DNA of 64,000 nt from Xanthomonas hortorum (GTDB lineage Bacteria > Pseudomonadota > Gammaproteobacteria > Xanthomonadales > Xanthomonadaceae): positions 2,801,001 through 2,865,000 of the forward strand of contig NZ_CP101417.1 in the NCBI RefSeq assembly GCF_024339125.1, given 5' to 3'. The position numbers and the translations under genes are program-made. The notes beneath the pieces were generated by a model. The model was given only the letters and a program-made list of their open reading frames with translations. It was not told the origin of the DNA and did no database searches. Of the stretch, positions 1-64,000 are shown in pieces (position 1 is the first letter of the stretch; every line of letters starts with the position of its first letter).

Positions 1-1
1 C

Positions 2-1900
2 AAGCGCGAGATTCTCACGTTGTATCTGGAGCGCGCGCCCTACGGTGGCACCATTGAAGGTGTGGAAGCGGCCAGTTGGGCGTACCTGGGCAAACCGGCC
101 AAGGCCTTGTCGCAGGCCGAGGCCGCATTGCTGGCGGTGCTGCCGCAATCGCCAAGCCGCCTGCGCCCGGATCGCCATCCGGAAGCTGCGCAACGCGCAC
201 GCGACAAGGTGCTCGATCGCATGGTGGAACTGGGCGTGTGGTCGCGCGCGCAGGTGGACGATGCGCGGATCGAGCCGGTGGTCACGCGTTCGCTCAAACC
301 GCCCTTGCATGCGGCCCTGCTGGCGCAGCGTCTGCACAGCGCGCAACCACGTGCAGCGCGCATCGTCACCACGCTGGATGTTGAACTGCAGCGCACGCTG
401 GAAGAACGCGTCGCGACGTATTTTTCGCAACTGCCCGAGCGCACCTCTGCGGCGTTGTTGGTGGTGGACAACGCCACGATGGAGGCGCGTGCGTACGTAG
501 GGTCGGCCAGCTTCGGCGATCGCAAGCGGCTGGGGCATGTGGACATGGTGCAGGCCTGGCGCTCCCCCGGTTCCACCCTCAAGCCATTTTTGTACGGCAT
601 GGCGCTGGACGATGGGTTGATCCATTCGGAAAGCCTGCTGGTGGATGCGCCGCAGAGCTTTGGCAGTTATCGTCCCGGCAATTTCGATGCGGCCTTCAAT
701 GGGCCGGTAAGCGCAGCGACGGCCTTGCGGCTGTCGTTGAACGTGCCGGCGGTGGATCTGCTCGATCGTATCGGCCCGGCGCGGTTTGCTGCGCGGCTGT
801 CCAATGCCGGGATCGGTTTGCGGTTTGCACATGGCAGTACGCCGTCGCTTGCATTGATTCTGGGCGGCACCGGCGCGCAATTGCAGGAACTGGTGGGCGC
901 ATTTGCTGCGCTCAATCGCGGCGGGATTGCCGGGCACGTGCGCTACACGCCAGAAGATGCGCGCATCGAGCGCCGGCTGATGTCGCCGGGTGCGGCCTGG
1001 ATCGTGCGCGAGATTTTGCAAAGCAATCCGCGCCCCGGGTATGGCAGCGGCACCTTCGACACCGCCGCGCGCCCGGGCGTGGCGTGGAAGACCGGCACCA
1101 GTTACGGCTACCGCGATGCGTGGGCGATCGGCGGTACGCGCCGTTACACGGTCGGGGTGTGGGTGGGGCGCCCGGATGGCACGCCGCTGCCGGGCCAGTA
1201 CGGTGCGGTCACCGCGTTGCCGCTGATGTTCGAAGTCATCGATGCGTTGCCGCGCAGTGCCGGCGATAGCGCGCCGGTGCCGATGCCGGCCAATGTGCAG
1301 GCCTTGGAGATCTGCTGGCCGCTCGGCGGTGCGGCCGATCACACACCACCGGCACAATGCGCGCGACGTGCCGAAGCGTACGCACTCGATGGCGCAGTAC
1401 CGCCCACCTTCGCCGAACGCGATGCGCGGTTATGGCAGAGCGGCCAGCTGCACTTCGATGTGGATGCGCGTAGCGGTCAGCGGCTGTCGCAAGAGTGCAG
1501 CCAGGCGCATCAGCGTGAGCCACGCACGTTGGCGCGTTGGCCGGCACTGGTCTCGCCCTGGCTTAGCGCAGGGGAACGCAGTGCCGCGCAGTTGCCGTCG
1601 CTCGCGCCGGACTGTCTGCCCGATGGGCGCATGACCGGTGGTGGCGTGTTGCGCATCGACGGCCTGAGCGATCGCGCCACGTTGGCACGCGCCAACGCCA
1701 CCGCGCGCCCGGTGCGCTTGCAACTACGCGCATTGGGCAGCGACGCGCGCATCGATTGGTTGCTGGACGGCCGCTGGATCGCACAGACCAATGGCCGGCA
1801 GGGATTTCAACGCGATTTTGAAGACGTCGGCACGCACACGCTCACTGCGATGGCCAGTGACGGTGCCTGGACGCAGTTGCGATTTCGGGTGTTGCGTTGA
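2..1900 (+). CDS. pbpC: Penicillin-binding protein 1C, 3' part (partial)
   Basis: The reading frame is open from the window edge, so the N-terminus and most of the glycosyltransferase domain lie outside. What remains starts in the last part of the GT51 transglycosylase domain (RAPYGG, then SQAEAALLAVLPQSPS). The transpeptidase domain follows with the three expected motifs: SxxK as STLK, SxN as SLN, and KTG as WKTGTSYG. A beta-rich C-terminal extension of the PBP1C type (BiPBP_C, from about residue 520 of the visible part) closes the protein. It would polymerise and crosslink peptidoglycan at the inner membrane. In many proteobacteria pbpC follows an alpha-2-macroglobulin-like gene, which may lie just outside. 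The identification is firm; only the start is missing. Confidence 0.93.
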   Translation, partial: KREILTLYLERAPYGGTIEGVEAASWAYLGKPAKALSQAEAALLAVLPQSPSRLRPDRHPEAAQRARDKVLDRMVELGVWSRAQVDDARIEPVVTRSLKPPLHAALLAQRLHSAQPRAARIVTTLDVELQRTLEERVATYFSQLPERTSAALLVVDNATMEARAYVGSASFGDRKRLGHVDMVQAWRSPGSTLKPFLYGMALDDGLIHSESLLVDAPQSFGSYRPGNFDAAFNGPVSAATALRLSLNVPAVDLLDRIGPARFAARLSNAGIGLRFAHGSTPSLALILGGTGAQLQELVGAFAALNRGGIAGHVRYTPEDARIERRLMSPGAAWIVREILQSNPRPGYGSGTFDTAARPGVAWKTGTSYGYRDAWAIGGTRRYTVGVWVGRPDGTPLPGQYGAVTALPLMFEVIDALPRSAGDSAPVPMPANVQALEICWPLGGAADHTPPAQCARRAEAYALDGAVPPTFAERDARLWQSGQLHFDVDARSGQRLSQECSQAHQREPRTLARWPALVSPWLSAGERSAAQLPSLAPDCLPDGRMTGGGVLRIDGLSDRATLARANATARPVRLQLRALGSDARIDWLLDGRWIAQTNGRQGFQRDFEDVGTHTLTAMASDGAWTQLRFRVLR

Positions 1901-1940
1901 AGCAGAGATTCAGGAGCAGCTGGTCTTTGGTTTGGCCGCA

Positions 1941-2049
1941 GGGCCCTTGCCCGCCCACCATCGCGGGACACGCCGCAAGTACGTCCGTGTAGGCTCTTAC
2001 GCGGCATCCATGCCGCGTAAGGTCCCGCGACGGTGGGCGGGCAAGGGCC
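1941..2049 (+). repeat. Dispersed structured palindrome, type A copy 1
   Basis: Inverted arms GGGCCCTTGCCCGCCCACC and GGTGGGCGGGCAAGGGCC enclose a conserved single-stranded core (CGCCGCAAGTACGTCC) and an inner stem-loop around GCGGCATCCATGCCGC. The same sequence recurs at 2148-2256, 48234-48342 (reversed) and, interrupted by an insertion sequence, at 43740-45116. It is intergenic with no ORF of its own. It looks like a small non-autonomous or REP-like element. Confidence 0.88.
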
Positions 2050-2147
2050 AGTCGAGTTGATCGGTACGCATGGTTTTTAACAAAGCAGCCAGCAACCTGT
2101 CTGGTGCGGTGTCCTCGCTGCGCTCTTGATGCTGTGAGTTTGCTGCA

Positions 2148-2256
2148 GGGCCCTTGCCCGCCCACCATCGCAGGACACGCCGCAAGTACGTCCATGTAGG
2201 CTCTTACGCGGCATCCATGCCGCGTAAGGTCCTGCGAGGGTGGGCGGGCAAGGGCC
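2148..2256 (+). repeat. Dispersed structured palindrome, type A copy 2
   Basis: This is a near-identical second copy in the same orientation, about 100 bp after copy 1. One base differs in the distal arm (CCTGCGAGGG instead of CCCGCGACGG). The core and inner stem are unchanged. Confidence 0.88.
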
Positions 2257-2310
2257 AGTCGAGATGGTCGGTGTGCAGGGTTTTCAATAAAACAACCGGC
2301 AAACTGTCTA

Positions 2311-2417
2311 GCGCGGTGTCCTCGCCGATTGCGGGACCGTGTGGCGGCATGGATGCCGCCACCGAGCCTACATGGACGTACTTGCGGCGTGTCCCGCAAG
2401 CGGCGAGGGCACCGCGC
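2311..2417 (+). repeat. Dispersed structured palindrome, type B copy 1
   Basis: The outer arms differ from type A (GCGCGGTGTCCTCGCCG paired with CGGCGAGGGCACCGCGC; about 27 bp with two mismatches). The inner stem also differs (GTGGCGGCAT/ATGCCGCCAC). The unpaired core, GCCTACATGGACGTACTTGC, is the type A core read on the other strand. The paired changes argue that the fold is conserved. A second type B copy lies at 45261-45369. Confidence 0.85.
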
Positions 2418-2524
2418 CCTCGACTAACCAGGCTTTTGACCTGAGCTTTTGACCGCACCCAAACGACGCTACGACGCGATATCAATGTAGGTTGCGGTGC
2501 ACTGACGCATCAACCACCATCACC

Positions 2525-3085
2525 TCACTCGCCGATCCAGCCTTCCAGCATGTCGGCAAACTCATCGGCATGCTCTTCTTCTTGGGCCAGGATGCTCTCG
2601 AGAATGCGCTTGGTGGTGGTGTCCTTGTCGCCGACGAAATCGATCATCTCGCGGTAGCTGTCGATGGCGATGCGTTCGGCGATCAGGTTCTCGCGCACCA
2701 TGTCGCGCAGGTCGGTGCCTTCCTTGTATTCGGCGTGCGAACGCTTGGTCAGCGTGTCCGGGTTGAGGTCCGGTTCGCCGCCCAGTTGCACGATGCGCTC
2801 GGCGAGTTTGTGCGCGTGCGCTTGTTCCTGCTGCGCGTGTTCCAGGAACTCGCCCTTGACCGCGTCGGCAAGCATGCCCTTGGCCATGAAGTAGTGACGG
2901 TAGTAGCGCAGCGTGCACACGTATTCGGTGGCCAGTGCGGTGTTGAGCAGGTCGATCACCGCCTCGCGGTCGGCGTGGTAGCTCTCGGTGACGGCACCGT
3001 CTTCGATGCTCTGGCGTGCGCGGGTGCGCAAGGTGGCGGTGTCGGTGATACCGGCGGGGAGTTGCTTGGCTGGCTGGGTAGACAT
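2525..3085 (-). CDS. Ferritin-like (bacterioferritin/Dps-type) diiron protein
   Basis: This 186-residue, largely helical protein carries two ExxH-type diiron motifs, EFLEHAQQEQAHA in the middle and AQEEEHADEF near the C-terminus. They are spaced as in four-helix-bundle ferritin-like proteins. It probably binds iron and limits oxidative damage in the cytoplasm. The ATG at 3085 is preceded by an AAGGAAAA ribosome-binding site. A peroxiredoxin gene lies directly upstream in the same direction (43 bp gap), so the pair may form an oxidative-stress transcription unit. True bacterioferritin is shorter and binds heme through a conserved Met that I did not identify, so I keep the general family name. 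Confidence 0.82.
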   Translation of the reverse strand: MSTQPAKQLPAGITDTATLRTRARQSIEDGAVTESYHADREAVIDLLNTALATEYVCTLRYYRHYFMAKGMLADAVKGEFLEHAQQEQAHAHKLAERIVQLGGEPDLNPDTLTKRSHAEYKEGTDLRDMVRENLIAERIAIDSYREMIDFVGDKDTTTKRILESILAQEEEHADEFADMLEGWIGE

Positions 3086-3127
3086 GGCTGGCCGTTTTCC
3101 TTCTGAGTGGGCGGGGGAATCAATGCA

Positions 3128-3610
3128 TCAATCGGGCAGGTGTTGCAGCACGTAATCGGCTGCAGACACCTTGAATTCGCCGGGTTCTTCGACGAACAGG
3201 GCTTTCACCACCGCATCGTCGGCATACAGCGCGTAGCGACGCGAGCGCAGGCCCATGCCCGAGCCGCTGGCATCCACTTCCAGGCCCAGAGCGCGGGCCA
3301 GGTCGGCATTGCCATCGGGCAGCATGTGCAGGCCGTCGGGGATCAGCTGGCTGCGCCCCCAGGCCTGCATCACGAACGGGTCGTTGACGGCGGTGCACAG
3401 CACTTCGATGCCGCGTTTGCGGAACTGCTCGAAGTGCTCCACATAGCCCGGCAGGTGCTTGGCCGAACAAGTCGGGGTGAACGCGCCCGGCACCGCGAAC
3501 AGCAGCACCTTGCGGTCTGCGAACAAGGTATGGGTGTCGACTGCCTCGATCCCCTCACGCAAGCGCTTGAGCACGATTTCGGGAATGCGGTCACCAACGT
3601 GGATGGTCAT
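3128..3610 (-). CDS. Peroxiredoxin, Prx5/AhpE-like (redoxin family)
   Basis: This 160-residue thiol peroxidase has the peroxidatic Cys in PGAFTPTCSAKH (Cys48 from the chosen start), the signature of the Prx5 subfamily. It reduces hydrogen peroxide and organic hydroperoxides. I chose the start at 3610, not the longer in-frame Met at 3652, because AGGAG lies 8 bases before it and the protein then begins MTIHVGDRIP, as relatives do. No fused glutaredoxin domain is present. It lies upstream of the ferritin-like gene on the same strand, a sensible pairing of peroxide removal with iron storage. Confidence 0.9.
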   Translation of the reverse strand: MTIHVGDRIPEIVLKRLREGIEAVDTHTLFADRKVLLFAVPGAFTPTCSAKHLPGYVEHFEQFRKRGIEVLCTAVNDPFVMQAWGRSQLIPDGLHMLPDGNADLARALGLEVDASGSGMGLRSRRYALYADDAVVKALFVEEPGEFKVSAADYVLQHLPD

Positions 3611-3771
3611 GCGATGTGCTCCTGTGGCTGAACGAATTCTAGAAAAGGGCAAGGGAAAAGCGCGTCAACACGCTTGAAATCCGCAACGCGACGCCTATCT
3701 CGCGCACATGGCCGGCGCGATGGCGCACGCCGGAGCGGCCGGCCCTTCACCCAACCTAATGGAGGCTCGCA

Positions 3772-4248
3772 ATGAACATCGTTCGTTATCCACAGTGGCC
3801 CACCCACGCCCTGCAAAACGAAATCAAGCATGTGTTCGACCGCTTCTTCGAGCACAACGGCGACACCGACGAATCGGCGGTGGTGACCGCCCAGTGGGTG
3901 CCGCGCGTGGACATCAAGGAAGAGCCCAATCACTTCGTGTTGTACGCCGATCTGCCCGGCATCGACCCGAGCCAGATCGAGGTGCAGATGGACAAGGGCA
4001 TCCTGTCGATCAAGGGCGAGCGCAACAGCGAGTCCAGCACCGAGACCGAGCGTTTCTCGCGCATCGAGCGCCGTTACGGCAGCTTCCACCGCCGCTTCGC
4101 GCTGCCCGACAGTGCCGACCCGGACGGCATCACCGCAGCCGGACACAATGGCGTGCTGGAAATTCGCATTCCCAAGCGCCCGGCAGCCACCCCGCGCCGT
4201 ATCCAGGTCGGCAACGGCCAGGACGCCAGCGGCGGCACGGTGCAGTAA
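3772..4248 (+). CDS. hspA: Small heat shock protein, Hsp20 family
   Basis: This is a 158-residue alpha-crystallin-type chaperone. The alpha-crystallin domain covers roughly residues 40-140 (WVPRVDIKEEPNHFVLYADLPG, interrupted here only for orientation, through GVLEIRIPKR). It includes the conserved GVLxIxIPK motif, seen as GVLEIRIPK. The flexible C-terminal tail follows. It would bind unfolding proteins in the cytoplasm under heat stress. The ATG has a GGAGG ribosome-binding site 6 bases upstream. A DnaJ-class cbpA gene follows on the same strand after two stable hairpins. Family assignment is firm. The symbol follows Xanthomonas usage. Confidence 0.92.
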   Translation: MNIVRYPQWPTHALQNEIKHVFDRFFEHNGDTDESAVVTAQWVPRVDIKEEPNHFVLYADLPGIDPSQIEVQMDKGILSIKGERNSESSTETERFSRIERRYGSFHRRFALPDSADPDGITAAGHNGVLEIRIPKRPAATPRRIQVGNGQDASGGTVQ

Positions 4249-4260
4249 GGCGACGAACCT

Positions 4261-4326
4261 GGAGCGAAGTCATCGGCTTCGCTCCCCGGCGGCAACCGCA
4301 CCGTAGAATAGGTGCGGTTGCCCGCC
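4261..4326 (+). other. Two back-to-back hairpins between hspA and cbpA
   Basis: A 9-bp perfect stem (GGAGCGAAG at 4261-4269 with CTTCGCTCC at 4277-4285) is followed by a 10-bp perfect stem (CAACCGCACC at 4293-4302 with GGTGCGGTTG at 4311-4320). Neither has a following T-run. They could stabilise the hspA mRNA 3' end or attenuate read-through into cbpA. Confidence 0.6.
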
Positions 4327-4388
4327 CGGCTGCGATATGACTGGCTCGTGGCCTTGGCTGCGGGCCGTTTTTTTCCAGAGGTGATTAG

Positions 4389-5285
4389 ATGGAATTCAAG
4401 GATTACTACGCAACGCTGGGCGTCGAGCCGAGCGCGGGCGATGCGGAGATCAAGACGGCCTACCGTCGACTCGCCCGCAAGTACCACCCCGACGTCAGCA
4501 AGGAAGCCGGCGCGGAAGACAAGTTCAAGGCCATCAACGAAGCCTACGAGGCGCTGCGCGACCCGCAAAAGCGCAAGGCCTACGACCAGCTCAAGGCGCA
4601 GGGTTTCCGCCCGGGCGACGAGTTCCAGGCCCCGCCCAACTACAACGGCGGGCAGGGCTACGAATACGAGGAAGTGTTCGGCAACGGCGGCGCCGGTGGC
4701 GGCTTCAGCGATTTCTTCGAAAGCCTGTTCGCCGGCCAGCGCGGCGGGCGTCCGCGTGGCCCGGGTGCCGGGCCCGGTGCAGGCCCCGGCCCGCAAACGC
4801 GTGGCGACACCCGCGCCAAGCTGGCGGTGCCGCTGGAAGCGGTGTATGCGGGCGACAGCGTGCGCATCACCATCAACGGCAAGCAGCTGGACGTGCGCGT
4901 GCCCAAGGGCGTCCAGCCCGGCCAGGTGATCCGCCTGAGCGGGCAGGGCAATGGTGGCGGCAATTTGCTGCTGGAGATCGAATACGCTGCGCACCCGCAG
5001 TTCGAGGTGGACGGGCGCAACATCCTGTACACCTTGCAGGTCACGCCCTGGCAGGCCGCGCTGGGCACCACCATCAGCGTGCCGACCCTGGGCGGGTCGG
5101 TGGAGTTGAAGGTGCCGGCCGAGTCGGACGCCGGCCGCAAGTTGCGCCTGCGCGGCCGCGGCTTGCCCGGCACCACCCCGGGCGATCAGATCGTGGAGCT
5201 GGAGATTCTTGCACCGGCGCCCACCGACGATGCGCAGAAGAAGGCGTACCGCAATCTGGCCAAGGCGTTCGGCGAGACGGTGTGA
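4389..5285 (+). CDS. cbpA: DnaJ-class co-chaperone, CbpA-like
   Basis: This 298-residue protein begins with a J domain (residues about 4-70) carrying the HPD motif in YHPDVSK. A Gly-rich linker (about 95-140) follows, then the two C-terminal beta-barrel substrate-binding domains of DnaJ/CbpA. There is no Cys-rich zinc-finger domain, which separates it from DnaJ proper. It would stimulate DnaK ATPase. The ATG has GAGGTGATT upstream. Co-direction with hspA suggests joint use under heat stress. E. coli CbpA also binds curved DNA; nothing here tests that. Confidence 0.9.
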   Translation: MEFKDYYATLGVEPSAGDAEIKTAYRRLARKYHPDVSKEAGAEDKFKAINEAYEALRDPQKRKAYDQLKAQGFRPGDEFQAPPNYNGGQGYEYEEVFGNGGAGGGFSDFFESLFAGQRGGRPRGPGAGPGAGPGPQTRGDTRAKLAVPLEAVYAGDSVRITINGKQLDVRVPKGVQPGQVIRLSGQGNGGGNLLLEIEYAAHPQFEVDGRNILYTLQVTPWQAALGTTISVPTLGGSVELKVPAESDAGRKLRLRGRGLPGTTPGDQIVELEILAPAPTDDAQKKAYRNLAKAFGETV

Positions 5286-5314
5286 GCTGGACCAAACAGC
5301 GCAAGCGAGATGAA

Positions 5315-5492
5315 GCCCCTCCTCATCCGGCGCTGCGCGCCAGCTTCTCCCGAAGGGAGAAGGGAATCAAAGCCCCTCTCCCTTCGGGGCGATAAGGCGC
5401 TGCTTGCGCGCCACTGGCGCGCGTGCCTTGGAGCGCCCGCGCTGCTAGCGCGGGCCGGGGCGCTTAGCGGGGGTTGGGGTGAGGGTACGGCA
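5315..5492 (+). repeat. Intergenic palindromic repeat (CCTCATCCGG ... GGGTGAGGGTA type), copy 1
   Basis: The block begins CCTCATCCGGCGC, contains CTTCTCCCGAAGGGAGAAGG and ends GGTTGGGGTGAGGGTACGGC, so the ends are roughly inverted. Its middle is longer than in copy 2. Shorter pieces of the same family occur at 32431 and 34287. Confidence 0.7.
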
Positions 5493-5539
5493 GGTAAGCA
5501 ATGCATCAGCTAATGACGATCTGCGCCCTCTGATCCCGG

Positions 5540-5639
5540 CCGCACCCTCATCCGGCGCTACGCGCCACCTTCTCTCGATGGGAGAAGGGAATCAAAGCCC
5601 CTCTCCCGCCGGGAGAGGGGTTGGGGTGAGGGTACGGCA
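5540..5639 (+). repeat. Intergenic palindromic repeat, copy 2
   Basis: This is a second, shorter unit of the same family. It has CACCCTCATCCGGCGC at one end, GGGTTGGGGTGAGGGTAC at the other, and an internal CTCTCCCGCCGGGAGAGGGG hairpin. It has no coding content. Confidence 0.7.
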
Positions 5640-5856
5640 AGAAAGCGAAGCATCAACCAACGACCATCTGCGAGGTTGTTGAATCCAACTGTGCCCTATC
5701 TGACGTAGTACGCCAGCAGCGGCCCGCGACGAAAAACAACGTGCCGCCAAATCGCACATCGCAACAGCTTCGCCAAGCATCCAGCGCCTGTCCTGGCCCC
5801 AGCTACCGAAAGCACGGCCGGCGCACTACACTCGCCGCGCACACTAGGGGAAACAC

Positions 5857-6243
5857 ATGGCTCGCATTCTGATCGTCGACGACTCGCCGTCGCAGCTGCT
5901 GGGGATTCAGCGCATCGTCGAGAAGCTGGGGCACGAAACCATCACTGCAACCGATGGCGCTGCCGGCGTGGAAGCGGCCAAGTCCTCGCTCCCGGACCTG
6001 GTGTTGATGGATGTGGTCATGCCCAACCTCAATGGATTTCAGGCCACGCGCACGCTCAAGCGCGAACCGACCACCCAGCACATTCCGGTGATCCTGGTGA
6101 CCACCAAGGACCAGGACACCGACCGCATGTGGGGCATGCGCCAAGGCGCTCGCGCCTACATCACCAAGCCGTTCTCCGAAGACGAACTGCTGGAAGTGAT
6201 GGAGCGTGTGTTCAACCAGAAAGACGAACCGCCGACTGCGTAA
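5857..6243 (+). CDS. CheY-like single-domain response regulator (PilH/PilG-like)
   Basis: This 128-residue protein consists of one receiver domain. Asp8/Asp9 form the acidic pocket, Asp52 (LVLMDVVMP) is the phosphoacceptor, Thr81-Thr82 follow, and Lys104 is in ITKPF. There is no output domain, so it must act by protein contact, as CheY does on motors or PilH/PilG in the type IV pilus chemosensory path. PilH-type proteins share the RMWGMRQGARAY region. The start has AGGGGAAA upstream. It stands alone between a repeat block and a 395-bp gene-free stretch, so no cognate kinase can be inferred from context. Confidence 0.85.
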   Translation: MARILIVDDSPSQLLGIQRIVEKLGHETITATDGAAGVEAAKSSLPDLVLMDVVMPNLNGFQATRTLKREPTTQHIPVILVTTKDQDTDRMWGMRQGARAYITKPFSEDELLEVMERVFNQKDEPPTA

Positions 6244-6638
6244 GTGCGTTGGCGCGATGCGAGCGAAGTTGGCGTCTTCGTTGCGCAGGACCACAAGCTA
6301 ACGTGTCATCGCGGTAACCACGCCCCACCTCGCGTTGATGCCAAAGCCAGCTGTGCTGCTGGTGCCGTTCGGACATCGTGGCGGCACGAAAGCTTGATCA
6401 CCCTCTGCCAACTCCAGCGCGCACGCTCCGATGCTTGACCCCAAATCGCGCCGACACCGTGCCCCGAGCCGCCCGCCACCCCGCCACCGGCTTAATTCAC
6501 CCCACCGGCTAAACCGCCGATGCACCAATTGGGGCCTTTCAAAACGGTGGGTCTGCCCCATCTAGTAGAATCATCGAATCACACAACACGGCGGCACTGC
6601 GGGACTGGCCCGCGCAGCCCCTCGATCATGGAGCGTGC
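6244..6638. other. Gene-free stretch upstream of hflK
   Basis: I see no convincing ORF, repeat or RNA gene in these 395 bases. The part nearest hflK (about 6540-6630) is somewhat more AT-rich (CTAGTAGAATCATCG) and probably contains the hflKC promoter, but I cannot place -35/-10 boxes with confidence. Confidence 0.5.
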
Positions 6639-7781
6639 ATGGCCTGGAACACACCCGGCAACAAGGGCGGAGACGGCCCGGATCCCAACCGTCGCAGGTC
6701 CTGGGGCCCGCGCGGTGGTGGCAACGGTGGTGGTTGGGGCAATCTGCCCGCCCCGTTGAAAGAGTTGTTCGATGGCGGCGTGTGGCGCTGGATTCTGGTC
6801 GCCGTGGTGCTGATGGTGCTGTTCTCCAGCTTCCAGCTCATCGGCGAGCAGCAGCGTGGCGTGGTGCTGCGCTTCGGCCAGTTCTCGCGCATCCTCCAGC
6901 CCGGCCCCAACTTCAAGCTGCCGTGGCCGGTCGAGTCGGTGCGCAAGGTCAACGCCACCGAGATCAAGACCTTCAGCAACCAGGTGCCGGTGCTGACCCG
7001 CGACGAGAACATCGTCAACGTCTCGCTCAACGTGCAGTACCAGATCAGCGACCCGCGCAAGTATCTGTTCGGTTCGCGCAATGCCGATCTGGTGCTGGAG
7101 CAGGCTGCGCAAAGTGCGGTGCGTGAGCAGGTCGGTCGCTCCGACCTCAATACCGTGCTCAACAACCGTGGCCCGCTGGCCATTGCGTCCAAGGACCGTC
7201 TGCAGGCTGCGCTGGATGCCTACAACACCGGTCTGTCGGTGACTGGCGTGACCTTGCCCGACGCGCGCCCGCCGGAAGAAGTGAAGCCGGCCTTCGACGA
7301 GGTCAACGGTGCCCAGCAGGTGCGCGAGCGCCTGATCAACGAAGCCCAGGCCTACGCCGCCAAGGTGGTGCCCGAAGCACGCGGCCAGGGTGCACGCACC
7401 CGCACCGGCGCCGAAGGCTACAAGCAGGCGACTGTCTCCAAGGCCGAAGGCGACGCCGACCGCTTCACCTTGTTGCAGGAGCAGTACGCCAACGCACCGG
7501 AGGTCACGCGCAAGCGCCTGTGGCTGGAAACCGTGCAGAAGGTGCTGTCGGAGAACCGCAAGGTGATCGGCAGCGATGGCCGTCAGGTCATCTACGTGCC
7601 GCTGCCGGCCGACCTCAACAAGCCCGCCAACAGCAGTGGCAATACGGGCAACGGCGGCATGCCGTCGATGGTGCCGCAGGATGTGCTGTTGAACCCGCCG
7701 CAAAGCAGCGGCAGCAGCGAGGGCATCCGCAATCCGGAGCGCGGCCCGCGCCCGACCGGCCGTGAGGGAACCGAACAATGA
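6639..7781 (+). CDS. hflK: FtsH protease modulator HflK
   Basis: This is a 380-residue SPFH/band-7 protein. A Gly-rich cytoplasmic N-terminus (residues 1-40) precedes one membrane segment (about 49-68, WILVAVVLMVLF). The periplasmic SPFH domain and a coiled-coil region rich in Glu/Ala (about 230-300) follow, then a polar Asn/Ser/Gly tail. With HflC it forms the large membrane cage around FtsH and tunes proteolysis of membrane proteins. It overlaps hflC by 4 bases (ATGA), showing translational coupling. The order hflK-hflC-yjeT-purA is the same as in enterobacteria, which supports orthology. Confidence 0.95.
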   Translation: MAWNTPGNKGGDGPDPNRRRSWGPRGGGNGGGWGNLPAPLKELFDGGVWRWILVAVVLMVLFSSFQLIGEQQRGVVLRFGQFSRILQPGPNFKLPWPVESVRKVNATEIKTFSNQVPVLTRDENIVNVSLNVQYQISDPRKYLFGSRNADLVLEQAAQSAVREQVGRSDLNTVLNNRGPLAIASKDRLQAALDAYNTGLSVTGVTLPDARPPEEVKPAFDEVNGAQQVRERLINEAQAYAAKVVPEARGQGARTRTGAEGYKQATVSKAEGDADRFTLLQEQYANAPEVTRKRLWLETVQKVLSENRKVIGSDGRQVIYVPLPADLNKPANSSGNTGNGGMPSMVPQDVLLNPPQSSGSSEGIRNPERGPRPTGREGTEQ

Positions 7782-8641
7782 AAAATTCGCTAGTCATCGG
7801 CCTGATCGTCGCCGTGCTGCTGGCCCTGATGGGCTCGGTGTTCGTGGTCCGCGAAGACCAGACCGCCATGGTGCTCAACCTGGGCCGCGTGGTGCGTGCC
7901 GACCTCAAGCCCGGCCTGCACTTCAAGTTACCGGTGGTGGAATCGGTGCGCGTGTTCGATCGCCGTTTTCAGGTGCTGGACACCGCCCCGGCGCGTTACT
8001 TCACCGCCGAGCAGAAAGACGTGAGCGTGGACTTCTTCGCCATCGGCTATATCTCCGATGTGCGTGCGTTCTACCGCGCCACCGGTGGTGAGGAGTCGGT
8101 GGCCAATTCGCGCCTGGCCCCGATCATCACCGACTCGCTGCGCAACCAGATCAACTCGCGCACCTTGCAGCAGTTGGTCTCCGGCGACCGCAGCGAATTG
8201 ATCGCCAACCAGCTCAAGGGCATCAACGGCGCCATCAAGGGCTTGGGCATGCAGATCACCGACCTGCGCATCAAGCAGATCGACCTGCCGACCGACAGCC
8301 AGGTGATCACCGACGTCTACGAACGCATGCGCGCCCAGCGCAAGCAGGAAGCCAGCAAGCTGCGCGCCGAAGGCGAAGAGCAGGCCCTGACCATCCGCGC
8401 CCAGGCCGACCGCGAGTCCACCGTGATCGTGGCCGACGCCGAGCGCGATGCCCAGAAGCTGCGCGGCGAAGGCGACGCCGACGCTGCCCGCATCTACGGC
8501 CAGGCCGGCTCCAAGGATCCGTCGTTCTACGCGTTCTATCGCAGCCTGGAGGCCTATCGCGGCTCCATGACCGACGGCAATGGCGTGGTGGTGCTGGACA
8601 AGAACGACCCGTTCCTGCAGTACCTCAAGAGCGATCGTTGA
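7778..8641 (+). CDS. hflC: FtsH protease modulator HflC
   Basis: This 287-residue partner of HflK has an N-terminal membrane helix (residues 5-22). The SPFH domain follows (RVFDRRFQVLDTAP region). A coiled coil with the repeating pattern QRKQEASKLRAEGEEQA ends in the C-terminal helix typical of HflC (SFYAFYRSLEAYRGS). It acts in the inner membrane with HflK as regulator of FtsH. It starts inside the hflK stop codon. A strong intrinsic terminator at 8671 closes the operon. Confidence 0.95.
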   Translation: MKNSLVIGLIVAVLLALMGSVFVVREDQTAMVLNLGRVVRADLKPGLHFKLPVVESVRVFDRRFQVLDTAPARYFTAEQKDVSVDFFAIGYISDVRAFYRATGGEESVANSRLAPIITDSLRNQINSRTLQQLVSGDRSELIANQLKGINGAIKGLGMQITDLRIKQIDLPTDSQVITDVYERMRAQRKQEASKLRAEGEEQALTIRAQADRESTVIVADAERDAQKLRGEGDADAARIYGQAGSKDPSFYAFYRSLEAYRGSMTDGNGVVVLDKNDPFLQYLKSDR

Positions 8642-8670
8642 TCGTTCGTTGAGCGCTTCGCGTTGAAACA

Positions 8671-8698
8671 AAAACGCCCGCGCACTGCGGGCGTTTTT
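8671..8698 (+). terminator. Intrinsic terminator after hflC
   Basis: The stem CGCCCGC/GCGGGCG has loop GCACT. It is flanked by an A-run before and TTTTT after, so it could work in both directions. It starts 30 bases after the hflC stop. Confidence 0.93.
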
Positions 8699-8780
8699 GT
8701 ATGTGTCCCCGGCGCGGCCGAAGGGACATGAGCCTGCCGCATCGCGATGTCTCAAGAGCGCACGTGTAAGCGCCAGCCTC

Positions 8781-8847
8781 TGTAGGAGCGCGCCTGGGCG
8801 CGATCGCTTTCCCGGTAATGCCAGTCGCGCCCATGTGCGCTCCTACG
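8781..8847 (+). repeat. REP/REPIN-like inverted repeat
   Basis: Two arms, GTAGGAGCGC...GGGCGCGA and TCGCGCCC...GCGCTCCTAC, face each other across about 22 bases. The GTAGGAGCGC end is typical of the REP family found in Pseudomonas, Stenotrophomonas and Xanthomonas. It lies between the hflC terminator and the DUF2065 gene. Confidence 0.75.
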
Positions 8848-8915
8848 ACGTGCTGAGGCTTGTTGGATTGCGGAACCGGGCACACTGCATCTCCCACGTT
8901 GCGATGGTGTTGGTG

Positions 8916-9101
8916 ATGCAAGAGTTTCTGTCCGCGTTATGCCTGATCGCCGTCATCGAAGGCCTGCTGCTGTTTGCCGTGCCCACCGCCTGGAAGCGCA
9001 TGGTCGAGCAACTGTTCAGCCTGCCCACCACCCAACTGCGCGCCATTGGCGGCGTCACGTTGGTGCTGGGCGCGATCGCGCTGTGGATCGTGCGCCACTA
9101 A
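8916..9101 (+). CDS. yjeT: DUF2065 small inner-membrane protein (YjeT-like)
   Basis: This 61-residue protein is made almost entirely of two hydrophobic helices (residues 3-24 and 42-59) joined by a basic turn, AWKRMVEQLF. This matches the DUF2065 family. E. coli yjeT sits in the same place between hflC and purA, and that synteny is the best support. A second in-frame ATG at 8904 would add four residues. I prefer 8916 because relatives begin at MxxF. Function is unknown. The stop codon is the first contact with a MITE-like hairpin element. Confidence 0.85.
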   Translation: MQEFLSALCLIAVIEGLLLFAVPTAWKRMVEQLFSLPTTQLRAIGGVTLVLGAIALWIVRH

Positions 9102-9247
9102 GAGTGGCTAACAAAACGTAGTGAGGGGTCGTCAGGTGGGTGCGGGCGGCGCGCTCAGAACCGGAGTGTACGAGTGGTACATGCCGCGCCGAGCACAGAC
9201 CGCGCCCGCCTGGTGGCGGTGAGCGCAGTCGTTTTGTTAGCCGCTCT
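9101..9247. mobile_element. MITE-like long-hairpin element
   Basis: The ends AGAGTGGCTAACAAAACG (9101-9118) and CGTTTTGTTAGCCGCTCT (9230-9247) are inverted with 17 of 18 matches. The complementarity continues inward (CAGGTGGGTGCGG with CCGCGCCCGCCTG) to a central TGTAC-GAGTG-GTACA turn, so the whole 147 bp folds into one hairpin. No ORF is inside. I see no clear target duplication. The left end begins within the yjeT stop codon. Confidence 0.75.
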
Positions 9248-10935
<1,688 letters not shown>

Positions 10936-10960
10936 TCGCAGGCATGTGTTTGGAGTAACA

Positions 10961-10990
10961 AAAAAAAAGCCCTGCGTAAGCGGGGCTTTT
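10961..10990 (+). terminator. Intrinsic terminator after purA
   Basis: AAAAGCCCTGC and GCGGGGCTTTT form a stem around GTAA, with a long A-run on one side and T-run on the other, 26 bases after the purA stop. Confidence 0.93.
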
Positions 10991-11080
10991 CTCTGTGTCA
11001 TGCTGGGCACCGCCGCCATCGTTGGAACTGGGGCGTATCTGCGGTACCCGAGGTCGACACCATGGCAAGGAAGGTGGCTG

Positions 11081-11242
11081 ATGTTCGCAGCGTTGCTCAA
11101 TCAACTCTTTCATCGCAAGCCGCATCCGGATGCGTTCGCCAAGCAATTTCAGCAAGCGCTGCGCGTACAGGGGAATCGCGGCGAATTGGTCTACACCGAC
11201 AAGATCAACGTACGTGCCCAAATGGAGAATATCGCCGCATGA
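11081..11242 (+). CDS. Small hypothetical protein coupled to the GIY-YIG gene
   Basis: This is a 53-residue basic ORF (MFAALLNQLFHRKP... ending RAQMENIAA). I do not recognise it. It looks real for two reasons. A strong AAGGAAGG ribosome-binding site lies 6 bases before the ATG. Its stop overlaps the next gene's start as ATGA, the layout of translationally coupled genes. It has no membrane segment and no cysteine. It could be a small regulatory or antitoxin-like partner of the GIY-YIG protein, or a truncated remnant of a longer gene. Confidence 0.55.
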   Translation: MFAALLNQLFHRKPHPDAFAKQFQQALRVQGNRGELVYTDKINVRAQMENIAA

Positions 11243-12150
11243 GCAGCCATCCGCAGACCATCCAGATCTTTCTGCCTTCCGGGGATCCACAGGGTGTGCG
11301 TGTTGCCGAGATCACTACGCGCATTGTGCGGATGATTGAGGTACCACGCAGCCTCATGGCTGACTTTTTGGCGATGCCGGAGTCCGAGCAGGTGGGGGTG
11401 TATTTTCTGTTTGGCGAGGACGAGGCCAATGGTCGCGACCAGGCCTATATCGGACAGAGCGGCCTGCTTCGGCAGCGTTTGTCGGAACACAACGCCAAGA
11501 AGGACTTCTGGAACCGTGCTGTGGTCGCAGTTTCACTGACCCAGAGCCTGACAAATACACACGCGATCTATCTTGAGTGGTGCTCCATCCAGCAAGCCCA
11601 GGAGGCCGGGCGCTACCAATTGCACAACGGGACCGGCGGTGGCAGGCCGCATACGCCGGCGCCAATGGAAGCGGATTGCCGCGAAATCCACCAGACGTTG
11701 CGGGTGCTGTTGGCAACATTGGGTTACCCGATTTTCGAGCCGTTGCGAAAGCTGCAACCAACTGCCGCCGCTCAGAAGCTGCGTTATTACTGTCGTGGCC
11801 CGGAGACCGAAGGCCTGGGCGAGTACACAACCGAGGGAATGGTGGTCTTGAAGGGCTCTACCGGCCGTCTGGAGACTGTTGCCTCGGTTCCCGATCGCAT
11901 GCTCGCCATGCGTCAGGAGCTGCAGCAGCAGGGAGTGCTGTCCATTCAAGGAGCGCAGATCCGATTCGAAAGCGACTATTTGTTTCGTTCTCCCAGCGCT
12001 GCATCCGGATTGCTGCTGGGGCGTTCGTCCAACGGCTGGGATGACTGGAAGGATGCTACCGGCCGTTCCTTGGACGTGATTGAACGACAGACGGTGCAGA
12101 ACGGTGTGGACACCTTGACCGAATTACGTCTTGACGGCTTTGCTGACTAG
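11239..12150 (+). CDS. GIY-YIG nuclease family protein with DUF4357
   Basis: This 303-residue protein has an N-terminal GIY-YIG-like domain (about residues 55-135): GVYFLFGEDE stands for GIY and QAYIGQSG for YIG. A conserved Arg-containing helix (RQRLSEHN) follows, and the candidate catalytic Glu is in IYLEWCSI. The C-terminal part (about 215-300) fits the DUF4357 domain often found with it. GIY-YIG domains cut DNA. DUF4357 proteins often occur near restriction systems, and a type I system lies 2.6 kb downstream. I set the start at the ATG at 11239, which overlaps the small upstream ORF, not at an earlier in-frame codon. Confidence 0.8.
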   Translation: MSSHPQTIQIFLPSGDPQGVRVAEITTRIVRMIEVPRSLMADFLAMPESEQVGVYFLFGEDEANGRDQAYIGQSGLLRQRLSEHNAKKDFWNRAVVAVSLTQSLTNTHAIYLEWCSIQQAQEAGRYQLHNGTGGGRPHTPAPMEADCREIHQTLRVLLATLGYPIFEPLRKLQPTAAAQKLRYYCRGPETEGLGEYTTEGMVVLKGSTGRLETVASVPDRMLAMRQELQQQGVLSIQGAQIRFESDYLFRSPSAASGLLLGRSSNGWDDWKDATGRSLDVIERQTVQNGVDTLTELRLDGFAD

Positions 12151-12189
12151 CGCGTAGAGCCTTGTGTGCGTCTTGGGTAAACTCCCTGC

Positions 12190-13353
12190 ATGATCCGAGT
12201 TGCCGTCCAACCTGAATTGCTTCGCTGGGCGCGCGAACGCGCGGGATTGGATGCGGTGGAGCTGGAAGGGCGTTTTCCGAAGCTACCGGAGTGGGAGGCG
12301 GGCGATGTGCAGCCAACATTACGCCAGCTTGAAAGCTACGCACGCGCAACGCATGCCCCGGTTGGCTATTTCTTCCTGCCGAGGCCTCCTGAGGAGCCCC
12401 TGCCAATTCCCGATTTCCGGACCATCGGGGATCGTGCCATTGCGCGGCCCAGCGCTGATCTGCTGGACACGCTATATGCCTGCCAAGCTAGGCAGGCGTG
12501 GTATCGCGATGAAGCGCTGGTGACCGGCCAGCGGCCATTGCCATTTGTCGGTAGCTTGGATATTTCCATTTCTCCAGATCGGGCTGCCGAACAACTGCGA
12601 CAGGTGCTGGGTTTCAGTGTGCAGGCGCGACGTGAGTGCCCGAGTTGGACGGAGGCATTGCGGCTGTTCGTCGTTCAAGCCGATGCGCTTGGTGTGTTGG
12701 TCATGATCAGCGGCGTGGTGGGCAACAACAACACCCGCGTTTTGGATCCCGAGGAGTTCCGCGGATTTGCCTTGGCTGATGTGCTGGCGCCGCTGGTCTT
12801 CATCAACGGGGCCGACAGCAAGTCGGCGCAGATGTTCACGTTGGCTCATGAGCTGGCGCATCTTTGGCTGGGGCAGTCGGCGCTGAGCGACTCTGGCGTT
12901 GAGGCCGCAGGCCACGCGCAGCCCGGCACTGGCATCGAAGATTGGTGCAATAAGGTCGCAGCTGAGCTGCTGGTGCCGTTGCCTGTGTTCATCGCAGCAT
13001 TGCGCGAGGATGAGGTGCTGGACGATGCGCTGCGAAGGCTAGCGCGTGAGTTCAAGGTCAGCACGCTGGTCGTGCTGCGTCGGATGCTGGATGCAGGCCG
13101 CCTAGGGCGTGATGCTTTCTGGCAGGCATTCCGTGCCGAGCAGGCGAGGTTGGCCGCCATCCAGGCTGCTAACAGTGGTGGTGGCGATTTTTATCGCACG
13201 ACGACTGCACGTGTGGGGAAGCGGTTTGCCCGTTCGCTGGTGGCGAGTACGCTCGAAGGGCGCACCCTGTATCGCGATGCCTTCCAGATGCTGGGAATTG
13301 CCAAGACCGGAACATTCAACGAGCTTGGTCGCTCGCTTGGACTGCCAACCTGA
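12190..13353 (+). CDS. ImmA/IrrE-type metallopeptidase with N-terminal XRE-like region
   Basis: This 387-residue protein has an N-terminal helical region resembling an XRE helix-turn-helix (residues 5-55, LLRWARERAGLD...). It is followed by the COG2856 peptidase domain with the zinc-binding motif HELAH at about residue 220 and a downstream EDWCNKVAAELLVP stretch that carries the third metal ligand (Glu). Relatives cleave repressors or antitoxins in phage and ICE switching and in toxin-antitoxin pairs. Its stop overlaps the next ATG by one base (TGATG). With its DUF4411 partner it forms a widespread two-gene module considered toxin-antitoxin-like. Confidence 0.88.
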   Translation: MIRVAVQPELLRWARERAGLDAVELEGRFPKLPEWEAGDVQPTLRQLESYARATHAPVGYFFLPRPPEEPLPIPDFRTIGDRAIARPSADLLDTLYACQARQAWYRDEALVTGQRPLPFVGSLDISISPDRAAEQLRQVLGFSVQARRECPSWTEALRLFVVQADALGVLVMISGVVGNNNTRVLDPEEFRGFALADVLAPLVFINGADSKSAQMFTLAHELAHLWLGQSALSDSGVEAAGHAQPGTGIEDWCNKVAAELLVPLPVFIAALREDEVLDDALRRLAREFKVSTLVVLRRMLDAGRLGRDAFWQAFRAEQARLAAIQAANSGGGDFYRTTTARVGKRFARSLVASTLEGRTLYRDAFQMLGIAKTGTFNELGRSLGLPT

Positions 13354-13874
13354 TGGCCTATCTGCTGGATGCAAATGTCTTCATCCAAGCCAAGAACCTG
13401 CAATACGGGTTTGATTTCTGCCCGGCGTTCTGGGACTGGCTGATAATGAAACATGTGGCTGGAAGTGTTTTTAGCATCCGCCAAGTTGGGGAAGAACTAG
13501 AGGCCGGTGAGGATGATCTGGCCGTATGGGCACAGGCACGTGGGGATGCTTTCTTCCTCCCGCCAGACACTGCGGTGCTGGCCGCCGCTGCACAAGTCAG
13601 CGCATGGGTCGCTGGCCAGCACTATGAACCTGTGGCGGTCAATACATTTCTGCAGGTTGCCGACTACTGGCTGGTGGCATTCGCGTTGGCTGCAGGCCAC
13701 ACCGTGGTGACACATGAAGTGCCAGCCAATTCGACAAGGAAGATCAAGATTCCCAATGTCTGTGTAGGACTTGGTGTGCGCTTTATCTCGCCTTATCAAA
13801 TGCTGCGGCAAGAACGTGCGCGATTTGTGTTGGGGCCTCCGGCTGTGCCGCTGACGCCTGCGCCATTGATCTAA
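13353..13874 (+). CDS. DUF4411 family protein (PIN-like)
   Basis: This 173-residue protein begins MAYLLDANVFIQAKN, the LLDANVFI motif of PIN-fold ribonucleases. Acidic residues follow in GEELEAGEDD and ADYWLVAFAL, and HEVP lies near the C-terminus. DUF4411 proteins are predicted PIN-like toxins and are usually encoded directly after an XRE/ImmA gene, as here. It probably acts as an RNase whose activity is controlled by the upstream protein. No activity can be read from sequence alone. Confidence 0.85.
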   Translation: MAYLLDANVFIQAKNLQYGFDFCPAFWDWLIMKHVAGSVFSIRQVGEELEAGEDDLAVWAQARGDAFFLPPDTAVLAAAAQVSAWVAGQHYEPVAVNTFLQVADYWLVAFALAAGHTVVTHEVPANSTRKIKIPNVCVGLGVRFISPYQMLRQERARFVLGPPAVPLTPAPLI

Positions 13875-13877
13875 AAA

Positions 13878-14080
13878 ATGCAAAAAATCTACGGGCGACT
13901 GGATGAGCGAACGTCTGTCTCGGGCCGGCCGGACGAATCATTTGTGCAAGAGGTGCTTGCACAATTGCCCTGGTACCACCAGCTGGCCAGGCCTAATAAG
14001 CTGCCCGCCCTAAACCCGCCGCTGGTATGGCGCCAAGGCCATCGAGCACAACTGGTCGCATACGTGCAGTGACATTGGCT
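13878..14080 (+). pseudogene. DUF1016 (YhcG-like PDDEXK nuclease) remnant
   Basis: The frame starting at 13878 encodes SFVQEVLAQLPWYHQLAR, like the LPWGHN segment of DUF1016 proteins. After about position 14020 the conserved continuation RWYGAKAIEHNWSHT is found in another frame. A frameshift plus loss of most of the gene is therefore likely. DUF1016 proteins are predicted nucleases often found in defence islands and near type I systems. This is a short degraded piece with no function expected. Confidence 0.7.
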
Positions 14081-14158
14081 TAGGTCTGCAAAGAAAACAT
14101 TGAAGCGCCGGCGCTCGCTTGCGATGATGCGTTGCACTTGCAACGCACGAGGCTTGCC

Positions 14159-14422
14159 ATGAAATCCGCATCTCTTCCATCGCTCCGGGTAGACCCGGCG
14201 CTGCGCGAAGCGGCCGAGGCCGTATTGCAGGAAGGTGAGACGCTTTCCAGCTTCGTCGAGCACTCCGTGCGTGCCCAGGTGCAGCAGCGCCAGCAGCGGG
14301 AAGCCTTCATTGCGCGCGGGCTGGCCTCGCGTGACAGCGCCAAGGCATCCAACCGGTACATCGACGCGAAGGATGTGCTGGCCGGGCTGCAGTCCCAACT
14401 GGACCAGGCGCGCAAGGGCTAA
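14159..14422 (+). CDS. Ribbon-helix-helix type antitoxin (ParD-like)
   Basis: This 87-residue protein has an N-terminal beta strand (SLPSLRVDPALREAAEAVL) and two helices, as in small RHH antitoxins of the YlcI/ParD type, then a charged tail that would wrap the toxin. The ATG at 14159 is preferred over an upstream TTG because it starts the conserved part. It lies 6 bases before the toxin gene. It would repress the operon and neutralise the toxin. Confidence 0.78.
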   Translation: MKSASLPSLRVDPALREAAEAVLQEGETLSSFVEHSVRAQVQQRQQREAFIARGLASRDSAKASNRYIDAKDVLAGLQSQLDQARKG

Positions 14423-14428
14423 GCCAAC

Positions 14429-14737
14429 GTGGGATTTTCCGTCCGCTTCACTCAAGAAGCGCACGACGATCTCGCGCGTCTTTACGACTGGCTGCTACAG
14501 CGTGCCGAAGGCGACTTCACCGCGGCCGAGCGCGCGCTGCAGACCATCCGCGATGGCGTCACCGTGCTTGAACTGTCCCCGTTGAGCTGCCGCAAGGCGG
14601 TGTTGGCGGATCCGTTTTTACGGGAGTTGGTGATCGGCTTCGGTGCCAGCGGCTACGTACTGCTGTTTGAGGTTGAAAGCGATCAGGTCGTCACCGTCTT
14701 GGCGGTCAGGCATCGGCGTGAAGCCGACTATCATTAG
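14429..14737 (+). CDS. ParE/RelE-superfamily toxin
   Basis: This is a 102-residue protein with a GTG start. It has the ParE layout: SVRFTQEAHDDLARLYDWL at the N-terminus, a central helix, then a beta hairpin, and a C-terminal VTVLAVRHRREADYH containing the conserved R-H-R-E stretch. ParE toxins poison DNA gyrase and RelE toxins cleave mRNA on ribosomes. The FTxxAxxDL start and HRREADYH end favour the ParE group. It is paired with the RHH antitoxin just upstream. Confidence 0.86.
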   Translation: MGFSVRFTQEAHDDLARLYDWLLQRAEGDFTAAERALQTIRDGVTVLELSPLSCRKAVLADPFLRELVIGFGASGYVLLFEVESDQVVTVLAVRHRREADYH

Positions 14738-14816
14738 GCGGCGAGTCAATCGATAAGTGGCGTCTGTGCCTGGGGCGCGTCGCCAATTGCGGGAAGGTGG
14801 AGACACAGGGGATTGA

Positions 14817-17198
14817 ATGGACAAGTCGTCGTTAACCGAGCGCGATATCTGCACGAAATTCATCATTCCTTCGATCGTTGCTGCCGGCTGGGATCTGGAT
14901 CTCCAGGTGCGCGAAGAGGTCGCTTTTACCAAGGGGCGTGTCGTCGTTCGCGGCAAGCTGCACAGCCGAGGGTTGGCGCGTCGTGCCGACTTCGTGCTGT
15001 ACCACCGCGTCAATCTTCCTTTGGCCGTGATCGAGGCAAAGGACAACAGGCATGCCGTTGGTTCCGGCATGCAACAGGCGCTGGGATATGCAGATGCGCT
15101 GGATGTTCCGTTTGTGTTCTCAAGCAATGGCGACGGATTCCTTTTCCACGATAGAACCGCAACCGGCGACAAGGTCGAATCCGAACTGACGTTGGATCAG
15201 TTTCCCTCGCCAGAGGAACTGTGGCGTCGCTATTGCCTCTGGAAGGGGCTTGGTGAGGACGCGCGACAGGTGGTCGAGTCCCCGTACTACGATGATGGCA
15301 GCAGTCGCTCGCCGCGCTACTACCAGATCAATGCGATCAATCGAACGATCGAAGCTGTGGCCAATTGTCAAAACCGCATCCTGCTGGTGATGGCCACCGG
15401 AACCGGCAAAACCTATACCGCTTTCCAGATCATCTGGCGGCTTTGGAAGTCGCGCCAGAAGAAGCGCATCCTGTTCCTGGCTGATCGCAACATCTTGGTC
15501 GATCAGACAAAAAACAACGATTTCAAGCCGTTCGGCGCGGCGATGACCAAGATCACCAAGCGCCAGATTGATACGTCCTACGAAATCTACCTGTCCCTGT
15601 ACCAAGCGGTGACCGGCGTAGAGGACGTCAAGAACATCTACAAGCAGTTCTCTCGGGAATTCTTTGACCTTGTCGTCATCGATGAATGCCATCGTGGCAG
15701 CGCGGCTGAGGATTCTGCGTGGCGGGAGATCCTGGAGTATTTCTCTGGTGCCACGCATATCGGCCTGACCGCAACGCCAAAGGAGACCAAGGAAGTCTCC
15801 AGCAGTACTTACTTTGGAGAGCCCGTCTACAGCTACACGCTGAAACAGGGCATCGATGACGGCTTCCTGGCACCGTACAAAGTGGTGCGCATTGACTTCG
15901 ATGTCGATCTGCAGGGCTGGCGGCCACCTAAAGGGATGCGCGACAAAAACGGCGAGTTGATCGAAGATCGTATCTACAACCTGCGGGATATGGATCGCCA
16001 GCTTGTGGTCGAAGCGCGGACGTATCTGGTCGCGCAGAAAGTCACCGAATTCCTCACTGCCACCGGTCCATTCCAGAAGACCATTGTTTTCTGTGACGAC
16101 ATCGATCATGCCGAGCGTATGCGCCAGGCTTTGGTGAATCTCAATCCGCAGCGTGTCGCGGAAAATCGCAAGTACGTCATGCGCATCACCGGCGATGACA
16201 ACGAGGGAAAAGCCGAACTCGACAATTTCATTAATCCGGAAATGCGTTACCCCGTCATCGCGACCACCAGCAAGCTGATGACGACCGGCGTTGACGCGCA
16301 AACCTGCAAGCTCATCGTGCTGGATCAGCACATCAGGTCGATGACCGAGTTCAAGCAGATCATCGGTCGCGGGACGCGCATCAATGAGGACTACAGCAAG
16401 TACTGGTTCACCATCATGGATTTCAAGAAGGCGACCGAACTGTTCGCTGATCCATCATTCGATGGAGACCCGGAGGTGATCTACAACCCCTCGCCCAATG
16501 ACAGTCCGGTACCGCCTGAGATCGGGGGCGGCGAGGGTGGCGACGGCGGTGTGGTCGGCGATCCTCCAGATGGCGGTGATGACGTCACCACCGGAGGTGA
16601 AGGTGGGCCGAAGCGCATCAAATACGTCATCGACAAACTGCCGGTATCGGTCGTGGCCGAGCGCGTCCTGTATTACGGATCCGATGGCAAGCTCATCACC
16701 GAGTCGCTGCGCGACTACACCCGCGAGCGCGTCCTGCGCCAGTTTGCGTCGCTCGATGACTTCCTGCGGCGCTGGAGCGATGCCCAGCAGAAGAAGGCCA
16801 TCATCGATGAGCTGGCTACGCAGGGCGTGTTATGGGAAGAGCTGGCCGGCGAGGTCGAGAAGAAGCTCGGCCAGTCACTCGATCCGTTCGATCTGATCTG
16901 TCACGTGGCCTTCGATCAACCGCCGCTGTCGCGCAGGGAGCGAGCGGAGGGTGTGCGCAAGCGCAATTACTTTGCCAGGTATCAGGGCAAGGCGCGGCAG
17001 GTACTCGAAGGCTTGTTGGACAAGTACGCCGACACCGGGGTGGAGCACATCGAGGACATCAGGATCCTGCAGCTTGACCCGTTTCGGACCCTTGGAGCAC
17101 CGGTCGAACTTGTGGCGGCCTTTGGCGGCAAGACGAATTACCACCGGGCCATCCTTGACCTGGAAAGCCAGCTATACAGCAGTGCGGACGTTGCCTGA
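14817..17198 (+). CDS. hsdR: Type I restriction enzyme, R subunit (EcoEI-like)
   Basis: This 793-residue subunit has an N-terminal PD-(D/E)XK nuclease with Asp58 and Glu73-x-Lys75. The superfamily 2 motor follows with Walker [13 protein letters not shown] box (IDECHRG), motif III GLTATP and motif [11 protein letters not shown]. The C-terminal helical domain binds the methylase core. A Gly/Asp-rich linker near residues 565-600 separates motor and C-terminal domain. The length and the C-terminal EcoEI_R_C region fit type IB systems. It translocates and cuts unmodified DNA together with HsdM and HsdS. A two-gene insert separates it from hsdM. Confidence 0.95.
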
Positions 17199-17261
17199 CC
17201 TGCGTTCCATAGTATTCTTGTCCTTTGTTTCAGGACGAGGGACGGGTCCCTTCCGTTACTC

Positions 17262-17897
17262 ATGAAAAGTCAAGACATTCTGCTCTTGCTGAAGCTGGTC
17301 AGCCTTGAGCGCCAGCAATCTGTCCCTGTGGGCGGCGAGAAAGCAGCGCTCGGCATTCCCGATGACTGGCGCGGCTGGGCCATGTCGGCGGCTCAGGAGG
17401 ATGGGGAGGCGAGCGGCTTGGCCGAAGACGCGTTCTCCGTGCGCGGCCTTGAGGAGTCCACCGGCATCAGCAAATCGGAAGTCAGTCAGGCGCTCCGGCG
17501 TTGCGCCGACGTGGGGCTGGTCCTGGCCGAGCGCGGCAGCGGCATCCCGCGCGCCAACACGCGCGCCCTGCTGGGCTTTGTGATGAATGGGCTGAAGTAT
17601 GTGTTCCCGGCGCGCCCGGGCCCGATCGTCCGCGGCATTCCCACGGCACACGCAGCTCCCGTGCTGGTCGATCGCTTGTTGTCCGCAGGCGAACACATCT
17701 ACGTCTGGGAGGACGGCTACGGCAGCGAGCAGGGCCAGCGCGTGGAGCCGCTCTACAAGAGCGTGCCGCGTGCCGTACGTCGCGATGCGGAGCTGTACGC
17801 CATGCTGGCGCTGGTGGACGCGATCCGGCTGGGGCGTGAGCGTGAGTCGGCGCTTGCCGGCAGTGTGCTGACCCAATACCTGCGGGAGGTGCCGTAA
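17262..17897 (+). CDS. Winged-helix DNA-binding protein in the hsd operon
   Basis: This 211-residue protein has a predicted helix-turn-helix at residues 59-90 (FSVRGLEESTGISKSEVSQA). A wing follows, then a region with PRANTRALLGFVMNGLKYVFP and RGIPTAHAAP. I do not recognise a named family. The arrangement, a winged-helix protein followed with one-base overlap by a nucleotidyltransferase, resembles AbiEi/AbiEii-type (type IV) toxin-antitoxin pairs, where the first protein is repressor and antitoxin. Its position between hsdR and hsdM suggests that it may also set restriction enzyme levels. That is inference. Confidence 0.75.
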   Translation: MKSQDILLLLKLVSLERQQSVPVGGEKAALGIPDDWRGWAMSAAQEDGEASGLAEDAFSVRGLEESTGISKSEVSQALRRCADVGLVLAERGSGIPRANTRALLGFVMNGLKYVFPARPGPIVRGIPTAHAAPVLVDRLLSAGEHIYVWEDGYGSEQGQRVEPLYKSVPRAVRRDAELYAMLALVDAIRLGRERESALAGSVLTQYLREVP

Positions 17898-18619
17898 TGG
17901 GCACGCCTGGAAACTGGGATATCCAGCAGCACATGCTGGCACGCGTGGCCGAAGCGCTTGGGCCGGATCTGCTGCCGGAAGTCGCCTTCGTTGGCGGCTG
18001 CACCACCGGTCTGCTGATGACAGACTCGGTAAGCCGGGAAGCTGTTCGCTTTACCGAAGACGTCGACTTGATCGTGCACGTCATGGGCTTGGGCAGTTGG
18101 TACCGCCTGCAGCAGGTGCTGGCCGGTAAGGGCTTTCGCACCTCGCCCAACGACGACGTCGTCTGCCGTACCCGCTTGCGCGATCAACATGCCAGCGAGC
18201 TGATCGTCGATTTCATGCCTGATGACGCTGCCGTCCTCGGATTCAGCAATCGCTGGTACGCCGATGCGCTGCGTGAGGCGTACGATCACGCACTGCCGAC
18301 AGGTGTGACGATTCGCGTGGTCGCTCCAGCCTATTTTCTGGGCACCAAGCTGGAGGCCTACCGGGGGCGCGGCAACCGGGATCCACTGGCCAGCCGGGAT
18401 GTCGAGGACATCCTCAATGTCGTGGATGGTCGCGCCAGCCTGTGCGATGAAGTTGCGCAGGCATCTGCGGCCTTGCAGGCGGATATCGCTGAGGGGATCG
18501 CCGAACTCCTGCGCCACCGCGACTTCACCTATGCCGTTCAGGCTACTTCCAACAACAACCGCCAGCGCGAGGAGTTGATCTTCACGCGGCTGGACGCACT
18601 TGCATCATTCAACAGGTAA
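17897..18619 (+). CDS. Nucleotidyltransferase (AbiEii/MNT-like)
   Basis: This 240-residue protein carries the polymerase-beta-type nucleotidyltransferase signature. It has a GG pair (Gly33-Gly34, FVGGCTTGLLMTD), then ED-x-D (Asp55, Asp57 in FTEDVDLIV), and a third acidic residue in ELIVDFMP (Asp105). The later GTKLEAYRGRG and SRDVEDILNVVDGR segments match AbiEii-like and related MNT proteins. The active site looks intact. It overlaps the winged-helix gene by one base (TAATG) and lies 4 bases before hsdM, so all belong to one transcript. It may act as an abortive toxin that modifies tRNA or protein. Confidence 0.84.
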   Translation: MGTPGNWDIQQHMLARVAEALGPDLLPEVAFVGGCTTGLLMTDSVSREAVRFTEDVDLIVHVMGLGSWYRLQQVLAGKGFRTSPNDDVVCRTRLRDQHASELIVDFMPDDAAVLGFSNRWYADALREAYDHALPTGVTIRVVAPAYFLGTKLEAYRGRGNRDPLASRDVEDILNVVDGRASLCDEVAQASAALQADIAEGIAELLRHRDFTYAVQATSNNNRQREELIFTRLDALASFNR

Positions 18620-18623
18620 CACG

Positions 18624-20093
18624 ATGTCGATCAGCAGCACCATCAAATCCATCCAGGACATCATGCGCAAGGACTCCGGCGTCGACGGAGACGCCCAGCG
18701 CATCGGCCAGCTGGTGTGGATGTTGTTCCTCAAGATTCTCGATGACCGTGAGCAGGAATGGGAGCTCATCCACGAGGACTACCGTTCGCCGTTGCCGCAG
18801 CGGCTGCGTTGGCGCAACTGGGCAGCCAATCCGGAAGGCATGACCGGTGGGGATCTCAAAGACTTCATCGACCTTGAGCTGTTTCCTAATCTACGCGACC
18901 TGACACCTCGCCACAGCAAGCCGCTGGGCTTCGTCGTGCGCGATGTGTTCCAGGACGCCTACAACTACATGAAGTCCGGGCAGCTGATCCGCCAGGTGCT
19001 CAACAAGATCCAGAGCGGTGTGGACTTCAACAAGGCGCAGGAGCGCCATGCGTTCGGCGACATGTACGAGCAGCTGCTGCGCGACCTGCAGAGCGCCGGC
19101 AACGCAGGCGAGTTCTACACACCGCGCCCGGTTACCGAGTTCATGGTGCGCATGGTCGACCCCAAGCTGCATGAAAAGGTCATGGACCCTGCCTGTGGCA
19201 CCGGCGGCTTTCTCACCTGCGCCATCGAGCACAAGCGCCAGCGCTATGTGCGCACCGCCGAGGACGAGGCCATCCTGCAGGCCAGCATCTTCGGCGTGGA
19301 GAAGAAGCCGCTGCCGCACCTGCTGGCCACCACCAACATGGTGCTGCACGGCATCGAGGTGCCCGGCCAGATCAAGCACGACAACACCCTGGCGCGCCCG
19401 CTGATCAGCTGGGGGCCAGGCGAGCGGGTCGAGTGCATTGTCGCCAACCCGCCGTTTGGCGGCATGGAAGAAGACGGCATCGAAAGCAACTTTCCCGCCG
19501 CCTTCCGCACCCGCGAAACCGCCGACCTGTTCCTGGTGCTGATCATGCACCTGCTCAAGGACGGTGGCCGCGCGGCTGTGGTGCTGCCCGATGGCTTCCT
19601 CTTTGGTGAAGGCATCAAGAGCCGCATCAAGGAAAAGCTGCTCACCGAGTGCAACCTGCACACCGTTGTTCGCCTGCCCAATGGCGTGTTCAACCCCTAC
19701 ACCGGCATCAAGACCAACCTGCTGTTCTTCACCAAGGGCACGTCCACCAAGGACGTGTGGTTCTACGAGCACCAGTACCCGGCCGGATACAAGAGTTACT
19801 CCAAGACCAAGCCCATGCGCATCGAGGAGTTCGCCGTCGAGGAAGCCTGGTGGGGGAGCGAGGCCAATGGCTTTGCCGCACGGCAGGAAAACGAATTCGC
19901 CTGGAAGGTCAGCTTCGAAGAGCTGCAAAGCCGCAACTGGAACCTCGACAGCAAGAACCCGCATGTGGGCGAGCAGATCAGCCACGACCCGGACAGGCTG
20001 CTGCGCAACTACGCCGCCCTGCAAGGCGAGATTGGCGAGCTGCGCGGCCAGCTCAAGGCGGTGCTGGCCGAAGCGCTGGAGCGCCGAGTATGA
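18624..20093 (+). CDS. hsdM: Type I restriction-modification system, M subunit
   Basis: This 489-residue N6-adenine methyltransferase has an N-terminal helical HsdM domain (1-125). The catalytic domain has the AdoMet-binding motif DPACGTGGF near residue 188 and the catalytic NPPF near residue 275 (VANPPFGG). Both are intact. It methylates the recognition site as an M2S complex and is also needed for cleavage with HsdR. I chose the ATG at 18624 over the in-frame TTG at 18600. The stop overlaps the hsdS start as ATGA. Confidence 0.96.
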   Translation: MSISSTIKSIQDIMRKDSGVDGDAQRIGQLVWMLFLKILDDREQEWELIHEDYRSPLPQRLRWRNWAANPEGMTGGDLKDFIDLELFPNLRDLTPRHSKPLGFVVRDVFQDAYNYMKSGQLIRQVLNKIQSGVDFNKAQERHAFGDMYEQLLRDLQSAGNAGEFYTPRPVTEFMVRMVDPKLHEKVMDPACGTGGFLTCAIEHKRQRYVRTAEDEAILQASIFGVEKKPLPHLLATTNMVLHGIEVPGQIKHDNTLARPLISWGPGERVECIVANPPFGGMEEDGIESNFPAAFRTRETADLFLVLIMHLLKDGGRAAVVLPDGFLFGEGIKSRIKEKLLTECNLHTVVRLPNGVFNPYTGIKTNLLFFTKGTSTKDVWFYEHQYPAGYKSYSKTKPMRIEEFAVEEAWWGSEANGFAARQENEFAWKVSFEELQSRNWNLDSKNPHVGEQISHDPDRLLRNYAALQGEIGELRGQLKAVLAEALERRV

Positions 20094-22378
20094 CGGCGCT
20101 GCTTACCGACAATCTGCCGCTGCTGGCAGGCGCGCCCAATGGCATCAAGAAGCTGCGCGAGCTGATTCTGGAACTGGCGGTGCGTGGCAAGCTGGTGCCG
20201 CAAGACCCAAGTGACGAGCCGGCCAGTGAGTTGCTTAAGCGGATTGCCGAGGAGAAGGCGCGGTTGGTGGCGGAGGGGAAGATTAAGAAACAAAAGCTGC
20301 TCGCTGATATAAACGCGGATGGGGTGCCGTTTGAAATTCCGGTGACCTGGGAGTGGGCTCGTCTTGGCGAAATCACCAACTTTGGTATTACTGTCAAAAA
20401 AGAAGAAATTCCAGAGGATGCCTGGGTACTCGATCTGGAGGATATCGAAAAAGACACATCAAAAATTTTGCAGAAATTTTTTCTTAAAGAGCGCAACTCA
20501 CTCAGTGACAAGAACAGTTTTACTAAAGGCGATGTCCTCTATGGAAAACTACGCCCATATCTCAATAAGGTTCTGGTGGCTGACGAGGACGGATTCTGCA
20601 CAACTGAGATTCTTCCTTTCAGATGCTACGGTCCTTTTGTAGCTCACTACTTCATGGGCGTGCTGAAAAGTCCGTACTTTCTCAGCTATGTGAATGCTCG
20701 GAGCTACGGTATGAAAATGCCTAGGCTAGGAACCGAAGACGGGAGGCAAGCCTTTTTCCCTCTTCCCCCGCTCGCAGAACAACACCGCATCGTCGCCAAA
20801 GTCGATGAGCTGATGGCCCTGTGCGACCGGCTGGACGCCCGGCAAGCCGATGCCGACAGCGCCCACGCCCAACTGGTGCAGGCGCTTCTGGACAGCCTGG
20901 CCCAGGCCCGCAATGCCGAGGATTTTGCGCAAAGCTGGCAGCGCCTGGCCGAGCACTTCCAAACGCTGTTCACCACCGAACCAAGCATCGACGCACTCAA
21001 GCAAACCCTGCTGCAACTGGCGGTGATGGGCAAACTGGTGCCGCAAGACTCCAGTGATGAACCGGCGAGCGAGTTGCTGAAGCGGATTGTGGAGGAAAAA
21101 GAGCGCCTCATCTTAGAAGAAGGTCTTAGAACGACAGCAAGCGAAGATGTTCCAGAAGCTGATTATTACTTCACGCTGCATGCCGGTTGGGCGTCCTGCC
21201 GGCTTGGCAACCTTGCTCGCTTCATTGACTACCGGGGCAGGACACCTACAAAAACATCATCTGGCATACCGCTCATTACTGCCAAAAATGTCCGGCCAGG
21301 ATTCATAAGCAGAGAACCTCAAGAGTTCATTGCCGACACAGACTACTTGTCTTGGATGACAAGAGGCTTTCCACGGGTTGGAGACATGCTTTTCACAACC
21401 GAAGCCCCAATGGGGAACGTGGCGATAATTGATATCGCTGAGCGGTTTGCACTAGCTCAGCGCGTGATTTGCTTCCAACTACATGAGCTGGGCACTGGTC
21501 CATTCCTAAAGCTGACAATGATGTCTTCTGGTTTTCAGGCGCAGCTTTCAGATGCAGCCACAGGTATGACGGCCACTGGTATCAAATCCTCCCGCCTTAA
21601 AGAAATACCCGTCCCGATACCACCGTTAGCCGAACAACACCGCATCGTCGCCAAGGTCGATCAACTGATGGCGCTCTGCGACCAACTCAAAGCCCGCCTC
21701 GGCGAGGCCCGCCAAGTGCATGGGAATCTGGCTAATGCATTGATTGGCCAAGCCTTGAATAACGAGAAGAAATCCCGCGCCCAGGCTGTTGATTTCAGTG
21801 CTTATCTGATTTCCAAACTCGCGTCACAACGCACCTTTGGGCGTGTTGCACATATGAAGTTGCTGTTCTTGGCTGATTCCCATCTGGGCTTGGGCCTGAT
21901 GGATGGATATCGTCGCCATGCTGCGGGTCCGCTCGATACGACGATTTATCGAGTGGAGGAGCGTGCTGCTCAAGAAGGGCTGTATTCGACCTCGATCGAG
22001 GTGCTCAAATCGGGGCAGGAAAAGGTCTCCTATCACATCGGGGCGAACATCAGTCGCTCTATCGAAACAGCGGCTTCCGCACTTGGCGCTGCTCAGAAGA
22101 AGTTGGATCGTCTTATCGCGCTATTTGAGGGGCGTAAGACGGACGATCTGGAGGCTGTCGCAACGCTATACGCGGTCTGGAACGACGCGCTTGCCGGGGG
22201 GCTTCATCCCAATGACGAGTGGTTGATCAGCGAGTTTCGCGGCAACTGGCATGAGGCGAAGGAGCGCTTCACGCCGGACATCTTAGGTAAGTGGCTTGGT
22301 TGGATGCGCGATAACGGACTTGTCCCGACGGGTAACAGTGCTGTGACGAAGTCACAGGCAGCTTTCTTGTTCAATTGA
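20090..22378 (+). CDS. hsdS: Type I restriction-modification system, S subunit with C-terminal extension
   Basis: This 762-residue specificity subunit has the usual two-fold build. The repeat GKLVPQD-x-SDEPASELLKRI occurs near residues 33 and 315. PLAEQHRIVAKVD-x-LMALCD closes each half near residues 228 and 514. The two target recognition domains lie between them and are clearly poorer in GC than the repeats. After about residue 555 the protein continues for some 200 residues not needed for an HsdS, beginning SAYLISKLASQRTFGRVAHM and including GYRRHAAGPLD. That tail resembles the Panacea/SocA-like fold in its KLLFLAD pattern, but this is tentative. The start overlaps the hsdM stop. Confidence 0.92.
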   Translation: MTALLTDNLPLLAGAPNGIKKLRELILELAVRGKLVPQDPSDEPASELLKRIAEEKARLVAEGKIKKQKLLADINADGVPFEIPVTWEWARLGEITNFGITVKKEEIPEDAWVLDLEDIEKDTSKILQKFFLKERNSLSDKNSFTKGDVLYGKLRPYLNKVLVADEDGFCTTEILPFRCYGPFVAHYFMGVLKSPYFLSYVNARSYGMKMPRLGTEDGRQAFFPLPPLAEQHRIVAKVDELMALCDRLDARQADADSAHAQLVQALLDSLAQARNAEDFAQSWQRLAEHFQTLFTTEPSIDALKQTLLQLAVMGKLVPQDSSDEPASELLKRIVEEKERLILEEGLRTTASEDVPEADYYFTLHAGWASCRLGNLARFIDYRGRTPTKTSSGIPLITAKNVRPGFISREPQEFIADTDYLSWMTRGFPRVGDMLFTTEAPMGNVAIIDIAERFALAQRVICFQLHELGTGPFLKLTMMSSGFQAQLSDAATGMTATGIKSSRLKEIPVPIPPLAEQHRIVAKVDQLMALCDQLKARLGEARQVHGNLANALIGQALNNEKKSRAQAVDFSAYLISKLASQRTFGRVAHMKLLFLADSHLGLGLMDGYRRHAAGPLDTTIYRVEERAAQEGLYSTSIEVLKSGQEKVSYHIGANISRSIETAASALGAAQKKLDRLIALFEGRKTDDLEAVATLYAVWNDALAGGLHPNDEWLISEFRGNWHEAKERFTPDILGKWLGWMRDNGLVPTGNSAVTKSQAAFLFN

Positions 22379-22406
22379 ATCTGCGATGTGCTGGGCACGG
22401 GCTGAT

Positions 22407-22448
22407 GGCAACGAGTCGGTTGAGCTCCGACGAGGAAACCTCGTTGCC
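22407..22448 (+). other. Hairpin after hsdS
   Basis: GGCAACGAG and CTCGTTGCC form a perfect 9-bp outer stem with an inner TCGG/CCGA stem, 28 bases after the hsdS stop. No T-run follows, so it may protect the mRNA end rather than terminate alone. Confidence 0.5.
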
Positions 22449-22535
22449 GTTGGCTAGGTATGCGTTTCCCTGCTCGCAGCGGCGTTCGTTATCCATGCTT
22501 GACGTAGGAATTTTTCGGTAGCAGTCTTGCTGCAC

Positions 22536-22710
22536 GGAGCCTCGAAACTCCGCAGACAGCGGTACCCACCTCCGACAAACCGGTGGGTTTTTTGTGCCTG
22601 CAACTTTTGTGGGTGCAACCGACGTGATGCTCTGCGTCGGGAGGGCGGCTAATACAACACCCGCAAGGGGAATACGCCCGCCGGCTGTCTGCGGTTTCGA
22701 GCCTCCCGAC
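22536..22710 (+). ncRNA. Structured leader with alternative pairings and an internal terminator
   Basis: The left arm GGAGCCTCGAAACTCCGCAG (22536 on) pairs with the right arm CTGCGGTTTCGAGCCTCC (22689-22706), and flanking GACAGC/GCTGTC extends it. The right segment CCTCCCGAC (22702-22710) can pair instead with GTCGGGAGG (22636-22644). Between the left arm and that segment lies a terminator hairpin (22564-22593). Alternative stems plus a terminator upstream of two coupled genes look like an attenuator or cis-acting RNA. I do not recognise the family, and a stand-alone small RNA is possible. Confidence 0.5.
22564..22593 (+). terminator. Terminator-like hairpin inside the leader
   Basis: ACCCACC (22564-22570) pairs with GGTGGGT (22582-22588), followed by a run of six T. 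It lies within the larger inverted repeat, so it may be conditional. Confidence 0.75.
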
Positions 22711-22766
22711 TTCCCGTCTGTCGCTTTGCGGCGGGCGGGCTGATTCCATGGAATGAGGAGCAGGCC

Positions 22767-23063
22767 ATGTCGGACGTTGTACGAGATGCGCAGTCACACC
22801 CGGGCTACTACCTGCCAGAAGGCGCGCAATACCGCCTGCAGCAGCTGCGCGACCACATGCGATTTTTGGCGCGCTTGGCGCAGCCACGTACGCAGGCCGA
22901 AGAGCAGTTGCGGCAGCCAGCCATCCGCTTGGACGAACTGGCGTGCTGCCTGGAGCTGCTGGCCGAGCAGGTAACTCAGGCACTGGCACAGGTGCAGTGG
23001 CCCGCGCGCCTGGAGCCCGACGCTTCTGACAGCGAACGTGCTGACGCCGGGGAGGTCGCATGA
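22767..23063 (+). CDS. Hypothetical protein, first of a coupled small-gene pair
   Basis: This is a 98-residue helical protein rich in Gln, Leu and Arg (YYLPEGAQYRLQQLRDHMRF, then a mid section AQPRTQAEEQLRQP). I do not recognise a domain. There is no signal peptide or membrane segment. It has an AGGAG ribosome-binding site 7 bases before the ATG and overlaps the next gene by ATGA, so it is very likely expressed. The structured leader at 22536 lies directly upstream. Position between a restriction operon and an effector block suggests accessory function, nothing more specific. Confidence 0.7.
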   Translation: MSDVVRDAQSHPGYYLPEGAQYRLQQLRDHMRFLARLAQPRTQAEEQLRQPAIRLDELACCLELLAEQVTQALAQVQWPARLEPDASDSERADAGEVA

Positions 23064-23329
23064 GCCGGCCAGTGATGGCGTCGCCCCGTGCGCGCAGGCG
23101 GGCAGGGGATGACAAGCCGCTTGAGGCGTTTGCCTTCGGCATTACCGTGGAGCAAGTAGATGCGCTGGATCAGTTGCTGCTGACCATCGCCGCCCATGGC
23201 GATGTGATCGCTGCCGGCAACGCCGATCGGCTGGACCGCCGCACCTTGCCCGTGCTGGGCAGCGCCATCTTCGATGCGGCCGGCGCCATGCGCACCATTC
23301 TGGATCAGTTGGCGCTTCAGCGGCTTTGA
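23060..23329 (+). CDS. Hypothetical protein, second of a coupled small-gene pair
   Basis: This 89-residue protein has a basic start (MSRPVMASPRARRRAGDDK). Then come two helices, VEQVDALDQLLLTIAAHGDV and FDAAGAMRTILDQLALQRL. The length and helical pattern resemble small Pseudomonas/Xanthomonas proteins of the DUF3077/DUF6124 sort, but I cannot assign it. It starts within the end of the previous gene (ATGA) and so depends on it for translation. Confidence 0.68.
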   Translation: MSRPVMASPRARRRAGDDKPLEAFAFGITVEQVDALDQLLLTIAAHGDVIAAGNADRLDRRTLPVLGSAIFDAAGAMRTILDQLALQRL

Positions 23330-23523
23330 TGGGCCGCTGTGGCCATTGAGCGTTAGCGAAGGATGAATGCAGCCACAGGTCTTGCACTTTGGGTCGCGCA
23401 GAGATCCGGAAGCGGCTAAACATGGTCCATCAAGTGGCGCATTCCTACATTTTGCAGAAGCCGGTAGCACGCAACGTGCTCTCGTCAAAATGGCGTGGGC
23501 GAAAGGTCGCGCCGTCGTGTGAT

Positions 23524-24204
23524 TCACTCGCTTCTATAGCCACTGTGATGGTAGCTAACCCGTTTTGGTAAACCGTGCTCGGCTCGAATAGAATTTTCCG
23601 ATGGTTCGCCTGACTGAGAATATTTGTATTTTCCTAAGCCGACAGCACGCAACTCTTCCTTTCCGGTGGGAGTGTCTGGGTCACGTTCGTCTTCATCTGA
23701 GCCTTTCCACGTTCCAGCCATCATATGCTTTGCATGCACCAATTCGTGCCCCAACACTGAAACTTTGTCGATGGGACTGGAGGTCACCTTATCGGTTGGG
23801 TCCCCATCGTCGTCCAGTTCAATGCTCGTCTGACGGGCACTCCATGACACAACAACACTTGATCCCTGGTTTTTTTCGCCTCCCGGCTTCTTCAGAGCAT
23901 ATGAACGGCCGGCTTTCTCGCTAATATCTTTGAATCTGCTTAGCTCAGGATGAGCGTCTAATTGGTGCCGTGAGAGAACGGGCTCTGCACCTGGATTTTC
24001 GGGGGGAGCGATCTCATGAATAGTGACCTTGTGTCCTCTTTTTCCACTAAGCTGCTGTAGCTTGTCAAGTAACTGGTTGCCAGTTGTTCGAGAGTTGAGA
24101 TGATCGAGATGCACATTCACTTCCGCATTAAACCGATCTTGGTCGCGGGGCGTATTGAACATGCTTTGTGAGTAGATCCCACTATAATTGGTTTGGATTG
24201 GCAT
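23524..24204 (-). CDS. xopG: Type III effector XopG (M91-family zinc metallopeptidase)
   Basis: This 226-residue protein has the zinc-peptidase motif HELVHA (in VSVLGHELVHAKHMM). A downstream GKEELRAVGLG region offers the third ligand. This pattern is that of the M91 group that includes NleD, HopH1 and XopG, proteases injected into host cells. The N-terminus is polar and rich in Asn, Ser and Gln, as type III signals are. Base composition is clearly more AT-rich than the neighbours, which fits transfer. A one-mismatch PIP box with a correctly spaced -10 lies about 75-100 bases upstream, pointing to HrpX control. The name rests on motif, length and context. Confidence 0.82.
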   Translation of the reverse strand: MPIQTNYSGIYSQSMFNTPRDQDRFNAEVNVHLDHLNSRTTGNQLLDKLQQLSGKRGHKVTIHEIAPPENPGAEPVLSRHQLDAHPELSRFKDISEKAGRSYALKKPGGEKNQGSSVVVSWSARQTSIELDDDGDPTDKVTSSPIDKVSVLGHELVHAKHMMAGTWKGSDEDERDPDTPTGKEELRAVGLGKYKYSQSGEPSENSIRAEHGLPKRVSYHHSGYRSE

Positions 24205-24242
24205 AATGTATATAGTTATTATGTCAAGTGGATGTGGCTCGC

Positions 24243-24303
24243 ACTATACCTTTGCCTATGCCTTGCTGCTATTTAAGTGCGCAAATCTATAAGCTGATGC
24301 GAA
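24243..24303 (-). promoter_or_regulatory. Imperfect PIP box and -10 for xopG
   Basis: Read on the minus strand: TTCGC, 15 bases, TGCGC, 30 bases, TATAGT. The consensus is TTCGB-N15-TTCGB-N30-32-YANNNT, so only one base of the second half is off. The -10 ends 39 bases before the ATG. Confidence 0.65.
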
Positions 24304-24772
24304 GCAGGCCAATAACCCCTGATTTAGTGAAGTTTCTATAAAATATACTCAGCATTGACAATGCAGGCCTCTCGCAAGTCGCGCTTGGCGACCTCGCCAC
24401 AGCCTCGACACCTGAGGCAATCTTCATCAGGTGCCAGTGATTGATTTTTAGCATGGGCGACCGTTGCGAGAAAGCGAAATCCCAAGTTCGCCCGCAACGC
24501 CGCGCATTGTTCAGAGGTTCCCTAAAGATAGTCTAGGGCCATCAATCGTGCCGAATGCAGCTGCCGTAGGTGAGTGGTCGCAATTTTGCCGCTGGCGAAA
24601 CAATATTCAGGGGGGGTAACGGTTCTTGGTTTGTAGCGCTGAGCATTGAATTTCCAAGTGTTTGACGCTGGCAGTGGAGTCAGATGCACTGAGGCGGTAC
24701 CCTTCGTCCGGAAGTTGGCCGCGCCCGCACTTGCGGCGGACGCGGCCCTCATCATGTTTCCTTTAGCGGCTT
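24304..24772. other. AT-rich gene-free stretch between xopG and the protease gene
   Basis: I see no credible gene here. GCGCATTGTTCAGAGGTTCC near 24503 looks like an insertion sequence end, but I found no partner end. The low GC and absence of genes suggest transferred DNA with decayed pieces. Confidence 0.45.
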
Positions 24773-25588
24773 CTAATGAGCTACTACCGCTATGAAGACA
24801 TCCTTGCCAACTACTTCCCAAGACAGCGTGCCAAAGCCTCGAGAGCCCCAGTTCTCGCCCCAACTGTTCTCGATAATCAGCCCGCTTTGATTATAGCCAA
24901 GTGCTACGACGCCGTGCCCACCATCGACCGGACTGGTAGTGTCGTTGTCCACTTCGTTGGCGCCTAGGTCGTTAAAGCCTTGTCTGGTGTTGAAGCCGAT
25001 CACCACCGGTGTTGATGCAGCTAGCGCTCGTTTTATCTGTTCGATCAGCGGGGCCTTTCCGTTCCCGCTACCCGAATAAATCACAGTGTATTTCTTGTAC
25101 GGCGTTCGATGGTTTGCCGCACTGGCACGGTCGGCTGCGGTTGGTTTGTGCTTCCAGTCGTAGTTGCCCCAGGAATAATGCTGCTCCGTGTCGATTCCTT
25201 GTGAAAGCGCTGTATCCAGGTTCGCTTCAATGGTGCTACCTTCATCGACACCATTATTTACTTGGCTATAAAGATACATGGGGGCAAATCGTTTAACTGC
25301 CTGCTTCCCTGCGTTGGCGTACCAGCCGCCCAATGTGTGAGCCGTGGCCCAGGATCCGCAGGAATTGACTTGCCCCTGGTCACCGGGCTCAATGGCAAAG
25401 CCGCGCAGATCAACACTGGCGGGTAGGTCGCCGGCACCGGTGCTCGTGGTGCCAAAGATGGGGGTGACTGGCTGGACCATCAAAGACTGCTTGAGGCCTT
25501 TGCCATGGGTTTCAGCCTGTGCAAGGGACATGGTGGAGCACCCCATCAGTACAACGAGGCAAGTGGAAATCGAGCATAATTTTTTCAT
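24773..25588 (-). CDS. Secreted papain-like (C1 family) cysteine protease
   Basis: This 271-residue protein has an export signal (residues 1-25). The signal contains both a lipobox-like LMGC (Cys17) and an AQA-type cleavage site, so lipoprotein or free periplasmic/secreted forms are both possible. The mature part has a complete C1 catalytic set: oxyanion Gln71 and nucleophile Cys77 in QGQVNSCGSWA, His in DGGHGVVALGY, and Asn in IIENSWGENWG. It would degrade proteins outside the cytoplasm, perhaps plant proteins via type II secretion. It lies between xopG and xopQ on the same strand, with a PIP-like promoter upstream. GC is low, as in xopG. Confidence 0.87.
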   Translation of the reverse strand: MKKLCSISTCLVVLMGCSTMSLAQAETHGKGLKQSLMVQPVTPIFGTTSTGAGDLPASVDLRGFAIEPGDQGQVNSCGSWATAHTLGGWYANAGKQAVKRFAPMYLYSQVNNGVDEGSTIEANLDTALSQGIDTEQHYSWGNYDWKHKPTAADRASAANHRTPYKKYTVIYSGSGNGKAPLIEQIKRALAASTPVVIGFNTRQGFNDLGANEVDNDTTSPVDGGHGVVALGYNQSGLIIENSWGENWGSRGFGTLSWEVVGKDVFIAVVAH

Positions 25589-25721
25589 TGGTTTCTAGTT
25601 CGCTTAAGGAGTGAGTCGCACAGAGCAGCCGCGTGGGCATGCACCACGCAGTGTGAGTGACGGCGGTTTGGTTTTTGAAGAGGTGGAAAACTAGATCTTC
25701 GCGGCTCCCCAGCCGCAGCAC

Positions 25722-25783
25722 AATATGATGCCCGCACGGGAGCCATGCTCACCGCAATGCGAAGAACTCTTCGCAATAAAGAA
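25722..25783 (-). promoter_or_regulatory. PIP-like box and -10 upstream of the cysteine protease
   Basis: On the minus strand: TTCTT, 15 bases, TTCGC, 31 bases, CATATT. One base departs from the PIP consensus, and the -10 spacing and YANNNT pattern fit. The leader to the ATG at 25588 is about 130 bases. Confidence 0.5.
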
Positions 25784-25786
25784 CGT

Positions 25787-26293
25787 TTAGTCGAACTGGA
25801 TTTTGCGAGACTTTATCTCTATTTTCAGGGCGGTTAACAACACCCAGGAAGAAGCCGTCAACAGATGATGGAGCAAGCAAGCAAGCAAGAGCAACGTCAT
25901 GTGGAGATCGATGCGGCGTTCAAAGCGGATGCGCAGTTTGCCCAGGCCTGCGAACCAGGCATGGGTGCGCTCGACGACCCAGCGATGACGGCCCAACCGG
26001 TCGTTGCGCTCAATCCCCTTGCGTGCGATCCGCGCAATGATGCCGCGCTGCTTGAGGAAGGCGCGACAGCGGGCGATGTCGTAAGCCTTGTCGGCGTGCA
26101 ATCTGCCTAGCCAACGTCGCGGACTCCCTGGTTTGCCGCCAATTGGCGGCAAGGCATCAATCAACTCCTCGAACACGACCGAGTCGTACCGATTGGTGCC
26201 AGTGAGGCGCACCGCCAATGGCACGCCGGGGCGGCCTTCGGCAATTTTTCCTAACGCGGACTCAAAGTGTAACTGCAATGATTTGCCCTTCAT
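25787..26293 (-). pseudogene. IS5-type transposase fragment (C-terminal half)
   Basis: The frame encodes the C-terminal half of a DDE transposase of the IS5 superfamily. The second Asp is in LHADKAYD and the catalytic Glu in RWVVERTHAWF, with RLTGTNRYDS before and the closing LLLACLLHHLL helix after. The first catalytic Asp and the whole N-terminus are missing, so it cannot be active. Homology begins at about GVPLAVRLTG (near 26220); the residues before it look like filler. Its first codons overlap the xopQ stop codon. The element evidently inserted or recombined directly after xopQ and then decayed. Confidence 0.85.
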
Positions 26294-27669
26294 TTTTCAG
26301 AAGCAAGCGCCACTTTTGCCAATGCAGACATCAACAGCTTCGCCTTTTCTGGATGCTTGACTTCCTGTTCGCCCACCAGCTCCACAACGCTGCAGCTATC
26401 GGTGTGTATCGGCCTTGGCGTGAACAGCATGCCCGCCGCGCCGGGAACCGAGGCCAGCAGCGTCAACGGGTCGTACAAGTTGAGTTTGGTGACCTTCGGC
26501 CAGACCTGATCGAAGGCCATGGCTTGGTTTGCACCATCCTGTGGGCTGTTTGCCTGCGGTAGTGCGTCTGCGGTGAACGTGCGAAAGAACCACGCCTGAT
26601 CCAGGCCCGGAAGCAGCCCTGCCTGAATTCCGTCCCACAAGCCGTTCAAGGCGTTTTTCTGCACGTCTTCGAGATACCTGCCCACCGAATGCCGACTCTT
26701 CGCCAGGCCTTCGTAGAACGAGGGCGACACCGCTGTCTTGTAGGCAGCTTCCTTGGTGACGATGCGCAACGGTATGCGCAGTTGCTGTGCCTTACGGTAC
26801 AGGCCACGGGCCGCGTCCAGGTCTGTCGCATTGTTGTAGGCGCGTGCGTCGGGCTGCACATGGCCGTCAACATCCCTGGCCGGCTCGACGCCCCCCATGA
26901 TGGCGATGCTTTTGACGCGCTCGCGCACAAGCGCCGGATGCGCATCGACCAGTGCATGGGCGTCGGTCATGCCGGCAATCACCACCATGCTCAGCCCCTG
27001 CGGTGCCTGCATCAGGCGCTCCTGCAGCGCTTGCAGACTGTTGTCGCAAATTTCGGTCGGTTTTGCGCGCAATGCGTCGCCTTCCGTCAGGAATTTGGAA
27101 TGGTCCTTGGCCTGTTTCGTACTCATCGGGTAATCCTGCCCGCGTGAGACACGCACATCGGGTAAGTGCAGGCGGTTGAACACGCCCTTTGCAAGCCGGG
27201 CGCGCTCCTCGCGCACGCTGGCATCGCCCAAGGTCACCGCAACGTCGGTGAGGCGTACAAAGCCCGTTACCTGCAGTTGCTTGCCGATGGTGTAGGCGAC
27301 CACATCGTCGGGGTCCTTGTTGGGGTCGGTAAACAGCACCGTGTCGCGCGGTGTCGCCGGGGTGTGGAAACTGAGCTCCCGCAGCACCGCTGCTTCGTCG
27401 GGCGTCAGGCACGTACTGCCTTCGGCCCCGAGTTCGGCAAGCATTCGGCGCTGTGTTGCCGTCAGCGCAGGCGCACTGAGTGACCGTTTGAGAATGGCAG
27501 CGCCTTGTGGTCTTTTCCGCGGCAATGCCTGCAGCGCCCCATCGCTGATCTGCGCGCAGGGCAGGTGTTGATCTGCCGACACGGTTGCAGTGCGCTCACC
27601 CGTAGACCCGGACGTTGCATGAGCGCCTGCAGGCACGTGCAGTGTGGGGCGATGCCTGATGGAATCCAT
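26290..27669 (-). CDS. xopQ: Type III effector XopQ (HopQ1 family, nucleoside-hydrolase-like)
   Basis: This is a 459-residue protein. After a Ser/Thr/Pro-rich N-terminus of about 80 residues (the secretion signal) comes an inosine-uridine nucleoside hydrolase-like domain. It carries the Asp cluster LFTDPNKDPDD near residue 115, a modified form of DxDxxxDD, and MVVIAGMTDAHAL and SIAIMGGVEPARD further on. XopQ is a core Xanthomonas effector that suppresses immunity and is recognised in Nicotiana by Roq1. Length is close to the usual 464. A perfect PIP box with a -10 lies upstream. A transposase remnant abuts the stop codon. Confidence 0.94.
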   Translation of the reverse strand: MDSIRHRPTLHVPAGAHATSGSTGERTATVSADQHLPCAQISDGALQALPRKRPQGAAILKRSLSAPALTATQRRMLAELGAEGSTCLTPDEAAVLRELSFHTPATPRDTVLFTDPNKDPDDVVAYTIGKQLQVTGFVRLTDVAVTLGDASVREERARLAKGVFNRLHLPDVRVSRGQDYPMSTKQAKDHSKFLTEGDALRAKPTEICDNSLQALQERLMQAPQGLSMVVIAGMTDAHALVDAHPALVRERVKSIAIMGGVEPARDVDGHVQPDARAYNNATDLDAARGLYRKAQQLRIPLRIVTKEAAYKTAVSPSFYEGLAKSRHSVGRYLEDVQKNALNGLWDGIQAGLLPGLDQAWFFRTFTADALPQANSPQDGANQAMAFDQVWPKVTKLNLYDPLTLLASVPGAAGMLFTPRPIHTDSCSVVELVGEQEVKHPEKAKLLMSALAKVALASEK

Positions 27670-27707
27670 CTGCTGTCCTCGCGTCGATGCTGGCCAATGA
27701 GGCGATC

Positions 27708-27769
27708 AGGATGGAGGCGGCTCCATTCTCTGGGATATCGATCGGCGAAGGGCGTTGCAACGACACGAA
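27708..27769 (-). promoter_or_regulatory. Perfect PIP box and -10 for xopQ
   Basis: On the minus strand: TTCGT (27769-27765), 15 bases, TTCGC (27749-27745), 31 bases, CATCCT (27713-27708). Every part matches TTCGB-N15-TTCGB-N30-32-YANNNT. HrpX is the known activator of such promoters. Confidence 0.9.
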
Positions 27770-28001
27770 GCGCCGGTTGCCTGTTGCACTGCTTTGAGTG
27801 TGAAAGCGTGACCATCAGCATGGTGAGCGCGCGTTGCGATCTGTAGACACCCGCGGCCTCACGATGCCGTTGCCGTCTGCCTGACGATTGCCTTCTACGC
27901 CGCTGTCAGATGCTCCCTTCAGGCGAGTGGCCGCAGAGTCATGCAATTGCGTGGTGCTCACGCCGATATCTTGTAACTCTGCAAGGTGCAGATTTGTCTG
28001 T

Positions 28002-28063
28002 TTCGCCAGAAGCTTCGATCTTTCGGTTATTCGCTGTACGCACTGACGTCCGAATGGAACATT
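28002..28063 (+). promoter_or_regulatory. Perfect PIP box upstream of the first paralogue
   Basis: TTCGC (28002-28006), 15 bases, TTCGG (28022-28026) match the PIP consensus exactly. AACATT stands 31 bases further on and misses YANNNT only at its first base. The ATG of the following gene is 71 bases from the box. Confidence 0.82.
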
Positions 28064-28096
28064 AGCGACTTGGACAACCTGGTGAAGAGGTGAAGC

Positions 28097-28852
28097 ATGC
28101 GCCCGGTGAATTTGACATCAGCAACACGTAGAGGGGCAAGACACGATCAACAGGACATGCCAGCCGAGCGTGGCGTGGGCGCCTCCTCTGAGCGAACAGA
28201 CCCCGATGAGAACACGCAATTGACGGAAAACCTAAGGCGGCCACCAGTGCGTGAGGCGCGTCTCAGAGAGCCAAACGTACCCATCGGCGTACAGATTGCA
28301 AACGTTGGAAGGCAGGTAGCGCATGCGGGCACGACACTGGCAGCTATCTCCACCATTCCCATTCCTACCGGCTTGAACGCATTATCGGCGCCTTTCGCGG
28401 CAGCTTACGGTTACGCGACAGATGATCCGTACTTGAAAAACTATGCAATGGTCGCCTGTCTCCCTGTTGTGGCGTCGTTGAGTGCATTGGGCGCTACATA
28501 TTCAGTTGAACGCCTGGCGGCCTGGTATCTGCAAGCACAAGCGCAGGCATCTGTTACAAAGGCAGCCAGGGTGACCGAGCTAGGAACAACGGAAGCATGT
28601 CTGGATGCCGCCATCGAGATGGTCACCATGACTGACGCAGAGACTCCCACCCCTGAAATGAGCGAAGGTGAGCGGACTGCACTGGCCATGGATCTTCCGC
28701 ACCTGGCAACGGCAGACCGTTCCCGATTGCCTCCTGAAATCTGGAGCGCTGCCAGTGGCGTCGGCGACGATGCCTATACATTGGTCAGTAACTTACTTGC
28801 GGCTGCGCGAATTCGCGCGTCTGCGGAAGCGTCTGCATCGTCTGCTGGCTGA
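28097..28852 (+). CDS. Candidate type III effector, paralogue 1 (unknown family)
   Basis: This 251-residue protein does not match a family I recognise. The first 50 residues are polar and Arg/Ser/Thr/Asp rich (ATRRGARHDQQD, SSERTDPDENTQ), like effector secretion signals. A conserved VPIGVQIANVG lies near 64. Two hydrophobic stretches follow (about 75-100 and 115-135). The C-terminus has TADRSRLPPEIW, AASGVGDDA, and ends RASAEASAS. A perfect PIP box lies upstream. It shares its start (ARHDQ), centre and end with the next gene, so the two arose by tandem duplication. It could be a new effector that inserts in host membranes, or another HrpX-dependent exported protein. Confidence 0.7.
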   Translation: MRPVNLTSATRRGARHDQQDMPAERGVGASSERTDPDENTQLTENLRRPPVREARLREPNVPIGVQIANVGRQVAHAGTTLAAISTIPIPTGLNALSAPFAAAYGYATDDPYLKNYAMVACLPVVASLSALGATYSVERLAAWYLQAQAQASVTKAARVTELGTTEACLDAAIEMVTMTDAETPTPEMSEGERTALAMDLPHLATADRSRLPPEIWSAASGVGDDAYTLVSNLLAAARIRASAEASASSAG

Positions 28853-28872
28853 GCGCTCTGCCACGCATGTAC

Positions 28873-28935
28873 GTCGCCACACGGTCTATTGTTTCGGTCT
28901 TGCGTCCAAGTGCAATAACGCTTGCGTAGCGCAGT
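28873..28935 (+). promoter_or_regulatory. One-mismatch PIP box upstream of the second paralogue
   Basis: GTCGC (28873-28877), 15 bases, TTCGG (28893-28897) differ from the PIP consensus at one base. CGCAGT at 32 bases is a weak -10 (one mismatch). The second paralogue may be driven from here or by read-through. Confidence 0.5.
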
Positions 28936-28976
28936 GGAACGCAGCCACTTTGGTGAACTGTTAGAAGAGGTGAGGA

Positions 28977-29726
28977 ATGAGTTCCATCCCAGTGACTTAT
29001 ACGGCTCGCGGAGCGGTAAGACACGATCAACGCGAGGCGCAGGCCCCGCGTGAGGTGGGTTACTCCTCGCAACGCGGCGACCCGCAGGCCAATCCACAAT
29101 TGAAGCAAGACCTGTCGCGTGCGCCCGTGCGTGCGGCGCGGCTCAAGGCCCCACGCGTGCCGATCGGTGTGCACATTGCGAACACCGGGCTGCAGGCAGC
29201 GCGCTTTGCCACCTCTGCGGTCGCAGGGCCTGCCGAAGCCGCAGTTCTGGACGCGGTGCATGCGCCCGCTGCGGCGGCATATGAATATGCAAAAGGGGAG
29301 GTGTCCTGGAAAAAGAATGCGGGTGTCACGCTTGCGCCGGCCTTGGCCTACGCCGTGGTGATGGGCACGCTGTCTGCCGTGCAGTATCTGGCGAACCGGT
29401 ACCTGCAAGCGCAGTCGCAGACGAGTGTCAGCAAGGCCGACAGGGCGAAAGAGTTGGGCGTCACCAAAGCATGTCTGGACGCGGCCGTTGCCATGGTGAA
29501 CAAGGGGGAGGTGGCCGGTCCCGGGGGTGAGATGACCGAAGAAGAGGCAGCTGCGCTGGCAGCAGATCTTCAGAACCTGGCAACCGCAGACCGTTCCCGG
29601 CTGCCGCCAGAGCTCTGGCGCGCTGCCAGCGGCGTTGGCGACGACGCCTGCGCATTGGTTACTCAACTGCTCTTGGCCGCAAGAGCCCGCGCGTCTGCAG
29701 AGGCGTCTGCATCGTACGGCAGTTGA
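28977..29726 (+). CDS. Candidate type III effector, paralogue 2 (unknown family)
   Basis: This 249-residue tandem paralogue of the preceding gene shares APVRAARL, VPIGVHIAN, KACLDAA, and the C-terminal TADRSRLPPELW and AASGVGDDA blocks. The central part diverges most but keeps two hydrophobic stretches (about 68-100 and 110-135). The N-terminus (SSIPVTYTARGAVRHDQ, SSQRGDPQANPQ) again looks like a type III signal. A GAGGTGAGGA ribosome-binding site precedes the ATG. Three bases short of a perfect match would be needed to make its promoter as good as that of paralogue 1. Function unknown. Confidence 0.7.
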   Translation: MSSIPVTYTARGAVRHDQREAQAPREVGYSSQRGDPQANPQLKQDLSRAPVRAARLKAPRVPIGVHIANTGLQAARFATSAVAGPAEAAVLDAVHAPAAAAYEYAKGEVSWKKNAGVTLAPALAYAVVMGTLSAVQYLANRYLQAQSQTSVSKADRAKELGVTKACLDAAVAMVNKGEVAGPGGEMTEEEAAALAADLQNLATADRSRLPPELWRAASGVGDDACALVTQLLLAARARASAEASASYGS

Positions 29727-29790
29727 AAGGTGATCCCACGCGTTGCTGGTTGGAGTGGCGGGCCACGCATGCCCTGCCGGGTTTTCCGAA

Positions 29791-30420
29791 CTACACCGGC
29801 GCAGACTTCAAAATCCCAGACAAACTCTCGCGCAGGATCAACTGCAGATGCATGCGGTTGAGTTCCATGCCGCTGGTCATCACGTTGTGCAGGCCGCCGC
29901 ACATGGCGGCCACGGCGAAGACGCGGGCCTGGAATTCCTGCTCGCTGCTGGCCGGGTCGGCGTGGCCGCGTAGCAGGCGTTTGAGCAGGGCGCTGAGGTG
30001 CTCGATCAGCGAGGCGCTCTGCCTGCGCATGAAGGCGGCCAGCACCGGGTCGCGCAGGGTGGCCAGGTGCAGCTCCAGGTCGATGCGGGTGCGCTTGATG
30101 TTGATTTCCTGCAGCAGCCATTCTTCGAGCAGGCCGGCGATGAAATCCACCACGTGCACGTTGGCGGGGCGTTCCACCAGCCACATCTGGCGGATGGCGC
30201 GCATGTAGTTGCGCTCCAGCAAGGCGCGCACCAGCGCGTCCTTGTCTTCGAATCGCTGCAGCAGGCAGCCGCAGCTGACCTTGGCACGCTCGGCAATCAG
30301 TTCGAAGCTGGTGGCGCCCAGGCCGGTGGCGTCGATGCATTGCTCGGCGGCGTCCAGCACCTCTTCCAGCAGCAGTTCTTCGCGCTCTTTCGCCGTGCGC
30401 AACAGCAGAACGTTGGACAT
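29791..30420 (-). CDS. TetR/AcrR family transcriptional regulator
   Basis: This 209-residue protein has an N-terminal TetR-type DNA-binding domain (residues 13-60): LLLEEVLDAAEQCIDATG, then SFELIAERAKVSCGCLLQRF as the helix-turn-helix with the usual aromatic end. The all-helical ligand domain that follows is variable. The final part contains SGMELNRMHLQLI. It is divergent from the histidine phosphatase gene, with 177 bases between them, so it may repress that gene or itself. No drug pump or enzyme typical of TetR targets is adjacent. Confidence 0.86.
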   Translation of the reverse strand: MSNVLLLRTAKEREELLLEEVLDAAEQCIDATGLGATSFELIAERAKVSCGCLLQRFEDKDALVRALLERNYMRAIRQMWLVERPANVHVVDFIAGLLEEWLLQEINIKRTRIDLELHLATLRDPVLAAFMRRQSASLIEHLSALLKRLLRGHADPASSEQEFQARVFAVAAMCGGLHNVMTSGMELNRMHLQLILRESLSGILKSAPV

Positions 30421-30597
30421 GGGCAGCAGGGTGGCGGGGGGCTGCAGTATACCGGCGCGGCGTTATTGCCCCGTTGTGCCTGCTTGTCGGTGTGCTGTGT
30501 TGCGCGTGTTGCTGAAACGCCTGCAGGCAATGGGTGATCGACCACGTTTTCACGGGCGTTGTGCGACACGTGGGGCTGATTTGTGCAGGAGATGGAT

Positions 30598-31371
30598 GTG
30601 AGTGAGAAAAGTGCGGTGGCTGGCGTGTCGACCCAGTGGCCCGAGCGGTTGTGGGTGGTGCGGCATGGGCAGAGTTCGGGCAACGTGGCGCGCGATGTGG
30701 CAGAGGCGCATGGCCATGCAGTGATCGATCTGGAACATCGCGATGCGGATGTGCCGCTGTCGGCGTTGGGCGAGCGGCAGGCGCATGCGTTGGGCACGTG
30801 GATGTCGGGTCTGCCGCAGCGCGAGCGGCCCACGGTGGTGCTGTGTTCGCCCTATGTGCGTGCGCGCCAGACCGCCACAGCGGTGGTGCGCGCGCTGGGC
30901 CACGGCGACGATATGCTCAGCATCGACGAGCGCCTGCGCGAGAAGGAGTTCGGCGTGCTCGACCGTTACACCACGGCCGGCATCCTCGCGACGTTTCCGG
31001 AGCTGGCCGAGCAACGCAAGTTGGTAGGCAAGTTTTATTTCCGCCCTCCCGGTGGCGAGAGTTGGTGCGATGTGATCTTCCGGCTGCGCGCGGTGGTTGG
31101 CGATCTGCAGCGAAATCATGTGGGCGCGCGCGTATTGATCGTGGGGCATCAGGTGATCGTCAATTGTTTCCGTTATCTGGCCGAACGCATGGATGAGGCC
31201 ACGATTCTGGGCATCGACCGCGAAGGCGAGGTGCCCAACTGCGGTGTCACCGAATACGTGGCCGGCCGCGAGGGGCAGGCGTTGCACCTGGTGCGGACCA
31301 ACTTCGTCTCGCCCGAGCTTGCCGATGAGCCGGTGACCACCGAATCCGACCGCCCGGCCGGAGCACGCTGA
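30598..31371 (+). CDS. Histidine phosphatase family protein
   Basis: This protein of about 257 residues has the phosphoglycerate-mutase fold. The catalytic RHG motif is in LWVVRHGQSSGN near residue 20. SPYVRARQTA holds the second Arg, REKEFGVLD the acid, and LIVGHQVIVNCF the second His. Substrate cannot be told from sequence. Three in-frame starts exist (30583 GTG, 30592 ATG, 30598 GTG). I prefer the last because AGGAG stands 6 bases before it, while it abuts the ATG. The stop overlaps the next start (TGATG), linking it to the hydrate dehydratase. Confidence 0.87.
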   Translation: MSEKSAVAGVSTQWPERLWVVRHGQSSGNVARDVAEAHGHAVIDLEHRDADVPLSALGERQAHALGTWMSGLPQRERPTVVLCSPYVRARQTATAVVRALGHGDDMLSIDERLREKEFGVLDRYTTAGILATFPELAEQRKLVGKFYFRPPGGESWCDVIFRLRAVVGDLQRNHVGARVLIVGHQVIVNCFRYLAERMDEATILGIDREGEVPNCGVTEYVAGREGQALHLVRTNFVSPELADEPVTTESDRPAGAR

Positions 31372-32246
31372 TGGCCATCGCACGCGTCCGCACGCTCAGC
31401 GCCGCCGCATTGCGCGCGCTGCCGCTGCCATCGCCCGGTGGCGACAAGGAGCAACGTGGGCGCGTATTGATCGTGGGTGGGTCGATGCGTGTGCCGGGCG
31501 CGGCGCTGCTGGCCGGCGAGGCGGCACTGCGCGCAGGTGCGGGCAAGTTGCAGATCGCCACCGCTGCGAGCGTGGCGCCCGGCATGGCGTTGGCGGTGCC
31601 GGAGGCCCTGGTGCTGGGATTGGCGCAGAACGGGCAGGGCGAAATTACGCGTGGGCATCGTGCACTGGATGCGGCATTGGAGGCCTGCGATGCGGCGGTG
31701 ATCGGGCCGGGGATGGCGTCGTCGGCGACCACCGCTGCGTTGGTGAAACGCGCGGCTGAAAAAGCGGTTTGCACGTTGGTGCTGGATGCGGGAGCGTTGT
31801 CGGGCGGCTTGCGTGCGCCGGTTGGGCGGCCATTCGTATTGACGCCGCATGCGGGCGAGATGGCGGCGTTGGCTGGAGACGACAAGGCAGCGATAGAAGC
31901 GGCGCCGGGCGCGTACGCGCTGACCTATGCGAAGAAATTGCGCAGTGTGGTGATTGTCAAAGGCGCGGACAGTTTTATTGCCGGGCCGGAGGGTGCGCTG
32001 TGGGTGCATCGCGGTGGTGCGTCCGGGTTGGGGACGTCCGGGTCTGGCGATGTGCTGGCGGGATTGATCGCCGGGTTTGCCGCGCGTGGCTGCGATGCGT
32101 TGACGGCTGCGTTATGGGGGGTGTTTGTGCATGCGGCGGCGGGGAAGCAGCTGTCGAAACGGATTGGGACGGTGGGGTTTCTGGCGCGTGAGCTTGGGGT
32201 GGAAGTGCCGGGGATTTTGGATCGGTTATCGCGGGCTGCGCGGTAG
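31371..32246 (+). CDS. nnrD: ADP-dependent NAD(P)H-hydrate dehydratase
   Basis: This 291-residue ribokinase-like enzyme repairs hydrated NADH/NADPH using ADP. The GRVLIVGGS start, the VIGPGM loop, the LTPHAGEMA motif and GTSGSGDVLAGLIAG anion-hole/ADP motif near the C-terminus are all present. The epimerase half (NnrE), fused to it in E. coli YjeF, is absent, so it must be a separate gene elsewhere. It is translationally coupled to the histidine phosphatase. Confidence 0.92.
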   Translation: MAIARVRTLSAAALRALPLPSPGGDKEQRGRVLIVGGSMRVPGAALLAGEAALRAGAGKLQIATAASVAPGMALAVPEALVLGLAQNGQGEITRGHRALDAALEACDAAVIGPGMASSATTAALVKRAAEKAVCTLVLDAGALSGGLRAPVGRPFVLTPHAGEMAALAGDDKAAIEAAPGAYALTYAKKLRSVVIVKGADSFIAGPEGALWVHRGGASGLGTSGSGDVLAGLIAGFAARGCDALTAALWGVFVHAAAGKQLSKRIGTVGFLARELGVEVPGILDRLSRAAR

Positions 32247-32430
32247 TCGGCTCGCGGACGATTTGAGTTGTTGTCCTGTTGAGCGAGAGGGGCTGGCTTG
32301 CGTGCCACTGGCGCGCGTGTCTGGGAGCAACGCGCGGGCGGTGGTGACTACGGGTGTTGGGGACGTGTTGTCCTGGTCGGCATCTCTGTTGCTGTGTTGG
32401 TTGACGGGCTGGCCACCAGTCCGTGCAGGC

Positions 32431-32480
32431 GTACCCTCATCCGGCCCTTCGGGCCACCTTCTCCCGAGGGGAGAAGGGAG
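32431..32480 (+). repeat. Intergenic palindromic repeat (CCTCATCCGG family), short copy
   Basis: TACCCTCATCCGGCCCTTCG, then CACCTTCTCCCGAGGGGAGA: one end of the family also seen at 5315, 5540 and 34287. It lies just before the GH30 gene. Confidence 0.7.
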
Positions 32481-32579
32481 CGTCCGGTGGTAGAAGGATG
32501 CATGGTTGCGCTCGTTTTTCGTGCGATGTTGCGGCGCGTTGGTCGGTTAGGCTTGCTCACCAACCTGGGAGGGTGCACG

Positions 32580-34250
32580 GTGAAGCGAACGATTGCGTGG
32601 TCGATGGTGGGGGTTTTGGGGGTCTGGGGCGCTGCGACTGAAATGGTGTTGGCATCTGCATCTGCATCTGCATTAACAGCAACAACAGCGACAACAACTG
32701 CAGCAACAACAAGTGCAGCAACAACAAGTGCAGCAGCAACAAGTGCAGCAGCAACAAGTGCAGCAACAACCGCAGTAACGCCGATTCCGATGCCGACATC
32801 GACGACATCATCTGTCTCTACACCTGCATCGAAAGTGGTGGATGCCGCAGTTGCGGATGCTGCTACTCAGCCAGCAGCACTCGCCGGCGCACTACGCGTC
32901 TACACCACCGCCCAAGGCGCAACGCAGCAGATGCGTGTCAGCACCGTCGAGGCACTCAAGACCGGGCATGCGTTGACGGAGAAAGAGAACAGCATCTTCG
33001 TCAATCCGCAGCACCGCTTTCAGGAAGTGCTGGGCATTGGCGGGGCGATCACCGATTCCAGTGCGGAGACCTTCGCCAGGCTGCCCAAGCGTGCGCAGCG
33101 CGAACTGCTCACTGCCTACTACGATCCGCAAAAAGGCATCGGCTACACGCTGGCGCGCACCACCATCCATAGCTCCGATTTCAGCAGCGCCAGCTACACC
33201 TACATCAAGGAGGGCGATGCGGCGCTGAAGAGCTTTTCGGTCAAGCACGATCAGCGCTATCGCATCCCGATGTTGCGCCAGGCCATCGCAGCGGCCGGCG
33301 GCAAGTTGACGACATTTGCCAGCCCCTGGAGTGCGCCGGCCTTCATGAAAGACAGCAACACCATGCTCAAGGGCGGCAAGCTATTGCCCGCGTATGCGCA
33401 GGCCTGGGCCACGTACTACACACGCTTCATTGCGGCCTACGAAAAAGCCGGCATTCCGATCTGGGGCATCAGTTTGCAGAACGAGCCGATGGCGGTGCAG
33501 ACCTGGGAGTCGATGCAGTTTTCTGCGGAAGAAGAACGCGATTTCCTCAAAAACCACCTCGGGCCCACCATGGCAAAAGCCGGCTATGGCGATCGCAAGA
33601 TCATCGTATGGGACCACAACCGCGACATGATGGTGCACCGCGCGCATGTGATCTTCGATGACCCGGAAGCGGCCAAGTATGCGTGGGGCATGGGCTTTCA
33701 TTGGTACGAGACCTGGGCTGGGTTCGCGCCGATGGTGGAGAACGTGGCGGCGGTGGCGCAGGCGTACCCGGACAAGCATCTGCTGCTCACCGAGGCGGCG
33801 GTAGAAAAGTTCGACCCCGCCAAGTTGCAGTACTGGCCCAATGGCGAGCGCTATGGCACCGCCATCATCAACGACCTCAATCATGGAGCGGTAGGGTGGA
33901 CCGACTGGAACATCCTGCTCGACCAAAACGGCGGCCCCAACCATGTGGGCAATTACTGCTTTGCACCGGTGCATGCCGACACGCGCACGGGTGAGGTGAC
34001 TTACACGCCGAGCTATTGGTATATCGGCCATTTTTCCAAATTCATCCGGCCGGGTGCGCAGCGGGTGAGTGCGGCCAGTAGCCGTAGCAATCTGATGACC
34101 ACTGCATTTGCGAACCGCGATCGCTCACTGGCGACGGTGGTGATGAATGCCAGCGATGTGGCGATCCGCTACAACCTGTATGTGGGCGAGGCATCGAGCG
34201 AGTTGGAGATCCCGGCGCATGCGATCCAGACGGTGGTGATGACGCGGTAA
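32580..34250 (+). CDS. Glycoside hydrolase family 30 (glucosylceramidase-like)
   Basis: This is a 556-residue secreted enzyme. I set the start at the GTG at 32580, which has GGGAGGG upstream and gives a clear signal peptide (KRTIAWSMVGVLGVWGAAT). A low-complexity Ala/Thr/Ser linker follows (residues about 33-70). The GH30 domain runs from about 110: GGAITDSSAETF, the acid/base Glu302 in SLQNEP, and the nucleophile Glu405 in LLTEAAV. A C-terminal beta domain completes it. GH30 enzymes cut glucosylceramide, glucuronoxylan or beta-1,6-glucan; the spacing of motifs favours the glucosylceramidase-like subgroup. Longer starts upstream would destroy the signal peptide. Confidence 0.88.
   Translation: MKRTIAWSMVGVLGVWGAATEMVLASASASALTATTATTTAATTSAATTSAAATSAAATSAATTAVTPIPMPTSTTSSVSTPASKVVDAAVADAATQPAALAGALRVYTTAQGATQQMRVSTVEALKTGHALTEKENSIFVNPQHRFQEVLGIGGAITDSSAETFARLPKRAQRELLTAYYDPQKGIGYTLARTTIHSSDFSSASYTYIKEGDAALKSFSVKHDQRYRIPMLRQAIAAAGGKLTTFASPWSAPAFMKDSNTMLKGGKLLPAYAQAWATYYTRFIAAYEKAGIPIWGISLQNEPMAVQTWESMQFSAEEERDFLKNHLGPTMAKAGYGDRKIIVWDHNRDMMVHRAHVIFDDPEAAKYAWGMGFHWYETWAGFAPMVENVAAVAQAYPDKHLLLTEAAVEKFDPAKLQYWPNGERYGTAIINDLNHGAVGWTDWNILLDQNGGPNHVGNYCFAPVHADTRTGEVTYTPSYWYIGHFSKFIRPGAQRVSAASSRSNLMTTAFANRDRSLATVVMNASDVAIRYNLYVGEASSELEIPAHAIQTVVMTR
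32701..32770 (+). repeat. 15-bp tandem repeat in the GH30 linker
   Basis: The unit CAGCARCAACAAGTG occurs four times without interruption plus ten bases of a fifth. It encodes the Ala/Thr/Ser-rich linker. A change in copy number keeps the frame. A shorter GCATCT repeat precedes it near 32652. Confidence 0.9.
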
Positions 34251-34286
34251 ACGTGGAGGGTGGTCGCAGTGTTGGTGGGAGATTGC

Positions 34287-34332
34287 GTACCCTCATCCGC
34301 CCTTCGGGCACCTTCTCCCGGCGGGAGAAGGG
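34287..34332 (+). repeat. Intergenic palindromic repeat (CCTCATCCGG family), short copy
   Basis: TACCCTCATCCGCCCTTCGG followed by CACCTTCTCCCGGCGGGAGA: the same half-unit as at 32431, now after the GH30 gene, so the gene is framed by two copies in the same orientation. Confidence 0.7.
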
Positions 34333-34540
34333 GAGCTTTCGTGTGATGGAAGCCGGCGGTGATTCACCGGTCGACCTACGTTGCGCATCCGGCTTCCGGA
34401 TGCATCGCCAGTCGATGCAGCCGCCAGCATCAGAACGCCACTAGACAAGTCTTGCCGATCGCTGCGCGCAGCGATCGGCCAGGTTCTGGTGGCGCTACGG
34501 CGGAAGCTCGCTTTCTGTTGGCTCAGGACAGCCTGTTGGC

Positions 34541-35443
34541 TCAGGACAGCAGCAGACCACCGGTGGCACCGAATACTTCGCCAGTGACATAGCTGGATTC
34601 CTGCGAAGCCAGGATCACATACAGCGGCGCCATCTCCACCGGCTGGCCAGCACGCTTGAGCGGGGTTTCCGAGCCGAAATCGGGAATCTTCTCCGGCGGT
34701 TGGCCACCGCTGGGTTGCAGTGGGGTCCACACCGGGCCGGGTGCGACCGCGTTGACGCGGATGCCCTTTTCGGCAACCTGCTGGGCCAGGCCCTTGGTGA
34801 AGTTGACGATAGCGGCCTTGGTGGAGGCGTAGTCGATCAGGGTTGCCGAGGGCTGGTAGGACTGGATCGAGCCGGTGTTGATGATGGATGCACCTGGCGG
34901 CAGATGCGGAATGGCCGCCTTGCATAGCCAGAACATCGCGTAGACGTTGGTCCTGTAGGTGGCGTCGAACTGCTCGGTGGTGATGTCGGCGATGTCTTTC
35001 ACCGCGGTCTGCTTGCCGGCGATGTTGACCAGCAGATCCAGCCCGCCAAGTTCCTTGACCGCGCGTGCGACCAGTTCATTGCAGAACGCTTCGTCCTTGA
35101 GATCGCCCGGGATGCTGATGGCGGTGCGGCCTTCGGCCCGGATCAACTTCACCACCTCCGCCGCGTCCTGTTCCTCCTCCGGCAGGTAGTTCAGCACGAT
35201 GTCGGCGCCTTCGCGTGCGTAGGCAATCGCGGTGGCGCGGCCGATGCCCGAATCGGCGCCGGTGATCAGCGCCTTGCGGCCCTTCAGGCGGCCGAAGCCC
35301 TGGTAGCTCTGCTCGCCGTGGTCGGCCTTGGGCTGCAATGCATGGATGGTGCCTGGCGCTTCCTGGGTTTGCTCGGGGAATTTGGGCTGCGGAAATTGGG
35401 TGAGCGGGTTCTGCATTTCGTACTGGTTCTTGGTGCTGGACAT
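34541..35443 (-). CDS. Short-chain dehydrogenase/reductase (YghA-like)
   Basis: This 300-residue SDR has a 40-residue N-terminal extension ([17 protein letters not shown]) typical of the YghA/general-stress subgroup. The Rossmann nucleotide site [16 protein letters not shown] comes next, then the NIAG strand motif, catalytic Ser in [11 protein letters not shown] and the YASTK dyad. The substrate is unknown; related enzymes reduce aldehydes under stress. The final residues GATGGLLLS are usual for the group. It stands alone on the minus strand. Confidence 0.88.
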
Positions 35444-35627
35444 GCACTGGCTCCTGCATTGGGGGATGGCAGGGCCGCAGCGTGCTGCGGCCTGATGCAG
35501 AGCAGTCTGGAAACCACCGCGATGCGTGCGGGTGAAAGAATGTTGTGCATGATGTGAACGCGTCAGGCAGATCGCATGCGAGCGAGGCTGCAGCGCCGTG
35601 CATGCACATTACGACCGGAGAACAGCA

Positions 35628-36335
35628 ATGCAGTGTGTGGGAATCGATGGCGCCGGCAGCGGTTGGTTGGCGGTGTGGGAGGCAGACGATGGGCTGCAAT
35701 TTGCCTGTTATCCGACAGTTGGCGCCTTGGCGAGCGCACTGCGCCACATCGATGTGCTCGGCGTGGATATTCCGATCGGCTTGAGCGAGCACGCGCCCCG
35801 CGCTGCGGATGCGCAGGCGCGGCGCTTTGTGGGCGGCAGACGCGCATGCAGCATCTTTGCCGCGCCGCTGCGCGGGATGTTGCATGCAAGCACGCAGGTG
35901 GAAGCCTCTGCGTTGCATCGGGTGCTGGATCACGACGGGCAGCGTGGCTTTGGCGTGCAGTCGTTTGCGCTGCTGTCGAAGATTCGCGACTGGGACAGCG
36001 CCTTGCGCGCCGATCCGGTATGGGCGGAGCGCGTATTCGAGGTGCACCCGGAAGTGTCGTTCGCCGCGCTCGCTGGCGGTCAGGGCCTGACGGCGGGAAA
36101 GAAGAGCAGTGCGGGCCACCAACAGCGAGCCGCCTTGCTGGGCCAGTGCTACGGCGCAAGGCAAGTCGCCGCATTGCTGGAGCGCGTGCCGCGTGCGCTG
36201 GCCAAGCCGGACGATGTGCTGGATGCCTTGGTGGCCTGCTGGAGTGTGCAGCGCATTGCCGCAGGCAGCGCCGGCAGCTTGCCGGCCGTGGTGGAGCGGG
36301 ATGCCTGCGGATTGCGCATGGGCATCCACTACTGA
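35628..36335 (+). CDS. DUF429 family protein
   Basis: This 235-residue protein fits DUF429, which has an RNase H-like fold: it starts with CVGIDGAGSGWLAVW. DVLGVDIPIGLS carries the second acidic strand, and EVHPEVSFAAL and KPDDVLDALVACW the later conserved parts. Function is not known; a nuclease-like role has been suggested from the fold. The ATG at 35628 is chosen for its GGAG ribosome-binding site and the immediate start of the domain. It converges with the GH92 gene. Confidence 0.85.
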   Translation: MQCVGIDGAGSGWLAVWEADDGLQFACYPTVGALASALRHIDVLGVDIPIGLSEHAPRAADAQARRFVGGRRACSIFAAPLRGMLHASTQVEASALHRVLDHDGQRGFGVQSFALLSKIRDWDSALRADPVWAERVFEVHPEVSFAALAGGQGLTAGKKSSAGHQQRAALLGQCYGARQVAALLERVPRALAKPDDVLDALVACWSVQRIAAGSAGSLPAVVERDACGLRMGIHY

Positions 36336-36336
36336 C

Positions 36337-38691
36337 TCAGTGCGTCTGGGTGGACATCGAATACGGCCGCTGTGCGGGGTCGGTGGCCCATTGCTGATTC
36401 GGCGTTGCCTGCATGCGAAAGCGCAGCTCGCCGCCGGCTTGAATCTGCTCGTGGGTGAGGTAGGCGCGGGTCAGTGGTTGGCCGTTGAGGGTAGCGCTGC
36501 CGATATAGGCGCGCGTTTTGCTCAATCCCTCGGCGATCACGCTGAAGCGCTTGCCGTTGGGCAGGTTGAGCGTGACGTGCGGCAGGAACGGGCGTCCGAT
36601 GATGTATTGGTTGCTGCCTGGCGCGACCGGATAAAAACCCAGCGTGGTGAACACGTACCACGCCGACATCTGGCCTAGGTCATCGTTGCCGGCCAGCCCT
36701 TCCGGGCCGGCGTGGTATTGGCTGTCCATGATCTGGGTCAGCCGCGCCTGGGTGCGCCAGGGCTGGCCGGCGTAGGCATACAGATAGGCGACATGGTGGC
36801 TGGGCTCGTTGCCGTGCGCATACCAGCCGATCAGGCCGGTGATGTCTTCCATGTGCTCGAACACCTTGGGGTCGACCTTGGCATCGAACACCGCATCCAG
36901 GCGCGCCAGCAGTTTGTCGTCGCCGCCATGCGCGGCTGCCAGCCCGGCGACGTCCTGCGGCACGTACCACGAGTACTGCCAGGCATTGCCTTCGGTGTAG
37001 TCGCTGCCATAGCCGCTGGCGGATGGATCGAACGGTTCGCGGAAGTTGCCGGCGCGGGTGCGCGCGCGCATGTAGCCAGTAGCGGGATCGAAGGCGTGTT
37101 TCCAGTTGCTGGCGCGCTTGCTGAATTCTGCGGCGATGGCGGGCTTGCCGAGCCTGTCGGCCATGCGCGCGATGGTCCAGTCGTCGAAGGCATATTCCAG
37201 CGTCTTGGAGGCGGCTTCGCCTTCTTCGTCGATGGGCACATAGCCCAGCTCGCGGTACTGCGCGATACCGTCGTAGGGGCCGTAGTTGGCGCTGGCGACC
37301 ATGGCCTCCAGCGCTTCGTTGGCATCGAAGCCGCCGATGCCTTTCATGTAGGCATCGGCAATCACCGGCACCGCGTGGTAGCCGATCATGCACCAGGTTT
37401 CCAGGCCGTGGAACGCCCAGACGGGGAGGATGCCGTAGGCGCTTTCGCGGCGCGAGGCGAGCAGGGAATTGACTACATCGCTAGTGCGTTGCGGCGGTTG
37501 CACCAAGGTGAGCAGCGGATGCAGGGCGCGGTAGGTGTCCCACAGCGAGAAGGTGGAGTAGTTGGTCCAGCCCTTGGCCTGATGCACGGCATTGTCCGGC
37601 CCGCGGTACTGGCCATCGCTGTCCATGAAGAGTGTGGGACCGAGCAGGGTGTGATACAGCGCGGTGTAGAGCTGGGTGCGTTGTTGCGGCGTGCCCTGCG
37701 CATCGATCGCCGACAGCGCCTGCGTCCATTGCGCGCGTGCATCGGCGCGTACGCGGTCGAAATCGAAGTCGGGTACTTCGGCCTGCAGATTGGCGATGGC
37801 GCCAGCTTCGCTGACCGGCGACAGCGCCACGGTGACCACCAGCGGGGTGCCGTCGTTTGCGACATCGAACACGCCCACCAGTTGCCGGCCTTCGATCTGT
37901 GCGCGCTGCGCGGGGTTCTTCTCGCCCGGCGGCGGAAAGCCCTTGTACGGGATGTCCTGCTCGGTGTCATGCAATTGCGTGGCGGTGAGCGGGCGCGAAA
38001 AACGCATGGCGAAATACAACTGCCGGCCCGGCGCCCAGCCGCGGGTTTCGCGAAAGCCGGTGACGGTGCCATCGCCGCGCACGCGCAGCCGCGACCACTG
38101 CACCTTGCCTGGGTAGTCGTACAGGCTGGTGCGCATGTCTACCAGTACGTGCGCCGGCTTGCCCTTGGGGAAGGCATAGCGATGCACGCCCACGCGCGTG
38201 CTGGCGGTGAGTTCGGCGCGGATAGCGCGGTCTTTCAGCGTCACCGCGTAATACCCGGGCTGCGCCTGCTCGCTGGCATGGTCGAACTGCGCGGTGTAGC
38301 CGCTGCCGGGTGTAGCGATATCGCCGCGTTCGAGTTTGACCTCGCCGGTTTGCGGCATCAGCAAGATATCGCCCAGGTCCGAATGCCCGGAGCCGGAAAA
38401 GTGCGTATGCGAGAAACCGACAATCGTGCTGTCGTCATGCCGGTAACCGGCGGCCCAGCCATAGGCCTCCTTGCGTGGTTTGATCTGCGTGTCCGGGCTC
38501 AGCTGCACCATGCCGAACGGCACCGTGGCGCCGGGATAGGTGTGACCTTCGCCACCGGTGCCGATAAACGGGTCCACCGCCTGGAAGCCAGCGTCTGCAA
38601 CGCGTGGCGCAGCGATGCCGGCAGACGTGGCGAGGGTGGCAAACAGCGCCAGCCAGCGCAGAAGAGACAAGGCGATCGACCGATGCTGCAT
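36337..38691 (-). CDS. Glycoside hydrolase family 92 alpha-mannosidase
   Basis: This enzyme of 784 residues has a signal peptide (MQHRSIALSLLRWLALFATL...). GH92 domain motifs follow: VDPFIGTGGEGHTYPGA at the mature N-terminus, SHTHFSGSG, GPTLFMDSDG, the catalytic-site segment SLWDTYRALHPL, GNAWQYSWYVPQD with the general acid region, and NDDLGQMSAWYVF near the end. GH92 enzymes are calcium-dependent exo-alpha-mannosidases that trim host N-glycans. In Xanthomonas they help use plant glycoproteins. I moved the start from an in-frame codon at 38820 to 38691, which gives the signal peptide. The protein would be periplasmic or exported. Confidence 0.93.
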   Translation of the reverse strand: MQHRSIALSLLRWLALFATLATSAGIAAPRVADAGFQAVDPFIGTGGEGHTYPGATVPFGMVQLSPDTQIKPRKEAYGWAAGYRHDDSTIVGFSHTHFSGSGHSDLGDILLMPQTGEVKLERGDIATPGSGYTAQFDHASEQAQPGYYAVTLKDRAIRAELTASTRVGVHRYAFPKGKPAHVLVDMRTSLYDYPGKVQWSRLRVRGDGTVTGFRETRGWAPGRQLYFAMRFSRPLTATQLHDTEQDIPYKGFPPPGEKNPAQRAQIEGRQLVGVFDVANDGTPLVVTVALSPVSEAGAIANLQAEVPDFDFDRVRADARAQWTQALSAIDAQGTPQQRTQLYTALYHTLLGPTLFMDSDGQYRGPDNAVHQAKGWTNYSTFSLWDTYRALHPLLTLVQPPQRTSDVVNSLLASRRESAYGILPVWAFHGLETWCMIGYHAVPVIADAYMKGIGGFDANEALEAMVASANYGPYDGIAQYRELGYVPIDEEGEAASKTLEYAFDDWTIARMADRLGKPAIAAEFSKRASNWKHAFDPATGYMRARTRAGNFREPFDPSASGYGSDYTEGNAWQYSWYVPQDVAGLAAAHGGDDKLLARLDAVFDAKVDPKVFEHMEDITGLIGWYAHGNEPSHHVAYLYAYAGQPWRTQARLTQIMDSQYHAGPEGLAGNDDLGQMSAWYVFTTLGFYPVAPGSNQYIIGRPFLPHVTLNLPNGKRFSVIAEGLSKTRAYIGSATLNGQPLTRAYLTHEQIQAGGELRFRMQATPNQQWATDPAQRPYSMSTQTH

Positions 38692-38864
38692 GCGGAAGGT
38701 TCCAAGCGGATGCAGCGCCGGACCGTAGCACAGCTGTCGGGCCTGATCGCGTGGCATCGTGCGCCTGCATCGTTGAGCTCGCTGGTCTGCACACAACGCG
38801 GTTGCCAAAGAAGAACTCAAAGCCGTACTGCTGAAATCGCGCAGACCGCCCGCATATCACGCAG

Positions 38865-39494
38865 ATGGATCTGTTCGACGCTCCTTCCATGCCCTTGCAG
38901 GTGCTGCACGATGCCGAGGGTGGCGTGCGCTATTGGCCGCAGCTGCTGACGCCTTCGCTGGCGCAGGAATGCTTCGCCGCATTGCGTGAGGCAACCGACT
39001 GGCGCAGCCAACACCGCGAGATGTACGACCGCATCGTCGCGGTGCCGCGCATGCTTGCCTCGTATCGGCTGGATGCACCGCTGCCGCCGGGGTTGCCATT
39101 GCACACGCTGCTCGCGGCAGTGCAGGCCGTGCTGCCCGCGCCGTACAACGCCGTGGGGCTGAATCTGTATCGCGATGGCCGCGACAGTGTGGCAATGCAT
39201 CACGACAAACTACAGACGCTGCTGGCGCCGCACCCGATTGCCTTGATCTCGTTGGGCGCGCCGCGCCGGATGCAGTTGCGGGTAAAAGACGGCAGCACAC
39301 GTGCGATGGGTGTGGACCTGGCGTCCGGGAGCCTGCTGGCAATGAGCCATGCCTCGCAAGTCACCCACGAACACGGCATTCCCAAGACGGCCCGTGCGGT
39401 GGGCGAGCGCATCAGTGTGGTGTTGCGTGTGCGCCCGGCCGAGCGCATGGCTGCCGGGCAGCACGGCCCACATTGGGAGCCGGCGCAGAGATAG
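38865..39494 (+). CDS. AlkB-like alpha-ketoglutarate-dependent dioxygenase
   Basis: This 209-residue protein has the AlkB fold markers. GLNLYRDGRDSVAMHHDK contains the first iron ligands (HxD near residues 112-114). The distal His is in VTHEHGIPK, and the 2-oxoglutarate-binding Arg is in GERISVVLRVR. It probably removes methyl groups from DNA or RNA bases. It is not close enough in its N-terminus to call it alkB itself. It stands alone, with no ada gene next to it. Confidence 0.88.
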   Translation: MDLFDAPSMPLQVLHDAEGGVRYWPQLLTPSLAQECFAALREATDWRSQHREMYDRIVAVPRMLASYRLDAPLPPGLPLHTLLAAVQAVLPAPYNAVGLNLYRDGRDSVAMHHDKLQTLLAPHPIALISLGAPRRMQLRVKDGSTRAMGVDLASGSLLAMSHASQVTHEHGIPKTARAVGERISVVLRVRPAERMAAGQHGPHWEPAQR

Positions 39495-39707
39495 TGCGCA
39501 CGGTTGCGGTTGATTGCTGCGTTGAGTTCGGTAGCGCGCCACTGGCCCGGTTCCTCCGCAAACGCTGCGCATGTCCTTGCACGGCAGCAGCTCTTGTTCG
39601 CGTGCGCGTGTGCCGCGTGTCATCGCCGGTCTTGCGCATTCGGGTGATTGCCATCGCCCTCACGGCTGGCCATGCTTGCATGCAGTCCCCCTCAGCGTCG
39701 CCATCCC

Positions 39708-41417
39708 ATGTCCCTGGCCGATACCCGCCACCATCAGATGTTTCCCGAGCTGGACTCGGGCCAATTGGCGATCACGCGGCGTTTTGCCAGCGGGCCGGCG
39801 CAGCGTTTCGATGCGGGCGAGACCGTGTTCGAGGTCGGCGATGCGCATGCGCCGGTGTGGGTGGTGCTGCAAGGCGCCATCGAGGTGGTGCGCCGCGATG
39901 GGTTGGGTAACGAAAAGCCCATCACCTTGCATACGCCAGGCCAGTTCACCGGTGAGGTGAGCCAACTGGCCGGGCGCGCGTCGCTGGCCGGCGGACGCGC
40001 CGGGCCGGAAGGTTGCCTGGCATTGCCCTTCGACACCGCACATTTGCGCGCCTTATTGATCAGCTCGGTGGAAGTGGGCGAGGTGGTGATGCGCGCGTTG
40101 ATCCTGCGCCGCGTGGGTTTGATCGAAGGCGATGCCTCGGGGTCGGTGTTGATCGGCGAACCGGACGACCCGCATCTGACCCGTTTGCAGGGCTTTTTGA
40201 CCCGCAATGGCTACCCCAACACGGTGATGGATGTCTCCGATGAGGAAGGCCGCGCGTTGGTCGAGCGGTTGGGCATCCAGGAGCACGATTTGCCGGTGAT
40301 GGTGTGTCCCAGCGGGCGCGTGTTGCGCCAGCCCAGCGATACCGAAGCCGCGCATTGCCTGGGCATGACCCCGGAGATCGACCCGGACAAGCGCTACGAC
40401 GTGGCGATTGTCGGTGCCGGGCCGGCCGGCCTGGCCACCGCGGTGTATGCCGCCTCCGAAGGCTTGTCGGTGATGGTGCTGGACCAGCGTGCCATCGGCG
40501 GGCAGGCGGGTGCATCGGCACGCATCGAAAATTATCTGGGTTTTCCGACCGGGATTTCCGGCCAGGCCCTGGCCGGGCGCGCCTATAACCAGGCGCTGAA
40601 ATTCGGCGCCGAACTGGCGATCCCGATCGAGGCCGGCACGCTGGAATGCGGGCGCGAAGACGGTGCGCTGAAGCTGGATCTTGCCGATGGCAAGCAGCTG
40701 CTGGCCAGCACCGTGGTGATCGCCTCAGGTGCGCGGTACCGGCGCCCCGAAATCGAAGGACTGGACCGTTTCGAAGGCCACGGGGTCTCGTACTGGGCCT
40801 CGCCGGTGGAAGCGCGGCTGTGCGAGGGCGGGGTGGTGGCGCTGGTGGGCGGTGGCAATTCGGCCGGCCAGGCGGTGGCGTTTCTGGCACCGCGGGTGAA
40901 GCAGCTGCACCTGATCATTCGAGGCGAAGGCCTGGAATCGTCGATGTCGCAATACCTGATCGAACGCATCGGGGCGTTGCCGAATGTGCAACTGCATACC
41001 GGCACCGAAGTGTCCGCACTGGAAGGCGACCCGGAGCGCGGTCTGCAGGCGGCGGTGTTGCGCACGCGCGCCGATCGGCAGACCACGCATGTGGAACTGC
41101 GGCATCTGTTTCTGTTTGTCGGTGCCGACCCCAACACCGGTTGGTTGCAGCAGTGCGTGGAGACCGATGCGCGCGGATTCGTCATCACCGGCACCACGCG
41201 CGGCGATGGTGTGCCGGCGTGCCTGCCGCTGGAAACCAATCGCCCGGGCGTGTTCGCCATCGGCGATGTGCGCGCCGGCTCGGTCAAGCGTGTGGCGGCC
41301 GCAGTGGGCGAGGGCGCTGCAGTGGTGGCGCAGATTCACCAGTACCTTGCGCACCAGGCCAACCCGGTGCCGGAGTCCGAACTTGCCACTGCCGCCCAGG
41401 AGTCCGCCACATCATGA
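39708..41417 (+). CDS. cNMP-binding domain/thioredoxin-reductase-like FAD enzyme without CxxC
   Basis: This is a 569-residue fusion. Residues 15-135 form a cyclic-nucleotide-binding-type domain (VWVVLQGAIEVVRRDG, GQFTGEVSQLAG). 150-220 is a small glutaredoxin-like region with VSDEEGRALVERLGIQEHDLP. 230-555 is a thioredoxin-reductase-like core with FAD site IVGAGPAGLATAVYA (about 236), NADPH site VGGGNSAGQA (about 381) and the ending IGDVRAGSVKRVAAAVGEG. Where true thioredoxin reductases have CxxC, this one reads SYWASPVEA (about 362), so it cannot pass electrons through that disulfide. I chose MSLADTR at 39708 as start. It overlaps the next gene as ATGA. Confidence 0.88.
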   Translation: MSLADTRHHQMFPELDSGQLAITRRFASGPAQRFDAGETVFEVGDAHAPVWVVLQGAIEVVRRDGLGNEKPITLHTPGQFTGEVSQLAGRASLAGGRAGPEGCLALPFDTAHLRALLISSVEVGEVVMRALILRRVGLIEGDASGSVLIGEPDDPHLTRLQGFLTRNGYPNTVMDVSDEEGRALVERLGIQEHDLPVMVCPSGRVLRQPSDTEAAHCLGMTPEIDPDKRYDVAIVGAGPAGLATAVYAASEGLSVMVLDQRAIGGQAGASARIENYLGFPTGISGQALAGRAYNQALKFGAELAIPIEAGTLECGREDGALKLDLADGKQLLASTVVIASGARYRRPEIEGLDRFEGHGVSYWASPVEARLCEGGVVALVGGGNSAGQAVAFLAPRVKQLHLIIRGEGLESSMSQYLIERIGALPNVQLHTGTEVSALEGDPERGLQAAVLRTRADRQTTHVELRHLFLFVGADPNTGWLQQCVETDARGFVITGTTRGDGVPACLPLETNRPGVFAIGDVRAGSVKRVAAAVGEGAAVVAQIHQYLAHQANPVPESELATAAQESATS

Positions 41418-41719
41418 GTGATCACTGCACGCATACCAGGCAGATTGCCGAGGTCACGCCGAGCGCGCGTGGCTGCGAAGACTGCTTGGCGATCGACAGC
41501 ACCTGGGTGCATCTGCGCCTGTGCCGCAGTTGCGGCCATGTGGGCTGCTGCGATGATTCGCCGCACAAACACGCCACTGCGCATTACCACGCCACACACC
41601 ACCCCATCATCGAAGGCTACGACCCGCCCGAAGGGTGGGGTTGGTGCTATGTGGACGAGGTGGAAGTGGCGTTGCCGGATCAGACGCCGCAGCTGGGGCC
41701 GATTCCGCGGTATGTGTGA
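41414..41719 (+). CDS. UBP-type zinc finger domain protein
   Basis: This 101-residue protein consists of one ZnF-UBP domain. Cys/His ligands are spread through CTHTRQI, GCEDCLAI, RLCRSCGHVGCCDDS, PHKHATAHYHATHHP. In eukaryotes the fold binds the ubiquitin C-terminus, but bacterial versions are common and their partner is unknown. It starts within the stop codon of the cNMP/thioredoxin-reductase-like gene. That pairing is regular enough to suggest that the two proteins work together. Confidence 0.9.
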   Translation: MSDHCTHTRQIAEVTPSARGCEDCLAIDSTWVHLRLCRSCGHVGCCDDSPHKHATAHYHATHHPIIEGYDPPEGWGWCYVDEVEVALPDQTPQLGPIPRYV

Positions 41720-41892
41720 TTGGCGTCGCGGGGTGTTTGGCGGGGCGATGGGATCTGGCGCGCCGCCGGGATTCGGGAATTGGGATTGGGGATTCGTAAG
41801 CGCTTGGCTGCCGCGTTTTGATTGCCGTCTTGATTTTTGCTGGCACGTTGGATTGACCCGCTAATTCAATGCATCCCGGCGCCTGTGCGCAG

Positions 41893-42639
41893 TTACTCCG
41901 GCCAATGCACCTGCGGCAACACACTGATCTGCGGGCGGGCGAACAGATAGCCTTGTTGCAGGTGGATACCCATATCGCGCAAGGCGCGGTATTCGTCGGG
42001 GTGTTCGATGCCTTCGGCAATCACGGCGATGCCGAGTTCTTCGCACATGCGGGTGGTGTGGCGCACGATTGACTGGCGGCTGCGGTCGGCGTCGATGCCG
42101 CGCACCAGCGCGATGTCCAGCTTGAGCAGGTCGGGCTGGAAGTCGGCGAGCAGGCCGAGCCCGGAATAACCGGCGCCGAAGTCGTCGATGGCGGTCTTCA
42201 GGCCGCGCGCTTGATAGGTGCGCATGATGTCGAGCAGATGCGCCGGCTCGGCCAGGTGCTCCTGTTCGCTGACTTCGAAAATGATGGCGTCCAGCGGCCA
42301 GCCGTATTGCTCGGTGGCCGAGAGCGTGGCGCGCAGGCAGTGCTCGGGGTTGTAGACCGCATTGGGCATGAAGTTGATCGACAACAAGGCCGGCAGTGCG
42401 ATCTGCGCGGCGCATTCGATCGCCTTGATGCGGCAGGCCTGATCGAAGGCGTAGCGGTTGCGCTCATCCACTGCGGCCAGGATGCTGCCGGCCGATTCGC
42501 CGTTAACGCCGCGCACCAGCGCTTCGCCGGCATAGACCGTGCGTGTGGACACATCGACGATGGGCTGGAACGCCATGGTGATGGCGGTGGGGAAGTCCTG
42601 GCCATCGCGGCAGGCATTGCAAACGGGAAGGGGCGGCAT
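41893..42639 (-). CDS. EAL-domain protein (c-di-GMP phosphodiesterase)
   Basis: This 248-residue single-domain EAL protein has the signature GEALVRG, the NFMPNAVYNPEHC metal site region, SEQEHL, IDDFGAGYSGL (loop 6 motif), LKLDIALV, and EGIEHPDEY. The catalytic residues are mostly in place (EAL as EALVR, DDFG, KLD, EGIE), so activity is likely. The N-terminus has a CNAC pair and no sensor domain. It would hydrolyse cyclic di-GMP in the cytoplasm. It is divergent from the HD gene. Confidence 0.9.
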   Translation of the reverse strand: MPPLPVCNACRDGQDFPTAITMAFQPIVDVSTRTVYAGEALVRGVNGESAGSILAAVDERNRYAFDQACRIKAIECAAQIALPALLSINFMPNAVYNPEHCLRATLSATEQYGWPLDAIIFEVSEQEHLAEPAHLLDIMRTYQARGLKTAIDDFGAGYSGLGLLADFQPDLLKLDIALVRGIDADRSRQSIVRHTTRMCEELGIAVIAEGIEHPDEYRALRDMGIHLQQGYLFARPQISVLPQVHWPE

Positions 42640-42785
42640 GGCTGAGCAATCGTGCGGCGTGGGGAAACTCTAGCGTTATCGACTGCAACAGCGTGTCATT
42701 GAGCCTGCACACATCATCGCGGCGTCCTCACCCTGCGTCTGGGCACGCTCGGCGATAATGCGCCATCGCTCGCATCGGACGCCCC

Positions 42786-43424
42786 ATGACCGCTCTCACC
42801 GAACGTTACGCCCTGGCTGTGGATTACGCGCGCATCGCCCATGCCGGGCAGCTGCGCAAGGGCACGCAAATTCCGTATCTGAGCCATTTGCTGGGCGTGT
42901 CCACGCTGGTGCTGGAATGCGGCGGCGATGAGGAGCAGGCCATTGCCGGGCTGTTGCACGACGTGGTGGAAGACTGCGGCGGCGGCCATGAGGCCTCGAT
43001 CCGCGCGCAGTTCGGCGATACCGTGGCCGACATCGTGATGGCGTGTACCGACGCCACTGCCGAAGACAAGGCCGAGGTGGACAACACCGAGCGCGCACGC
43101 AAACGCGATTGGCGCGAGCGCAAGTTGGCCTACCTGGAGCATCTGCGCAAGACCCCGGAGCGCGCGCTATTGGTATCGGGCTGCGACAAGCTCTATAACG
43201 CGCGCACCATCGTGCAGGACCTGGAAAACCCCGCCGTGGGCCAGGACATCTTCAACGTGTTCACTGCCGGGCGTGAGGGCACGCTGTGGTACTACGGTGA
43301 GCTGGAAGCCATCTTCCGCACGCGCGATGCGGCTACCGCACGGCTGTTCAGTGGCGTGGTGGCGCGCATGCAGGCATTGGCCGATACCGGCGAGCAGCCG
43401 GTGCCGGCGCATGCGTTGGGGTGA
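42786..43424 (+). CDS. HD-domain phosphohydrolase
   Basis: This 212-residue protein has an HD fold: HAGQLRKGTQIPYLSHLLGV, the LLHDVVEDCGG motif giving the His-Asp metal pair, and SGCDKLYNARTIVQDL as the C-terminal Asp-containing motif. The arrangement is that of the RelA/SpoT-type hydrolase domain standing alone, like small alarmone hydrolases, but the substrate is not certain. It ends in front of a tandem repeat array. Confidence 0.86.
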   Translation: MTALTERYALAVDYARIAHAGQLRKGTQIPYLSHLLGVSTLVLECGGDEEQAIAGLLHDVVEDCGGGHEASIRAQFGDTVADIVMACTDATAEDKAEVDNTERARKRDWRERKLAYLEHLRKTPERALLVSGCDKLYNARTIVQDLENPAVGQDIFNVFTAGREGTLWYYGELEAIFRTRDAATARLFSGVVARMQALADTGEQPVPAHALG

Positions 43425-43449
43425 TCGCGTTGTAGAGCGGCTGATCTGC

Positions 43450-43803
43450 GGGTTTGCTGCAGGGCCCTTGCCGTCCCACCATCGCGGGGCACGCCGCAAG
43501 TACGCCCTTGTAGCGTCATCGGTACGTTGGTTTGCGGCTGATTGCGGGTTTGCTGCAGGGTCCTTGCCGGCCCACCATCGCGGGACACGCCGCAAGTACG
43601 TCCTTGTAGCGTCATCGGCACGTTGGTTCGCGGCTGATCTGCGGGTTTGCTGCAGGGCCCTTGCCCGCCCACCGTCGCGGGACACGCCGCAAGTACGTCC
43701 GTGTAGCGTCATCGGCACGTTGGTTCGCGCCTGATCTGCGGATTTGCTGCAGGGCCCTTGCCCGCCCACCATCGCGGGACACGCCGCAAGTACGTCCGTG
43801 TAG
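43450..43803 (+). repeat. Tandem array of four palindrome half-units
   Basis: Units start at 43450, 43546, 43643 and 43740 (periods 96, 97, 97). Each begins GGGTTTGCTGCAGGGCCCTT or close to it, carries the left arm and core of the type A palindrome up to TACGTCCGTGTAG, and ends with CGTCATCGGCACGTTGGTTC. The fourth is the left half of the palindrome interrupted by the IS110 element. Confidence 0.9.
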
Positions 43804-43871
43804 CAACTGTGTTGATCAGGACCTCAACCCGCGACCTTTGAGCGGTTTCCTTCAGGCGCGTTCATCGGTAG

Positions 43872-43900
43872 GTGCCGGCCGCTGGCCGGCACGCTTTTTT
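43872..43900 (+). terminator. Terminator-like hairpin in the IS110 right end
   Basis: GTGCCGGCC and GGCCGGCAC form a 9-bp stem around GCT, followed by GC and six T on the plus strand. It could stop outside transcription entering the element. Confidence 0.75.
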
Positions 43901-43927
43901 GCGTTTGCGCATGGCCGTCAAATGCGC

Positions 43928-44851
43928 TCAGGCGGGCTGCATGGCGGCTCTTTCATCGCGCACGCGCGCATTGAGGATGACCAGCATCTTGCGCATCACC
44001 GCCACAAGGGCGACCTTGCCCTCCTTGCCGCGTGCCCGCAGCGCTCTGTAAAAATCGCGCAGACGTGGCTCGTGCCGAGCTGAGGACATGGCCGCCATAT
44101 ACAGCGCCTGTCGGATGTCGGCTCGGCCTCCGCCAATCCCCCGTTTACCTCGCATCGCGCCGCTGTCGCGCGAGAGCGGGGCAACGCCAACCAATCGGGA
44201 TATCTGCTTTCCGCTGAGCGTCCCAAGCTCTGGTAACCGGCACGCCAGCACGGCCAGCAGCACCGGACCGACCCCTTTGAGCGTCTTCAACGCAGCCAGG
44301 TGCGGTTGCTCGGTGAGTAGCGTCTTCAGCTGCCCGGCGATCAGTTTGTCTAACCGCGCCACACTGCGCACAAGCTGGTTCACGTTGCCCTGCAGCAGCT
44401 TGCGCAGCGCTTTTTCCGCAACCTGCAGCAGCTGCTGCCTTGCTGTTTTCAACAGATCCACCAGTTGCCGACGGGCACGCACATGCTCGCCCAGATCGCG
44501 CTGCCATGGTTCCAGTGGAACATACTGATGGAGCTCCATCTTCTCGGCCATGCAGGCCAACATGGCGGCGTCCAGCCGGTCGGTCTTGGCCAGTCCCAAA
44601 CCGTTGGCCAAGTTGCGTGCCCGTTGCGCATTGACGCGCGCCACCGGCAATGCGGCGTGATGCAAGGCATCCAGCGCTGCCAGCTCGTAGCCCCCGGTCG
44701 CCTCCAGCACCACCTGCCGCACCGACAGCGTATTCAGCCAATCGACAAGCTTCCGATGACCGCCTGCGGTGTTGGTGAACTGACGGGTCTGGCCTCGAAA
44801 AACCGCAACGTCAAGAGAGTGTTTGCACACATCGATCCCGATTCCGCTCAT
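43928..44851 (-). CDS. IS110-family transposase (DEDD/RuvC-like plus Tnp20)
   Basis: This is a full-length 307-residue transposase. The N-terminal RuvC-like domain has the acidic set: Asp in GIDVCKHSLDVAV, Glu in LEATGGYE, and the DxxD in AKTDRLDAAML. A coiled-coil linker (about 125-175) follows. The C-terminal Tnp20 domain has VGVAPLSRDSGAMRGKRGIG with the candidate nucleophile Ser. No frame is broken, so it may be active. IS110 enzymes recombine DNA guided by a bridge RNA from the element's own non-coding end, which is found directly upstream here. Confidence 0.95.
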   Translation of the reverse strand: MSGIGIDVCKHSLDVAVFRGQTRQFTNTAGGHRKLVDWLNTLSVRQVVLEATGGYELAALDALHHAALPVARVNAQRARNLANGLGLAKTDRLDAAMLACMAEKMELHQYVPLEPWQRDLGEHVRARRQLVDLLKTARQQLLQVAEKALRKLLQGNVNQLVRSVARLDKLIAGQLKTLLTEQPHLAALKTLKGVGPVLLAVLACRLPELGTLSGKQISRLVGVAPLSRDSGAMRGKRGIGGGRADIRQALYMAAMSSARHEPRLRDFYRALRARGKEGKVALVAVMRKMLVILNARVRDERAAMQPA

Positions 44852-44879
44852 GGGAAATCTCCGCTAGGCTAGAAATGTC

Positions 44880-45059
44880 GAGAGCTCCCTCGCCTGCCCA
44901 GTCTTATCGTTTCGAGTGTCACCTCGGGCAACTGTTCGGGCGAATCAAGGGAGAATCCGGCGTGGGTACCAAGCTACACGGCGATCGCTGAGATCCAGGC
45001 TCTCACGGTGGCCCACGCCGGCTCTCGACACCTAAACTGCCAGATTCCGAACAGATAAG
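44880..45059 (-). ncRNA. IS110 bridge RNA region
   Basis: This is read on the plus strand for simplicity. The outer stem CCGGCGTGGG (44957-44966) and CCCACGCCGG (45012-45021) encloses CTACACGG (44974-44981) and AGGCTCTCACG (44997-45007). These match the two sides of the insertion site: CTACACGG is complementary to CCGTGTAG at 43797-43803, and AGGCTCTTACG follows from 45058. A second loop, closed by CTCCCT/AGGGAG, holds CTTATCG (44903-44909) and GCAACTG (44928-44934). These match the element ends (CAGATAAG at 45052, complement; GCAACTG from 43803). Target loop first and donor loop second on the RNA strand is the known order. Exact RNA ends cannot be read. Confidence 0.82.
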
Positions 45060-45116
45060 GCTCTTACGCGGCATCCATGCCGCGTAAGGTCCCGCGACGG
45101 TGGGCGGGCAAGGACC
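45058..45116 (+). repeat. Right half of the palindrome interrupted by IS110
   Basis: AGGCTCTTACGCGGCATCCA and onward to GGGCGGGCAAGGACC are the inner stem and distal arm of a type A palindrome. The matching left half is at 43740-43803. Confidence 0.9.
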
Positions 45117-45260
45117 AGTCGAGATGGTGGGTGTGTATGGTTAAAAGCAATGCATAGCGTGCTTCTGACTCGATAGCTCACCTGTAGTTCTGCTACCCGC
45201 ACCAGCAAGCCGCGATTCGCGAGACCACCAGCTTTTACTCAGCTACCGACCAACTCTCTG

Positions 45261-45369
45261 GTGCGGTGTCCTCGCCGATTGCGGGACCGTGTGGCGGCAT
45301 GGATGCCGCCACCGAGCCTACATGGACGTACTTGCGGCGTGTCCCGCGAGCGGCGAGGGCACCGCGCAC
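45261..45369 (+). repeat. Dispersed structured palindrome, type B copy 2
   Basis: This is nearly identical to the type B copy at 2311-2417 (outer arm GTGCGGTGTCCTCGCCG; inner stem GTGGCGGCAT). The flanks also share CGACC...CCAGGCT. It lies directly upstream of the UvrA2 gene. Confidence 0.87.
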
Positions 45370-45494
45370 TCGACCGACCAGGCTGTTGACTGTTGACCTA
45401 AAGCACTCGACTACACCTAAACGATGCGACGACGACATCGGCTGCATGCGCGCCGCGCTAGGCTAGTGCGTTGTCGAACGTCGGTCTGGTGGTC

Positions 45495-48038
45495 ATGTCC
45501 AACGCAATCTCGTCGTCCTCTGGCCTGGTGCGTGTGCGCGGTGCGCGCGAGCACAACCTCAAGAACGTGGATGTGGACATCCCGCGCGATGCACTGGTGG
45601 TGTTCACCGGAGTGTCCGGCTCGGGCAAGTCGTCGCTGGCGTTCGGCACCATTTTTGCCGAGGCGCAACGCCGCTATCTGGATTCCATTTCGCCGTATGC
45701 GCGGCGCCTGATCGACCAGGTCGGCGTGCCGGAAGTGGATTCCATCGAAGGCCTGCCGCCGGCAGTGGCCTTGCAGCAGGCGCGCGGCGCACCGAGTGCG
45801 CGCTCGTCGGTGGGCAGCGTCACCACCATCTCCAATTCCTTGCGCATGCTGTATTCGCGTGCGGGCAACTATCCGCCGGGGCAGGAGATTATCTATGCGG
45901 ACGGATTTTCGCCCAATACTCCCGCCGGTGCATGCCCCACCTGTCATGGCCTGGGGCGCATCTACGACGCCACCGAAGCGACCATGGTACTGGATCGCAC
46001 ACTGAGCATCCGCGATCGCGCAGTGGCCGCCTGGCCCGGTGCCTGGCACGGGCAGAACCAGCGCGACATCCTCACCACGCTCGGCCACGACGTCGACGTG
46101 CCGTGGCGCACGCTGCCGAAGAAAACCCGCGACTGGATTCTCTACACCGACGAACAACCGGTGGTGCCGGTGTATGCCGGCTACAGCCTGGACGAGGTCA
46201 AGCGCGCGCTGCGCCGCAAGGAAGAACCCAGCTACATGGGCACCTTCACCAGTGCGCGGCGCTATGTGCTGCACACCTTTGCCACCACCCAGAGCGCGCA
46301 GATGAAAAAGCGCGTGGCGCAGTATCTGATCAGCACGCAGTGCCCGCAGTGCGATGGCAAGCGGCTGCGACGCGAGGCGTTGTCGGTGACCTTTGCCGGG
46401 CTGGATATCGGCGAGCTGTCGCGCAGGCCATTGGATGAAGTGGCGCAGTTGTTGCTCCCGGCTGCCGAGGGCGATGCTGGCAAGCGCAAGCGCAGTAACA
46501 CACGTACGCAGGCCGACACGCATCCCGAGCAAGCGATTGCCGCGCAACGCATCGCTGCCGATCTACGCGCGCGGATCGCCGTGGTGCAGGCATTGGGCCT
46601 GGGCTATCTCAGCCTGGAGCGCAGCACACCCACGTTGTCGCCGGGCGAGCTGCAACGCCTGCGTCTGGCTACGCAGATCCGCTCGCAATTGTTCGGCGTG
46701 GTGTATGTGATGGACGAACCCTCGGCCGGCTTGCATCCAGCCGATGCGCAGGCGTTGCTGGGTGCGTTGGATCAGCTCAAGGCTGCCGGCAATTCGGTGT
46801 TCGTGGTGGAACACGAGGTGGACGTGATCCGCCATGCGGACTGGATCGTGGATGTGGGCCCGGCTGCTGGCGTGCATGGTGGGCAGGTGCTTTACAGCGG
46901 CCCGCCTGCGGGATTGGAACAGGTGGACGCCTCATCCACGCGGCGCTATCTGTTCGGCACGCCGCCGCAGGTGCACAGCCATGCACGCGACGCCACCGGG
47001 TGGCTGCAGCTGCGCGGCGTCACCCGCAACAATGTGCGGGAGTTGGATGTCGACTTGCCGCTGGGCGTGTTCACCACCGTCACCGGTGTGTCCGGCTCGG
47101 GCAAGTCGTCGTTGGTGAGCCAGGCGCTGGTGGAATTGCTGGCCGCCCATCTTGGGCAAACGCAGGCAGAGGAAGACGAGGCGCTCGATCCGCTGGAGCG
47201 TGGCACGCAGGTGCCGCTGGGTGGCGCGATCGTCGGTGGGCTCGATCAGGTGCGTCGCTTGGTGCGTGTCGACCAGAAACCGATCGGCCGCACACCGCGT
47301 TCGAATCTGGCCACTTACACCGGCCTGTTCGATCCGGTACGCAAGCTATTCGCCGCCACGCCGGCCGCGCGTCGCCGCCGTTACGGCCCGGGGCAGTTTT
47401 CGTTCAATGTCGCCAAGGGCCGCTGCGCCACCTGCGAAGGCGAAGGCTCGGTGCACGTGGAATTGCTGTTCATGCCCAGCGTCTACGCACCGTGCCCCAC
47501 CTGCCATGGCGCGCGCTACAACTCCAAGACCCTGGAGATCGAACTGCGTGGCCACAGCATCGCGCAGGTGTTGGAAATGACGGTGGACCAAGCCGCCACA
47601 TTCTTTGCCGAAGACGCCAGCGTGCTGCGTCCGTTGCAGGTGTTGCGCGAAGTAGGGCTGGGCTATCTGCGGCTTGGCCAGCCGGCCACCGAACTCTCCG
47701 GTGGCGAGGCGCAGCGCATCAAGCTGGCCACCGAACTGCAACGCGCACAGCGGCGCGACACCGTCTATGTGCTGGACGAGCCGACCACCGGCCTGCATCC
47801 GGCCGATGTGGACACCTTGATGCGCCAGCTGCAAGGCCTGGTGGCGGTGGGCAATACGGTGATCGTGGTCGAACACGATATGCGCGTGGCCGCCAGCAGC
47901 GACTGGGTGCTGGACATGGGGCCTGGCGCCGGTGGTGCGGGCGGCAATGTTGTGGTGGCTGGTACACCTGATGTGGTTGCACGGCATCGTGAAAGTCGGA
48001 CCGCGCCGTTCCTGGCGCAAGTAGTGCGCGGAGAATAA
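45495..48038 (+). CDS. UvrA2-type ABC ATPase (excinuclease subunit A paralogue)
   Basis: This 847-residue protein has two ABC ATPase halves. Walker A is GVSGSGKSS in both (near residues 37 and 535). ABC signatures are [12 protein letters not shown] and [12 protein letters not shown]. Walker B regions are [13 protein letters not shown] and [13 protein letters not shown]. Zinc-module pairs CPTCHGLG and [14 protein letters not shown] are kept. It is shorter than housekeeping UvrA, and the UvrB-binding domain after the first Walker A is reduced. This fits class II UvrA (UvrA2), linked to drug or DNA-damage tolerance. The first signature has Pro in place of Gly. I use the ATG at 45495. Confidence 0.88.
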
Positions 48039-48233
48039 AAGGATCTAACAAGCCCTCGAACGCTACAGCGATGGCGGCAACGTGTCGGCCATACGCGCCT
48101 TCGTCGACCACTGGAGTGATCTCTGGAATGGGCCGTGAAATAGCTCGGATCGAAGGAACTGATCAGACCGCACCGCATCGCACGGCCGCGCAACACGCAC
48201 TGCTGGCAACCCTGCACACCGACCATCCCGACT

Positions 48234-48342
48234 GGTCCTTGCCCGCCCACCGTCGCGGGACCTTACGCGGCATGGATGCCGCGTAAGAGCCTACACGGAC
48301 GTACTTGCGGCGTGTCCCGCGACGGTGGGCGGGCAAGGGCCC
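48234..48342 (-). repeat. Dispersed structured palindrome, type A copy (reverse)
   Basis: This is the same element as at 1941, in opposite orientation: GGTCCTTGCCCGCCCACC at one end, CTTACGCGGCATGGATGCCG inner stem, core GCCTACACGGACGTACTTGC, then the closing arm to GGGCAAGGGCC. Confidence 0.88.
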
Positions 48343-48558
48343 CGCAGCCAAGCCGCAGATCATCCGCTCCAAACCGACGCATCCGCACCGTTCGATGACC
48401 TCTCAAGACCACCGAGAGCGTGAGCCTCAACGCAATGTGGCTGTTCCCAAGCAAGCTGGCCGAAGGCGCGATACCCTCACCACGAGCGAGACACGCCGTA
48501 CATCCATCCCTGAGCTGAGCCACTCCGGTTGCGGCTAGCGCTCAGCCCATCAATTCAA

Positions 48559-50844
48559 TCAGCCCATCAATTCAAAACGTGCAGACACGCCCGCCGCTTC
48601 AGCAGAAGGCGCCACCCACACATCGAACACGCCAGGCTCCACGGTTGGCTGCAATGCCTGGCCGATAAACAACAGATCCTCACGGCGCAGCACGAACTCC
48701 ACCGCCACTCTGCCGCCTGCCGGCACTGCAAGCTTGCGAAAATCCTTCAGCTCGCGCACCGGGCGGCTGATGCTGGCGCTGCGGTCGCGGATGTAGAGCT
48801 GCGCCACTTCTTCCGCATCGCGCGTGCCGCGGTTGTAGATGCGCGCGCTGATGCGCAGGCTGCCGGTCGCCGTCATCCGCGTATCGCTCAAGCGCAGCTC
48901 GCCGTATTCGATGCGGCCATAGGTCAACCCGTGGCCGAAGGGGAATAGTGCGGTGTTGGGCACCGTTCGGTAGTGCGTTTTATACGGCTCCAGCACATCC
49001 GGCTGCGGATTGGGGCGGCCGCTGGAGGTGTGTGCGTAGAAGTAGGGCACCTGGCCTGCCGCGTGCGGAAAACTCACCGGCAAGCGGCCCGATGGCGCAC
49101 GCGTGCCAAACAGGACGTCGGCCACTGCAGCGCTCGCCTCCGAACCCAGGAACCAGCTGACCAGGATCGACGCGCATGCGAGCACCGGCCCTTCCAGCGC
49201 GAGTGCACGGCCGGTGCTCAGCAGCACCACGACCGGCGTGCCGGTGGCGATCACGGCCGCCAGCAATTGCTGTTGTAACTCGGGAATGCTGATCTCGGTG
49301 CGCGACTGCGCCTCGCCCGAATAGCTCAGCGGCTCACCGATTGCCAGCAGCGCCACATCGGCATTGCCAGCGGCTGCCACGGCTGCCTGCACGCCGCCCG
49401 GCAGCGCTTGATCGAAGCCGCAACCGTCCTCCACGCGCAGTGCAGTGGGGTCGTCCAGCGCGCCCGACAGTGCAGCGGCCAGCGTGTTGCGGTTGTCCTC
49501 TTCATCGAACAGGCTCCACGGCCCGGCGTGATTGAGCCAATCGCGCGCCATTGGCCCGATCAGCGCAATGCGCTGGCCGCTGCGTCGCAATGGCAACAGC
49601 TCGCCCTCGTTCTTCAGCAACACCACCGATTTACATGCGGCTTCGCGCGCCAGTGCCAGGGTCTCGGCGCGGCGCTGACGCGACTGCGCGAGCCTGGGCC
49701 GGATGCGCCGGAACGGATCGTCGAACAGCCCCAGCGCCGCCTTGAACGTCAGCACGCGGCGCACCGAGGCATCCAGCCGTGCCATCGGCACCTCGCCTGC
49801 GGCAACCAGGGCAGGCAGGTAGCGCAGATACAGGCCGCTTTCCATGCTGATGTCCACCCCGGCCATGAAGGCCAGCCTGGCCGCCTCGCGGTCGTCGGCT
49901 GCAACGCCGTGCGCAACCAGTTCCTGGTCGGCGCTGAAGTCGGACACGACCAGGCCCGCGTAGTCCCACTCCTGCCGCAGCACGCCATCCAGCAACCACG
50001 CGTTGGCCGTTGCCGGAATGCCCGACAGTTCGTTGAATGCGGCCATGGTCGTGACCGCGCCGGCAGCGAAAGCGGCCTGAAACGGCGGGAAATAGACCTC
50101 GTGCAGCGTCCGCTCGGAGACATCCACACGGTTGTAATCCAGGCCGCCTTCAGCCGCGCCATAGGCGGCGAAATGCTTGGGACAGGCTGCCATCGCATCA
50201 GGATTCGCCAATCCCGCATCGCCCTGGAAGCCGCGCACCCGCGCCTGTGCGAACAGCCGCGCCAGTAGCACGTCTTCGCCAGCGCCCTCGACGCCACGGC
50301 CCCAGCGTGCATCGCGGGCGATGTCCACCATCGGCGCGAAGGTCCAGTCCAGACCCACCGCACTGGCCTCCATGGCCGCTGCGCGCGCCGTGCGCCGTGC
50401 CAGGCCTGGCTCGAAGCTGGCCGCTTCGGCCAACGGCACCGGGAAGACGGTGGTATAGCCATGGATCACATCGGCGGCGAACAGCAACGGAATGCGCAGC
50501 CGGCTTTGCAGCGCTGCCTTCTGCAGTTGCTGGTGCCAGCGGACGTTGGAGCCATTGAAGACCCCGGTCAGCCGCCCGGCCCGGGCCGCAGCCAGCTGAT
50601 CGTCCCCATCGGCAGAGCGTGCAAGCGGGTTGGCGACGATCGCCTTGCCATCCTGCTGCGCCGAGCTGAACAGGCTGAGCTGGCCGGCTTTTTCTTCCAC
50701 GCTCATGCGCGCGATCAGTGCGTCGATGAAAGCAGGCGTGCGCACCGCCCCGGGCGGCAGCGCCCAGCCGGTGGGAATGCGCGCGAGCAGGCCTAGCGCG
50801 GCGGCGCCACCCAGCAGCTGGCGCCGCGTCGTGCGTGGAGACAT
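48559..50844 (-). CDS. Glycoside hydrolase family 3 (beta-glucosidase-like)
   Basis: This 761-residue exported enzyme has a Tat-type signal (SPRTTRRQLLGGAAALGLLA, twin Arg). The GH3 N-terminal barrel has KHFAAYGAAEGGLDYNRVD and the nucleophile Asp in GLVVSDFSADQ. The C-terminal alpha/beta domain and the fibronectin-type III-like domain (ARIYNRGTRDAEEVAQLY) follow. It is of the BglX type: it removes terminal beta-linked glucose or xylose from oligosaccharides in the periplasm. It is downstream of and co-oriented with the alginate-type operon but 435 bases away, so probably separately expressed. Confidence 0.93.
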   Translation of the reverse strand: MSPRTTRRQLLGGAAALGLLARIPTGWALPPGAVRTPAFIDALIARMSVEEKAGQLSLFSSAQQDGKAIVANPLARSADGDDQLAAARAGRLTGVFNGSNVRWHQQLQKAALQSRLRIPLLFAADVIHGYTTVFPVPLAEAASFEPGLARRTARAAAMEASAVGLDWTFAPMVDIARDARWGRGVEGAGEDVLLARLFAQARVRGFQGDAGLANPDAMAACPKHFAAYGAAEGGLDYNRVDVSERTLHEVYFPPFQAAFAAGAVTTMAAFNELSGIPATANAWLLDGVLRQEWDYAGLVVSDFSADQELVAHGVAADDREAARLAFMAGVDISMESGLYLRYLPALVAAGEVPMARLDASVRRVLTFKAALGLFDDPFRRIRPRLAQSRQRRAETLALAREAACKSVVLLKNEGELLPLRRSGQRIALIGPMARDWLNHAGPWSLFDEEDNRNTLAAALSGALDDPTALRVEDGCGFDQALPGGVQAAVAAAGNADVALLAIGEPLSYSGEAQSRTEISIPELQQQLLAAVIATGTPVVVLLSTGRALALEGPVLACASILVSWFLGSEASAAVADVLFGTRAPSGRLPVSFPHAAGQVPYFYAHTSSGRPNPQPDVLEPYKTHYRTVPNTALFPFGHGLTYGRIEYGELRLSDTRMTATGSLRISARIYNRGTRDAEEVAQLYIRDRSASISRPVRELKDFRKLAVPAGGRVAVEFVLRREDLLFIGQALQPTVEPGVFDVWVAPSAEAAGVSARFELMG

Positions 50845-51279
50845 GTGAGGATTCTTGGGTGGCAGTGTGTGTGCACGCTACAGGATGGGCGACGCAGGTA
50901 ACCACACTGCTTTCGCTTTCCGCGCGGTGACAACGCAGAGGCCTGCAGATCGATCACGAACCGGTCATGCACCTCGTTGCGCGTGCGAACGTGATGCCCG
51001 GATGGCCAAGCCCGCCGATGCCGACCACGCTCACGATGTGGCCGGTGCCGGTGCCGGTGCCGCAGCAATGCAACGGCGCGAAGGTGGTGATGCCGGTTGA
51101 TCGCAACATCATTGCGGCGCACCGCGCACCGCGCACCGCGCGGCGCTCGAACTGCCACGGCGGCATAGAGCCTTCGTTGACGGCTCGCCAGCTGGTGCGC
51201 CACGCTTTGCGCGGTACCTCTCCGCATTACCGTGGCAGCCAGCCTGGCGCATGCGCGCCGCTGCGTGGCGACCGGCGGC
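50845..51279. other. Gene-free stretch between GH3 and SGNH genes
   Basis: Short low-complexity runs occur: GGTGCCGGTGCCGGTGCCG near 51042 and GCACCGCGCACCGCGCACCG near 51119. I see no gene. The GH3 promoter presumably lies in the half nearest 50845. Confidence 0.5.
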
Positions 51280-52458
51280 TCAGCGGGCCTTGCAGAACAA
51301 CGACAGGTCCACCGACGCGGCCATGCGTTGATACCCGGCATCGTTGGGATGCAGGAAATCGCGGGTCAGTGCGGCGGGCAGCCACTCCGGCCTGGCAGGG
51401 TCGCGCAGCGCGGCGTCGAAGTCGATCACCGCATCGAATGCCTGCCCATCGCGGATGAAACCGTTGAGCGTCTGGCGTGTGGCCGCCGCCACCGGCTCGT
51501 AGCGATCGGAGTTGCCGAACGGCGTCAGCGTGGCGCCGATCACGGCGATGCCGTGTTGCTGCAGCCGGGTCACGATCTGGCGATACCCCAGCACCATGTC
51601 GGCGGCATTGCGGCCGGGAATCGCATCCGGCGGACCGCTGTGGCGGATGTCGTTGATGCCTTCGAACAGGATCACCTGGTCCACGCCGGGCAGCGCCAGC
51701 ACGTCGCGATCCAGCCGCGCCAGCGCGCTGGGGCTGCGGCCATCGTCGAGCAGCTTGTTGCCGCTGATGCCGGCATTGAGCACCACCACGCTGCCGGGGC
51801 AACGCTGCTCCAGCCGCCTGGCCAACAGGGCCGGCCAATCGCCATTGGCGCCGCGCGTGGCGGTGGCGCCTTCGGTGATCGAATCGCCCAGCGCCACCAC
51901 CACGGTCTGGCGGAGATGCGGCGGTTGGACGTAAAGGGCGGAGATGACGTTCTGGCGATACGCCAACGCCTTGCTGTCCGGCACCTCGGCCTGGCCCTTG
52001 ACCACCCGCAGTGCAGTGCGGCGTACTGCCGGACGCGCCGGCGTGGGGAAATACAGGCTGACCGCCACCTCGCCCAATGCGGGCGCGCGCAGCGGCACCG
52101 GGTCGCTGAGCAGCACGCCACCGGGCGGCACGGTCACGCTGGCGCGTCCATCGAAGCGCAGCGGTTGCGCGTCCCCGGCGCCGCCCAGCAGGCGCGCGGT
52201 GCCCGCACCGATCGTCAGTGGTGCGGTGCCCAGCTCGTTGCTGATGCGCACGCGCAATGCCACTGCCGCACTGCCCAGGCGCATGTCCTGGCGCACCGTT
52301 TCATCGGCAAATTGCAGCGGCGTGTCGGCGCCGCCGTCGAGCCGGTCCGGCGTCGCCGAGGCGATCCAGGCCGGCACCCAGCGTGGTGCCGGGTGCGCAG
52401 TGGCCGGGCCCGCCAGCAAGACGCCCAGTGTCGCAGTCATCATCCATCGCCAGGCCAT
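51280..52458 (-). CDS. SGNH/GDSL-type hydrolase (secreted esterase)
   Basis: This 392-residue protein has a signal peptide (MAWRWMMTATLGVLLAGPATA). An N-terminal beta domain is followed by the SGNH catalytic part from about 195: block I VVALGDSITEGATA (nucleophile Ser), block II NAGISGNKLL, block III FEGINDIRHSG and block V DFLHPNDAGYQRM (catalytic Asp/His). All four blocks are intact. Such enzymes remove acetyl or acyl groups from carbohydrates. The start has AAAGGAGT 8 bases upstream. It follows the SDR gene of the alginate-type operon by 20 bases, so an alginate or oligosaccharide deacetylase role is suggested by context. Confidence 0.88.
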   Translation of the reverse strand: MAWRWMMTATLGVLLAGPATAHPAPRWVPAWIASATPDRLDGGADTPLQFADETVRQDMRLGSAAVALRVRISNELGTAPLTIGAGTARLLGGAGDAQPLRFDGRASVTVPPGGVLLSDPVPLRAPALGEVAVSLYFPTPARPAVRRTALRVVKGQAEVPDSKALAYRQNVISALYVQPPHLRQTVVVALGDSITEGATATRGANGDWPALLARRLEQRCPGSVVVLNAGISGNKLLDDGRSPSALARLDRDVLALPGVDQVILFEGINDIRHSGPPDAIPGRNAADMVLGYRQIVTRLQQHGIAVIGATLTPFGNSDRYEPVAAATRQTLNGFIRDGQAFDAVIDFDAALRDPARPEWLPAALTRDFLHPNDAGYQRMAASVDLSLFCKAR

Positions 52459-52478
52459 GCGCAAGACTCCTTTGTCGA

Positions 52479-53231
52479 TCAGGAAAAGAACACGCCGCCG
52501 TTGACGTCCAGGTTGGCGCCATTGATGAAGCTGGCCGCATCCGATGCCAGGTACAACGCCGCATCGGCGGCTTCGTCCGGGCGGCCTTCGCGTCGCAGCG
52601 GGGTGGCATTGGCGACGAAGGCGCGCACTTCCGGCTTGGTGAAGTCGTCGTGGAAGCGGGTGGAGATCATGCCGCAGCACAGTGCGTTGACGCGGATGCC
52701 GCGCGGGCCCAGTTCCTTGGCCATCGCGCGCGAGAACGTCATCACCGCCGCCTTGGCGGTGGCGTAGATGGCTGCGCCCGGTCCGCCGCCATCGCGCCCG
52801 GCAAGCGAGGCGAAATTGACGATCGCGCCGCCCTCGCGCATATGCGGCGCCACTGCCTGGGTGGTCAGGTAGACCGATTTGAGGTTGAGGTCCATCACCT
52901 GATGGAAGAAGGCCTCGTCGATGTCGGCCAGTGGCTTGCGCGCCAGCATGCCGCCGGCCACGTTGATCAGCACATCGATGTGCTGGCCGAATGCGGTGCG
53001 GGTGGCGGTCAGCAGGCCGGCCACGGCGGTGGCATCGGTGACGTCGGCGCGGTGCAGGATGCCCTGGCCGCCGGCGGCCTGCAGCTGCGCCAGCGTGTCG
53101 CGCGCGCTGGCGTCGTCGTTGGCGTAGTTGATGCAGACCTTGGCGCCGGCCGCAGCCAGCTTGAGCGAGATGGCGCGGCCGATATCGCGGCCACCGCCGG
53201 TGACGATGGCGACCTTGTCGTGGAAGTGCAT
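52479..53231 (-). CDS. SDR oxidoreductase of the alginate-type operon (DEH reductase candidate)
   Basis: This 250-residue short-chain dehydrogenase has the nucleotide site VAIVTGGGRDIGRAIS, the NVAGG strand motif, Ser in NFASLAGRDG, the YATAK dyad, and a C-terminal FINGANLDVNGGVFF. In alginate pathways an SDR of this type reduces 4-deoxy-5-hexoseulose uronate (DEH) to 2-keto-3-deoxygluconate. The operon position after PL6, PL17 and the transporter supports that role. The start at 53231 is chosen because it begins at MHFHDKVAIVT with AGGAC upstream; a longer in-frame start adds an unlike tail. Confidence 0.88.
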   Translation of the reverse strand: MHFHDKVAIVTGGGRDIGRAISLKLAAAGAKVCINYANDDASARDTLAQLQAAGGQGILHRADVTDATAVAGLLTATRTAFGQHIDVLINVAGGMLARKPLADIDEAFFHQVMDLNLKSVYLTTQAVAPHMREGGAIVNFASLAGRDGGGPGAAIYATAKAAVMTFSRAMAKELGPRGIRVNALCCGMISTRFHDDFTKPEVRAFVANATPLRREGRPDEAADAALYLASDAASFINGANLDVNGGVFFS

Positions 53232-53281
53232 GCGGGTGTGTCCTGTTGGTGTGGGGAAAACGGAGAAGGCAGCGGGCACGG

Positions 53282-54589
53282 TCAGGTGCCCGGTGCGTCG
53301 AGTCGGTGGATGCGGCCGGTGACCAGCCACAGCGCGGCCAGCGAGGCCGGCACCAGCGCGGCGACCAGGATGAACATCGGGGCATACGAGGTGGCGGTCA
53401 TCACCGGGACCAGCCAGGTGGTGATCAAGGTGCCGGCCACCGCGGCCATGCCGCCGATGCCGGCCAGCGAGCCGACCGATTTACCGGCGAACAGATCGCC
53501 CGGCAGGGTCTGGATATTGCCGATGGCGATCTGGAAGCCGAACAGCACCGCGGCAATCGTCAGCACCGCCATGCGCGGGTCGGCCGCCTGCACGGCGCCG
53601 AGCAGCGCCGGCGCCATGATGGCCCCGCCCAGGGTGATGGTCCATTTGCGCGCGCGGTCCACGCTCCAGCCGGCCGCGATCAGCCGCCCGGACAGCCAGC
53701 CGCCGCACAGGCTGCCCAGCATTGCGCCGACGAACGGCACCCAGGCGAACGCGCCGATCTGCTTGATGTCGAAGTGGAAGGTCTCGGCCAGGTAGATCGG
53801 CAGCCACGACACGAACAGCCACCAGATCGGGTCCAGGAAGAACCGCGCCAGCACGATCCCCCAGCTTTGCCGGTGCGACATCAGCTGGCGCAGCGTGGGC
53901 AGGTAGGCCGGCGGCGGCGCGCTGCCGGCCTCGGGCGCATCCAGGATCAAGGCACGCTCGGCCGCGTTGACCCAGGGATGCCGGTCCGGCCCGGCGCGGT
54001 AGATCACCAGCCACGGCAGCAACCACAGCATGCCGAGCACGCCGATCAGCACGAACGTGCCCTTCCAGCCGAACGACAGGAACAGCAGCGCGATCAGCGG
54101 CGCCGAGACGATCGCGCCGATGGAGGCGCCGGCATTGAAGATGCCCTGCGCCAACGCACGCTCGCGCGCGGGAAACCATTCCGCATTGGCCTTGACCGCG
54201 CCCGGCCAGGCGCCGGCTTCGCTGATGCCCAGCAGTGCGCGCACTACCGAGAACGCCATGATGGAGTGCGTGACCGCATGCAGCGCGATGGAGAGTGACC
54301 ACACCGCGATGGACAGGGCAAAGCCGAGCCGGGTGCCGATGATGTCGAACAGCCGCCCGAACACGAACTGCCCGGCGGCATAGAACAGCATGAAGATGGT
54401 GACCAGCAGCGCGTAGTCTTCCTTGGTGGCGCCGATGTCGCGCGAGATCGCCGGCCACATTACCGCCAGCGCGTTGCGGTCGATGTAGTTGATCACCGTG
54501 GCCACCGCGATCAGCGCCACGATCAGCCAGCGCACCGCCGAGCGCTTGCCCGCGGGGCCGGTGCGGGTGGAAGTGGCGGCGGTGCTCAT
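53282..54589 (-). CDS. MFS transporter (ACS/hexuronate family)
   Basis: This 435-residue permease has twelve predicted membrane segments. The family start VINYIDRNALAVMWP (compare the NYxDR motif of the anion:cation symporter family) is clear, then GRLFDIIGTRLGF and GAWPGAVKANAEWFPARERA. Hexuronate and sugar-acid transporters such as ExuT share these. It would carry unsaturated uronates, produced by the PL6 and PL17 lyases, across the inner membrane. Its ATG overlaps the PL17 stop by four bases. Confidence 0.92.
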   Translation of the reverse strand: MSTAATSTRTGPAGKRSAVRWLIVALIAVATVINYIDRNALAVMWPAISRDIGATKEDYALLVTIFMLFYAAGQFVFGRLFDIIGTRLGFALSIAVWSLSIALHAVTHSIMAFSVVRALLGISEAGAWPGAVKANAEWFPARERALAQGIFNAGASIGAIVSAPLIALLFLSFGWKGTFVLIGVLGMLWLLPWLVIYRAGPDRHPWVNAAERALILDAPEAGSAPPPAYLPTLRQLMSHRQSWGIVLARFFLDPIWWLFVSWLPIYLAETFHFDIKQIGAFAWVPFVGAMLGSLCGGWLSGRLIAAGWSVDRARKWTITLGGAIMAPALLGAVQAADPRMAVLTIAAVLFGFQIAIGNIQTLPGDLFAGKSVGSLAGIGGMAAVAGTLITTWLVPVMTATSYAPMFILVAALVPASLAALWLVTGRIHRLDAPGT

Positions 54590-56829
54590 TGCGCACCTGC
54601 GGCGCGATCGAAGCGCGCGTAGCCGCCGCGCCAGCTGTAGCGCTGACCGGCGGCCTGTACTTGGTGGCTGCGTTGTGCATCGGCGTCGTCGGCCACCGCC
54701 AGCGCGATGCGCTGGCCGCCGACCAGGGTGAGCACGATCACCTCGGCATCGTCGCCGCGCACGCGCTCGATGGCGCGGATGCGGCTGTTGGCCCCATGCA
54801 CGTATTCGGCAGTGCCGTTGTATTCGCCATGCGGTTCCAGCACGCCGAAGAAGCTGACATTGGCCTGCCCATCGACGCGCTGGATCAGCGCTGGCTCGCG
54901 GCGCAGATTGAAGTTCGGGTCGTTGGCGCCGCTTTCCACCAGCAACGCACGCGCAGGCGCGCTGCTGCCGAAGCGGTAGCTGTAAAAACGACCGGCGAGC
55001 AGCCAGCTCAGGCTGCGCGTGTCGGTGCTCGCGTCGCTGGAGGCGTCCACCCACAGATGCTGGTAGCCGTTGGCCTTGCCCAGCACCACACGTTGCGTCA
55101 GTGCGCGCTCTGCGGTGAAGCCGACCTGCATGATCTGCCCGTTGAAGTGCAGCGGCAGGTCGTAACGTGCCGGAGCGCTGGCGGTGACGCGCAGCAGGTC
55201 GACCACCACCGGCAGGCGCAGCTCCGGGTGCGACAGCAGCGCCTGGGTGCGGGTGAAGCTGACCCCGTCGTAGGCCTGCTGCATGCGCGCCGACACGATC
55301 TGGGTGTCGGCAGTGCTGGCGAACAGCAGCTGCGTCGGCGCATGTTGCTCGCCCACCTTCCAGTCGCCGTTGAAGTGGCTGGTCTCGTTCACCACCAGCG
55401 TGTTGTGCGCAACGGTCTGCTTGGCCCAGCTGGTGTTCTCCGGCAGATAGATGCCGCCGGCCTTGGCTTCCACGTTCAAGAAGCGCGCCGCGCCATAGTC
55501 GGTGACCACGCGCTGGCCGTTGTCGTAGAACAGCCAGTTCAACTTGTCGAAATGGCCGTGGCCCATGCCTTGCGAGGTGTTCTTCATCACCAGCGTCTGG
55601 CCGTCTTCGCCGCCGCCGCGCAGGATCGCCAGTGCGCCCTGGTCGCCCTGTGCGCCATCGCGCAGCAACACGCTGCCGAAGGCGAACGGTTGGGCGCGGC
55701 CCTGCGCGAGCGCGCTGGCCACGGCCAGGCCTTCGGGCGTGAGCAGCACGCGGCGCTGGCGTTGTGCGATGGACAGCAGCTGCGCATCGTGGGTCTGCGC
55801 GTAGGCGATGCCGATGCCGGCCACCAGTTCTTCGGTATCCAGGCCCTTGTCGAGGATGGCGTCGTTGATCGGGAAGAAATAGCCGCCGTAGCTGCTCTGC
55901 ACCAGGCTATTTACGGCCTTGAGCAGCACGCCGTCGCGGCGCTGGAAGATGCGCTGCTGCGGCTGGTTGCGTGCGATCGCGTTGGCGAACAGCACGAACG
56001 GCGCCAGGGCATAGCGTTGGTAATACGGGCCTTCGGCGTAGTAGCCGTCCGGCGAGAACAGCTGGTCCACCTGCGCCAGGAAGCCGGCCTTGCCATCGCG
56101 CTTGCTGCCGCGCAGCGCCTTGTCCACCAACGCCTGATCGCGCAGCACATAGCCGGTCATGCCGACTGCGGCCACCGCCCAGGTGGCGTGGTTGTGGATC
56201 TTGTCGAAGTTGTCGGCGCTTTCGTCGCACAGGAAGTGCGCCATGCGCGCGAACACATCGCGGTCGATGGTGGCGCGGTCCTGCGCGCTGAGCGTGTCGC
56301 GGATGGCGTCGTAGCCCTGGCTTGCGTAGACCAGCCACACCGAGTCGTTCAAGGATTGCCAGAACAGCCGCCCCGGCACCTGGCCGCGCCCGGCGGGGTG
56401 TGTGCCCAGCGTGGGATACAGGCGTGCGTAAGCCAGCAGCACGTCGCGCGCGTAGTCGGCGTAGGCGCGATCGCCGGTGAGCCGGTACAGCGCGCCGGCC
56501 GCCTGGATGGTCTGGTAGTTACGTTTGTGCTGCTCGTGGCTGGCGCCGCCGCCGGGATCCCTGGGCACCGGCACGTCCACGCCTGCCTTCATCGCCGCGC
56601 GCACGCTGGCTTCGGCGCGCGCCTGTTCGCGGGCGAACAACGGCAGCCTGGCGCCATCGCTGGCCATGTCGCGCCATTGCTGTGCGGTCACCAGCACCGG
56701 TGCGGCATCGGTCGCGCGCTGTTGCGGCTGCGCCGCTTGCTCGGCCGCAGGTGACGGGGCGGCGATGCAGGGCAGGGCGCTGCCGGCGCCGACCAGGACC
56801 AGCAGCAACAGGCGGGTGGAACGGGTCAT
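54586..56829 (-). CDS. Polysaccharide lyase family 17-type (heparinase II/III-like) oligoalginate lyase
   Basis: This 747-residue protein has a signal peptide (TRSTRLLLLVLVGAGSAL). The N-terminal alpha/alpha barrel contains FDKIHNHATWAVA with the Asn/His catalytic pair (near residue 210) and SPDGYYAEGPYYQRYAL with the catalytic Tyr. The C-terminal heparinase II/III-like beta domain has SQGMGHGHFDKLNW and HNTLVVNET. PL17 enzymes release single unsaturated uronates from oligoalginate in an exo manner. It overlaps PL6 upstream and the MFS gene downstream, four bases each, indicating one tightly coupled operon. Confidence 0.9.
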   Translation of the reverse strand: MTRSTRLLLLVLVGAGSALPCIAAPSPAAEQAAQPQQRATDAAPVLVTAQQWRDMASDGARLPLFAREQARAEASVRAAMKAGVDVPVPRDPGGGASHEQHKRNYQTIQAAGALYRLTGDRAYADYARDVLLAYARLYPTLGTHPAGRGQVPGRLFWQSLNDSVWLVYASQGYDAIRDTLSAQDRATIDRDVFARMAHFLCDESADNFDKIHNHATWAVAAVGMTGYVLRDQALVDKALRGSKRDGKAGFLAQVDQLFSPDGYYAEGPYYQRYALAPFVLFANAIARNQPQQRIFQRRDGVLLKAVNSLVQSSYGGYFFPINDAILDKGLDTEELVAGIGIAYAQTHDAQLLSIAQRQRRVLLTPEGLAVASALAQGRAQPFAFGSVLLRDGAQGDQGALAILRGGGEDGQTLVMKNTSQGMGHGHFDKLNWLFYDNGQRVVTDYGAARFLNVEAKAGGIYLPENTSWAKQTVAHNTLVVNETSHFNGDWKVGEQHAPTQLLFASTADTQIVSARMQQAYDGVSFTRTQALLSHPELRLPVVVDLLRVTASAPARYDLPLHFNGQIMQVGFTAERALTQRVVLGKANGYQHLWVDASSDASTDTRSLSWLLAGRFYSYRFGSSAPARALLVESGANDPNFNLRREPALIQRVDGQANVSFFGVLEPHGEYNGTAEYVHGANSRIRAIERVRGDDAEVIVLTLVGGQRIALAVADDADAQRSHQVQAAGQRYSWRGGYARFDRAAGAQ

Positions 56830-59018
56830 AGCAGGGGCTCCGCTGCGTCGGCGCGCAACGCCGGAGTGCCGACGAACTGGTTGCCGCTGGCGATGAGGTT
56901 GGGCGTGCCGGTGGTGTGCTGCGCCAGGATCGCGGCACTGTCGAGGAACCGGTTATTGCGCAGCGCAATGCGCTGTACGCCGTGCAGGCGCAACGACGCA
57001 CCCGCAGGGTGGCCGACCTGCACGAAGTGCGAGTCGCTCACCTGCAGCACCGGGCCGAAGGTGCTTTCGTCGCGGCCACCGCGATACAGGTCCAGCACCG
57101 GCCCGGCGACGCGGTGGAACTGCGACTGCCGCACGGTCACCTGTTCGACGTTGTAGGTGCCACGGTCGTCGGTCTCGGCGTGCGCGGACAGCACCCGGCC
57201 GGAGACGTCCTCGACCAGCAGCCGGTCCAGCAGGATGTGGTCGGCCAGGCTGCCCTTGCCGAGTGCGATGACATCGAAGCCGGGGTGCGCGTCCAGATGA
57301 TGCAGGTGGGTGTCGCGCAGCGTGAGCTGGTACTGCGCCACGGCGGTGCCGGGCTTGGTGCGGATGACCGCGTTGCCCGGCCGCGCGGGCGCGGCGCGAC
57401 CGTCGATCTCGAGCCGGGCCAGGCTGAGCGAGCCGCCGGGTGCGATCTGGAACAGCGCCGGTTGCGAAAAGCGGATCCGCGCGCGGCCGTGTGGCGGGCC
57501 TTCCAAGGTTAATGGGCGGTCCACGTCGAGAATGTCATCGACCTGGTAGCGCCCTGCATCCAGTTGCAGGCGATCGCCGGGGCCGGCCTGCGCTACGGCG
57601 TCGCTCAGGCTGGCCGGGCCCGGTCGCACGCGCGTGCGGCGGCCGCTGTCGGTCACCGCTTGCGGCGCCTGCTTGGGGTACCAGCTCACGCCCACCTGTG
57701 CGCGCGCGATGTAGCTCAGCGCCGGGTCGGCACCGACGCCAGTGGCGTTGTCGGCCACCAGCAAGCCGGTGCTGGCGCGGGTCATCGTCACCTGGCGGCT
57801 GTTGACGCCGCCGGGCAGGCGGGTGGAGGCCAGCGGGCTTTGCAGGTTGCTGGCAAACGCAATGCCGGAGAGATCGCCCAGCACGCGCACCGGGTCGTTG
57901 GCGGCGACGATCAGGTTGCCGGCAAAGCGGCTGTTGATCGGTGCGGCGGTGCGCTCGGCATCCATGCCGGCACCGAAGAACAGCTGGTTGACGGTCACGA
58001 AGGTGTTGCGCTCGATGCGCGCCTGGTCCACCTGCACGTAGCGGTTGGCGGGCGAGTTGGGCACCCCGTACATGATGCTCAGTGCTGACGAATAGCCATC
58101 GCCGGCCAGGTTTTCCAGATAGTTGTGGCGCACGGTCTGCTTGCGGTTGATCACGCGGATGCCGCCGGTGTCGGCCTTGCCGTCGCCGAAGAAGACGTTG
58201 CGCTCGACCAGGTTGCCATCGCCATGCCGCAGCACCAGCGCGCCGCGCGACTGCTTGAACACATTGCCACGGTAGGTGTTGCCGCCGGACTTGTTGGAGA
58301 CCACCTCCACCTCGCCGTCGCAGCCTTCGAACCAGTTGTTGTCCACCACCGAGTTGGAGGCGCTGTCGGCATCGCTGCTGGTGCCGATGCGTAGCGTCTC
58401 GCCGCCATTGGCGCCCAGGTTGGGGCGTGGCCCGAACCAGTTGTGGTCGATGCGATGGCGGTTGTCCAGGCCCTGGGTGGCGTCGCGCACCACCACCAGG
58501 GTGGGGCCGGCATTGGTCTTGCCGACCAGCTGGTTGTGGTCGAAGCGGTTGTCGCTGTCGTACAGCGCCACCCAGTTGTCCGAGTCGCTGCGAGTGGGCT
58601 TGCTGAAGCCGTCCACCACCACCCCGGTGATGCGGCTGTGGCGCGCGCGTTCCTTGCTGGAGATGCGGTACGACAGCACCGCATCGCCCGGGCTGTGGCC
58701 GTCGCGGAACACCAGGTTGGACACCACCAGGTAGGTGCCGGCCATGCGCAGGTCGGAGGTGCCGCTGATGATCACCTTGCCGGGCGTTTGCGCGGTGAGG
58801 GTGATCGGCTGCTCGGCGGTGCCTTGCCCGCGCAGCACGATGGCGAAATCCCGCCACTGCCCATCGGCCAGCACGATGCGATCGCCGGCACGCAGCGCGG
58901 CCGCCGCCACGGCGTACTCGCTCTGGTCGTGCACCAGGTACGCGGTGGCCTGGGCCGAGCCGATCCAGGCAGGCGCACATAGCAGCAACAGGCAGGCAAG
59001 GGAGACGGGGGATCGCAT
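56826..59018 (-). CDS. Polysaccharide lyase family 6 alginate lyase
   Basis: This is a 730-residue secreted right-handed beta-helix protein. The signal peptide covers residues 1-25. The N-terminal half is the PL6 (chondroitinase B-like) catalytic domain: TAQTPGKVIISGTSDLRMAG, DNWVALYDSDNRFDHN, the substrate/calcium groove segment NGGETLRIGTS, and EVVSNKSGGNTYRGN. The C-terminal half is a second beta-helix, as in two-domain PL6 enzymes. It cleaves alginate by beta-elimination outside the cytoplasm. It is first in the minus-strand operon and divergent from the TonB-dependent receptor. Confidence 0.92.
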   Translation of the reverse strand: MRSPVSLACLLLLCAPAWIGSAQATAYLVHDQSEYAVAAAALRAGDRIVLADGQWRDFAIVLRGQGTAEQPITLTAQTPGKVIISGTSDLRMAGTYLVVSNLVFRDGHSPGDAVLSYRISSKERARHSRITGVVVDGFSKPTRSDSDNWVALYDSDNRFDHNQLVGKTNAGPTLVVVRDATQGLDNRHRIDHNWFGPRPNLGANGGETLRIGTSSDADSASNSVVDNNWFEGCDGEVEVVSNKSGGNTYRGNVFKQSRGALVLRHGDGNLVERNVFFGDGKADTGGIRVINRKQTVRHNYLENLAGDGYSSALSIMYGVPNSPANRYVQVDQARIERNTFVTVNQLFFGAGMDAERTAAPINSRFAGNLIVAANDPVRVLGDLSGIAFASNLQSPLASTRLPGGVNSRQVTMTRASTGLLVADNATGVGADPALSYIARAQVGVSWYPKQAPQAVTDSGRRTRVRPGPASLSDAVAQAGPGDRLQLDAGRYQVDDILDVDRPLTLEGPPHGRARIRFSQPALFQIAPGGSLSLARLEIDGRAAPARPGNAVIRTKPGTAVAQYQLTLRDTHLHHLDAHPGFDVIALGKGSLADHILLDRLLVEDVSGRVLSAHAETDDRGTYNVEQVTVRQSQFHRVAGPVLDLYRGGRDESTFGPVLQVSDSHFVQVGHPAGASLRLHGVQRIALRNNRFLDSAAILAQHTTGTPNLIASGNQFVGTPALRADAAEPLL

Positions 59019-59280
59019 CGGGATGCTCCTGGACGCTGGCGCGTCGGTGATGGCCGAGGGTAACAGTGCAGGCTGGATCGTAAACCAAAATCGTAGTCCA
59101 GTTGCTTGCTATTGAAGCGCGTGTAACGTCGGATGTCATGCTGCGTGCGCACAAATTATTTCGCAAAATTGGCCTAATCAGGTGGCCCGCTCGGCAAATC
59201 GAGGAAATGATTGACTTGGCGTTTATCCGCGTGGAGTCTCCGCAATGCCCGATTTCGGGCATCCTTTGGGAGGAGGAATT
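59019..59280. promoter_or_regulatory. Divergent promoter region, PL6 operon / TonB receptor
   Basis: These 262 bases are more AT-rich than the flanking genes and must hold both promoters. ATTGGCCTAATCAGGTGG (59168-59185) is a partly palindromic site (CCT-AATC-AGG) that could serve the nearby FadR-type regulator. This is a guess from position and symmetry only. Confidence 0.45.
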
Positions 59281-62163
59281 GTGTGGTATTTAAAAATAGT
59301 CCAATCATCTAGACCAATTAGCCGTAACGTCTTGGCTCAGGCGCTGCTGGGCGCCCTTGTATTGGCAAGTGCACAAGCGGCTGCCCAGCAAACCGATGCT
59401 GCCCAGGCGCCGCCGCAGCAAGCACCCACCACGCTGGACCAGGTCAAGGTCACCGGCATCCGCAGCTCGATCCAGTCGTCCATCGACGGCAAGCGCGAGC
59501 AGACGGTGGTGGCCGACGTGCTGTCGGCCGAGGACATCGGCGACCTGCCGGCGCTGTCGATCGGCGAGGCGATCGAGACCATCACCGGTGCGGCCACGCA
59601 CCGCGAAAAAGGCGGCGCCTCGGAGATTTCCATCCGTGGCCTGGGGCCGTTCCTGGGCTCGGCCACCTTCAACGGGCGCGAGGCCAGCAACGGCAGCGGC
59701 GACCGCTCGGTGAACTTCAACCAGTTCCCCTCCGAACTCATCAACACCGTGGCGATCTACAAGACCCAGCGCGCCGACTTCGTCGAAGGCGGCATCGCCG
59801 GCACGGTCAACATGCAGACCGTGCGGCCGCTGGAATTCGGCAAGCGCCGTGTGCAGCTGGACGGGCGGGCGACCTATGCCGATGGCGACAGCAAGTTGCG
59901 CGACGCCGATGGCGTGGGTTGGCGCGGCACCGTCAGCTACCTGGACCAGTTCGACCTGCGCGGAGCCGGCAAACTCGGGGTCTCGCTCGGCCTGCAGCGG
60001 CTGGAGGGCACCAACCCGGAAGAAGTGATGAGCAGCAGCTCCACCTGGACGGCCTGCAACGCCAATGAAGTGGTGGGCGCCAGCCGCAACTGCACCGCCG
60101 TAACCCCGGCGCAGGTGCGGGCGGGCACGCCGTATTATCTGGCGCCCGGCAGCCGCGTATACCGCCAGATCAGCGAACACGATCAACGCGACGCGGCCTT
60201 TGCCGCGCTGCAATGGCGGCCGTTCGACGGCCTGGATGTGGCACTGGATTACCAGGACTCGCAGCGCACCGTCACCGAAGACCGCGCCGAGCTCAATTTC
60301 TCCGAGACCTTGCGCAACCTCAACAACCGCCAGGTGGGCGACAACGGCGCCTTGCTCGGCCACACCGGCAGTAGCACGGTGGAGTCCTCCACCGACTACA
60401 AGGTGCGCGACGAGCAGTATCGCGGTGGCGGGCTACGCGTGGAATGGCGCCCGAACGCGGCCTGGATGCTGTCCACCGACCTGTCGTATTCGCGCACCGA
60501 GCGCAGCGAGATCGACCGCCTGATGCGGCTGCGCTCCAACGCCACCGACATCAACGGCAACCGCGTGCCCGGGATCAACGGGCAACGCGTGGACTACACC
60601 TATACCTATGCCGGCGATGTGCCGGGGATCGTCGTCGATCCTGCGTTCGACCTGAACAACCCGGACAATTTCAGCGCGGCCGCGCGCGCGCGCCGCGACG
60701 AGTTGCGCCGCGCGCACACCATCCGGGCCTGGCGTTTCGATGGCGCCTTCACCCCGGAAAGCGGGCTGCTCACCTCCATCAAGGGCGGCGTGCGCCTGTC
60801 CGAGGCGACCTACCGCGACCTGGACGACCGCGTCGAGCGCAACGTCACCGATGCGGCCACGATCCGCGCCGCCAACCTGGCCTGCCGGCAACCGTTTCCG
60901 CAGGAGGATTTCCTCTCCGGCGCCAGCGGCAACACCATCCAGCAGTGGGCCACCTTCGACAGCCGCTGTCTGTTTAGCGCCATCACCGGCGTGGACGACA
61001 CCGGTCGCAATGCCGACTCGCGCGGCACCGCCGACGCCGATGTGGAAGAAAAGACCCGCGCGCTGTATGTGATGGGCGAGTTCGCCAGCACGCTGTTCGG
61101 GCTGCCGCTGGATGGCAACCTGGGCGTGCGCTGGGTGCGCACGGATGTGAGCTCGGTGGGATTGCGCGGCGAGCTGGACGTGGTCGACAACCCTGACGGC
61201 ACCATCCAGCTGGTGGAAACCGGGCGCTTCGCCGCGCAGACGGTGCGTGCGTCCAACCGCGTGTTCCTGCCCAGCTTCAATGCCAACATCGGCCTCACCG
61301 AACAGACCCAGCTGCGCTTCGGGCTGTACCGGGCCATGGCGCGCCCGGATCTGGTGGCGCTGTCTGCCGGGCGCACCTTCATCCTGGAACCGGGGACAGA
61401 ATTCAATAGCGTCGGCGAGGCGATCGGCAGCATCACCGCCACCGGCAACCCGCGCACGCGGCCGCTGTTGTCGTCCAATGCGGACGTGTCGCTGGAGTGG
61501 TATCCCAATGCCGACTCCCTGCTCAGCGCCGCGGTGTACTACAAGCAGTTCACCGGTGGCGCAGTGCCCACGGTGGTGGACGAGCGCTTCGTCATCGACG
61601 GCACGTCGGTGGTGGTGCCGGTGGTACAGGACGTCACCACCCGGCAAAAGAGCGATCTCACCGGGCTGGAGCTGACCGGCACCCACCGCTTCTCCTACCT
61701 GCCGGCGCCGTTCGACGGCCTGGGCGTCAAGCTGAGCTACAACTACGCCGATTCCAACTACAAGACCCAGGATCTGCGCCTGGGCGACCAGGTCGATCCG
61801 GAAACCGGCCTGGTGAGCAGCGGCATCGTCGCGCCGGCCAATATCTTCGGCCTGTCGCGGCACGTGTTCTCCAGCCAGCTGTATTACGCCATCGGCGCGG
61901 TCGACCTGCAGGCCATCTACAAGTACCGCTCCGAGTATTTCCAGAAGTTCGTCGGCGCCCCGGCGCAGAACCGCTACGTGCGCGACAGCGGCACCCTGGA
62001 CCTGCGTGCCAGCTACCGCTTCAATGCGCAGCTGTCGGTGTCGCTGGAGGCATCCAACCTGACCAACGAGCCGCGCATCTCCGACATGCCGGTGCCCGGC
62101 AGCTTCCGTGAGTACAACACTTACGGGCGACGCTATTATTTGGGGGTGCGCTACCGGTTCTAG
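59281..62163 (+). CDS. TonB-dependent receptor (oligosaccharide uptake)
   Basis: This outer-membrane receptor of 960 residues has a signal region ending AQAAAQQ. The TonB-box/plug start is DQVKVTGIRSSIQSSIDGKR. The plug domain is in the first 200 residues (SIRGLGPFLGSATFNGR, FVEGGIAGTVNMQTVRPL). The 22-strand barrel ends in the outer-membrane signature YYLGVRYRF with terminal Phe. The start at the GTG (59281) has GGAGGAGG just upstream; an earlier in-frame codon at 59245 is less likely. Divergence from PL6 and proximity to the GntR regulator make alginate oligomers its probable cargo. Confidence 0.92.
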   Translation: MWYLKIVQSSRPISRNVLAQALLGALVLASAQAAAQQTDAAQAPPQQAPTTLDQVKVTGIRSSIQSSIDGKREQTVVADVLSAEDIGDLPALSIGEAIETITGAATHREKGGASEISIRGLGPFLGSATFNGREASNGSGDRSVNFNQFPSELINTVAIYKTQRADFVEGGIAGTVNMQTVRPLEFGKRRVQLDGRATYADGDSKLRDADGVGWRGTVSYLDQFDLRGAGKLGVSLGLQRLEGTNPEEVMSSSSTWTACNANEVVGASRNCTAVTPAQVRAGTPYYLAPGSRVYRQISEHDQRDAAFAALQWRPFDGLDVALDYQDSQRTVTEDRAELNFSETLRNLNNRQVGDNGALLGHTGSSTVESSTDYKVRDEQYRGGGLRVEWRPNAAWMLSTDLSYSRTERSEIDRLMRLRSNATDINGNRVPGINGQRVDYTYTYAGDVPGIVVDPAFDLNNPDNFSAAARARRDELRRAHTIRAWRFDGAFTPESGLLTSIKGGVRLSEATYRDLDDRVERNVTDAATIRAANLACRQPFPQEDFLSGASGNTIQQWATFDSRCLFSAITGVDDTGRNADSRGTADADVEEKTRALYVMGEFASTLFGLPLDGNLGVRWVRTDVSSVGLRGELDVVDNPDGTIQLVETGRFAAQTVRASNRVFLPSFNANIGLTEQTQLRFGLYRAMARPDLVALSAGRTFILEPGTEFNSVGEAIGSITATGNPRTRPLLSSNADVSLEWYPNADSLLSAAVYYKQFTGGAVPTVVDERFVIDGTSVVVPVVQDVTTRQKSDLTGLELTGTHRFSYLPAPFDGLGVKLSYNYADSNYKTQDLRLGDQVDPETGLVSSGIVAPANIFGLSRHVFSSQLYYAIGAVDLQAIYKYRSEYFQKFVGAPAQNRYVRDSGTLDLRASYRFNAQLSVSLEASNLTNEPRISDMPVPGSFREYNTYGRRYYLGVRYRF

Positions 62164-62247
62164 CGTCGCTTACCGGCGCGGCTTTTGCTGCGCCACCTGT
62201 CCGGCACCCGCGTGCCGGGCCGATCACCTTGAGGGTTTGAGTCGCCG

Positions 62248-62991
62248 ATGTCCGAAAACCGCCTGTACCACTCCGTTGCCGCCAAGATCCGCGCGTTGAT
62301 CGACACGGGCGAGTTCCCGGTCGGCTCGCGCCTGCCGGGCGAGCGCGAGTTGGCCGAGCGCTTCGGCGTCAGCCGGGTGACCGTGCGCGAGGCCGAGATC
62401 GCACTGGAGGCGCAGGGCCGCATCGTGATCAAGATCGGCTCGGGCGTGTACGTCAAGCCACGCCTGGCCTCGGACGAGGGCGCGTTGCCGGATGTCAGCG
62501 CGTTCGAGCTGACCGCCGCGCGCGCGGTGATCGAGGCGGAGGCGGCCGCATTGGCGGCCAGCCACATCACCGATGCGGAACTGGACGAATTGCGCGGCAT
62601 GATCCAGGCGCTGTCGGCGCCGGGGCTCAGCGATGCGGCCGCTGCCGAATACGACCGCGCATTCCACCTGGCGATCGCGCGGATCAGCGGCAACCCGGTG
62701 GTGGCGCATTGCGTGCAGTTGATCTGGCGCATGCGCAACGAATTGCCGCGCGTGCGTGAGGTGTACGCGCGGGTCTGCCACGACGACGGCGCCACCCGCG
62801 TGGACGAGCACACCGCCATCTTGCAGGCCCTGCAGCAACGCGACCCGGTGGCGGCGCGCACGGCCATGCGCAACCACTTCCAGCGCCTGTTCGAATCCAT
62901 GCTGGAAGCGACCGAAAGCGATGCACTGGCGGAAATCCGCCGACGCACCCAGCAGGACCGTGCGCACTTCATGGCGGCCACGCGCACCTGA
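62248..62991 (+). CDS. FadR-subfamily GntR regulator
   Basis: This 247-residue regulator has the GntR winged helix (residues 5-73: SRLPGERELAERFGVSRVTVREAEIALE). The FCD ligand domain has metal-binding positions in EYDRAFHLAIARISGN and DEHTAILQALQQRD. The subgroup commonly controls sugar-acid (hexuronate) use with the acid or its derivative as inducer. It is 84 bases after the TonB receptor in the same direction and next to the alginate-type operon, so it probably represses both until oligomers or KDG appear. Confidence 0.92.
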   Translation: MSENRLYHSVAAKIRALIDTGEFPVGSRLPGERELAERFGVSRVTVREAEIALEAQGRIVIKIGSGVYVKPRLASDEGALPDVSAFELTAARAVIEAEAAALAASHITDAELDELRGMIQALSAPGLSDAAAAEYDRAFHLAIARISGNPVVAHCVQLIWRMRNELPRVREVYARVCHDDGATRVDEHTAILQALQQRDPVAARTAMRNHFQRLFESMLEATESDALAEIRRRTQQDRAHFMAATRT

Positions 62992-63254
62992 GTGCATGTG
63001 ATGGTTTGTTGGACGCGCTGCGTCGGCCGCTAGCGGCACAGGTTTCGTGCCGCTGCCGCTCGATCCTCCGAAGACACATCTTCCAGTCAGCTAGACGCGC
63101 CGTCTGCGCTGGTTCGGCACCACGGACACGCGGCTGATCTGATTGTTGCGCCAGCGGTCGCCGCGGACGCTGCAGCGATAACACGCTGCAGGCGCGTCCG
63201 CCCTCAGGCAGATGGCTCCACCTGAGGGGCGCACGGGCACCTGCGGTGCAGGCC

Positions 63255-64000
63255 TCAGTCCGCCATCACCTTGTCCGGCGTCATCGGCGTGCTGCGGATG
63301 CGCTTGCCGGTGGCATGGAAGATCGCATTGCAGATCGCCGCCGACACGCCGACCAGGCCGATTTCGCCCACGCCTTTTGCGCCCAGGCTGCTGACGATGC
63401 GGTCGTCCTCGTCGGCGAAGATCACATCGATGTCGTGGATGTCGGCATTGGCAGAGACGTGATACATCGCAAAATCGTGATTCATGAAACGGCCGAAACG
63501 GTGATCGGACTGGGTGTGCTCATGCAGCGCCTGGCCGATGCCCCAGACCACGCCGCCGACGATCTGGCTGCGCGCAGTGATCGGGTTGAGGATGCGCCCG
63601 GCCGCAATCGCACTGACCACGCGGGTCACCCGCACCGTGCCCAGCTCTTCATCAACGCGCACTTCCACGAACACCGCGCCCTGGGTGGCGCGGGTGTAGT
63701 TGCGTTGCTTGAGTACATTGGGCAGCAGCAGGAACTTGTCTTCGATCTGTTCCAGCTGAGCGGCACGCAACAGCGCGGTCAAGGCGATGGTGGTACCGGC
63801 ATCGGCGCGCAATGCCAGCGTGCCATCGGCGAAAACCACCTCGTCCAGCTTGGCCTTGGTAAAGCGCGAATTCGGTAACGCCTGCGCCAGCCGCAGCAGC
63901 CGCGCGCGCAGTTTCCCGCATGCGCCATCCACCGCCGAACCCACCGTGGTCACATGCGACGAGCCGCCTTCGATCGGTGCGACCGGTAGTGTGGAATCGC
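63255..64000 (-). CDS. Xanthine-dehydrogenase-family molybdopterin subunit, C-terminal part (partial)
   Basis: The frame continues past the window edge, so only the C-terminal 248 residues are seen. They include the family signatures LPVAPIEGGSSHV at the edge, YTRATQGAVFVEVRVDEELG, IVGGVVWGIGQALHEH, and the Glu-bearing active-site stretch LGAKGVGEIGLVGVSAAI, plus the C-terminal KRIRSTPMTPDKV. This is the large molybdenum-cofactor subunit of a PaoC/YagR-like aldehyde oxidoreductase. FAD and 2Fe-2S subunits should lie outside the window on the same strand. Confidence 0.93.
   Translation of the reverse strand, partial: DSTLPVAPIEGGSSHVTTVGSAVDGACGKLRARLLRLAQALPNSRFTKAKLDEVVFADGTLALRADAGTTIALTALLRAAQLEQIEDKFLLLPNVLKQRNYTRATQGAVFVEVRVDEELGTVRVTRVVSAIAAGRILNPITARSQIVGGVVWGIGQALHEHTQSDHRFGRFMNHDFAMYHVSANADIHDIDVIFADEDDRIVSSLGAKGVGEIGLVGVSAAICNAIFHATGKRIRSTPMTPDKVMAD

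Follow-up and report, generated by a model that had tools for sequence, protein, structure and literature searches.

Does the insertion sequence at this locus choose its target through an RNA whose guides can be read against its own insertion site? The window, by which we mean the whole 64,000-nucleotide stretch of DNA analysed, lies in a Xanthomonas genome of 5.44 Mb present as a single contig. A sequence-only reading of the window had proposed an IS110 element at 43797 to 45065. We found that the transposase domains bear out the IS110 identity, while the proposed span overshoots the element by 6-7 bases at each end. We consider it highly probable (roughly 0.93), on sequence grounds, that this insertion sequence belongs to the IS110 group and selects its target via a bridge RNA; elements of this kind are already known from the IS621 bridge RNA and from seekRNA. 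Comparison with copies and relatives shows the ends, target, fold and guide-target covariation of the element, and the positions of two -10-like hexamers. The fresh points are the assignment of the small RNA sX15, an attC-like lineage with an IS110-type layout, a closing stem and a long right guide; the portions of PMC11208160 and PMC11187229 that were available mention none of them. The first reading did not include the dispersed repeat as target, the sX15 match on the opposite strand or a bridge promoter complete solely across joined ends.

The element, its repeat and its guides

The element covers 1,256 bp of the minus strand (43804 to 45059), a length that counts one CT core, the left one. 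Five copies compared with empty repeats fixed these ends and placed the core CT at 45058-45059 at the left junction and at 43802-43803 at the right junction. The translated open reading frame of the transposase (43928 to 44851, minus strand, 307 aa) matches DEDD_Tnp_IS110, the RuvC-like DEDD domain, and Transposase_20 with its conserved serine, as expected of the IS110 group. Residues D7, E50, D91, D94 and S230, which we take to be catalytic, are invariant in an alignment of seven sequences. The nearest named transposases are those of Xanthomonas sp. LMG 31884 (99%), Xanthomonas sp. Leaf148 (94%) and X. arboricola pv. populi (92%), together with a 126-residue piece from X. cannabis (96%).

Read directly, the non-coding left end 5' of the transposase is 208 bases from core to start codon, the length first given for it and a layout typical of IS110, and 124 bases follow the stop codon at the right end. 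The IS1111 group is marked by a long right end, long subterminal inverted repeats and an RNA downstream of the transposase. We rejected this group because the guides lie upstream of the transposase and the right end extends just 124 bases past the stop. A match to the TIGR-Tas model was also discounted (25.8 bits, far below the cut-off of 100).

The five copies in the genome are 99-100% alike. All of them interrupt one dispersed repeat in constant orientation to it, with GTAAGAGC-CT on one side and CT-ACAYGG on the other, and the flanking repeat sequence varies among them. The right flank is CTACACGG in four copies and CTACATGG in the remaining one. By genome self-comparison the interrupted repeat of the window lies on the minus strand, with its left part at 45058 to 45162 (query 9-113) and its right part at 43727 to 43803 (query 1368-1444). 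The 13-base repeat centre AGAGCCTACAYGG occurs uninterrupted 133 times in the genome, and the reversed pattern 0 times. Uninterrupted centres stand at three places in the window (1985-1997, 2192-2204 and 48286-48298). Beyond the element, at 43437-43707, the right half of the target repeat recurs three more times head to tail; in these copies CTACACGG or CTACAAGG is preceded by GATGACG in place of the left half.

On the minus strand, CCGGCGTGGG (45021-45012) pairs with CCCACGCCGG (44966-44957) and closes a target arm at 44957 to 45021, the stem-closed loop for which matches to both sides of the insertion site had been claimed. We read these matches as follows, with support from the flanks of relatives. 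The left target guide CGTGAGAGCCT (45007-44997) agrees with the left flank CGTAAGAGCCT at 10 of 11 positions and would form a G-T wobble with the bottom strand at the remaining one. The right target guide CCGTGTAG (44981-44974) agrees with the right flank CTACACGG at 8 of 8. At the variable base of the repeat a guide G could pair with C or form a wobble with T, so one guide may serve both alleles. The second loop was likewise found to match the element's own ends, as in other IS110 elements: the left donor guide ACAGTTG (44935-44929, minus strand) is identical to the right end at 43810-43804 (7/7), and the right donor guide CGATAAG (44909-44903, minus strand) agrees with the left end CTTATCT at 6 of 7. 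The loop order, target then donor, and the CT core on the transposase strand both proved to be as described.

Identical loops at unrelated sites had been named as an outcome that would refute guidance. We found instead that the bridge-RNA regions of the five genomic copies are 100% identical over 182 bases and that the copies share one position in one repeat.

The predicted bridge RNA and the strand opposite

The predicted bridge RNA (44877 to 45029, minus strand) is about 153 nt long, with its start placed from the -10-like hexamer, and folds into a closing stem, a target arm and a donor arm. This fold was more stable than 200 of 200 shuffles (z -2.97). Over 21 relatives 86.1% of cells were paired, compared with a shuffled mean of 77.5% and with 34.1-46.2% when the sequences were slid, and the covariation score was 0.267 versus 0.117. 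The target stem was paired in 99.5% of cells, with compensatory changes on both sides at 8 of its 10 pairs, and the closing stem, which joins the 5' and 3' ends of the RNA, in 97.0%. The count of pairs with both-side changes was reached in 30 of 500 shuffles and that of further pair types in 124 of 500, neither clearly above chance. A two-loop fold not conserved among relatives had also been put forward as evidence against the reading; we found the two-arm fold to be kept, with a weak outer donor-arm helix (55.4% paired). An Rfam match to Ysr224 was discounted at 17.8 bits, far below the cut-off of 70.

In place of the closing stem that pairs the RNA ends here, IS621 has a separate 5' stem-loop (PMC11208160). 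That stem-loop, absent from the fold in the window, belongs to a published 103-sequence consensus and is not claimed as family-defining in the portion of that paper available.

The -10-like hexamer of the bridge promoter, CAGTTT, lies at 45034 to 45039 on the minus strand and is a weak consensus match (5/12). Its -35-like partner, TTGCTT, exists only in a circle, where 43806-43804 is joined to 45059-45057. Among relatives the joined ends give TTGCTT or TTGACT across the core, the TTG being supplied by the search rule. In 33 of the 34 distinct elements this is followed by xAxxxT at a spacer of exactly 17 nt; no more than 11 have it at any other spacer. The mean consensus match was 6.26/12 for joined ends and 3.35 for integrated ones (5 and 2 for the window element), and a promoter scan of the integrated element returned 0 promoter-like sites. 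By sequence, then, a promoter is completed across the joined ends, with a weak consensus match; such a promoter has been described for IS110 (PMC11208160).

We infer transcription, the circle, recombination and any effect of sX15 by analogy with IS621 and ISPpu9. Excision would join the ends of the element into a circle, and the join would complete a promoter (TTG from the right end, CTT from the left, 17 nt, then the -10) from which the left end would be transcribed to give the bridge RNA. Its first loop would pair with both strands of the dispersed Xanthomonas repeat GTAAGAGC-CT-ACAYGG and its second with the joined element ends, and the transposase would recombine the two CT cores. Once integrated, an element would have a bridge promoter with no -35, and transcription of the opposite strand, yielding sX15, may begin from a promoter next to the start of the transposase.

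Rfam catalogues sX15 (RF02234) as a stand-alone Xanthomonadaceae sRNA. We found that this model matches 44877 to 45034 on the plus strand, its catalogued strand and antisense to the predicted bridge RNA, at 170 bits over its full length (model 1-159; gathering cut-off 55), and that it matches all five copies. Two other Rfam matches in the window exceed their cut-offs, sX9 at 9106-9182 (minus strand) and sRNA-Xcc1 at 22636-22718 (plus strand). A family survey gave sX15 matches in 20 of 119 genomes, 13 above the cut-off, and in 0 of 14 control genomes. When 30 sX15 loci were fetched, tblastn with the window protein found a transposase at 21; the other nine include contig ends, two element remnants and one sub-threshold locus.

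A -10-like TAGGCT (44865 to 44870, plus strand) stands beside the transposase start, 6 nt before the 5' end of sX15. In a leader comparison in which that 5' end was set by a stem motif and many leaders are close kin, TANNNT stood at exactly 6 nt in 37 of 55 distinct leaders. Another 18 occurrences lay at 3, 4, 5, 7 or 8 nt and a single one at 17 nt, with none at any other distance within the 0-44 nt scanned. Because of the motif-set 5' end, the kinship of the leaders and the nearby ribosome site, the hexamer may have other causes.

Our data suggest that sX15, on its catalogued strand, is the antisense of the bridge-RNA region and resembles Asr9 of ISPpu9, an assignment that is possibly new. 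Among the papers searched, none joins Asr9 with a bridge RNA and none names RF02234; antisense RNA, bridge RNA and IS110 co-occur in one, and sX15 appears with Xanthomonas in two, in one of them as a table entry. ISPpu9 shares with the window element membership of the IS110 family, insertion in REP sequences, an antisense RNA over the transposase leader and a promoter at the ribosome site (PMC8450116). Asr9 was described there as an aid to translation, before bridge RNAs were known, and a second RNA, Ssr9, is present (PMC8450116). IS621, in contrast, comes with no such catalogued antisense family over its bridge region in the available part of PMC11208160.

A doubtful but possible alternative is that sX15 is not a separate RNA at all: the Rfam strand would be wrong or the signal read-through, and TANNNT would be kept solely through the transposase ribosome site. 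The hexamer does adjoin the ribosome-binding region, and visual inspection of the leaders revealed no conserved -35 for sX15. Its exact 6-nt spacing in most leaders argues the other way. We presume that sX15 is one of the 24 sRNAs listed for Xcv. The study behind that list used dRNA-seq (PMC3771888), which also favours a separate RNA, as does Asr9, an antisense RNA that has been mapped by experiment and is arranged alike, its -10 overlapping the ribosome site (PMC8450116).

If sX15 is such an RNA, we propose, quite tentatively, that an anti-guide is built into the IS110 elements of this clade. The sX15 made by integrated copies, a perfect complement of the bridge RNA, would pair with bridge RNA made from the circle and so set copy number or timing, and it may also open the transposase leader to translation. 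Overproduction of Asr9 raised ISPpu9 transposition 3 to 3.3 times (PMC8450116), which speaks against a plain inhibitor role. Were the proposal true, what Rfam lists as an independent Xanthomonas sRNA would in fact serve to control an RNA-guided transposon and, with Asr9 as a second case, such an arrangement may be common in IS110. Since an orphan sRNA family is tied to the strand opposite the bridge RNA, control of bridge RNAs becomes testable.

Guides and targets among relatives

A covariance model built from the 21 sequences was run on 398 genomes of the order, and 46 of them, including some from which the model was built, gave a match at E 1e-6 or better. With left-end DNA as query, matches turned up in 23 of 35 genomes of the genus. 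A scan of named genomes with a single transposase gave only 4 loci, so whole genomes were used instead. Flanks were read by rules resting solely on donor-side motifs. This gave 137 loci, of which 76 were used and 61 dropped, mostly for want of a right end readable by the donor rule (often at a contig end) and otherwise for want of a left end or because of N. Some loci were one place fetched repeatedly (for example L061, L067 and L101), and were collapsed to distinct loops before testing.

Among the 76 rows, 26 have CT-CCTAC on the right, in REP-like palindromes, 23 are of the window's repeat type and 10 are attC-like. The rest comprise 8 with GCGCTC, 4 with GTGGAT and 2 with CGGCT on the left, and one each of three others; CCAACCC-CT-CTCCCG is among the single-row types, most loci of that type having been dropped for N or contig ends. 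The repeat GCGTGGAT-CT-ACTG is named as a target beside the Xanthomonas repeat and the attC-like site. The names attC and REP are our assumption for these sequences. The attC-like rows have CTAAC on the left in 10 of 10, and GTTAGG within 75 nt on the right in 7 of 10 (all but L035, L038 and L167).

Whether each target loop tracks its own flanks was then examined in 33 distinct loops, three of the 36 (L063, L117 and L121) being left out for a duplicated left end or decay. With offset windows chosen after inspection of the loop and flank readout, the own guide-target score was 467; none of 20,000 permutations reached it, the highest being 394. The own score was also above the best permutation for 25 distinct targets (347 versus 299) and for 12 hand-picked target types (172 versus 151). 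At least 7 of 8 right-flank positions matched in 24 of the 33 real loops, compared with 2.0% of 5,000 shuffled-flank trials. Loops thus follow their own flanks better than permuted ones, though target by target the own loop beat all others in 10 of 25 and was tied or beaten by at least one other in 15. The worst case was L211, where up to 8 of 24 other loops tie or beat the own loop; left matches were poor in L211 (4/10) and L045 (5/10).

When eight hand-picked types were scored without the core, the true pairing reached 89/112 and was alone in doing so among 40,320, the next-best permutation standing at 85; the own loop was best in 8 of 8 rows. The right strand scored 11.1/14 and the wrong strand 7.6. 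Letting positions go free narrowed the gap (own mean 11.25/14, other loops 9.34, own donor arm 9.5). The target loop therefore covaries with the insertion site on both strands, as has been shown in thousands of natural IS110 elements (PMC11208160).

In a tree of 33 transposases, seven target groups require six changes, the minimum; the eighth type lacks a readable frame. Because target types follow the tree, the permutation numbers rest on few independent switches. This pattern is also what would be seen if the transposase protein itself recognised each repeat and the likeness of loop and flank had another cause, such as captured flanking sequence. We regard this as very improbable, since the loops match at fixed positions and in the strand sense expected of a bridge RNA, and RNA guidance has been shown experimentally for the family in IS621 (PMC11208160) and seekRNA (PMC11187229). 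Guides also follow the repeat allele within the window's own clade, where GGAG guides go with CTCC flanks (L117, L122-L124) and GTAG guides with CTAC. One exception, L062, has a GTAG guide and a CTCC flank, so its guide departs from the repeat allele at one position. Less probable still is an old set of insertions whose five copies arose through recombination or duplication of the repeat and not by guided transposition: near-identical copies inside a many-site repeat would fit, but the repeat sequence around them differs, and relatives whose loops differ are found in different repeats, again at the CT core, several of them having 2-6 copies in separate locations.

Guided choice of target by a bridge RNA thus remains our reading, and it sits close to known systems. 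With IS621 and other IS110 elements (Durrant et al. 2024, PMC11208160) the window element shares the transposase domains, an RNA in the left end, target loop before donor loop, a CT core, REP-type targets and a promoter across joined ends. The right guide differs in that it extends about 6 bases past the core, compared with a 4-base right guide in IS621 that by our count includes the core. With the seekRNA elements of IS1111 and IS110 (Siddiquee et al. 2024, PMC11187229) it shares a guide RNA from a non-coding region, and REP and attC targets occur there as well. The attC-targeting members named in the available portions are of IS1111 type with the RNA downstream, whereas the attC-like lineage here has it upstream, as in IS110.

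It is possibly new that one IS110-group clade moved between repeats and attC; a single natural re-direction, ISEc11/ISXne4, is described for seekRNA elements (PMC11187229). The clade forms a natural reprogramming series, with one transposase type and eight loop-readable target types including the attC-like lineage. It supplies ready guide-target pairs, with a right guide longer than that of IS621, for probing the rules of bridge RNAs.

Several single loci deserve mention. One genome carries two attC-type copies (L158 and L159) about 3 kb from each other, an arrangement that a cassette array would be expected to show. Left-end remnants (L041 and L042), from two genomes of the genus other than that of the window, keep both loops with repeat sequence directly behind, and no transposase was seen at either. 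L063 and L070 each have a tandem duplication of the first 16 left-end bases. Finally, L118 combines a left flank of the window's repeat type with a right flank, CTCTCCCG, from another repeat, perhaps through recombination between elements in a genome rich in decayed copies.
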